IMG/VR virus record: IMGVR_UViG_3300011261_000032
Span: 1 to 30,109 of that record
Length of the DNA: 30,109 bases
DNA from: a virus
Strand: one strand, 5' to 3'
Within the stretch, counting starts at the first letter, position 1; each line of letters starts with the position of its first letter. Under the pieces are notes generated by a model. It had not been told where the DNA came from and did no database searches. It was given only the letters and a program-made list of their open reading frames with translations. The translations under genes and the position numbers were made by a program. This document shows positions 1-30,109 of the stretch, in pieces.

Positions 1-541
1 ATTGAAACCGGTGATACAATTCGTGATCTTTAAAACCTACGATGTAAACACGTTCTCTGTTTTGTGGCACTCCGTAGTCTTTAGTGTTTAAAACTGCATT
101 ATGACAGAAGTATCCAAGTTCATCTCTTAAAATGTCCATGATTGTTTTAAAATCTTTGCCACTATTTGAAGACAAAAGACCTTTTACGTTCTCAGCTATA
201 AAGAACTCAGGTTGTGACTCTTTAACGATCCTCGCACCTTCATAGAATAATGTTCCTCTTTGCCCTTCAAGACCTGCTCTTTTGCCTGCTATCGAATAGT
301 CCTGGCAAGGAAAACCAAACGACACGCAATCTACCAATCCTTTGTATTTGCTTCCATCTAATATCTTCACATCATTATAAAAAGATTCTTCTTTTATTTT
401 ATGATTTGCCATATAAGAAATTCTTGCATATTTGTCTATCTCTGCTGCTGCAACTATGTTTACATCATCATATACCCTGTATGCGCCCATCTCTACAGCA
501 CCGATTCCTGCAAATAATGATATTAAGCTTAAACTACTCAT
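1..541 (-). CDS. DNA (cytosine-5-)-methyltransferase, N-terminal part
   Basis: The first 180 residues of a C5-cytosine DNA methyltransferase, cut by the window edge. It transfers a methyl group from S-adenosylmethionine to cytosine in a DNA recognition site. Visible family motifs are FAGIGAVE near residue 10 (motif I, cofactor binding), GFPCQ with the catalytic Cys at about residue 79 (motif IV), AENVKG (motif VI) and QNRERVYIVGF (motif VIII). The target recognition domain is off the window. The start ATG overlaps the end of the upstream endonuclease gene by 8 bases and the Shine-Dalgarno (SD) site is weak, so it is probably translationally coupled. No cognate restriction enzyme is recognisable next to it; as an orphan phage enzyme it may protect phage DNA from host restriction, which is inference. 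Confidence 0.93.
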   Translation of the reverse strand, partial: MSSLSLISLFAGIGAVEMGAYRVYDDVNIVAAAEIDKYARISYMANHKIKEESFYNDVKILDGSKYKGLVDCVSFGFPCQDYSIAGKRAGLEGQRGTLFYEGARIVKESQPEFFIAENVKGLLSSNSGKDFKTIMDILRDELGYFCHNAVLNTKDYGVPQNRERVYIVGFKDHELYHRFQ

Positions 542-1025
542 TTGGTATCTCACTTTTTATGTGTTCTAAGTTGTTGTCTTCTATAAACTTGTTTCTAAGC
601 ATTGCAGCCTCTTTTTTTGTTTTAGCATATCCTATTGTCTTTGATTTGTTATTGATCGTGATAGTTGCTCTCCAATGCTCGTCTTCCCATTGTCTTGCTA
701 AAGATACACCACGAATACCGCTAACACATTTTTTTTGTCTCGGCATATTTCTACTTTGTACTGTTTTTGTTGTCCACCTACAATTATTTGGCTCGTAGTT
801 GCCAAGCCCATCTATTCTATCAATAGAAAGATCATCGGAGTACCCATTTTTAAAAGCCCAATCAAAGAACTTAATTCTGTCATTTTTCCACTCATCACAA
901 ACAGTAATGCCTAATGCCCCATAGTTTTTATATGTAGTATCTTTCTCTTTATAACATCTTCCCATCATATCTTTGTATATTTTATATATTCTTGAATATG
1001 ATAGCCCGTGTGTAGTTCTTGACAT
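534..1025 (-). CDS. AP2-domain HNH-type endonuclease (mobile)
   Basis: 163 residues. The N-terminal half carries the HNH-like core seen in many phage-borne endonucleases, with SIDRID..GNYEPNNCRW at about residues 67-84. Residues 101-150 (GIRGVSLA...WRATITINNKSKTIGYAKT) match an AP2 DNA-binding domain. Proteins of this kind are usually free-standing selfish nucleases that cut unoccupied sites. It has an almost consensus promoter of its own just upstream (-35 at 1068-1073, -10 at 1045-1050) and the SD site AAGGAT before the ATG, unlike the tightly coupled genes around it. This fits an independent insertion. Its last codons overlap the start of the methyltransferase gene by 8 bases. Whether the HNH site is still active cannot be told. 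Confidence 0.8.
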   Translation of the reverse strand: MSRTTHGLSYSRIYKIYKDMMGRCYKEKDTTYKNYGALGITVCDEWKNDRIKFFDWAFKNGYSDDLSIDRIDGLGNYEPNNCRWTTKTVQSRNMPRQKKCVSGIRGVSLARQWEDEHWRATITINNKSKTIGYAKTKKEAAMLRNKFIEDNNLEHIKSEIPNE

Positions 1026-1044
1026 GATTATCCTTTCTTGTCTA

Positions 1045-1073
1045 ATTATACCTTGTCAGTATTAATAAGTCAA
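1045..1073 (-). promoter_or_regulatory. Sigma70-type promoter for AP2/HNH and methyltransferase genes
   Basis: On the minus strand TTGACT (1068-1073) is followed after exactly 17 bases by TATAAT (1045-1050). This is close to the full bacterial consensus. Transcription should start about 20 bases before the ATG at 1025, leaving a short leader with the SD site AAGGAT. It is the best consensus match seen in the window. The spacer contains the 8-base palindrome TATTAATA, which could be an operator core. Confidence 0.75.
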
Positions 1074-1078
1074 TGCAC

Positions 1079-1393
1079 CTATTCGCATTTATATTCCTTC
1101 CAATTCTTTAGTCCGATTTCTTCAAGCTCGGCCCGTGTTTTATCCAAACTGCTAAACCCTAATGTGTGTATCTCTGCATGGCACTCAACACAGATACATA
1201 TAAGACTTCTATCGTCTTTGTTTCCTAAGCCTTGTTTCGTATGGTGGGGAGCGTCTAAATTTGTAGACACTTCGCACACCTGGCATACACCTATTGATCT
1301 TATATAGTCTTGGTATGCTTTATAGTCTGCTTTGCTGAAGCGTTTAGGTGTATCGTCTCGCAGCTTACATTTCTTTTCTCTAGGCTTCCACAT
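1079..1393 (-). CDS. DUF968-like HNH nuclease-family protein
   Basis: 104 residues. A zinc/HNH-like core is visible: CQVC at about residue 37, HHTKQG near residue 51, then DDRSLICICVECHAEIHTLG with the second Cys pair and two His. This is the pattern of DUF968 (putative p44-type nuclease) and related small HNH proteins found among lambdoid replication and recombination genes. It overlaps the VRR-NUC gene upstream at a shared base (TAATG), so the two nuclease genes are coupled. A role in processing recombination or replication intermediates is inferred from family and context. Confidence 0.72.
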   Translation of the reverse strand: MWKPREKKCKLRDDTPKRFSKADYKAYQDYIRSIGVCQVCEVSTNLDAPHHTKQGLGNKDDRSLICICVECHAEIHTLGFSSLDKTRAELEEIGLKNWKEYKCE

Positions 1394-1806
1394 TAAATAA
1401 GACTCCCTTGCTTAACGTTGATCTTCTTTTTACTATCCGGAAGATACTTCTGCACAACATCAATAGCTTCTTTTGCGCCTTTGCATACATAAGCACTAAA
1501 TCCAAGCACTCTTAAGCGCTCTAGCCACTCTTTCTGCTCTTTACTTACTGTGCCACCGTCTTTACGCTTCATCTCGATATAAACGCTTATGCCACCTTCA
1601 AATAAACAAACCATGTCAGGCACTCCAGGCTTTAGCCCTTCGGCTTTCAATCGGTTCATTTGTTTTGCCCGTTGCAATGGTGTACCGCTTAGAAAAGTTC
1701 CGTTTGGTACAGCGTAGAAAGTCACGCCTATGAAAGTAAGATACTGGCATAGTGCTTTCTGTTCTTCGCTTTCTGTTGGTTGCTTCACATCACACCACCA
1801 TATCAA
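1393..1806 (-). CDS. VRR-NUC domain nuclease
   Basis: 137 residues. It has the VRR-NUC signature of the PD-(D/E)xK superfamily: GVPDMVCLFEGG followed by YIEMKRKDGGTVSKEQKEWLERL and a C-terminal strand-helix GFSAYVCKGAKEAIDVV. Family members are structure-specific nucleases (FAN1-like), and phage versions are often proposed to resolve branched DNA. The active-site PD, E and K residues are all present, so it should be active. The start chosen overlaps the antirepressor gene by 17 bases. A GTG seven codons in is an alternative start. Confidence 0.85.
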   Translation of the reverse strand: MIWWCDVKQPTESEEQKALCQYLTFIGVTFYAVPNGTFLSGTPLQRAKQMNRLKAEGLKPGVPDMVCLFEGGISVYIEMKRKDGGTVSKEQKEWLERLRVLGFSAYVCKGAKEAIDVVQKYLPDSKKKINVKQGSLI

Positions 1807-2446
1807 TAGTAAGGTTGTTTAAGTAGTTGAGCGCCTCTTCGTACTTGCCTGAAGTTAAAGCATCATATCTTGGAATATGGAATCTGTTTTTAAACTTTCT
1901 CCATATTGCTGAATGTAGCTTATTGGCTAGTTTTTCGTTTCCGTTAGCAAGTTGGTAAAGCTTTGTATTTTTTGTGTCTAGCAAAACCTTCTGCTGCCAT
2001 GCTTCGATACGTGTATTATTTTCAAGGTTATTTATACGCTTATCATGTTCTGTGACAACTTCACCCATCTTATCGGTATATTCAAGAAGTGCGTGTATTT
2101 TATGCTTATGGTCTTCTAGAGACTTTATAGCGTTTTTGTTGTATTGTGTTTCAACGTCTATAAAATACTGTCTCATCTCTTTGCCGGCTGGAACTTTACT
2201 CATCATGGAAATGTGCTTTGCAAGATCAATAGTTAGAATATAATCCCACTGATACCCACTTCCCTTTAAGGAAGACTTTAGTTTAAGGAAGTCTTCACCG
2301 TCTACTGACCCCATTGTATCAAGTGCAGAAGTTATCCATGTTGTAAACGCTTTCTTTACTCCAAGGTTTGCGTGTAAGTCACGTCCGCTTACTGAATTAA
2401 CTTCCGAGCCGTTAAGTATTTGCTTTTTGATTGCTATGTGTTTCAT
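1790..2446 (-). CDS. AntA/AntB-type antirepressor with ORF6C-like C-terminus
   Basis: 218 residues. Residues about 12-85 match the AntA/AntB antirepressor domain (SGRDLHANLGVKKAFTTWI, then YILTIDLAKHISMMSKV and AGKEMRQYFIDVE). The C-terminal 75 residues, from RIEAWQQKVLLDTKNT to IPRYDALTSGKYEEAL, look like the ORF6C domain that often follows. Such proteins relieve prophage repression or switch early genes. A short helical linker (about 105-140) joins the two domains. The gene stands behind its own promoter and a pseudoknot-forming leader that is a diverged copy of the one before the 4292-4738 gene. No strong SD site precedes the ATG, so that leader may set translation. No cognate repressor is in the window. 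Confidence 0.85.
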   Translation of the reverse strand: MKHIAIKKQILNGSEVNSVSGRDLHANLGVKKAFTTWITSALDTMGSVDGEDFLKLKSSLKGSGYQWDYILTIDLAKHISMMSKVPAGKEMRQYFIDVETQYNKNAIKSLEDHKHKIHALLEYTDKMGEVVTEHDKRINNLENNTRIEAWQQKVLLDTKNTKLYQLANGNEKLANKLHSAIWRKFKNRFHIPRYDALTSGKYEEALNYLNNLTIDMVV

Positions 2447-2573
2447 AACATTTGCTTTCGACTGATTTTATTTAAGAGTAGTTAAGAAAGAGTGTCACGT
2501 CTTTTAACCAATCCGTAGGATAAGCTCTTATAACGTAGCGGAGACGTGACGAAAACCGCTACTTTATAAAGGC
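2447..2573 (-). ncRNA. Structured leader, candidate H-type pseudoknot (copy 1)
   Basis: In the RNA, bases 2556-2573 pair with 2524-2541: GTAGCGG with CCGCTAC, extended outward past a mismatch by TTATAA pairs. This leaves a 14-base loop. Within that loop GTCACGTCT (2542-2550) is a perfect 9-base complement of AGACGTGAC at 2494-2502, giving a pseudoknot with a 5-base first loop and a 21-base third loop that contains a small ATCC/GGAT hairpin. The 47 bases from the second helix to the ATG (2447-2493) align with the tail of the second copy at 4739-4783. The element is not coding as far as I can see: an open frame at 2482-2676 has a TTG start and an unconvincing composition. Confidence 0.65.
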
Positions 2574-2636
2574 TCATTGACCTACGCAGATTCATGACTC
2601 TACGCAGGAACTTTTTCTTGTTGCTGTAACAAAATA

Positions 2637-2657
2637 AGTATACACCACCTAACATAA
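2637..2657 (-). promoter_or_regulatory. Promoter for the antirepressor leader
   Basis: Minus-strand TATACT (2637-2642) with TG directly before it serves as -10. TTATGTT lies at 2651-2657, exactly 8 bases upstream. The same TTATGTT-N8-TATACT arrangement precedes the other structured leader (4880-4900), which supports both calls. It begins right after the stop of the 2666-2815 gene. Transcripts would start near 2630 and carry about 57 bases, including two CTGCGTAG direct repeats (2582-2589, 2600-2607), before the pseudoknot. Confidence 0.55.
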
Positions 2658-2665
2658 ATCTAAAC

Positions 2666-2815
2666 TTATGCCACAAGCGCCTGACTCTGACTCATCCGCT
2701 CAAATGCTTTTTCGTATGTGTCGTATGATCCTTGTCGGTACTTGTTGTCTGCTGTAAGTCTCCAAACAATGAACCTGCCTGATTCGTGTGTCTCGATTAA
2801 ATATCCGCTTTTCAT
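2666..2815 (-). CDS. Small hypothetical protein, 49 aa
   Basis: 49 residues beginning MKSGYLIETHESGRF and ending MSQSQALVA. Soluble and mixed charge, with no recognised family; the pattern of short strands followed by a helix (YDTYEKAFERM) suggests a small folded domain. The ATG overlaps the stop of the upstream gene as ATGA (2812-2815), typical of the coupled genes here, which is the main support for it being real. It is the last gene of the operon that starts at 4738. Confidence 0.6.
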   Translation of the reverse strand: MKSGYLIETHESGRFIVWRLTADNKYRQGSYDTYEKAFERMSQSQALVA

Positions 2816-2988
2816 TTCCTATCCTTTATCATTTGTTTAAGTTCTGCTTCTGTGTACTTCTTGCCGTCTATTAGTATTTCGTCTACTCTTTGTACGGCAC
2901 GGCCTTTGTAGAATGCGGTCATCTTATTCACTAAGCCAATCGCACATAACCAAAAAACTAATATCAATATTACTTTTTTGATCCTCAT
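2812..2988 (-). CDS. Small single-TM protein, 58 aa
   Basis: 58 residues if it starts at MRIKKVILIL. One hydrophobic segment (about residues 5-19) follows a positive N-terminus, then a polar tail ends YTEAELKQMIKDRK. It looks like a signal-anchored inner-membrane protein with the tail outside; no lipobox Cys is correctly placed. The start is uncertain, because this frame overlaps the upstream gene by 65 bases and has no clear SD site. A shorter start at the Met before TAFYKG would remove the overlap and also the membrane segment. It is coupled to the next gene by ATGA. Function unknown. Confidence 0.5.
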   Translation of the reverse strand: MRIKKVILILVFWLCAIGLVNKMTAFYKGRAVQRVDEILIDGKKYTEAELKQMIKDRK

Positions 2989-3196
2989 ATAGCTTGTAAA
3001 AATCATCAATAGTATTAAGATACTTCAAGTCTTCTCTTAAAAACTCGCTATATATTGTTATTAACGCTATCTCTTCACTGTTATGGATAACTTTTAATTC
3101 CTCAAAAAAATCTCCATATCCATTGCTTGAATTTCTTAACGCTAACTTTATTTTATCATCACAATGTTTAGATAAAAATTCATACGTTCTTTTCAT
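2924..3196 (-). CDS. Hypothetical protein, 90 aa
   Basis: 90 residues from MKRTYEFLSKHC to CDWLSE, no family recognised. An acidic, mostly helical protein without membrane segments. The start is fixed by a good SD site (AAAGGTG) and by the ATGA overlap with the stop of the upstream gene at 3193; a longer frame reaching 3232 would overlap that gene further and is less likely. Part of the 4738-2666 operon. Confidence 0.65.
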   Translation of the reverse strand: MKRTYEFLSKHCDDKIKLALRNSSNGYGDFFEELKVIHNSEEIALITIYSEFLREDLKYLNTIDDFYKLYEDQKSNIDISFLVMCDWLSE

Positions 3197-3546
3197 ACCA
3201 ACACCTTTCTTTTCTCTAAATTTGCATCCCACACCTTAACACCACGCTTCACAGCTTGCTTTTGCTTCAGCAGTTCAAACACTTCTCGCATATTGGACCA
3301 TTGATCGTGGTGCTTTCTGTATCGTCCTGTGTCTTCTCTGAATAGCCTCTCAATCGTTCTAAGCGCCATAGCGATCGTATAAGTTGTGTACGGCTTGATT
3401 ATCGTGCTGCCGTCTGTTTTGTACTTCACACGTATCTGCTGCATTGCTACGGGTGCTATTCTGTTCCTGACAAATGATATTGTCTGATGCAGAAGCTTTT
3501 TATCTTGGATTGTTTCTATCAGGTCTAGTGTTGTAAAATGTTTCAT
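3193..3546 (-). CDS. Hypothetical protein, 117 aa
   Basis: 117 residues, basic, mainly helical, no family recognised. Visible features are a central TTYTIAMALRTIERLF helix and a Lys/Arg-rich C-terminal third (KQKQAVKRGVKVW...EKRKVLV), which would suit nucleic-acid binding. It is joined to the replication-organiser-like gene by TAATG and to the next gene by ATGA, so a role in replication or its control is plausible but only inferred from context. Confidence 0.7.
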   Translation of the reverse strand: MKHFTTLDLIETIQDKKLLHQTISFVRNRIAPVAMQQIRVKYKTDGSTIIKPYTTYTIAMALRTIERLFREDTGRYRKHHDQWSNMREVFELLKQKQAVKRGVKVWDANLEKRKVLV

Positions 3547-4295
3547 TAGTTAGTGCCTCTAATCTTTGAAATTATATCTCTTCCAGGGTTATAAGTTGGC
3601 TCATTCCCTGTAACCACCTCTACTTGCTCTCTAACGTCAAAATCACAAATGTAATCGAATTCCTCGCTGAACACTTTATTTTGCCCATAAGGTACATATA
3701 CGGCCTCATAATCTGGATGATTGGTCATTACCTTCCTGTATGTTTCAGGATTATAAGAGCCCTTGCTAAAATCAATAGAGTTTTTAATCCAAGTATTATA
3801 GCCTCTTGACCAGTCTTTGAACGTACCGCCTTTTGATAAGTTGTGGTCTATAAAGCTTTGTAGTTGATAGGCCCCATCTTTTACAACTGCATAGCCGTAT
3901 AGTTTATCTTGATAAGATTTAGATAAAGAATTATATTGCATGGCTTTTGAGAGGTTAAACGAAAAAGCCTTTTCTTTATCATTCTCTTTTACTTTCTCTT
4001 TCTCTTTCTCTTTCTCTTTCTCTTTAGGTTCGTGTTTGGTTTCATTTTGGTTTTGTTTCGGTTTTGTTTCGGTTTTAGGGCGGCCACCTTTTTTGCCATT
4101 TTCATAGCGTTTTTGGTTTGCATCTAATTGTGGCTTAATCAGCGTAAACATGGCCTTTGCAATACCTGAAAGCACTGGTTCTTCACCTGTCAAACCATAG
4201 GTTACTAGTGCTTTGTATAAAGTCAGTTGGTTTTCATCATCAAGCTGTGAAATTGCCTCATGAAAAGAAGCATAAAAAATAAATCCATCTCTCAT
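3546..4295 (-). CDS. Replication-organiser-like protein (DUF6291-type N-terminus)
   Basis: 249 residues. Residues 1-75 (FIFYASFHEAISQL, LYKALVTYGLTGEEP, IAKAMFTLIKPQLDANQKRYENGKKGGRPK) match the DUF6291-type domain common at the front of phage replication-initiator/organiser proteins. A Gln/Asn and then Lys-Glu low-complexity linker (about 76-108) follows, encoded by a hexamer tandem repeat. The C-terminal domain (about 110-249) contains FKDWSRGYNTWIKNS, reminiscent of the helix that ends DnaD-like organisers. The likely role is origin recognition or helicase loading, but no helicase loader or helicase is visible here. It is coupled by ATGA to the upstream gene. Confidence 0.65.
   Translation of the reverse strand: MRDGFIFYASFHEAISQLDDENQLTLYKALVTYGLTGEEPVLSGIAKAMFTLIKPQLDANQKRYENGKKGGRPKTETKPKQNQNETKHEPKEKEKEKEKEKVKENDKEKAFSFNLSKAMQYNSLSKSYQDKLYGYAVVKDGAYQLQSFIDHNLSKGGTFKDWSRGYNTWIKNSIDFSKGSYNPETYRKVMTNHPDYEAVYVPYGQNKVFSEEFDYICDFDVREQVEVVTGNEPTYNPGRDIISKIRGTN
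3993..4025 (-). repeat. Hexamer tandem repeat in coding sequence, 5.5 copies
   Basis: TTTCTC on the plus strand (GAGAAA on the coding strand) is repeated five and a half times without error. It encodes the alternating Glu-Lys stretch of the organiser-like protein. A second, looser repeat encoding Lys/Gln/Asn/Glu lies just before it. Because the unit is six bases, slippage would lengthen or shorten the linker without a frameshift. Confidence 0.9.
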
Positions 4296-4738
4296 GATCT
4301 GAACTCAATTACTTTAGCTGCACTAGTGTTGATCTGCTCAATAACACCCAAGTTTACATAGTCAGTTAAATGGCTTATATCGTTTAGAACTTTTATTGCA
4401 AATCGCTGAAAATACTTATGTCCGATATCATCTGCAAAGTGCTTTCCGCCATCTACACATTTATCATAAGCATCATCAAAAAACTTTATTGTTTTTACCG
4501 GTAATTTATTTCTGCTTACTTCTTCTTTCTTTCCGCTTTCGGACCCGTATCTGTATACAACAAGTTCAAGGCTGTACGGGCTACAATCAAACAGCACGAC
4601 CCTCTTGAAGAAGTCATGTATATTCAACAGCCCTGACAATTGAAGATCATTTAATTTATACATATCTTGTATAATTAAAGCCTCTTTTTCTAAGTTTGAA
4701 GGAAGTGGTTTCCCGTAGTATCTAAATGCATTGTTCAT
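4292..4738 (-). CDS. Hypothetical protein, first gene of the replication operon, 148 aa
   Basis: 148 residues from MNNAFRYYGKPLPSN, no family recognised. It is a mixed alpha/beta soluble protein with a central segment YSLELVVYRYG and a helical C-terminal half. An in-frame ATG six codons earlier (4756) exists. The later start is preferred because the untranslated leader aligns with that of the antirepressor gene and the two start codons then coincide (45 and 47 bases after the pseudoknot helix). It heads an operon of at least six coupled genes, the next one replication-organiser-like. Being first after a structured leader suggests a regulatory or dose-sensitive early function, which is inference. 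Confidence 0.7.
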   Translation of the reverse strand: MNNAFRYYGKPLPSNLEKEALIIQDMYKLNDLQLSGLLNIHDFFKRVVLFDCSPYSLELVVYRYGSESGKKEEVSRNKLPVKTIKFFDDAYDKCVDGGKHFADDIGHKYFQRFAIKVLNDISHLTDYVNLGVIEQINTSAAKVIEFRS

Positions 4739-4873
4739 GCTATTGCTTTCCGACATTGATATTTAAGGGGAGTTAGAAGAAGTGTCGAATTTCGCCAACT
4801 CATTAAGCCCTTAAAGAAGCAAGGGGTTAGCAGGTATTCGACTGACCCTTTGCCCTTACTTCTTTAAAAGCTT
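4739..4873 (-). ncRNA. Structured leader, candidate H-type pseudoknot (copy 2)
   Basis: In the RNA, 4853-4873 pairs with 4805-4825 as 21 consecutive base pairs, three of them G-U. The 27-base loop (4826-4852) contains GTCGAAT (4836-4842), a perfect complement of ATTCGAC at 4784-4790, forming a pseudoknot. The predicted transcription start is at the very foot of the stem. The 45 bases that follow (4739-4783) align with those of copy 1 (2447-2493): the 27-column block next to the helix has 22 identical columns. The stems differ in sequence between copies yet pair in both. As in copy 1, no strong SD site precedes the ATG. Confidence 0.7.
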
Positions 4874-4879
4874 GACAAT

Positions 4880-4908
4880 AGTATACCATAAAAAACATAA
4901 TTATGTTA
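4880..4908 (-). promoter_or_regulatory. Promoter with palindromic operator for the replication operon
   Basis: Minus-strand TGGTATACT (4880-4888) is an extended -10. A perfect 14-base palindrome, AACATAATTATGTT (4894-4907), fills the spacer and reaches the -35 position, where RNA polymerase would sit, so it is a good repressor-operator candidate. One half of it (TTATGTT, 8 bases from the -10) is conserved at the antirepressor promoter. The palindrome is followed by a run of T, so a weak intrinsic terminator for the upstream small genes is an alternative reading. Confidence 0.6.
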
Positions 4909-4979
4909 TAATCTTTCCGTGTTTATACACACCCTCATCAGGTAGCGTTTTAAGTTTGAACCCTTTTTCGCTATCTGAG

Positions 4980-5087
4980 TTACTTGCTAATATCTATTTC
5001 ACTTAACAGCTTTTTATACTTCTTATCTTTTTTCAAGGCAGCAAGTATCTGCCTGTATTGCTTCGGGTCTAGGTTTAGCTGTATCAC
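4980..5087 (-). CDS. Small hypothetical protein, 35 aa
   Basis: 35 residues (IQLNLDPKQYRQILAALKKD... SEIDISK), strongly helical and basic. It starts at GTG, which shares a base with the TAG of the gene before it; AAGG lies about 8 bases upstream. Too short for family assignment. The coupling and the protein-like composition are the only support. Confidence 0.45.
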   Translation of the reverse strand: MIQLNLDPKQYRQILAALKKDKKYKKLLSEIDISK

Positions 5088-5200
5088 TACAGCGCCTTGT
5101 GATCGTTAAGATACATAGCCAAGTCTTTAACTGTGGCCTTTGGGTTGATTGCCAATAGTGCGGCAAATATCAGTTTAGTTATTTCGTCATGTAAACGCAT
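5087..5200 (-). CDS. Small hypothetical protein, 37 aa
   Basis: 37 residues (MRLHDEITKLIFAALLAINPK...YLNDHKAL). It looks like a small helical protein; the pattern NPKATVKDLAMYLNDHKAL resembles part of a winged-helix or HTH unit, but that is weak. The ATG follows the recurrent leader AAAAAAGGGTTCAA, also found before the genes at 6235, 27678 and 29441, which supports expression. Confidence 0.55.
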   Translation of the reverse strand: MRLHDEITKLIFAALLAINPKATVKDLAMYLNDHKAL

Positions 5201-5223
5201 TTGAACCCTTTTTTATTTATTGC

Positions 5224-5448
5224 TTAAACCTCTAATGGGTTCTTTGCAGCTTCAAGATCAAGATCTTCTTCAATCAACTGTGTAGCCTTGACAAGTTTAG
5301 CCGTCGCGCTTTCTACACCGATAATATCAGTGATGTTTACTTCAGCTCCTTCAATAGCAGCAGAACATACTTCACGTAACTTATCCACTTCGCCTTCGAT
5401 GTCAGCCTCGATCTCGATTATGTATCTGACTTTTTTAACTTCGCCCAT
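5224..5448 (-). CDS. Hypothetical protein, 74 aa
   Basis: 74 residues, acidic. Segments VRYIIEIEADIEGEVDKLREVCSAA and GAEVNITDIIGVESATAKL suggest an alpha/beta fold. It has a strong SD site (AAAAAGGAG) 6 bases before the ATG. Oddly, the reading frame stays open upstream to about 5535 with protein-like sequence but no start codon (see the finding on 5449-5635). No family recognised. Confidence 0.7.
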   Translation of the reverse strand: MGEVKKVRYIIEIEADIEGEVDKLREVCSAAIEGAEVNITDIIGVESATAKLVKATQLIEEDLDLEAAKNPLEV

Positions 5449-5509
5449 TTGGACTCCTTTTTGTTTGAGCTTACGCTCTATAAGATACTCCTGTGAGTAC
5501 CCTAAGAAC

Positions 5510-5635
5510 TTATTTAAAGCAAGAGTCTTTAATGTGTCTTCTCGTCTTTATCTTCACCGGGCAATAGTAACCCTTGAACTTCTCTAAAGTAGCCTTATAA
5601 TCGTCCGTGGTAGGTATTGGATTAATGTATGCCAT
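5510..5635 (-). CDS. Small hypothetical protein, possibly frameshifted
   Basis: 41 residues (MAYINPIPTTDDYKATLEKF...CPVKIKTRRHIKDSCFK). The N-terminal 25 residues look genuine; the C-terminus is basic and less convincing. After the Gly-Tyr-Tyr-Cys-Pro segment the other two frames give more protein-like continuations (GEDKDEKT, then LKTLALNKFLGYSQEYLIE). The gene may therefore be a broken version of a longer one, or be shifted by sequencing error. The start overlaps the previous gene by 14 bases. Confidence 0.4.
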   Translation of the reverse strand: MAYINPIPTTDDYKATLEKFKGYYCPVKIKTRRHIKDSCFK

Positions 5636-5870
5636 CTTCCATCTTCCTTAATGCTTTAATATGTCGCTTCCATTTAGGAATAAACTTGCTACTTGAACTT
5701 GGTCTTTTTGTGTGCTTGTTGATGTTCCATTCAAGTGCGTTTATTACATGTTCTGTGTCGTACACGTTGAAAAGGAATCGGTCTATGGTTGAGTCTACAG
5801 GCGAAACGTGTCTCCTGATGTACTTCTGTAAGCCGTCTATGTGTGTTATGTCTTTGCTTGTGAATCTCAC
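5622..5870 (-). CDS. Hypothetical basic protein, 82 aa
   Basis: 82 residues, Lys/Arg/His-rich C-terminal half (NKHTKRPSSSSKFIPKWKR), no family recognised. GTG start preceded by TAGGAGC, which also contains the stop of the upstream gene, so the two are closely coupled. A basic tail suggests nucleic-acid binding, but no motif is identifiable. Confidence 0.65.
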   Translation of the reverse strand: MRFTSKDITHIDGLQKYIRRHVSPVDSTIDRFLFNVYDTEHVINALEWNINKHTKRPSSSSKFIPKWKRHIKALRKMEDGIH

Positions 5871-5880
5871 TGTGTTGCTC

Positions 5881-6129
5881 CTAACTGCATGATGTTAACC
5901 CGTATGTCTTCCAAAAATACGGAAGTACATCTTCAGGATCAATCGATACTAACCCAAAGTGCTGAATGTTTTTCATCAGTTCGTTATACACGATGTCATA
6001 CACGTCTTCTATGCACTCCGCTTCTGTTAACTCAATGATTAACTCGGACTCTGTTTTTTCAAAGGCTAGTGTGATCTGTTTGCTTCTTGGTATTGTAGGC
6101 TTGTTGAATATGTTTGCATCAATTCTCAT
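5881..6129 (-). CDS. Hypothetical acidic protein, 82 aa
   Basis: 82 residues (MRIDANIFNKPTIPRSKQ...), acidic centre (ESELIIELTEAECIEDVYDIVYNEL), no membrane segment and no recognised family. Good SD site AGGAGG. It overlaps the end of the small TM gene upstream by 11 bases. Confidence 0.65.
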   Translation of the reverse strand: MRIDANIFNKPTIPRSKQITLAFEKTESELIIELTEAECIEDVYDIVYNELMKNIQHFGLVSIDPEDVLPYFWKTYGLTSCS

Positions 6130-6235
6130 TACATCCTCCTATCGTGTCGAATGCTTTTTCTATCAGCCAAACCCAGTCTATTGTATAGACAAAGATGATT
6201 AGTGCTGAGATTGCTATCATTGTTAGTGCTTCCAT
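6119..6235 (-). CDS. Small single-TM protein, 38 aa
   Basis: 38 residues. MEALTMIAISALIIFVYTI forms one membrane segment at the N-terminus, followed by DWVWLIEKAFDTIGG. It stands first after the promoter at 6265 and has the recurrent leader AAAGGGTTCAA before its ATG. Function unknown; a membrane micro-protein that alters the host envelope would fit, by inference. Confidence 0.6.
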   Translation of the reverse strand: MEALTMIAISALIIFVYTIDWVWLIEKAFDTIGGCNEN

Positions 6236-6264
6236 TTTGAACCCTTTCTTTCTTGATATTCCTA

Positions 6265-6276
6265 ATTGTAAACACT
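6265..6276 (-). promoter_or_regulatory. Promoter element AGTGTTTACAAT for small-gene operon
   Basis: Minus-strand AGTGTTTACAAT with TACAAT as -10 (6265-6270), followed by AG and an AT-rich start, then AAAGGGTTCAA and the ATG at 6235. The same 12 bases, the same preceding TTAAGC and the same downstream leader occur before the gene at 29441. The repetition is the main support. No clear -35 box. Confidence 0.55.
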
Positions 6277-6330
6277 TTAAGCTTAAGGAATGTTTAAAGG
6301 TGTACCGAATGAAAGTATATATAAAAGTAT

Positions 6331-6477
6331 TTACTTGTTGAATGTTTCTGATATGAGGGTGTGGACGTGGTATCGGTTAGGTTTCATGTTGTAGCCTACT
6401 ATGATAACAGTGGATAATATTATGAAGAAGATGACTATTATCAGGAGTAGAAGATCTTTGTATTCGTCATGCATCAT
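6331..6477 (-). CDS. Small TM protein at end of lysis cassette, 48 aa
   Basis: 48 residues: short charged start (MMHDEYKD), a long hydrophobic segment of about 20 residues (LLLLIIVIFFIILSTVIIVG) and a polar C-terminal tail. The ATG overlaps the stop of the endolysin gene (ATGA), so it is co-translated with it. It could be a pinholin, antiholin or spanin-like component; the topology alone cannot decide. Confidence 0.65.
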   Translation of the reverse strand: MMHDEYKDLLLLIIVIFFIILSTVIIVGYNMKPNRYHVHTLISETFNK

Positions 6478-7031
6478 ACGTACTCTGCACGATTCTTCCA
6501 CCCGTTCTTATACACTGCGAATGAAGGCTTTCTTTTTATGATGTCATCGTAGTATTTTAACTCTACCTCATCAAACATAATGTCGAACTTGTCAGGATCA
6601 AAAGAGTTTATAAGGCCGATAGTGACAGGGCCTACTTGACCATCTGCATCAGCCCCTACTAATTTTTGAGCCTTTCTAACAGCATTTCTTGTTCCAGCAT
6701 TTACAGCGAATACAAAAAGTTCAGTGGCTGTGTTGTCGTTGCGTATTTGATCCAATCGCATTCTATCCCAGAATTGACTCTTATAGAATTGCATAACAAG
6801 TTCTTTTAAGTGGCTGTTTAGGTAAAGTTCCCTGGAAGATACCGCCATGTTTCCTTGGTTGCGCTCTAGTGTATCCATTACTATAAACCATCCAAGCCAC
6901 TTAGGGTGAGCGTATTTGTATATGCCGGCTACTGTGTAGTCTCTCTCGGTTGAGTTCTTGTGAAGGTAGTTGCTTGAATTGCTAAACTCTAGCTTCATCA
7001 GTATCTCAAATGCTTTGTTAAAGTCCGCCAT
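6474..7031 (-). CDS. Endolysin, glycoside hydrolase family 108 with PG_binding_3
   Basis: 185 residues. The N-terminal two thirds fit the GH108 muramidase fold, in which a Glu near the N-terminus is catalytic; here KLEFSN at about residues 13-18 with Glu15, followed by ERDYTVAGIYKYAHPKWLGW. Residues about 120-185 (RKAQKLVGADADGQVGPVTIGLIN) match the PG_binding_3 domain that usually completes this family. It cuts the glycan strands of peptidoglycan at the end of infection. No signal peptide is visible, so it needs the holin to reach the wall. The SD-like AAGG sits close before the ATG. It lies between small membrane proteins in a lysis cassette. Confidence 0.85.
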   Translation of the reverse strand: MADFNKAFEILMKLEFSNSSNYLHKNSTERDYTVAGIYKYAHPKWLGWFIVMDTLERNQGNMAVSSRELYLNSHLKELVMQFYKSQFWDRMRLDQIRNDNTATELFVFAVNAGTRNAVRKAQKLVGADADGQVGPVTIGLINSFDPDKFDIMFDEVELKYYDDIIKRKPSFAVYKNGWKNRAEYV

Positions 7032-7032
7032 C

Positions 7033-7170
7033 TTAAAACCTTATTGTTAAATATGCTGTAATCGTGTAAATGAAGACCATTAAGGCAATAGCCTTGTGGA
7101 TTGTGTAGTCTGTGTCGATATGACACTTTATATCTCGTAAGGCATCTTTCTCGCTTTCTGTTAAGGCCAT
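7033..7170 (-). CDS. Small TM protein in lysis cassette, 45 aa
   Basis: 45 residues. A charged N-terminal half (MALTESEKDALRDIKCHID) precedes one membrane segment (HKAIALMVFIYTITAYLTI). The start overlaps the end of the coiled-coil gene by 10 bases and the endolysin ATG follows 2 bases after the stop. A holin accessory or antiholin role is possible from position only. Confidence 0.6.
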   Translation of the reverse strand: MALTESEKDALRDIKCHIDTDYTIHKAIALMVFIYTITAYLTIRF

Positions 7171-7616
7171 ATTACTTTAGATACAAGAAAGCCGATAATA
7201 GAAAGAACTGTACCTGCAGCAAGAACTGATAGACCGATCATTAGCCCGGATTTAAATGAACTTCTTTTATCCTCGTCCTTTTGTCTAGACTGAAGTTCAT
7301 TTCTTAGCTCCTGTATCTTTCCATTTTGTATCTCACTTTTTAACTCTGCATGCATCTGCTTTGCTTCTGTAAAAAAACTTACAATTAGTCTGCTCAGTTC
7401 TTTAACGTCATTTTTAACTTCTTTCACTTCGCCCTCGATTCCATCCATCCGGTCTTTGCCTTTGGAAAATCCTTCTTGCACAAAACTGTGCAGCCTCTCC
7501 TGACCAACTCTTAAGCCTTCAAGATCTTCTATAATCTCGTTGTCTTTGGTTTGCAGGTCTTTGATTATAGGAAGTTCACCAACTCTGTCATTGAGTTCTT
7601 GTTGTTGCGGTGTCAT
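7161..7616 (-). CDS. Coiled-coil tail-anchored membrane protein, possible lysis accessory
   Basis: 151 residues. Residues about 20-115 are highly charged and heptad-like (EVKEVKNDVKELSRL and similar), predicted coiled coil. Residues about 124-147 (GLMIGLSVLAAGTVLSIIGFL) form one membrane segment next to the C-terminus. That is the layout of an i-spanin turned around, with the coil facing the cytoplasm if C-tail-anchored, so spanin function is doubtful. It sits between holin and endolysin. Confidence 0.65.
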   Translation of the reverse strand: MTPQQQELNDRVGELPIIKDLQTKDNEIIEDLEGLRVGQERLHSFVQEGFSKGKDRMDGIEGEVKEVKNDVKELSRLIVSFFTEAKQMHAELKSEIQNGKIQELRNELQSRQKDEDKRSSFKSGLMIGLSVLAAGTVLSIIGFLVSKVIWP

Positions 7617-7655
7617 CTCATTGCCTTTATGTGTGTTATATAATTGTATCGCATA

Positions 7656-8123
7656 TTACTTTGTGATTCCCTTTGATTTCTCATATGTTCTAAGTGTACC
7701 AAGCCCAAGCATAGCACCGAGTAGATTCATAAGCAGCCAACCATCGATGTGAGGCGGTTTAAGTGATAATAACTCTGCCTTTGTTAACTGAATCTTATCA
7801 AACACAATGTAGATGTTTAAAGCCCATTCAGCAATAGGGAACAGCACAAATACAAGAGAAAAGCCTGTTACTGCTATCCATCCAAGAAACGGCCTCCATC
7901 CGCTTTTAAAGATACTTGCAGATATTGCATCAATCTTTGCTAGTTCAATGTTTTTCTCTCTTAGACTTGCTTCTACCTTCTCGGCTTCTACTAGTAATTG
8001 CTCCAACTTGATGCGTTCTTCAGGTGGCAAGTCTCCGGTTAATGCAAAACGTATGCCTTCCGCTGCTGTTGAGACTCCATTGCCTACACCTTCAGCTGTC
8101 TTACCCCAATCGAATAATCCCAT
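7656..8123 (-). CDS. Three-TM holin (GTA-type holin family)
   Basis: 155 residues. After an amphipathic N-terminal region (WGKTAEGVGNGVSTAAEGI) and a charged coil (PPEERIKLEQLLVEAEKVEASL), the segment SGWRPFLGWIAVTGFSLVFVL is the hallmark of the three-TM holin family described for gene-transfer-agent release (PF11351). Two further hydrophobic stretches follow at about 87-105 and 127-145. It would open the inner membrane for the endolysin. The SD-like leader AAAAAGGGTTTAGT precedes the ATG. Confidence 0.82.
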   Translation of the reverse strand: MGLFDWGKTAEGVGNGVSTAAEGIRFALTGDLPPEERIKLEQLLVEAEKVEASLREKNIELAKIDAISASIFKSGWRPFLGWIAVTGFSLVFVLFPIAEWALNIYIVFDKIQLTKAELLSLKPPHIDGWLLMNLLGAMLGLGTLRTYEKSKGITK

Positions 8124-8124
8124 A

Positions 8125-8376
8125 CTAAACCCTTTTTATCATTTTAAATGGATACTTAATCCAACACGCTATAGAAGCAACACCAAATATTAGTATGCCT
8201 CCGACTACTTTGTTTTTAACCAAACACTTAATAAACTCAGTCGAAGCGCACCCGCCTTGTGGGTCTTCTTCATCATCGTGAATTTCACAGCAAGTGCTTA
8301 AGTCAAACATCTTCCACTTTATGCCGTCCCACTGTGGCCACTTTTCAAAGAAGCCTGAGCAGTGATCCTTTTCCAT
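8125..8376 (-). CDS. Small phospholipase-A2-like protein, 83 aa
   Basis: 83 residues, six to seven Cys. STCCEIHDDEED at residues 27-38 contains CCxxHD, the active-site His-Asp signature of secreted/prokaryotic phospholipase A2, followed by GGC and a Cys in FIKCL. This order (CC..HD, GG, C) and a C-terminal hydrophobic segment (VVGGILIFGVASIACWIKYP) recall a group of small phage proteins that look like minimal phospholipases. It has no signal peptide. It is coupled by TAATG to the gene upstream and directly precedes the holin, so attack on membrane lipids during lysis is a fair hypothesis. The family call rests on the motif alone. Confidence 0.55.
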   Translation of the reverse strand: MEKDHCSGFFEKWPQWDGIKWKMFDLSTCCEIHDDEEDPQGGCASTEFIKCLVKNKVVGGILIFGVASIACWIKYPFKMIKRV

Positions 8377-8777
8377 TAGAACACAATCCCATTAATGTGT
8401 GCTAGATATTCCTCGTCAGTTAAAGGAACTCCTGCAGTAAGCAGTGCATAGTTTTTAGCTATGATTGCTTTGTACCAAGTGAGTATCTTTGTTGCTTCTG
8501 CTCCAAATGTTGGGTCGTCTTCCCATAGTTTAACTGTAGCTAATGAGTCGTAGTCAAGTTCTTTTAACTTGTCTGACACAATACCCATGTAGATATTTTT
8601 AAATCTGCCTTTAGAGATTTCAATCAGTTCATCGGTTGTGTATGTTGGCATGACTTCTTTACCTGAAGTTTCCCATGCTAAAGCATTTTGGTAATTCTCA
8701 TCACCTGGCGCTGTCTCATGTATACCGTTAATTAAGAACCCATTAGCTGTTCTTCTAAGGTTTAGTATTTCTATCAT
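8376..8777 (-). CDS. Putative tail fibre assembly protein
   Basis: 133 residues. It directly follows the tail fibre gene with an ATGA overlap, the usual place for a fibre chaperone. Start MIEILNLRRTANGFLINGI, then a helical C-terminal half with conserved-looking Trp/Tyr residues (TKILTWYKAIIAKNY) and ending DEEYLAHINGIVF. The length and helical C-terminus fit small tail-fibre-assembly proteins, but I recognise no diagnostic motif; a minor virion protein is an alternative. Confidence 0.5.
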   Translation of the reverse strand: MIEILNLRRTANGFLINGIHETAPGDENYQNALAWETSGKEVMPTYTTDELIEISKGRFKNIYMGIVSDKLKELDYDSLATVKLWEDDPTFGAEATKILTWYKAIIAKNYALLTAGVPLTDEEYLAHINGIVF

Positions 8778-10108
8778 TGTGCTACCTCCGTAACTTTTAT
8801 ATAAGAGCTTGCTGCACCACCATACTTCTGAACACCGACAACTCCATTTAATGTTAACGTAGATGCAGATTGACCACCTGCTCTTAGCGTAATTGTTATA
8901 GGCGATATCGACCCTGTTGATAATTCAGCAGATAAAGGAGCTACAAAAACACCTGTTGACCTTGGTTGAACTGCAACTACTGCTATTGAATCTAATGATA
9001 AATCTGTAAATAATGCTATGGAGGCAGTTGCATCTATTGATAATTGCCCAAAAAATGAGGCTTCTATAATCAGCTTGCTATTTTCACTTACAGGAGTAAA
9101 TGAAAGAGACATGAATTGTGTACCCTCACTACTCTGTGGAATAGTATCATCTACAGGAATTATTGCTGTGCCTGTTGCTACCGTACCAGTATAGAAGCTA
9201 TCTTCCTGTAGCACGCTTACACCATTTAAATCAATAATATTAGTGCCATCGTTATATAAAGTTCTTGCCCCATTAGCAGGGATAGCCACGCCTGAGCCTA
9301 CTGATGTCTTAACAGTAATCGTCTGAGCAGTATCATTCTGAACTATAAAGGACTTCTCTACATTATCAGTTATCACGTTTCTTCCGGTTGTAAGCACTAC
9401 TCCTGTATCAGCAAGGACTATGCGCCCGTATGAGTTCTGCGCTGAAGTTAGCGTATAGTCTGCATCTGTTGTGAAGTCGTGCGTAACAGTTTGAGCATCC
9501 CATAGTTTAGCGTTCTCATCTAACGTTGTGGTGTCTACTTTGTCAGCTAGAAGTGCATTTGTTTCTGTCTTGTTGTAGACATCTGCGGCAGTCCATATAA
9601 ACCCGTCTGCTTGTAGTGAAGATACATTTACAATGGCTGTACCAGCTGCGTTCCATTGGAAGAAGTTTAACGGCACAGGCGGAGGTACTGCTGTTGAGAT
9701 GCCCTGAGCTGATTCGGGTAGTTTCAAGAACCTTGTGTTATCGCTTTCTTTATCAGCAATAAGGTATGTTTGATAATTCTGGTCATTGTTTAATGTGTCG
9801 GCAAGAAGATCTCCATTTGTCTGATACTCGATAAGTCTGTCAATATCTAGTGATCGCACAAGTGTTATCTTGTCTCCGGCTGATGCTGCCACAACAAGTG
9901 TGATAGTTCCGCCTGCATCACCTGATACTACTACTGTGTAGTCAGTTGTAAGGATCAAAAGGTCTGCTACATCATCAGGTGTTTGTCCTGAAGGTGTCAA
10001 GTAAACCTTTATGTCTGCTGCAGTGTATGCCTTGAATACGTATATGAATACTGATTGTCCTGCGGTAGCAACATATTCTGCTCGGCCAGGTGAATTATTA
10101 AACGCCAT
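8774..10108 (-). CDS. Tail fibre protein with T7-type N-terminal domain
   Basis: 444 residues. Residues 1-120 match the podoviral fibre anchor (FIYVFKAYTAADIKVYL, TTDYTVVVSGDAGGTITLVV, DKITLVRSLDIDRLIEYQ, LNNDQNYQTYLIAD), the part that binds the tail in T7 gp17. A short Pro-rich link (PPPVP near 142) and a Ser/Thr-rich, low-complexity shaft follow. The C-terminal 140 residues form a beta-rich tip ending AASSYIKVTEVAQ, a tip seen on other phage fibres. It should recognise the host surface. Good SD site AAAGGAG. No peptidase or depolymerase motif seen. Confidence 0.85.
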   Translation of the reverse strand: MAFNNSPGRAEYVATAGQSVFIYVFKAYTAADIKVYLTPSGQTPDDVADLLILTTDYTVVVSGDAGGTITLVVAASAGDKITLVRSLDIDRLIEYQTNGDLLADTLNNDQNYQTYLIADKESDNTRFLKLPESAQGISTAVPPPVPLNFFQWNAAGTAIVNVSSLQADGFIWTAADVYNKTETNALLADKVDTTTLDENAKLWDAQTVTHDFTTDADYTLTSAQNSYGRIVLADTGVVLTTGRNVITDNVEKSFIVQNDTAQTITVKTSVGSGVAIPANGARTLYNDGTNIIDLNGVSVLQEDSFYTGTVATGTAIIPVDDTIPQSSEGTQFMSLSFTPVSENSKLIIEASFFGQLSIDATASIALFTDLSLDSIAVVAVQPRSTGVFVAPLSAELSTGSISPITITLRAGGQSASTLTLNGVVGVQKYGGAASSYIKVTEVAQ

Positions 10109-10132
10109 TATTATCTCCTTTGGTTATTATAT

Positions 10133-12379
10133 CTAATCTTTAAGAAAATCGTATTTTTCCTGTTTATACTCTTTTCTTCGTTTACGCTCTTTGCGCGCCT
10201 TGTCTTTTTCATAGTCATCATCTAGGAATGATTTAATATTGTCATACACGTATCTATCCATGAGCGCCTTTGAGTACCAAATGTTTAACGGGTTAGCCTC
10301 CCTGTTTACAAAGTCAACCAATTCTGATCCAAAGTGAGTATCTTTGCCCTGTAATGCTTGTTGCACATTTCCTACTGTCAACTTACCTGCTGATTCTAAC
10401 GATCCGCCTATAGGCCCAAGTAAAGTAACCGGTGCGCTTCCCCCGAATCTGTTTTGGTCTGAGAATAAATAGTCACCCATGATTCCAAGCCCTCCACCTT
10501 GTGTGGCAGATGCTATCCAAAACTTTACCTGATCTTCAATTGACTGATCTTCTGAGAGCGGTGAACCTGCGCGAGGCGTGTACCCTTTTGCTGCATCCTT
10601 TGCCATTACTGCTACTCCGCCAAGGATAGTAGTTGCGGTTAACATGCTAGCGCCATAAGCAGCACGCGTCTTAAGCCCTCGTTGGAAGAAAGTACGTGAC
10701 ATCTGTTGTATCATAAACGTAATAGGAAATGATTTAAACTGTGTCGCCATCCTAGCAAATTCGCCCGGCACTGTTCCTTTCTGCTCGCCCATAGTTGTGA
10801 ATGCTCGAGTTCTTGCGGTTGGCATCATCACAGCATAATCACCTTCCTGATTAACCATCTCCAATAATCTTGTCTGCTGTTCTACATTTAGGTTATCAAA
10901 GTCTAGCTTTTCATAATCTGCTTTCTTCCATCCGTACTCTTGAAATATGTCGGGCATTGTTTTACGTGTTGCTTTTAGGTTTGCCAAGTGTTCATAAAAC
11001 TCAACTTGAAAAGCTTTTCTGGCTGCTTCAGTCCAGATGTTCATACCCTGCGCCCGGATAACTGCTTCTGCTGTTTTGTTCGTCCACCCTTTAGCTGTCT
11101 CAGCATAGCGTGATGATATTGTAGAGTTAAACACATCTGCGGCCAAGCCAATTCTTCTTGATGCATCAACTTGGTTTGTGATGTCTAATTGTTTAGCCAT
11201 CTGCTTCATCATCTTAGTAAGGCTCATACCATGATATTTAGTATTGATTGCAAGCGTACCTAAATCTGTCACTGCTGATAGCTGCGCACTCCCAAGTTTA
11301 GTAGCTGTCTGCATACCACGCATAGTGCCTATTATCTCTTCCATACCTTTAGCAAGCATAGACTGCGCCCCTGAACCATCTACTTTACCACTAACTACAT
11401 TATAAAGCTTCTGTGGGTCATTCTCCAATATCTTAGAACTTATTGAACGCTTCTTTCCCTCTCCTAAAATATCTCTAGCTTCTACTTCTTTTAGAAGCGT
11501 TTTAAACATATTATCAGGGTTAGGGCCTAGTATTTCAAGAAGTGCAATGTCGTTAGCCATTTTTCTAACATGATCTAGCATTACGCTTAATGGGTCTGCT
11601 TCTCCGAACTTCTTTTGATACTCTAGCCAAGCCTCGGCATCTTTGAATTGAAGTACACGTGGGTCATTGTGCTTATTGGCCATCATCTTGCCGCCACCAA
11701 GTCTAGGGCGTGTAATGTCTACTTTCTTCATAGCTTTATTGAGCCCGCCTGTTGCGATTGTCTCATACACTTGGTCAAGATCAATATCGCTTTCATTTCT
11801 TAGTAGTGGCGCAATAAAATCAATCCACTCTGCTTTAGTTGCCTTGGCGACCGCAACTTGGTTATGACTCTGAGGCATTCCCCAATTTTCAAGTTTACCG
11901 ATTGCACCGCCTGCTTTATTGAAACGCTGTCTTAACCACTCCGACATCTCACGGAATTGACCTGCTAGTTTCTTGGCATTTGCATTACCGGTTGATGCTT
12001 CAAATAGTTCACGCACGACATCATCAGCCATTGCATTATCTCGGGTGAATCCAAGTTTTTTTGTGGATAGTGCTTCGATAACGTCAACAAACTTTGAATG
12101 AGCTTGACCGACAATAGCAGAAGTCCTATACTCCACGTTTGAGTTTTTGGCCTGCTTGTATATGTCTCCTGACAAAAGAGAGTTTAAACCTGATCGAGTT
12201 CCTTCCGGATGAGAACTGATAATCTCCATATTCTCTTCATGCTTGATCTTAGTCTGTTTCATCAAACTATATTTTCGTGCGTTCTCTGCTTTCATATCGC
12301 GGACAAAAGCTATCTTATCTTCAGAAGCTTTAACCGCTTGTATCATTTCGTCTGGTACGCCTTGTAAACAATCTGCCAT
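10133..12379 (-). CDS. Large ejection (internal virion) protein, T7 gp16-like in position
   Basis: 748 residues, mostly helical and basic with a very charged C-terminus (KDKARKERKRRKEYKQEKYD). It contains an amphipathic/hydrophobic stretch around residues 570-600 (GASMLTATTILGGVAVMAKDA). Location between other internal proteins and the tail fibre, size and composition match the largest DNA-ejection protein of T7-like phages, which is injected and helps to span the envelope. I see no lytic transglycosylase motif. It begins one base after the preceding gene's stop, with SD AAAGGG. Together the two products (376 + 748) approach the size of T7 gp16, so this may be a natural split. Confidence 0.68.
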   Translation of the reverse strand: MADCLQGVPDEMIQAVKASEDKIAFVRDMKAENARKYSLMKQTKIKHEENMEIISSHPEGTRSGLNSLLSGDIYKQAKNSNVEYRTSAIVGQAHSKFVDVIEALSTKKLGFTRDNAMADDVVRELFEASTGNANAKKLAGQFREMSEWLRQRFNKAGGAIGKLENWGMPQSHNQVAVAKATKAEWIDFIAPLLRNESDIDLDQVYETIATGGLNKAMKKVDITRPRLGGGKMMANKHNDPRVLQFKDAEAWLEYQKKFGEADPLSVMLDHVRKMANDIALLEILGPNPDNMFKTLLKEVEARDILGEGKKRSISSKILENDPQKLYNVVSGKVDGSGAQSMLAKGMEEIIGTMRGMQTATKLGSAQLSAVTDLGTLAINTKYHGMSLTKMMKQMAKQLDITNQVDASRRIGLAADVFNSTISSRYAETAKGWTNKTAEAVIRAQGMNIWTEAARKAFQVEFYEHLANLKATRKTMPDIFQEYGWKKADYEKLDFDNLNVEQQTRLLEMVNQEGDYAVMMPTARTRAFTTMGEQKGTVPGEFARMATQFKSFPITFMIQQMSRTFFQRGLKTRAAYGASMLTATTILGGVAVMAKDAAKGYTPRAGSPLSEDQSIEDQVKFWIASATQGGGLGIMGDYLFSDQNRFGGSAPVTLLGPIGGSLESAGKLTVGNVQQALQGKDTHFGSELVDFVNREANPLNIWYSKALMDRYVYDNIKSFLDDDYEKDKARKERKRRKEYKQEKYDFLKD

Positions 12380-12380
12380 A

Positions 12381-13511
12381 TTAACCCTTTAGTAAACAGT
12401 CTTCAATCTGTTTAATCCATTTTTCTTCTTGCACCAATTCGTCATCCATCTCTTTGTAAGATTTTAGAATCGGCTTGCCTTCTGCATCTTCGCCCATGTG
12501 TAGGTTTTGCGCTTCATACTTCTTTCCGGTCGGAAGTTCCACATCAAGCGTGTCATCAAACTCTCTTTGTGGGCCTGACTTCATTATAGCTTCCATCTCA
12601 GGAGTAGGGTTGTCTGTGTTTAACTTCTGCCCGTACTCGTGTTGCTCCATATTGAACAGATGCTCTTCATCTGAATTGGTTATCTTTTTAGACACTAAGT
12701 TTTCATAGTCTGCACCAAGTTCAGGGTCTACTGCCTTTAGGTTTTTGATTCCTTTAGCTGTAAGGTCAAATGCTGCGTTGCCTATGCCTCTTATTGCACC
12801 AGGTGCTAATGACCCAATAGCCATATTTGTAGCCGCATCTTTAATCGTAAACCTGATGTCTAAGTCATTCTTATAGTCGTATTCCTGCGCGGCTGCCATT
12901 GCTTCATAAGGTACAGCATAAGCTGTTTCTCTTGCAGCAAGAGTCATAGATGTTTTAAGTATTCCGCCTGCTACCGTCTTTGCTGATCCACCAGCGGGGA
13001 TAAGTGCTAACTGAGTAGGTGAATGTAGTTGCCCCCACATCGCACCTGCCAAGCCTGCCCCCCAATAGTCTGAGCGGTTCATAACATCCATAGATTCTTC
13101 ATAGTCTTTTTTAGCTTTGCCTTTGGCTATTTCAAATGTATCCTCAATATCAGGTACATTAAACTTGCCTGCGTTTTGTTTGTACAGCATATATGCTTGA
13201 TTTCTCTGGTCTCGGCCACCGTACTTCTGCATAGTCCCGTTTTGGTACTGCATTTCCATTACTTTAAGAGTAGGCTTTGACATCGACTTAAGAACGCTAT
13301 AGTATCTTTCATTGTCAGGATCATTCTTTATCATCATGTCAACATTGTTTATCATCTCATCTTGGGCATAGTTAGACTCTGATTCTAATATTCCGGCTGC
13401 CAACGTGTTCTTTTTATACGCCTGAAATGTCTCCCATCTTGTAGGAGGTGCTTTGTAATCAACCTCTTGTGTAGTTGGTAGTGAGTCTATCTCAGTTGTT
13501 TCAAATCTCAT
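12381..13511 (-). CDS. Internal virion protein, possible N-terminal half of a split ejection protein
   Basis: 376 residues. The N-terminal half is charged and helical; residues about 150-235 are Ala/Gly-rich and weakly hydrophobic (GAGLAGAMWGQLHSPTQLAL, AGGILKTSMTLAARE), as in ejected proteins that cross membranes. It is coupled by ATGA to the upstream internal protein gene and followed after one base by the 748-residue gene. Function inferred from context; no catalytic motif seen. Confidence 0.6.
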   Translation of the reverse strand: MRFETTEIDSLPTTQEVDYKAPPTRWETFQAYKKNTLAAGILESESNYAQDEMINNVDMMIKNDPDNERYYSVLKSMSKPTLKVMEMQYQNGTMQKYGGRDQRNQAYMLYKQNAGKFNVPDIEDTFEIAKGKAKKDYEESMDVMNRSDYWGAGLAGAMWGQLHSPTQLALIPAGGSAKTVAGGILKTSMTLAARETAYAVPYEAMAAAQEYDYKNDLDIRFTIKDAATNMAIGSLAPGAIRGIGNAAFDLTAKGIKNLKAVDPELGADYENLVSKKITNSDEEHLFNMEQHEYGQKLNTDNPTPEMEAIMKSGPQREFDDTLDVELPTGKKYEAQNLHMGEDAEGKPILKSYKEMDDELVQEEKWIKQIEDCLLKG

Positions 13512-15550
13512 TTTGCAATCTCTAGTATAAATGGTGTTCCGTCTTCTTTAGTCACTGAATGGTTTTGGAATATAAGGCGGTACTTATTGCCCTCTACTTG
13601 AATAAGTTTAGAATTGCTTATCACATCTTTCATTGCTTCTTTTGGTATGCCTGCGATATTATCCATGTCTGTTGTGTCAAGATCATCTATAAAATCATCA
13701 ACATCGTCTGCATCCATACCCATTGGTGCAAAATAGCCTTGCCCGTTTCTGATTCCCTGTTTGCCTAGAACTTCCTCTATAGCTTGTTCTGCATATTGGT
13801 ATGATTCATCACCTAAAGCACCGTAGCCCTCAGCTAATGAAGCGTAGTAAGCACTTACAGAACTAATCACTTTGTTACGATCATCTTTAGTGCTTCTTGA
13901 AAAAGTGTTTCCTAATGCTGAGTTAAGCTTTCCGGTTAATTCTTTTCTGTCAATCGATGCACCCATCTCACTATTAAGCACCATCTCGCCATGAAGTAGC
14001 ATCTGAGAAACATTAGGGCGACCTTCAGCGTAAAAATCTCCTGCAGCAGTGAATACACTTGCACGCTTATCCTTCATCAGTTGTTTGTATGCAATGTGGC
14101 CTTTGCCGTTTGTGCCGGTCTCGATAGATTTTATAAAGTCCATCTTGTCAGATATTGAAGTACCGCTATCATTTAGCCAATTCACCCACTGTGTAGCTTC
14201 TGGCTCTGTGAATACTTGCATAGGTACACCGTAGTTATCTTTAGACAATGAAGCTTGTCTCATTCTTTCAGATAATACAGCCATCCCTGTGTTTGGATCA
14301 ATGCCAGGCAACAGTGATTTTGTAGGCTCATACAGTCCGTCTTGTGCGCCTAGTGTTATCATGTCTTTCTTTGCCAGTGCTTGCTTCTCTTGCAGGTTCT
14401 TTTTCATAGCAGCCAATACTTTCGTATCTTCTAGGCTTGCATCAGGTGCGGCTTCTTCTTGTGATATAACTGCTAGTTGGTCAGGGATAGATAAACTTCC
14501 TATAGCTGTAGACTTTCTATTAGCTTTGTACTCGATATCAATGTCATGCATCTGTTTAGGAGTTGCGTATTGCAAAGCTTCTTGAACGTCTTCCATGTTG
14601 TCCGGCAGTTTACCGCTCTTTAAAACTTTAATCGCATCATCGATAACAAAGCCTGCATCTTTAACTTTAGCTTCTTCTTGTGCTTTCGCTTGCTTAAGTG
14701 CTACGTTAAGATCTCTTTGCATATCATCAGCTAATGCTTCGCGCTGGTCATCGTTCATTCCTGGAACAGTAGCACTTCTGAACTGATTTATAAATTCTTG
14801 GGCATTTGGAAGGTCTCCGGAACTGATATTGCTATCATTAATGCCTTTAAAGTTTGACTTAGACACTCCCATCTTTAGTGAATCAAGCTGTTTTCTGTGC
14901 TGATCTGCTGTGATAGTTCCATTTTCAAGTGCAGAATCTAATGCTTTTTCGCCTTTTAATAGTTCATACAGGGCTAAGTTTTGGTTTCCATCTCTTGCTG
15001 CCTGCGTTGACTTGTTATTTACTTGGATAATGAGTTCATTTGTAGCGGCTAAATCAGCTTCTTTGTCTAATCTAATTCTATTGGCCTGAACTTTACCGGA
15101 GTAGTGCGCTTTGTTTGACTCAAAATCTACAGCATAATCTGCTTTTAAGTGGTCAGGGATCATGCTTAATGTTTTCTCATAGTAAGCAGTTGATACTTTT
15201 TCGAATGATGCAGGGTTATTCTCATTCTCTTTGTATATCATATCCATCTGGTTACTTGTGCCGATAGCTAACTTCTTCTTGTGCAGGTCTTGAAGCGCAT
15301 TTGTATATGTTTGACCATACACAGTAAGTTCATTGTTGATCTCAGCTTTCAAGCCCTTCTCAGTAAAAGCGGTTTCTGCATCTTGCTTTGCTCTTTGAGC
15401 TGAAGACATAGCTACTCTCTCTATAGCCATACCCTTAAACTGCTCAGCACGTTGAACAAAAGAACTGATGCCTTGTGCAGATGCTTGCCGTGCAGTGCTT
15501 ACGCCTTCTTGCAGTTTGACTTGTCCTGGTTGGTATCTTGGCATAGCCAT
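13508..15550 (-). CDS. Internal virion protein, T7 gp15-like in position
   Basis: 680 residues, soluble, helical, with many Ala/Gln/Lys-rich helices and no membrane segment or enzyme motif. It opens MAMPRYQPGQVKLQEG, a Pro-rich start typical of podoviral internal proteins of this size. It is placed between a small internal protein (143 aa) and the larger ejection proteins, which is the gp14-gp15-gp16 order of T7. Coupled on both sides (TAATG and ATGA). Confidence 0.72.
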   Translation of the reverse strand: MAMPRYQPGQVKLQEGVSTARQASAQGISSFVQRAEQFKGMAIERVAMSSAQRAKQDAETAFTEKGLKAEINNELTVYGQTYTNALQDLHKKKLAIGTSNQMDMIYKENENNPASFEKVSTAYYEKTLSMIPDHLKADYAVDFESNKAHYSGKVQANRIRLDKEADLAATNELIIQVNNKSTQAARDGNQNLALYELLKGEKALDSALENGTITADQHRKQLDSLKMGVSKSNFKGINDSNISSGDLPNAQEFINQFRSATVPGMNDDQREALADDMQRDLNVALKQAKAQEEAKVKDAGFVIDDAIKVLKSGKLPDNMEDVQEALQYATPKQMHDIDIEYKANRKSTAIGSLSIPDQLAVISQEEAAPDASLEDTKVLAAMKKNLQEKQALAKKDMITLGAQDGLYEPTKSLLPGIDPNTGMAVLSERMRQASLSKDNYGVPMQVFTEPEATQWVNWLNDSGTSISDKMDFIKSIETGTNGKGHIAYKQLMKDKRASVFTAAGDFYAEGRPNVSQMLLHGEMVLNSEMGASIDRKELTGKLNSALGNTFSRSTKDDRNKVISSVSAYYASLAEGYGALGDESYQYAEQAIEEVLGKQGIRNGQGYFAPMGMDADDVDDFIDDLDTTDMDNIAGIPKEAMKDVISNSKLIQVEGNKYRLIFQNHSVTKEDGTPFILEIAK

Positions 15551-15981
15551 TATTTAACCTTTTTAGTAGGGCTGAATGCACCTGCTTGATATGCACTCAT
15601 TCCGCTTTGTGCTGCACCTGATAGCGCCTTGGTGTAACCTGCCATCTTTGCTGTACGGCCTGCCGCTCTAAGACCAGATGCTTTTGATTTTGCGCCTGCT
15701 TTGATTAAGCCGATATCTTGGCCCGCTCTTTTTATGTCAGTCTCTACAATCTGTTTTGCAGAACCTGTGCCGGCTGCACGGCCTTGACTTGCGAACATCA
15801 CAGCTTGCATTGCTAGTGCATCATTGAGTTCTCGTCTTCGTCCTATTTCATCCTGCTCAGCTTGCATCTCTGCCATCTTTGCTTCAGCTTCATACGCTCT
15901 TTCTTGGTCTTTGCCTGCCGCGATGCTTCCAAATGCAGAAGCCCCTGCCATTGCTGTACCAAGCATCATAAATCCGCCCAT
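15550..15981 (-). CDS. Small internal virion protein, T7 gp14-like
   Basis: 143 residues. A Gly/Ala-rich hydrophobic N-terminus (MMLGTAMAGASAFGSIAAG) is followed by a charged coiled coil (ERAYEAEAKMAEMQAEQDEIGRR) and an Ala/Gly-rich C-terminus (GLRAAGRTAKMAGYTKALSGAA). This layout is typical of the smallest ejected core protein of T7-like phages, thought to insert in the host outer membrane. Its ATG abuts the stop of the homing endonuclease, implying that the endonuclease was inserted between this gene and the nozzle gene. Confidence 0.72.
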   Translation of the reverse strand: MGGFMMLGTAMAGASAFGSIAAGKDQERAYEAEAKMAEMQAEQDEIGRRRELNDALAMQAVMFASQGRAAGTGSAKQIVETDIKRAGQDIGLIKAGAKSKASGLRAAGRTAKMAGYTKALSGAAQSGMSAYQAGAFSPTKKVK

Positions 15982-16572
15982 CTATTTATACCCCCATCTA
16001 AAACCACCTGCTGTGTCTGCTTTACCCAAGCAACATGCAGAAATCTGACTATTGCCTATACCTAGCTCTCTTTGAACTTCCATTGTAGAATTATATGATT
16101 TGATGAGTTCTCCTTTCAGAGTATATTGAAATACTTGCTTGCTATGTTTGTTGTTCACACCATTTCTTCTGTCATTGTGACCTTTTGAGTTGTTTTCTCC
16201 CCATGTCATTAGCTGTATATTAGAGAAAGTATAATGGATATAATCATTTTTTCTATCTACTGATGGGCATAACTCTTTTTTATATCCACTCGCCTTCCAC
16301 TCGCTATAAATTTCATGAAATTCCTTTTGTGAATATAGCCATTCCTTAAGTTCTTGCTTTGTGTATTCTGGAAATCTATGCCCTCTAACCTTAGATCTTT
16401 GTTTTTGGCTTCTGTATATTACAGTTATGAGACCTTTTTTTGTCCTAGTGTATTCTTTCTGTTCTTCATAAGCACATGATTTACATAATGCCTGTAGCCC
16501 ATCTTTATATTTTTTATTATTCCCAAACATAGACAATTCTTTTTCTTCTTTGCAAATGTTACAAGTTTTCAT
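15982..16572 (-). CDS. Free-standing homing endonuclease with NUMOD1 domain
   Basis: 196 residues from MKTCNICKEEKE. There is a zinc-binding pair at the N-terminus (C4/C7, C30/C33), then a nuclease core with CPSVDRKNDYIHYTFSNIQL and GENNSKGH (about 102-132), which resembles HNH-family cores. A C-terminal NUMOD1 DNA-binding repeat follows (VFQYTLKGELIKSYNSTMEV...GGFRWGYK, 147-196). The start at 16572 is chosen because GGAGGA lies six bases before it; an earlier in-frame ATG at 16596 would overlap the nozzle gene. It sits in the middle of the tail module and interrupts the otherwise coupled order, as intron-less homing genes do. Confidence 0.82.
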   Translation of the reverse strand: MKTCNICKEEKELSMFGNNKKYKDGLQALCKSCAYEEQKEYTRTKKGLITVIYRSQKQRSKVRGHRFPEYTKQELKEWLYSQKEFHEIYSEWKASGYKKELCPSVDRKNDYIHYTFSNIQLMTWGENNSKGHNDRRNGVNNKHSKQVFQYTLKGELIKSYNSTMEVQRELGIGNSQISACCLGKADTAGGFRWGYK

Positions 16573-16585
16573 TTTATCCTCCATG

Positions 16586-18379
16586 TTAATATTCAATCTC
16601 GCTGTCTATGTTCAACAACATAAACGGCAAAGGGTTTACTTGCGTGATAGTCACTTCAACAAGTCTTTCTGTGTAACCAAACAAGTATATCTCTTTTGTT
16701 CCGGTAAACGGTGTCGGTGCTTCGTCTAACACCACTGTAAACATTCTGTCGCTCAGGTAGTTGTGCATCACGTAAACACCTAGACTTTCATTTAGGTTAA
16801 GTATAACACGATTTACGCGCTTTCTGAGGTTAACTATAGCTCCGCTGTCTGAAGTCTCTACATTGAGCGGAAGTGTTCTTACTGACACATTGTAATTAAG
16901 GCCTACTTCTAGGTTATATGCGTCTCTTGTAATGTCTACGTGGTTAAGATCTGTTCCATCTATAACAAACGTTGCATCATCTTGGATAGAGTTGTCTGCA
17001 ATCACCTTGAATATTAATGACCCGTCAACCAATGCATCTTTGTAGTCAGTAGTGATGCTTGTAACCGGAGTACCTGTTGAAAAGTTTGTATAAACAACAT
17101 TGTTTAAATCTTTAACTACGTTGTCAACACCTTTAACCACATTTACAGTAGTTGGTTTTGTACCAGCTATAACCACGTTATGATCTGTGTATGTTCCTTC
17201 GTCTAGCCTCTCGATGTATATCTCAGCATTTCTGTTAACAAGAAAGTATGTTTCCTTGCCTACGACTGTCACATCTTCAAATGTTCCCTGTGTAGTCCAT
17301 CTAGTCCACCCTAAGATGTCCTCATGTCTCATAGAGTTCATAACCGCTACTGTGCCGTCTCCGTTTACTACATACACAAAGTCACTAATGTCTGTTGCAG
17401 TTCCTCGTATAGTTGCCATCGATCTAATATCATTTACAATGTGTGAAGATATAAGTGATGCATTAACCGAGATGTAACTGTCTTCATTAAATGACCATAC
17501 AAACTGTCTAAGTGTGCGAGCTGAACTGTCGATAAACAGAGTAGCACCATCAACAGATATTGGCTTCTCTTTTATAGACCCGTATGATGTCTGTCTGCTC
17601 CACGACGAATCAGTAGGTGTGATCGCAGTAGATGAATTGTAGAACTCACCGCCTGATGTAAACAACTGCAAGTGTCTGCCTGAGAATATACCGGTTATCG
17701 CGTTGAATTGGTCAGTGTCTAGCGTATCGAATATCGCATCATCTGCCGCACCTGTTCCGACATTGAAGTTATAGAAGTCATTTACAACAGAACCCCAAAC
17801 GCTGTTTATTTTATCTCTTGACCCGCCAAAGAACAATCTGCCTTGGTGAAACGTACAAGTCCTTGGCCATCCTCTTGTAGCAGACCATACAGGCTCTACC
17901 CCAGCGCCAAAATCAAACGTTGGTATGTTTGTCAGCGTGATAGTGGTTAAGGCCCAGTTTGTGTCTGAACCTTGTCTCTGTAGTTGCATAGGCGCGTAAT
18001 CTTCATGCACGATAATCATAGTGTCAGCTGATTGAATAACATCAAGGTTTCTAATGTCTTCAATAGTGGCGTATGTCGATACTTCCACAGACTGAATGAC
18101 TCCATCTTTAAAGATAGTGATTGCAAGCGGTGTGAACATGATTAGATAGCTTTGAGTTACGCTGAACACAAAACCTTCTATCCTTGCATCTTCGCCTACA
18201 TAGCTATCTGTAATCTTGGCTAGCCCTGGACGTCTTCTCAGGCCACCATGCGGAAGGATCAGAACATTCTCAGCACTTGTGAGGCCGTTGTAGTATTTGT
18301 TGATGTCTATACGACCACGTAGGGTAGGTGCTATCTCTCCGGCTGTCATGTTTGACTGGATAAGTCTTGACTTGCTCAT
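16586..18379 (-). CDS. Tail tubular protein B (nozzle), T7 gp12-like
   Basis: 597 residues. The N-terminus (SNMTAGEIAPTLRGRIDINKYYNG, AENVLILPHGGLRRRPG) is the strongly conserved opening of podoviral tail nozzle proteins. The rest is beta-rich, as expected for the propeller-like nozzle. It is shorter than T7 gp12 (about 790). It forms the lower end of the tail through which DNA leaves. Coupled to tail tubular protein A by TAATG. Confidence 0.85.
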   Translation of the reverse strand: MSKSRLIQSNMTAGEIAPTLRGRIDINKYYNGLTSAENVLILPHGGLRRRPGLAKITDSYVGEDARIEGFVFSVTQSYLIMFTPLAITIFKDGVIQSVEVSTYATIEDIRNLDVIQSADTMIIVHEDYAPMQLQRQGSDTNWALTTITLTNIPTFDFGAGVEPVWSATRGWPRTCTFHQGRLFFGGSRDKINSVWGSVVNDFYNFNVGTGAADDAIFDTLDTDQFNAITGIFSGRHLQLFTSGGEFYNSSTAITPTDSSWSRQTSYGSIKEKPISVDGATLFIDSSARTLRQFVWSFNEDSYISVNASLISSHIVNDIRSMATIRGTATDISDFVYVVNGDGTVAVMNSMRHEDILGWTRWTTQGTFEDVTVVGKETYFLVNRNAEIYIERLDEGTYTDHNVVIAGTKPTTVNVVKGVDNVVKDLNNVVYTNFSTGTPVTSITTDYKDALVDGSLIFKVIADNSIQDDATFVIDGTDLNHVDITRDAYNLEVGLNYNVSVRTLPLNVETSDSGAIVNLRKRVNRVILNLNESLGVYVMHNYLSDRMFTVVLDEAPTPFTGTKEIYLFGYTERLVEVTITQVNPLPFMLLNIDSEIEY

Positions 18380-18939
18380 TAGAATCTCACGTTAACGTAT
18401 GGATTGCTTACAAATGTATCCTGTGGCCTTTGTGAACTGTCTGAATATTTGGCTCTGGATAGTTGCTTCTCATACATTGAATTGTATTCTCCGGCACGTG
18501 TAGAGTTCCCGGTAACAGGTATAGCAAACTGCATTGCAAGAAAGAACTCAAACGCTTTCACAAAGTATGAAGGAAGTTTATCCTCATCTACTCTGTATGT
18601 GTAGTCAATCTTGACTAGAGTATCATTAGTATACATCTTGTCACCGTAGATCTCATAGTCTGTGTTTAGGTCTTTCTTGATTAGGTAGATAAGATCATGT
18701 GGCAACTGATACTGGTATTGGAATCCGTTGTTAGGCGCTTCTGATAGTCTATTCAACTCCATGCGCTTAGTAGCAAATCTCCATCTGTACATAGTTAGCA
18801 TGTTTTGATATGACATCTCGTAGAGGTTGGCCGCTGCTTGTGCGCCTGCTCCAGGTTCGTCAAATGATGCTATTGGTGGGTGTCCGATAAGAATTAATGC
18901 GTTTGAGCTTATCTGAATCGCTGAAGTGCTGCCTGCCAT
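18379..18939 (-). CDS. Tail tubular protein A (adaptor), T7 gp11-like
   Basis: 186 residues. AIQISSNALILIGHPPIASF, then AANLYEMSYQNMLTMYRWRFATKRMEL and the C-terminal half with FEFFLAMQFAIPVTGN are the hallmarks of the gp11 adaptor family. It docks on the portal and carries the nozzle. Good SD TAAGGAG. It is the first gene after the UUCG hairpin at 18969-18986, so it may open a separate tail transcript segment. Confidence 0.87.
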   Translation of the reverse strand: MAGSTSAIQISSNALILIGHPPIASFDEPGAGAQAAANLYEMSYQNMLTMYRWRFATKRMELNRLSEAPNNGFQYQYQLPHDLIYLIKKDLNTDYEIYGDKMYTNDTLVKIDYTYRVDEDKLPSYFVKAFEFFLAMQFAIPVTGNSTRAGEYNSMYEKQLSRAKYSDSSQRPQDTFVSNPYVNVRF

Positions 18940-18968
18940 CTTAGCTCCTTAAAAGAATAGTCTTATTA

Positions 18969-18986
18969 TACAGCCCGAAGGCTGTA
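18969..18986 (-). terminator. UUCG-loop hairpin after the capsid genes
   Basis: A perfect 7-base stem TACAGCC/GGCTGTA encloses a TTCG tetraloop closed by C-G, the most stable tetraloop type. It begins 8 bases after the stop of the small capsid gene and ends about 30 bases before the tail adaptor ATG. There is no clean U-run after it, so full termination is doubtful. A partial terminator, or a 3'-end stabiliser keeping capsid mRNA more abundant than tail mRNA, is equally likely. Confidence 0.55.
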
Positions 18987-18993
18987 CTAAAGA

Positions 18994-19248
18994 TTATGCT
19001 GTTGTTACTTCAAGCAGTTCTGTTGTTACAGTTGCAGAAGTTGCAGCGGTGATAAACTGAATAATAGAACCATCAGAACATGTAGAGATGATGCAGTCAC
19101 CAACATTTAGAGAGTCATAAATGCTCAAAAAATAATCAGCTGCTGCTACTTGCACTTTAGTGCTTGCTAGATCTTTGTGGACGTAAAGCTTAATAGCTCC
19201 CGAACCGCCACCGATAGAACCTGAAAAATTTAGTTTACTGAAAGCCAT
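18994..19248 (-). CDS. Small capsid-associated protein, 84 aa
   Basis: 84 residues, Ser/Thr/Gly-rich and beta-predicted (GSIGGGSGAIKLYVHKDL, FITAATSATVTTELLEV), no Cys-based motif beyond two Cys. It stands 10 bases behind the major capsid gene on the same transcript and ahead of the UUCG hairpin, so it should be made at high level. A decoration or head-completion role is inferred. SD site AAGGAG. Confidence 0.6.
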   Translation of the reverse strand: MAFSKLNFSGSIGGGSGAIKLYVHKDLASTKVQVAAADYFLSIYDSLNVGDCIISTCSDGSIIQFITAATSATVTTELLEVTTA

Positions 19249-19258
19249 TCAAAGCTCC

Positions 19259-20089
19259 TTATGAGTTTAGGTATTTAACTTCAATGACACCTTCAGGGTC
19301 AATGACAACAGTTCCGGCTTTCCATGCACCACATGACAACCATGATTGCTTGTGAGGAACATAATCAACACGTGTTTGCATATCGATACCAACAGCGTGG
19401 CCTACAGCAGACTTGTGGAACGCGAAACCTGAACGAACAGTAGTTGTAAGTGGTAGTCCGCCTTCAGCACGTCCTGAACCGATGATCTTCCATTTGAAGC
19501 CCATAAACGTATCGATCTCACCACTCATCAATAGACGAACAGAGTTGTAATCAGCGTTTGTGATACCTGTGTCATTTAGAATGTCATTTAGTCCACCTTC
19601 GTGAACAACAAAGTAACGATCTTCCATTGGAGCTTCAACTGCGTTAAGTGCTTTTGCAGCGGCAGTGATAGTTGCAAGATCAAGTGTTTGTGTACCTGCA
19701 CCAACTGAAGTAGTAGAACCTGCTTCCATTGCATCGATAATTGATTGATCGTCACGTCTTCCCATTGCACCTGCAATAGTCTGAGCCAATTCACGAACCT
19801 CATCAAAGTTGACAGTTGCAGCATTGTAGATGTCTGTATACTCAGGAGCTTCATAGTCTACAAGCGTTGCCACTTTAAGAGAATGCGCGATATCCATTGG
19901 AACAACATCAGAACTTGGACCGGTACGTTGTGTAGCAGCGCCTTTACCCATTAAACGGAAGTCGTACTTATCGCCTTCAACATTTCCACGCATACGAACA
20001 CATTCGCGTAGAGTCATCATACCTTGATAGGCGTGTTTTACTTCAGAGTCAAACTGCTCAGCAGCGACTGAACTTAAATTTACTGACAT
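19259..20089 (-). CDS. Major capsid protein
   Basis: 276 residues. It follows the scaffold gene and shows the pattern of HK97-fold podoviral capsid proteins: an N-terminal MSVNLSSVAAEQFDSEVKHAYQG helix, RDDQSIIDAMEAGSTT (a spine-like helix), MEDRYFVVHEGGLNDIL, FMGFKWKIIGS and a C-terminal strand VVIDPEGVIEVKYLNS. It builds the icosahedral shell. It has its own near-consensus promoter (20245-20273), a 150-base structured leader and a good SD site (AAAAAGG), all consistent with very high expression. Confidence 0.87.
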   Translation of the reverse strand: MSVNLSSVAAEQFDSEVKHAYQGMMTLRECVRMRGNVEGDKYDFRLMGKGAATQRTGPSSDVVPMDIAHSLKVATLVDYEAPEYTDIYNAATVNFDEVRELAQTIAGAMGRRDDQSIIDAMEAGSTTSVGAGTQTLDLATITAAAKALNAVEAPMEDRYFVVHEGGLNDILNDTGITNADYNSVRLLMSGEIDTFMGFKWKIIGSGRAEGGLPLTTTVRSGFAFHKSAVGHAVGIDMQTRVDYVPHKQSWLSCGAWKAGTVVIDPEGVIEVKYLNS

Positions 20090-20126
20090 GTAAATCCTTT
20101 TTATTTTAATTTAGTCGATAATTGCT

Positions 20127-20198
20127 GTTTGCTTTGGGTGTCCCCCGAAAAGTCGAGGGGTCGCAGCATCTAAGCTACAAACGCCCTAACTTTTCAGG
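20127..20198 (-). ncRNA. Structured leader of the capsid mRNA, possible third pseudoknot
   Basis: CCTGAAAAGT (20189-20198) plus AGGG pair with CCCT plus ACTTTTCGGG (20144-20159), giving 14 pairs with a small internal loop. The 24-base loop contains GTTTGT (20177-20182), which can pair with GCAAAC at 20127-20132 (one G-U pair). A competing hairpin, CCCC-CGA-CTTT-TCG-GGGG with one bulged base, uses the same 3' strand. The layout resembles the two better leaders at 2494 and 4784, but the sequence does not align with them. Confidence 0.45.
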
Positions 20199-20239
20199 CT
20201 CTTAATGAGGTATCTGAAGTTAGTTAGTTTTAATATCTA

Positions 20240-20273
20240 GCATTATTGTATCAAATGTTCTTAAATAATGCAA
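20240..20273 (-). promoter_or_regulatory. Major capsid gene promoter with flanking dyad
   Basis: TTGCAT (20268-20273), a 17-base spacer, then TACAAT (20245-20250) with an extended TGA before it. An 8-base inverted repeat GCATTATT/AATAATGC (20264-20271 and 20240-20247) covers the -35 edge and the -10/start region with a 16-base gap, so it could be an operator. The promoter lies between the scaffold stop and the capsid leader. Confidence 0.75.
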
Positions 20274-20292
20274 GCTTTTGGTTAAATTTTAA

Positions 20293-20997
20293 TCAACCTT
20301 GTGCTAATAATTTAGCATGGTAGTCATCAACCATCTTTCTATAAGCCGGATCAGATGACATTTTACGGTTTCCAAACTCATCTTTTGCGAACTGCATCTC
20401 TTTGAGTTTATCGCGTGAGTATGCGGTCTTGGTCTCTACTTGTGTATCACTTGCAGGCTTCGGTGCTTTACCCATGCTGATAAACGCTTCAAGCAATTCA
20501 ACTCCACCTGGAAGACCTTTTGCTTCTTCTACTAATGCCACTTGTTCTTCAGATAGTTGAGCGTTAGCATTTAGAAAGTCATCGATGTTCTGAATGCGTG
20601 CATGACCGTTCTCGCCTAAGCCTTTGATGACTTCATCTCTTTGTTTGGCAGCTTCTTCTTGTGCGAACTTCTCGTTTTCTAACAGAACATTAACCAAGCC
20701 CTGATAACCTTCATTGCTTAGGTTGTTGTCCTTGCCATACTTCTGAAGCTCAGAGAACAGCGGATGCTCAGCATTATACTCAATGCCGTCAATGCTATAC
20801 TCTTCCGGTGCGCCTGTGAATGATCCTAGCTTCTTCTGAAGGTTTGTGTATCCTTCTTCTAGTGCCGTTACGGAATTGTATTTTCCGTTTACATAACTTG
20901 TTACGGTCTCTTGTCCGCTTACCTCGTCTACTGTTGTTGCTTCTGTTGTACTTCCCTCAGTTGTTACGCTTTGGGCTTCTTGGCTTGCTGTATCCAT
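20293..20997 (-). CDS. Capsid scaffolding/assembly protein
   Basis: 234 residues from MDTASQEAQSVTTEG. Acidic, Thr/Glu-rich disordered N-terminus, then mostly helix with Glu/Lys/Gln, ending in a basic helical tail (DPAYRKMVDDYHAKLLAQG), the typical make-up of podoviral scaffolds that bind capsid through the C-terminus. It sits between portal and capsid genes. The start at 20997 is set by AAGGATACCTTC before the ATG; a longer frame to 21060 runs through the stop of the micro-gene and an inverted repeat and is not favoured. Confidence 0.8.
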   Translation of the reverse strand: MDTASQEAQSVTTEGSTTEATTVDEVSGQETVTSYVNGKYNSVTALEEGYTNLQKKLGSFTGAPEEYSIDGIEYNAEHPLFSELQKYGKDNNLSNEGYQGLVNVLLENEKFAQEEAAKQRDEVIKGLGENGHARIQNIDDFLNANAQLSEEQVALVEEAKGLPGGVELLEAFISMGKAPKPASDTQVETKTAYSRDKLKEMQFAKDEFGNRKMSSDPAYRKMVDDYHAKLLAQG

Positions 20998-21018
20998 GAA
21001 GGTATCCTTTTTGTGTTT

Positions 21019-21036
21019 ATTGTACGTATAGTACAA
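21019..21036 (-). promoter_or_regulatory. Inverted repeat before scaffold gene, possible promoter
   Basis: TTGTAC-TATAC-GTACAA (21020-21036) is a 6-base perfect inverted repeat with a 5-base loop. Its second arm runs into TACAAT (21019-21024), the -10 sequence used by other promoters here. No -35 box. It could be an operator, an mRNA hairpin between micro-gene and scaffold, or a weak promoter. Confidence 0.35.
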
Positions 21037-21059
21037 AATGATGCCCCCCAAAGGGAACA

Positions 21060-21098
21060 CTATTTGCGCTTTCCGCCGCCTTTTCCTTTACATGGCAT
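21060..21098 (-). CDS. Micro-ORF, 12 aa basic peptide
   Basis: MPCKGKGGGKRK followed by TAG. The only evidence is context: it has the best SD site in the window (AAAGGAGGTGC, seven bases from the ATG), in a conserved place between a virion protein and the scaffold gene, and a composition (Gly/Lys/Arg) unlike random sequence. It could be a translated leader peptide for scaffold/capsid or a small nucleic-acid-binding peptide. Could also be chance. Confidence 0.4.
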   Translation of the reverse strand: MPCKGKGGGKRK

Positions 21099-21113
21099 AA
21101 TGCACCTCCTTTG

Positions 21114-22187
21114 TTAACTGATGCTTACTGATGTAATATCAAATGATATGCTTGTAAATGTAACGTTAATAGCTACACTAGATCTTATTCTCATTTTATA
21201 TTGACCACTTGCTAAAGCTGCAAAAGGCCAGCTAAAACTAAATCCGTCGGTGGTTGCATCTCTAGGTATATTCTTGCTGTAAGTATACACTATTGCTGCC
21301 CCAGTTACGTCATAAAGTTCTACATATACAGTTCTCGTGCTTGTAGTTGAAGCAAATGATATATCAGCCGTGAAGTGAAGTCTATAGTTTCCATTGTTTG
21401 ACACTGTGATGATACCAGTTGCAAGTACAGCTGTATTAACAACTTCTGTCTTTGATACATACCCTGTAATATCCTGCACGGTTGTTGTAACTGCTACTAA
21501 TGGAACAGTCTTGCCTTGCATACCTGCGAATACAGTCGGAATGTTTTTGTTATTAATGATCGATACGAACAGTCTACCAGTTGAAGCATCCTGTGTTAAC
21601 GCACCACCAACCTGAGAGACAATATTAGGCGGTGTTGCAGTCCATGTTCCTGGTGTTGTGTCACTAAGGTATAGCGGAACACCTGATGGAACTCCTGACG
21701 TATCAACATCACTGATCTCACCAAAGGTAGTAATTGCACCATCTGCTCCAATAGCAATATCAGCAGATGCAACACCAAAGATATCTGCATTTGTAAACGT
21801 ATCAGCTAGAGCGGGTACGATTTGTACTTTACCGCCTGAAACTCCATTATGTCTACACGCTGTGCCTTTAGTGATTATAGAAGCTGTGTTATTGACAACG
21901 TGCGTATGCATACCGTGACCAACTGCAACCTCTACTCCGGTGAACGGGCCTTGAAGTCTGAACTCTTCTGAGTCTTGGTTGTAGTAGGCCTGACCTTCCA
22001 AGTGAGCAGGCGGTGTGGCCTGTGGTGTAAACTTCATCTTACTAAATGCAACTGACCCATCTAACGGTGCATAAGCGGCATCGATCTCTCCTTTTTGCAA
22101 TAACTTGTTAGCAGTTGCAGTTCCCGTCAGATTTACAGAGGTTAATTCACCTGATGCAAGTATGACGGCTAAATCTCTATCAGCCAT
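21114..22187 (-). CDS. Putative head fibre or decoration protein
   Basis: 357 residues, Thr/Val/Gly-rich, beta-predicted, no Cys pairs beyond one. The middle (PPAHLEGQAYYNQDSEEFRL, HGMHTHVVNNTASIITKGTACRHNG, IFGVASADIAIGADGAITTFGE, GVPLYLSDTTPGTWTATPP) shows repeat-like beta units seen in capsid-attached structural proteins. The last 130 residues (ITVSNNGNYRLHFTADISF, TRTVYVELYDVTGAAI) resemble a C1q/TNF-like jelly roll used as a binding head in phage and bacterial fibres. The location between portal and scaffold supports attachment to the head. Strong SD AAAAAGGAG. Confidence 0.6.
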   Translation of the reverse strand: MADRDLAVILASGELTSVNLTGTATANKLLQKGEIDAAYAPLDGSVAFSKMKFTPQATPPAHLEGQAYYNQDSEEFRLQGPFTGVEVAVGHGMHTHVVNNTASIITKGTACRHNGVSGGKVQIVPALADTFTNADIFGVASADIAIGADGAITTFGEISDVDTSGVPSGVPLYLSDTTPGTWTATPPNIVSQVGGALTQDASTGRLFVSIINNKNIPTVFAGMQGKTVPLVAVTTTVQDITGYVSKTEVVNTAVLATGIITVSNNGNYRLHFTADISFASTTSTRTVYVELYDVTGAAIVYTYSKNIPRDATTDGFSFSWPFAALASGQYKMRIRSSVAINVTFTSISFDITSVSIS

Positions 22188-22476
22188 TTTTCACTCCTTT
22201 TTTGAGTTGTTCCATTGTTTGTTTTATCATCATTGCAAAGTTTGCCTGCCCTTGCTTGATACCTATGGCAGTTAGTGTGTCATGTGGAAGCGCTATGAAC
22301 GTATGAACGTATTGCTCTATCCAATGGTTAACCAACTTCTCACCTTCAGCACACAACAGAAACTTATAAAGCGCCATTTCGTTCTCGCGCTTGATTAAGT
22401 TCTCCCGGTATGCTTCTGCTTGAGCGTGGGCAAGTGCTTCGCTGTCTCTTGGGTCTATATTATTGAAGTCCTCCAC
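22180..22476 (-). CDS. Hypothetical protein after portal, 98 aa
   Basis: 98 residues, helical (EALAHAQAEAYRENLIKRENEMALYKFLL...), no recognised motif. GTG start inside the end of the portal gene (17-base overlap); its own end overlaps the head-fibre gene by 8 bases. In podoviral maps this position often holds a small head protein; no more can be said. Confidence 0.62.
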   Translation of the reverse strand: MEDFNNIDPRDSEALAHAQAEAYRENLIKRENEMALYKFLLCAEGEKLVNHWIEQYVHTFIALPHDTLTAIGIKQGQANFAMMIKQTMEQLKKGVKNG

Positions 22477-23992
22477 CTTGTGCCTCCATCTGTGCTTGCA
22501 TCATCTTCTGTTGTTGCTCTCTTCGCTGTTGCTTCTCAGCATCAGTACGTTTGAATATCTTTGGTAGGCCCATCTTATCCACTAAGAAATGTGGTACTTT
22601 TTCAACTGCTACCTCTTCATCTACTACATTGTCAGGCAATTCGCGCATCATCTCCATTGTACGCATTACCTGCATGATCTCGTCAGCATCTTGCTGTCTT
22701 GCCATCGGTGATGTAAACTTGATAGTAACTTCTTTGCCGTCTATCTTGAATGGAACTATCTTGCCTTGCTTAGTGAGTATCTTAACCGCTGCACTTAACA
22801 CACGTGCTAGAAGTTCAGTCTGTAACTTACCGGTTGCACTTCCTGCTGTTGCCTGCATGTCAGCATCACGGATACTCATCTCAGTTGCAGTTCTAACCGG
22901 TGTCTCTTCAATGCTTCCGAAAGGCTTACTAATCATCACATTGCGGATAGATTCGCGTAGTGTATTGATGTCAAGGTTAAGGATATTGTAGTCACCGCCT
23001 GATACAAGAGGGCGTAACGTAGGGTTTGCGCTGTCATTGCTACCAACAGGCATGATCGTTCCCGGATGCAACTGAACTGTGTACGGGTTGATGATTCCGT
23101 CATCTGTTGCTGTGAAAATAGGGTTAGCAGTAAATGCGGCAGCACGCAGGTGATCCTCTACCATCTTGTTGAGAGTCTTGATGTCAGGTAGTGCGCGCAT
23201 GATGCGACCACGGCCATACACTTCACCCGGGATAGTTGACTCTCTAAACACAACCCAATTAGAATTCTCTAACTCTTCTTCATACAGTACGTCTTTGTGC
23301 TTCTCATCGATGACCATAAACGTAAACGTGCCTGACTTCTCGTTCTTCACGATGCCTTCAGTGATGTCTACTTCAGGGTTTTTCTCTTTCTGACGTTCTA
23401 AGTTATCATTGAGCTTAGCATTTGGCCATATAGTAGTGATGTCATTGACATTTACCTTCATATCGCGCCATACATTCTCAACAATACCAAGTGCAGACTT
23501 CTCTAGCAGTACCTCAGATAATGAAACAGATCTAAAGTTAAGCCCAGAATGGATGCCGTCACCTTCTTCAATAATCAAACACCCTGTACTTATGCCAAGA
23601 TCAAGAAATGTCTCTTTTACTTGCCCGTTAAAGTTAGAATGATTGATATGGTCAAAAATGATGTCAGTTGCTTCTTCTAAATATTCCTCAGCTTTAGCTT
23701 TCTCTTCTTCAGGTATCTCGCTTCCTGCTTCAAGTAAAAACCATTTGCGCCATGCAGGTACTAACTGTGACTCCATACGGCTCGCATAGTCTTCTAGTGC
23801 ATACTCTGCTGTAGAGTCATATACATACTCACGCTTCTTTTGTCCAGGTGAGAAATGGTCAAACGTTTGAGATTCAGGCAATGCATAGCGGTAACACTCT
23901 CTAAGGTGGTGTTCCCATTGTGCTTTCTTTCGCTGTCTTGCCTTGTCAATGCGCTTAACCATTCGATCATAGTCAAATAGTTTAGGCTGCAT
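22460..23992 (-). CDS. Portal (head-tail connector) protein, T7 gp8-like
   Basis: 510 residues, near the T7 gp8 length (536). Family features: RQRKKAQWEHHLRECYRYALPE and VYDSTAEYALEDYASRMESQLVP near the N-terminus, RSVSLSEVLLE, VYGRGRIMRALPDIKTLNKMVE in the middle and a Gln-rich C-terminus (AEKQQRREQQQKMMQAQMEAQ). It forms the twelve-fold ring through which DNA is packed and ejected. Overlaps the upstream zinc-ribbon gene by 11 bases. Confidence 0.9.
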   Translation of the reverse strand: MQPKLFDYDRMVKRIDKARQRKKAQWEHHLRECYRYALPESQTFDHFSPGQKKREYVYDSTAEYALEDYASRMESQLVPAWRKWFLLEAGSEIPEEEKAKAEEYLEEATDIIFDHINHSNFNGQVKETFLDLGISTGCLIIEEGDGIHSGLNFRSVSLSEVLLEKSALGIVENVWRDMKVNVNDITTIWPNAKLNDNLERQKEKNPEVDITEGIVKNEKSGTFTFMVIDEKHKDVLYEEELENSNWVVFRESTIPGEVYGRGRIMRALPDIKTLNKMVEDHLRAAAFTANPIFTATDDGIINPYTVQLHPGTIMPVGSNDSANPTLRPLVSGGDYNILNLDINTLRESIRNVMISKPFGSIEETPVRTATEMSIRDADMQATAGSATGKLQTELLARVLSAAVKILTKQGKIVPFKIDGKEVTIKFTSPMARQQDADEIMQVMRTMEMMRELPDNVVDEEVAVEKVPHFLVDKMGLPKIFKRTDAEKQQRREQQQKMMQAQMEAQGGGLQ

Positions 23993-24155
23993 CTCCTGCC
24001 TCTTTCCTCTTTACAATACGTTTCTTAGGCTCTTCTACCTTCTTGCAGTCACATCTAATGACTATCTCATCAATCTCTTGACCCGGCTTGATCTCGAATG
24101 TCTTACTACAGTCAAGGCACTTAAGTCTTGTGTAGTTGTAGTTGATTAATGCCAT
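23982..24155 (-). CDS. Small zinc-ribbon-like protein, 57 aa
   Basis: 57 residues. CLDC at about residues 13-16 and CDC at about 35-37 give a plausible one-zinc ribbon; the C-terminus is basic (KKVEEPKKRIVKRKE). Strong SD (AGGAGGG) just after the stop of the upstream gene. A nucleic-acid-binding or packaging accessory role is possible. No family name assigned. Confidence 0.65.
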   Translation of the reverse strand: MALINYNYTRLKCLDCSKTFEIKPGQEIDEIVIRCDCKKVEEPKKRIVKRKEAGDAA

Positions 24156-24156
24156 C

Positions 24157-24471
24157 TCACCCTCCTAATGTTGTTGCTTTAGCTACGCCTGACTCAGTAC
24201 CGCCTGAGAACAGAAGCGCTCTACGGCCTTGTCTTGACCGTCCGATTCTTTCTTTTCTCATCTGCTCTTCTTCCAAGATGTCTTGCTTCTGCTTAGCAAG
24301 GATGCCTGCTTGCTCTGCCTGTGCTTGTTCAGCTGCTTTGATCTTATCTTTTGTGGCGCCTGACTTAACCAGGCCACCCGTTCCTATCTCTAGTGCTCGA
24401 CCTAAAAATCCGCCTCCGCCACGGTACACATCCGGTGTCATATCACTATGAACATATTTTAGACAATTCAT
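24157..24471 (-). CDS. Small putative virion protein, 104 aa
   Basis: 104 residues. Gly-rich front (VYRGGGGFLGRALEIGTGGL), a helical Gln/Ala/Lys middle (KAAEQAQAEQAGILAKQKQD) and an Arg-rich end (RIGRSRQGRRALLFSGGTES). Small proteins with this Gly-rich / coil / GRRALLFSGG layout occur beside portal genes in podoviruses, so a minor head or internal protein is likely. It has its own promoter (24502-24507) and SD AAAGGGA. Confidence 0.6.
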   Translation of the reverse strand: MNCLKYVHSDMTPDVYRGGGGFLGRALEIGTGGLVKSGATKDKIKAAEQAQAEQAGILAKQKQDILEEEQMRKERIGRSRQGRRALLFSGGTESGVAKATTLGG

Positions 24472-24501
24472 ACTATCCCTTTGAATAAAATTTAATCACA
24501 T

Positions 24502-24510
24502 ATTGTATCA
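24502..24510 (-). promoter_or_regulatory. Promoter TGATACAAT before the head genes
   Basis: Minus-strand TGATACAAT (24502-24510) is identical to the extended -10 of the capsid promoter. It lies in a 49-base AT-rich gap, one of very few gaps in the packaging/head region. No clear -35, which is normal for Campylobacterota. It should start transcripts for 24471 to the scaffold. Confidence 0.5.
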
Positions 24511-24520
24511 TAATTTAAGT

Positions 24521-24904
24521 TTATATATTTTTAGGCTTAAACATCCACACGTTTTCCATGATCTCTACTGAATTATGACCGTACAGGTTTTTAAGCCCTG
24601 TGTAGTAGATTGGTTTTCCTTTTGTAAGCGTGTAGTATCGATACAGTTCTTTGCCAAGTGTAACCATCTCTTTAAGTGTGCTGTGCTTGCCTATATGCCA
24701 TGCAAATGGGATGAACACATACTCTTCAGCTTCAGATACGCATAGAAAGCCATTCTCTGAAGGTGTAAAGTAATTTATATGCGTTGTCGAGCGATACAGT
24801 TCTATCTCGCTCTGGTCTGTTATGCCTTCTTCTAATATCATCTTGCCACGCATCTTGTCTAGCACAAAGTCTAAACACGTGTCATCTTTGATTATTGCTG
24901 TCAT
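24521..24904 (-). CDS. Putative acyltransferase-fold protein, T7 gp13-like
   Basis: 127 residues from MTAIIKDDTCLDFVLDKMRG. The order of segments (LDKMRGKMILEEGI, TPSENGFLCVSEAEEYVFIPF, STLKEMVTLGKELYRYYTL, GLKNLYGHNSVEIMENVWMF) is that of a small GNAT-like acyltransferase domain, comparable to the phage gp13-type family. The catalytic ability is uncertain. A GTG nine codons earlier (24931) is an alternative start. It overlaps the gene upstream by 23 bases. Confidence 0.5.
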   Translation of the reverse strand: MTAIIKDDTCLDFVLDKMRGKMILEEGITDQSEIELYRSTTHINYFTPSENGFLCVSEAEEYVFIPFAWHIGKHSTLKEMVTLGKELYRYYTLTKGKPIYYTGLKNLYGHNSVEIMENVWMFKPKNI

Positions 24905-25070
24905 TCTCTGCTTCTTTATATAATATTGCACTGATTATCTCATCTGCATTAAACCAGTTCTGACCCATTACATTGTGAACAACTAGCACTCTGTCTATGC
25001 AATCAGAAGTAATCACGTCTTTTATTATGATCTCGCTTCCGCCTTGGTCTGTTATTATCATGTTTGTCAT
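24882..25070 (-). CDS. Hypothetical protein after terminase, 62 aa
   Basis: 62 residues (MTNMIITDQGGSEIIIKDV...), short beta strands then an acidic helix (ADEIISAILYKEAEND). The ATG shares bases with the terminase stop (TAATG) and GGAG lies eight bases before it inside the terminase gene. No family recognised. Confidence 0.6.
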   Translation of the reverse strand: MTNMIITDQGGSEIIIKDVITSDCIDRVLVVHNVMGQNWFNADEIISAILYKEAENDSNNQR

Positions 25071-26356
25071 TAGAATACGCTCCATTCGTTTTTATTGTCT
25101 CTTCTCTCATGCTGTTGTATAGGCTTTCGTCTAGTGAACTGTAGAGGGAATAGCTTAGCAACTAGGTAGCCAAGCGCATCGATGCCATTGTTATCATGCC
25201 CGTTCTTCTTGTCAGGCATCTTAGTGTTCTCATCGTATGCCTGTTGTTCTAGCGCCTTTGTTAGCTTAGGGCATCTTACTGTGTTGACATAAGCCCTTCT
25301 CATCCCTTGTGCATTACAAAACAGCGTGTTAAGTCCGTTAACTCTATCCATGATCGCAGGGTTCTTATTGTCAGCTCTAACGCTAAAGCCTGCTTGTCTT
25401 AATAGTTTGATGTCTGATGTGTTGGCCTGCACTGACTTTCTAGCATCACCGGCAGCATCTGGATACACGTATACTCTTCGCCCTGGATACTTAGCTTCTA
25501 GTGTCTCAACAAGTTCTGGTGTATCAAACAGTCCTATGAACTCATCTACAGCATAGACATAATTGTCTTTAACGAGGCAAGCCACTGCAGACATAGCACC
25601 AACATTAAAGTCAATACCGATATGTATATCACTCGCTCCATCATCTTCTCTACTCGTGTCATTAAGTGTTCTATCATATTGTGTGTATACCGTTCCTGAT
25701 GTTAAGTTTGTAAACTCACCGTTAAGATAAGCTTCGATTAGTTCTGCCGGGTACTGAGATCTCATTGTGTCTATGTAATCCTGTGGCAGGTGGTAGTTGT
25801 CGGTGGTCTTCGCCCGGATCAGCTTCTTTCCTTCGCCTTCCTCTTCTACAAAGATGCGATACATAGCTCGGTAGCCTTCCGGTGTCGATACGATAACCAT
25901 CTGTCTTACATTGCCAACACGGATACGGCCAAGCAGCTTAATAAATGCATTATAGGCCAGTTCAGTCTTTGCTGTGTCGAACTCATCCATTACAACATAG
26001 GCAGCATTGATACCGATAAGGCGCTCATATCCTTCCATGCTTTTACAGATGATACGTGTCTCTTTGCCGTCAATGTCACAATAGAAGATACTCTCACCGG
26101 TCTTAAACTCATACGTGATGTCAAAGTAGTCTAGTGCTGTCTTGATCTCAGGTATAAGAATTTGTGTTAGTAGTGGGAAGTTCGGCTCAGTTACAATTCC
26201 ATCGCATCCAGGGTTAGCCATTGCAAGCATGATCGCTTTACGTGCTACTGCAAATGTCTTGCCTGCACCAAACCCTGATACAAGTCCAAGTATCTTTGTG
26301 TCTGTGTCCTTGATTAGGGCGAATTGGTGCGGTAGTAGTTTTAGTTGTTTAGTCAT
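25070..26356 (-). CDS. Terminase large subunit
   Basis: 428 residues from MTKQLKLLPHQFALI. Walker A GFGAGKT at about residues 28-34, Walker B YVVMDEFD near 130, motif III-like IVSTPEG (about 175), and the nuclease domain starting HIGIDFNVGAM (about 250) with further acidic residues in VYVYPDAAGD and DGIDALGYL-like NNGIDALGYLV near the end. It pumps and cuts genome concatemers into the prohead through the portal. The start is placed at the ATG overlapping the small-subunit stop by 8 bases; a TTG six codons upstream is possible. Confidence 0.9.
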   Translation of the reverse strand: MTKQLKLLPHQFALIKDTDTKILGLVSGFGAGKTFAVARKAIMLAMANPGCDGIVTEPNFPLLTQILIPEIKTALDYFDITYEFKTGESIFYCDIDGKETRIICKSMEGYERLIGINAAYVVMDEFDTAKTELAYNAFIKLLGRIRVGNVRQMVIVSTPEGYRAMYRIFVEEEGEGKKLIRAKTTDNYHLPQDYIDTMRSQYPAELIEAYLNGEFTNLTSGTVYTQYDRTLNDTSREDDGASDIHIGIDFNVGAMSAVACLVKDNYVYAVDEFIGLFDTPELVETLEAKYPGRRVYVYPDAAGDARKSVQANTSDIKLLRQAGFSVRADNKNPAIMDRVNGLNTLFCNAQGMRRAYVNTVRCPKLTKALEQQAYDENTKMPDKKNGHDNNGIDALGYLVAKLFPLQFTRRKPIQQHERRDNKNEWSVF

Positions 26357-26831
26357 TGACTGCTTTATCCTCAACTATCTGCACAACCGTAGGCGTGTTA
26401 TTGTTCTGTGTGAGCTGTTGCACGTCTATCTTCGGTGCGTGTCTGTCTGCTACTTTCAGTGTGATAGCTAGTTTGTCGTTAGCATTTGCTATTGTAAGGG
26501 CATCATTAGGGGTATCTATCTGATCTATCATAGTGTTTAACTTGCCTGCAAGCTTCTCTGCATTTCCATTAATAAGGTTTAGATACTTAGTTTTCTTATC
26601 AACTACCTCATCTATTGCTTTCACTTCTTGGTAACTAACTTCTGAAAGCTCCTTAACAAGGGAAACTTTCTTGGTAACTTTATCAGTATGCTTTGGTAAC
26701 TTTCCTTTAGTTATCTTACCTATTGTTACATGGCTAGTATTGTACTTTGCAGCTAGGTCTCTTTGTGTGTAGTGACCTGTGTGGAAGTCTGCTAGTACCA
26801 ACTCTCTTTGCTCGTCTGTGAGTCTAGCCAT
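26349..26831 (-). CDS. Terminase small subunit
   Basis: 160 residues. An N-terminal helix-turn-helix (YTQRDLAAKYNTSHVTIGKITKG, about 17-39) for DNA recognition is followed by helices for oligomerisation and a C-terminal PTVVQIVEDKAVND tail that may contact the large subunit. It lies directly upstream of the terminase large subunit and overlaps it, the usual arrangement. It selects the phage DNA for packaging. Confidence 0.82.
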   Translation of the reverse strand: MARLTDEQRELVLADFHTGHYTQRDLAAKYNTSHVTIGKITKGKLPKHTDKVTKKVSLVKELSEVSYQEVKAIDEVVDKKTKYLNLINGNAEKLAGKLNTMIDQIDTPNDALTIANANDKLAITLKVADRHAPKIDVQQLTQNNNTPTVVQIVEDKAVND

Positions 26832-27003
26832 TAGTCATCTTCTTATGCATTAATATTACTTCTTCGTTCTTGTATCTTCCGTGCTTTGCAGACTCTATCT
26901 TGCATTGAGTTATCGTGTTCACCTTCTTGCTATCTTCGTATATCTCCCACCCCCAGTAGTACATAGGTACTGAACCTACAAATTTAGCCATTATGATACT
27001 CAT
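26824..27003 (-). CDS. Hypothetical protein, 59 aa
   Basis: 59 residues (MSIIMAKFVGSVPMYYWGWEIYED...HKKMTNG), aromatic-rich front and basic end. ATGA overlap with the gene before, 8-base overlap with the terminase small subunit after. It may be an N-terminal partner or a simple unknown; no motif. Confidence 0.55.
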   Translation of the reverse strand: MSIIMAKFVGSVPMYYWGWEIYEDSKKVNTITQCKIESAKHGRYKNEEVILMHKKMTNG

Positions 27004-27212
27004 GATTCTATGCCCTCACAATCAAGCATGTGCTTAAAATCATTTTTCTTGTGTAGCCTCTTTATGTACTCCTGCTCTACCTCGAAATATAACTGGGCAG
27101 TAAGACTACCTTCTTTAAGCATCCATACCAACTCATCATTCTTTACATCTTCAAAAGTCTTGCCGTCTGTGAGTATCTTATCTAAGAACTCTTTAGCTGT
27201 TAATTTGCTCAT
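27000..27212 (-). CDS. Hypothetical protein, 70 aa
   Basis: 70 residues, helical and charged (MSKLTAKEFLDKILTDGKTFEDV...), no family recognised. It overlaps its neighbours on both sides by 4 bases (ATGA), so it belongs to the operon leading into terminase. Confidence 0.62.
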   Translation of the reverse strand: MSKLTAKEFLDKILTDGKTFEDVKNDELVWMLKEGSLTAQLYFEVEQEYIKRLHKKNDFKHMLDCEGIES

Positions 27213-27526
27213 TGCTTTTTAGCCTCTTCAATACTTTTAAACACTTTATCCGCTTCATCTATTGAGCCAACTGTAATTGACAACTGATAGTCTTCAGGCT
27301 TTGTAGGGTTGGCCATTCTTTCTATAATCCCTTGCTCACCTTCAAATATCTTCTCATACTTCTTGATGTCATACCGGAGGCTAGCGTTCTCTTCTTCTAA
27401 GCGCTGCTTCTGCTTCTTTAACAGTTCGCACTCCTTGATCTTGAAGTCCAGGCTTAACTCTAAGTCTCTAAAGTCATACGGCTTACTGTTCTGATATGTT
27501 CTCTCTGCTTTTGTAAAGTTTGTCAT
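27209..27526 (-). CDS. Coiled-coil hypothetical protein, 105 aa
   Basis: 105 residues. The middle (KIKECELLKKQKQRLEEENA, to about residue 60) is a strong coiled coil; the C-terminus (YQLSITVGSIDEADKVFKSI) looks like a small strand-helix unit. No function recognised. ATGA overlaps on both sides. Confidence 0.65.
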   Translation of the reverse strand: MTNFTKAERTYQNSKPYDFRDLELSLDFKIKECELLKKQKQRLEEENASLRYDIKKYEKIFEGEQGIIERMANPTKPEDYQLSITVGSIDEADKVFKSIEEAKKQ

Positions 27527-27678
27527 TTGATTGCCTCCACGGCTATGAATCCAAGTGCAATGATCGATACTATTGCTGTAATACCTATGAATGAGAAAAA
27601 GATTATGTCTACTGCATCTATATCGTCCATGATTCTTCTGTCGTATTCTCTTAGTTCTTCTGATATTTCGTCTTGCAT
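27523..27678 (-). CDS. Small single-TM protein, 51 aa
   Basis: 51 residues: acidic N-terminus (MQDEISEELREYDRRIMDDID) then one membrane segment (IIFFSFIGITAIVSIIALGFI). The start at 27678 is chosen because the recurrent leader AAGAAGGGTTCAC lies directly before it; a longer frame to 27738 has no SD site. It follows a promoter at 27746 and a leader hairpin at 27706-27726 (GTACAGG/CCTGTGC). Confidence 0.65.
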   Translation of the reverse strand: MQDEISEELREYDRRIMDDIDAVDIIFFSFIGITAIVSIIALGFIAVEAIK

Positions 27679-27745
27679 GTGAACCCTTCTTGTTAGCTTA
27701 CTAAAGCACAGGGTAGAAGCCTGTACTCTATAAGTCAACTTGTAT

Positions 27746-27754
27746 ATTATATCA
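27746..27754 (-). promoter_or_regulatory. Promoter TGATATAAT overlapping the barrel gene stop
   Basis: TATAAT (27746-27751) with an extended TGA that is itself the stop codon of the beta-barrel gene. It would start a transcript with a leader hairpin at 27706-27726 (7 pairs, 7-base loop), then the 51-aa TM protein and on into terminase. No -35 box. Confidence 0.5.
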
Positions 27755-28294
27755 CAGATTGAAGTTAACGCCTACAAAAACACCGAGGATCTTCTCATCC
27801 ATACCGATATTAACACCGCTGTATTCGTATGAGTCATAGCTGCGCTTCTTGTACTGCACTCCGGCTTCCATGTTTACATCTGTGCCAAGTTCAAAGATGC
27901 CACCGACACGTGCACCAACATCTGTAAAGTCAATATCTGTTCCATCAAAGTCTTTAGAACCTGATGCAAGCATAGCACCGATAAAGATGTTATCGATCAT
28001 GTAATCAACCTCAGCACCGATTGATACTGCACTACCTTCATTCATCACAAGCACATCATCTTTGTACTTCTCTGATGTTACTACACCAAGAACACGAACC
28101 GCATCAAACTGATAACCACCCTTTACTGCAAAGCCGATAGACTTAGTATCAAAACTTGCTGATGCTGTTCCGCCTGGGCCTGATACTGTTACATCTGATC
28201 CTACTTTTCCATATGTAAGTTCAGTGCCTACAACAAAACCATCTGCAAACGCACTTGCTGCAACTACCATTAATGCTAAAATAACTTTTTTCAT
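27752..28294 (-). CDS. Phage-encoded outer-membrane beta-barrel protein
   Basis: 180 residues. A clear signal peptide (MKKVILALMVVAASAFA, cut before Asp-Gly) is followed by alternating strand patterns of a small eight-stranded barrel (GFVVGTELTYGKVGS, SIGFAVKGGYQFDAVRV, AVSIGAEVDYMIDNIFIGAML, GARVGGIFELGTDVNMEAGV) ending FVGVNFNL. It should be exported and inserted in the host outer membrane by the Bam machinery. It closely resembles small barrels of Campylobacterota hosts, so it was probably acquired from a host. Good SD AAAGGATAG. Likely roles are blocking superinfection or altering the surface; inferred. Confidence 0.82.
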   Translation of the reverse strand: MKKVILALMVVAASAFADGFVVGTELTYGKVGSDVTVSGPGGTASASFDTKSIGFAVKGGYQFDAVRVLGVVTSEKYKDDVLVMNEGSAVSIGAEVDYMIDNIFIGAMLASGSKDFDGTDIDFTDVGARVGGIFELGTDVNMEAGVQYKKRSYDSYEYSGVNIGMDEKILGVFVGVNFNL

Positions 28295-28297
28295 CTT

Positions 28298-28393
28298 CTA
28301 TCCTTTGAATATTAAATATGTACAAGCGCCATAAAACGCAACTGTGAACGCTAGACCGGTTAAAAATACATACCCTCGTGTGCTAATCTTCAT
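28298..28393 (-). CDS. Small TM peptide, 31 aa
   Basis: 31 residues (MKISTRGYVFLTGLAFTVAFYG...LIFKG), one membrane segment with a basic N-terminus. It overlaps the upstream gene by 11 bases and ends four bases before the barrel gene ATG, whose SD site overlaps its stop codon. Function unknown. Confidence 0.5.
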   Translation of the reverse strand: MKISTRGYVFLTGLAFTVAFYGACTYLIFKG

Positions 28394-28589
28394 TTTTCCA
28401 TCCTATAGGTCGCTTGATTACTAGGTCTTTGTTTGTGATATGCGCTATGCAATTCTCAAACAGACCAAACTTCTTATATTGAACCCTCATAAACTCGTCT
28501 ACTTCCACCTCCGTAACGTATAGTTTACCTTTCAGAAAGTTAGATACTGCTTTTAGTTCTGCTTCTGTAAGGTCTGGTAGGTATCTCAT
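28383..28589 (-). CDS. Hypothetical protein, 68 aa
   Basis: 68 residues, starts MRYLPDLTEAELKAVSNFLKG. Soluble, basic C-terminus (KDLVIKRPIGWKNED). The ATG overlaps the preceding stop (ATGA). No family recognised. Confidence 0.62.
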   Translation of the reverse strand: MRYLPDLTEAELKAVSNFLKGKLYVTEVEVDEFMRVQYKKFGLFENCIAHITNKDLVIKRPIGWKNED

Positions 28590-28705
28590 GTTAAATCCAA
28601 TACCTCGCCATGCTTTAAACGCTTCTCACGCTTCTTGAACTTGATGTGGCTACTTACTAAGCAATAGATTCCTATTAAGGAAAGTATTCCGGCTAGATAC
28701 AACAT
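28586..28705 (-). CDS. Small TM protein, 39 aa
   Basis: 39 residues: hydrophobic start MLYLAGILSLIGIYCLV, then a strongly basic cytoplasmic part (KFKKREKRLKHG). It sits between two coupled small genes; ATGA overlap with the next. Function unknown. Confidence 0.52.
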   Translation of the reverse strand: MLYLAGILSLIGIYCLVSSHIKFKKREKRLKHGEVLDLT

Positions 28706-28707
28706 GA

Positions 28708-28875
28708 CTATTCACTTTTCTGCTTGATCCTGCGCAACCGCTTTACTGCATGCTGCACAAGTTCTCTTAAATACTCATCACCGGACTTGTTCAGCACCTC
28801 TTTTGTCAGTGCTTTAAACTCAGGCCAGTCATGCTCGTATGCCTTTGTAGTCTTTGTGACTAGCTTTTGTTTCAT
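28708..28875 (-). CDS. Small basic protein, 55 aa
   Basis: 55 residues (MKQKLVTKTTKAYEHDWPEF...), helical and very basic at the end (HAVKRLRRIKQKSE), so possibly nucleic-acid binding. Start directly after the stop of the gene before it; SD GGAGGTG within that gene. Confidence 0.6.
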   Translation of the reverse strand: MKQKLVTKTTKAYEHDWPEFKALTKEVLNKSGDEYLRELVQHAVKRLRRIKQKSE

Positions 28876-29223
28876 CTATTTCACCTCCTTATTGTCTAGT
28901 ATCCATTGTCCTGCTTTGAAGATTGCTTCTGGTTCTGTGGATGCAGAAAAAGATTTCTTACGTCTCACATGTTGTTCCCACTCAATATCAGCATACCATT
29001 TTTTATTAAAACCTTGAAATGAAATTAATTGATATTCTATTTTAATAGCCCACTCTTTAACCTTGTGTGCTAGTTCGTGGATGTTTATAATTTCTTCATC
29101 AAATTCAATATTGTCTTTTACAAAAGATATACAAACTTCATTTTTATCTGTATAGTAGTCTAATATGCTCCAACCTTCATTTAAACCATCTAACACTTCA
29201 CTTGATAGTTCTTTACTTATCAT
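28876..29223 (-). CDS. Hypothetical protein, possible phage ABA-sandwich fold, 115 aa
   Basis: 115 residues from MISKELSSEVLDGLNEG. The C-terminal part (WYADIEWEQHVRRKKSFSAS, then STEPEAIFKAGQWIL) resembles the end of the phage ABA-sandwich family, in which a 'thr-pro-x-x-Ala-hydrophobic' helix closes the fold; that match is weak. The start is set by AGGAGG and by the ATGA overlap. Confidence 0.55.
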   Translation of the reverse strand: MISKELSSEVLDGLNEGWSILDYYTDKNEVCISFVKDNIEFDEEIINIHELAHKVKEWAIKIEYQLISFQGFNKKWYADIEWEQHVRRKKSFSASTEPEAIFKAGQWILDNKEVK

Positions 29224-29441
29224 CGTTGGCCTCCTAAACTCATATACCATTCACCGACTACATCAGCACCGATTGCTTCAAGCAGTGGAGTTATGTCTTG
29301 GTACATAACTATGTCTTGTGGATCAACATCAGCTATAAAACTATTATCCACATTTAATAATCTTAACTTAAGCAATCTATGATTGGTAGTTCCATCAATG
29401 CTATCTACATATTCACATTCAATTTCTAAATCTTTTATCAT
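29220..29441 (-). CDS. Hypothetical protein, 73 aa
   Basis: 73 residues (MIKDLEIECEYVDSIDG...), acidic, alternating strands and one helix (ITPLLEAIGADVVGEWYMSL). It stands first behind the promoter at 29476 and has the recurrent leader AAAAAGGGTTCAAG before the ATG. No family recognised. Confidence 0.65.
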   Translation of the reverse strand: MIKDLEIECEYVDSIDGTTNHRLLKLRLLNVDNSFIADVDPQDIVMYQDITPLLEAIGADVVGEWYMSLGGQR

Positions 29442-29475
29442 CTTGAACCCTTTTTATATTTTTTATATATTTACT

Positions 29476-29487
29476 ATTGTAAACACT
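29476..29487 (-). promoter_or_regulatory. Promoter element AGTGTTTACAAT, second copy
   Basis: AGTGTTTACAAT (29476-29487) with TACAAT as -10 (29476-29481). It is preceded by TTTAAGCAAAT and followed by AGTAAATATAT, then AAAAAGGGTTCAAG and the ATG at 29441. The matching copy lies at 6265-6276. It separates SSB from the following small genes. Confidence 0.58.
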
Positions 29488-29503
29488 ATTTGCTTAAACT
29501 ATG

Positions 29504-29971
29504 CTAAAACGGTATCTCATCTTCATCTCTATAAGGTATAGGAGGTTGATGTTGTGGCATCTTCTGCTGTGCATCTTTTCGTTGTTGATTTGCATATTCA
29601 CTTGCATACCCTTCATCTCGCTGTTGCTGTGCAGGCTGTTGATTATCTTCCTTGCCGTCTAGCATCTGCATCGTCTCAACAATAACGCTGTGCTTTGAGC
29701 GCTTGCTTCCGTCTTGTGCTTGCCATTGGTCAAACTTCAAACGACCTTCGACAAGTATCTTGCTGCCTTTGCGCAGATATTGGTTTGCTACCTCAGCGGA
29801 TCTTCCAAAAAAAGTAATGTCAATGAAGCACACTTCCTCTTTGCGCTCTCCGTTCTGTGTAAACTTTCGTGTAGTTGCAATGGCCGTGTTTGCTATTGCG
29901 CTTCCTGAGCTTGAATACCTTAGTTCTATGTCTCTTGTTAGATTTCCTACTTGTACTATTTTGTTAAACAT
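29504..29971 (-). CDS. ssb: Single-stranded DNA-binding protein
   Basis: 155 residues from MFNKIVQVGNLTRDIELRY. OB-fold signatures: VGNLTRDIELR, IANTAIATTRKFTQNGERKEEVCFIDITFFG, QYLRKGSKILVEGRLKFDQW. A Gln-rich disordered linker and the acidic tip RDEDEIPF follow, nearly the canonical DDDIPF that recruits partner proteins. It coats single-stranded DNA in phage replication and recombination. The start is placed after GGAGAATAAG; an earlier in-frame start seven codons upstream overlaps the previous gene. Confidence 0.95.
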   Translation of the reverse strand: MFNKIVQVGNLTRDIELRYSSSGSAIANTAIATTRKFTQNGERKEEVCFIDITFFGRSAEVANQYLRKGSKILVEGRLKFDQWQAQDGSKRSKHSVIVETMQMLDGKEDNQQPAQQQRDEGYASEYANQQRKDAQQKMPQHQPPIPYRDEDEIPF

Positions 29972-29972
29972 C

Positions 29973-30109
29973 TTATTCTCCAAATTCAGCACACAAAACC
30001 ATTAAGTAGTTTATGTGGCTATTTAATTCATCAATAGAAAGCTTTGTACTTGATACAGGCTTTCCTTGATCGTCTCTAGGATAATCTAAGTTTAACTCAG
30101 CTATCCAAA
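29973..30109 (-). CDS. Hypothetical protein, C-terminal 44 residues
   Basis: The gene runs off the right edge; only WIAELNLDYPRDDQ... to CAEFGE is visible, ending TAA one base before the SSB start codon, with the SSB SD site inside its last codons. Single-frame, protein-like sequence with no recognised motif. Confidence 0.6.
   Translation of the reverse strand, partial: WIAELNLDYPRDDQGKPVSSTKLSIDELNSHINYLMVLCAEFGE

Follow-up and report, generated by a model that had tools for sequence, protein, structure and literature searches.

Phage-encoded small outer-membrane barrels are already known. In lambda, the barrel Lom, of the Ail/Lom family (PF06316), is carried as a dispensable accessory gene of a tailed phage, and lom has been listed as non-essential and dispensable for plaque formation (PMC10695390). 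A viral structure library holds many small barrels from tailed phages, annotated there as COG3637, outer-membrane beta-barrel or OmpW, and the BFVD entries A0A6J5MAZ5 (COG3637-like) and A0A6J7XB88, both assigned to 'uncultured Caudovirales phage', belong to the same fold class. Phage genes that alter surface access for other phages are likewise an established class, with lipoprotein exclusion genes reported in 83% of mEpimmI coliphage genomes (PMC11893012). The marine phage Melnitz has curli pore genes of the outer membrane and a gene of S-layer type, and comparable ideas have been proposed for these (PMC9004378). Phages of sulfur-oxidising Campylobacterota, on the other hand, are almost unknown; a 2024 paper states that, up to that time, Sulfurimonas had no isolated and characterised phage (PMC11290706).

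Here we analysed a small barrel gene carried by the IMG/VR virus record IMGVR_UViG_3300011261_000032. The whole stretch of DNA examined, hereafter the window, is this complete linear record of 30,109 bases, which has no attached host chromosome. Its barrel gene is a new one of the known kind, Lom-like in concept and outside the Ail/Lom profile family, so that the first-pass annotation, which had called a phage-borne barrel uncommon, overstated its rarity in view of lambda Lom (PMC9836094, PMC10695390) and the many barrels in the viral structure library. What is new is the lineage (phages of Campylobacterota), the fixed place before the terminase genes, and the apparent use of that interval for varied exported proteins. 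The window protein differs from Lom in that the Ail/Lom profile is absent among its Pfam matches up to E 0.1, in the phylum of the host, and in lying before the terminase, whereas lom lies near the tail fibre genes. The two BFVD barrels come from other phage groups and are only 14-17% identical to it, their likeness being in fold class. The exclusion lipoproteins of coliphages, such as Lpp of the mEpimmI phages (PMC11893012), are accessory genes acting in the host envelope, as we propose for the barrel; however, Lpp is a lipoprotein whose exclusion has been studied by infection assay, while exclusion by the window protein, a barrel, is something we infer. The nearest chromosomal proteins are OMP_b-brl (PF13505) members of Campylobacterota, which resemble the phage barrel in length (about 180 amino acids), signal peptide, barrel family and terminal aromatic strand, the identity being 30-34% over the full length to proteins of the Sulfurimonas family. 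The phage barrels nevertheless form a separate clade, stand in a phage operon with a 31-amino acid transmembrane (TM) peptide and, in the case of the window sequence, fall below the Pfam profile.

The window carries a short-tailed phage gene order on its minus strand, with podovirus packaging, tail and lysis genes present. The order runs from a single-strand DNA-binding protein (SSB; 29504..29992, minus strand) through a run of small genes to a small terminase-like DNA-binding protein (TerS-like, phrog_4151; 26349..26831, minus strand), the terminase large subunit (TerL, with family matches to Terminase_6N/6C; 25070..26374, minus strand), a head-tail connector (PF12236) and capsid-region genes. 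It continues with a tail protein (phrog_376), internal virion proteins, a tail fibre, holin (7656-8123) and endolysin (6474-7031), followed by genes for a DUF6291 protein and an antirepressor of the AntA type. An endonuclease VII / NUMOD-type gene (15982-16596), probably a homing endonuclease insertion, separates the tail gene from those for the internal virion proteins. At its left end the window breaks off within a gene resembling a DNA cytosine methyltransferase, and at its right end within a NinB-like gene, both named by sequence reading; since both ends interrupt genes, the window is short of a few kb, expected to hold recombination genes, relative to the 32.9-kb full record of its relative L002, which has a YqaJ-type recombinase. 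The first-pass annotation had taken the barrel gene to be phage-borne and had named a chromosomal origin of the window as the observation that would speak against this. The TerL, head-tail connector, tail, holin and endolysin genes of this virus record, together with the synteny of the barrel in several related phages, bear out the phage assignment and lead us to reject contamination or a chromosomal origin.

The barrel gene occupies 27752..28294 on the minus strand and encodes 180 amino acids from an ATG start codon, exactly as first annotated, with an AAGGAT ribosome-binding site immediately upstream; promoter-like sites upstream of it, and terminator-like sites, did not rise above chance. 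The N-terminus, MKKVILALMVVAASAFA followed by DG, gives a canonical type-I signal peptide (residues 1 to about 17) in a rule-based test; signal peptides and lipoboxes were called throughout by rule and not by a trained predictor. The protein ends in GVNFNL, and the terminal F-x-L is found in all five intact copies, an ending typical of BAM substrates. A Sec signal peptide and a C-terminal aromatic/hydrophobic strand, the features that mark the small eight-strand barrel class, are thus both found. An AlphaFold2 model built from an alignment of five phage sequences only (mean pLDDT 84.4, pTM 0.74) has eight strands (20-39, 42-62, 66-77, 89-100, 103-116, 119-135, 140-153 and 161-179), which are antiparallel and close a barrel of the NspA/OmpX/OmpA-TM class. 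Comparison of the model with solved structures (Foldseek, VIA-align) returned small surface barrels, with NspA (1p4t) closest (Z 18.6, rmsd 2.3, 145 residues aligned, 21% identity) and OmpA, OprF, OmpW, OmpX and Ail also near. NspA is a bacterial surface protein, not phage-borne, and has the fold alone in common with the window protein. On the strength of the model we regard the protein with good confidence as a genuine eight-strand outer-membrane barrel, bearing in mind that a fold match establishes fold and not function.

Direct matching of the window protein to Pfam, PHROGs and NCBIfam gave nothing useful, and a PDB sequence search was uninformative. Weak Autotransporter matches were set aside as generic barrel similarity. 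The OMP_b-brl profile (PF13505) does not match the window protein at E 0.1; it matches the copies in L006 and L031 below its cut-off and the chromosomal relatives L119, L136, L137 and L138 above it, and the link of the window barrel to OMP_b-brl is, on these matches, one of homology through intermediates only. Outer-membrane enzymes such as PagL, PagP and OmpT rely on a catalytic histidine. The window, L002 and L006 copies have no histidine at all, and because this residue is missing we rejected an enzymatic role with PagL-, PagP- or OmpT-type chemistry as implausible. Cysteine is also absent from the window protein, which therefore has no lipobox of the kind expected in the outer-membrane lipoprotein subunit of a spanin. 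Extracellular loops were no better conserved than strands: mean pairwise identity was 0.42 across the loops and the outer halves of the strands, against 0.46 across the inner halves. A conserved ligand surface is therefore not evident.

The gene is present in five other IMG/VR viral contigs (six including the window) at 67-37% identity. Full-length homologues were found in L002 (67%), L006 (50%), L015 (39-41%, on alignments) and L031 (38%), and in L032 (5445-6021) the gene is split by a frameshift, either a real mutation or an assembly error. In all six contigs it lies in the interval upstream of TerS/TerL. L031 and L032 have a TerL of a different family, yet keep the barrel and its neighbour with the 'YQNSKPY' motif. 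This packaging-gene mosaicism is located at L031:2970-4265 and L032:8045-9364, where the other terminase family is found while barrel and neighbours stay (the connector was seen in L031). A chance open reading frame was ruled out, given that four other viral contigs have full-length homologues uninterrupted by stop codons and that pN is well below pS in every pair of phage barrel copies. For the window and L002, dN/dS is about 0.19 with dS near saturation, and the pattern indicates that the gene is under purifying selection and has long been maintained. The barrel is missing from relatives whose TerL is up to 80% identical (G002-G005). One of them, G005 (L009 record; L132), matches the window at 76-80% identity in its connector and tail proteins. 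Because such close relatives are without the gene, and differ from the carriers at a set interval, we class the barrel as an accessory ('moron'-type) phage gene. The G005 record also has, at about 8.9-18.8 kb, some 10 kb without convincing genes on the main coding strand, perhaps with genes on the opposite strand. Most of these relatives are fragments, and the long barrel-carrying genomes number two (the window and the L002 record). Repeat scans of viral sequences, starting from other members or from the five-member alignment, found no new carriers, and in the phage collection searched the barrel had no homologue, all matches being chance ones (E of 1 or more).

The host was assigned by gene similarity and not by culture. 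Over about 110 residues the window SSB reaches 84% identity to SSBs of Campylobacterota, with most best matches in Sulfurimonas or relatives, and TerL proteins 42-51% identical to that of the window occur inside 4 of 397 Campylobacterota genomes, two of them on chromosome-sized contigs. Together with the barrel homologues described below, these matches suggest that the host is probably among the sulfur-oxidising relatives of Campylobacter (Campylobacterota), in line with the earlier guess. The related TerL genes lie in prophage-like regions (L182-L189); the two examined, L186 and L189, have TerS and methylase genes in common with the window lineage and different structural genes. No barrel was found in the 19-kb pieces covering the prophage-like regions with a related terminase in the four Campylobacterota genomes. 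A first scan of genome contigs with the barrel alignment found no homologue, and distant host homologues surfaced only by profile searches of whole genomes. The phage-barrel profile then identified such homologues in 49 of the 397 Campylobacterota genomes (E 1e-4 or better) and, at E 1e-9 or better, in 15 of the 228 searched from the Sulfurimonas indica family. The best full-length identity to these chromosomal proteins was 30-34%, and no host copy above about 34% was present among the best matches of the 397 and 228 genomes. Two chromosomal homologues examined in context were flanked by housekeeping genes, e.g. MutS2-like and MurC-like genes named by sequence reading. A tree of 50 sequences grouped the five intact phage copies in one clade (support 99/99) apart from the chromosomal OMP_b-brl proteins, and gave no firm branching point for this clade among them. 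The simplest reading would be one old capture, presumably by the phages from Campylobacterota, followed by spread within the phage lineage.

The barrel gene had been placed in the middle of early genes, but its actual position is between the SSB and terminase genes, at the early/late junction. The two small TM genes that had been noted beside it are both present. Upstream, a gene for a 31-amino acid single-TM peptide (28298..28393, minus strand) has its stop codon 3 nt before the barrel ATG and recurs in L002 in the same place and spacing with 58% identity; the L015 record has a 30-amino acid TM open reading frame at the equivalent position. Directly downstream, a gene for a 51-amino acid protein with one TM segment (27523..27678, minus strand) had no detectable homologue, and L031 has a 54-amino acid TM protein in the equivalent place. 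Beyond it, a 105-amino acid charged protein with a 'YQNSKPY..DLELSL' motif (27209..27526, minus strand) is conserved beside the barrel; BLAST groups it with genes in L002, L006, L015, L031 and L032 and, less strongly, with genes of relatives that have no barrel. The suggestion of an envelope-modification module holds in part: the upstream TM gene is co-conserved and other exported proteins occupy the interval in barrel-less relatives.

We tentatively favour, at somewhat less than even confidence, an accessory barrel that inserts in the host outer membrane and alters the surface of the infected cell, most likely for superinfection exclusion. During infection the barrel and its 31-amino acid inner-membrane neighbour would be made together; Sec would export the barrel, and the BAM machinery of the host would fold it into the host outer membrane. 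There it could occupy or mask a surface feature used by competing phages, acting as a binding barrel in the manner of NspA or OmpX, neither an enzyme nor a wide pore. We propose this because of the fold, the accessory pattern, the co-conserved TM peptide and the other exported proteins of the SSB-terminase interval, and surface modification or superinfection exclusion, and with it the receptor blocking or replacement raised in the first-pass annotation, is by analogy the leading functional hypothesis. Such a conserved envelope gene, its chromosomal counterparts identified, offers a specific candidate means by which these phages may modify or protect the surface of the host. Kinship with a chromosomal outer-membrane family would also suit a barrel that replaces or supplements a host outer-membrane protein, for envelope stability or for the benefit of a carrier cell, with no anti-phage role. 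Temperate kin are suggested by the AntA-type antirepressor and by the related terminases within Campylobacterota genomes, and deletion of Ail, a fold-mate, is reported to upset outer-membrane lipid balance in Yersinia (PMC8508112). We consider host-envelope support or lysogenic conversion of this kind rather unlikely, as no integrase or repressor was recognised among the genes searched (the early region having been searched in part) and the barrel is absent from all 19-kb prophage pieces examined.

A role in lysis, in which the barrel, perhaps with its 31-amino acid inner-membrane partner, destabilises the outer membrane at the close of infection and replaces a missing outer-membrane spanin, is a serious rival, though it appears unlikely. 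Small barrels of this fold are normally stable residents of the outer membrane, and the holin and endolysin genes lie about 20 kb from the barrel, although the barrel gene itself adjoins the late operon. The lysis regions of the window and the L002 full record yielded no lipobox (o-spanin) gene, and a relaxed search of them (window 5000-9200; L125, 26.5-30.8 kb of the record) also gave no convincing candidate, while barrel-less G002, G003 and L026 have one. This pattern is not clean, since barrel-less G005 is likewise without a convincing lipobox gene, and it comes from only two long barrel-carrying genomes, both open-ended records. Others have suggested that lambda Lom has a role in lysis, since lom is co-transferred with the holin gene and expressed during the lytic cycle (PMC9836094). 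That the barrel is carried by metagenomic assemblies only might point to a virion component, or to functionless passenger DNA from misassembly or recent host contamination. Either is very improbable: a signal peptide does not suit a virion protein, five intact copies under purifying selection occupy the same interval in independent assemblies, the best host matches stop at about 34% full-length identity, and the conserved synteny already largely refutes this reading.

Several barrel-less relatives have other small signal-peptide proteins, without strong family matches, in the SSB-terminase interval, which suggests a set of envelope-directed functions that can replace one another. A more far-reaching proposal, which we consider decidedly improbable, is that the pre-terminase interval is a dedicated cassette for interchangeable exported proteins (either the barrel and its 31-amino acid inner-membrane peptide, or Cys-containing periplasmic proteins) and that the barrel version is an undescribed two-membrane exclusion or lysis device, possibly replacing spanins. 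The recurrence of exported proteins before the terminase suggests where more such functions could be sought. Those of the barrel-less relatives are about 80-108 amino acids long, mostly have several cysteines and are encoded just upstream of TerS/TerL, at L126:16327-16572, L128:4924-5169 and 5169-5432, L131:245-487, L132:5745-5996, L027:130-759 and L026:3023-4011, the last with three in tandem.
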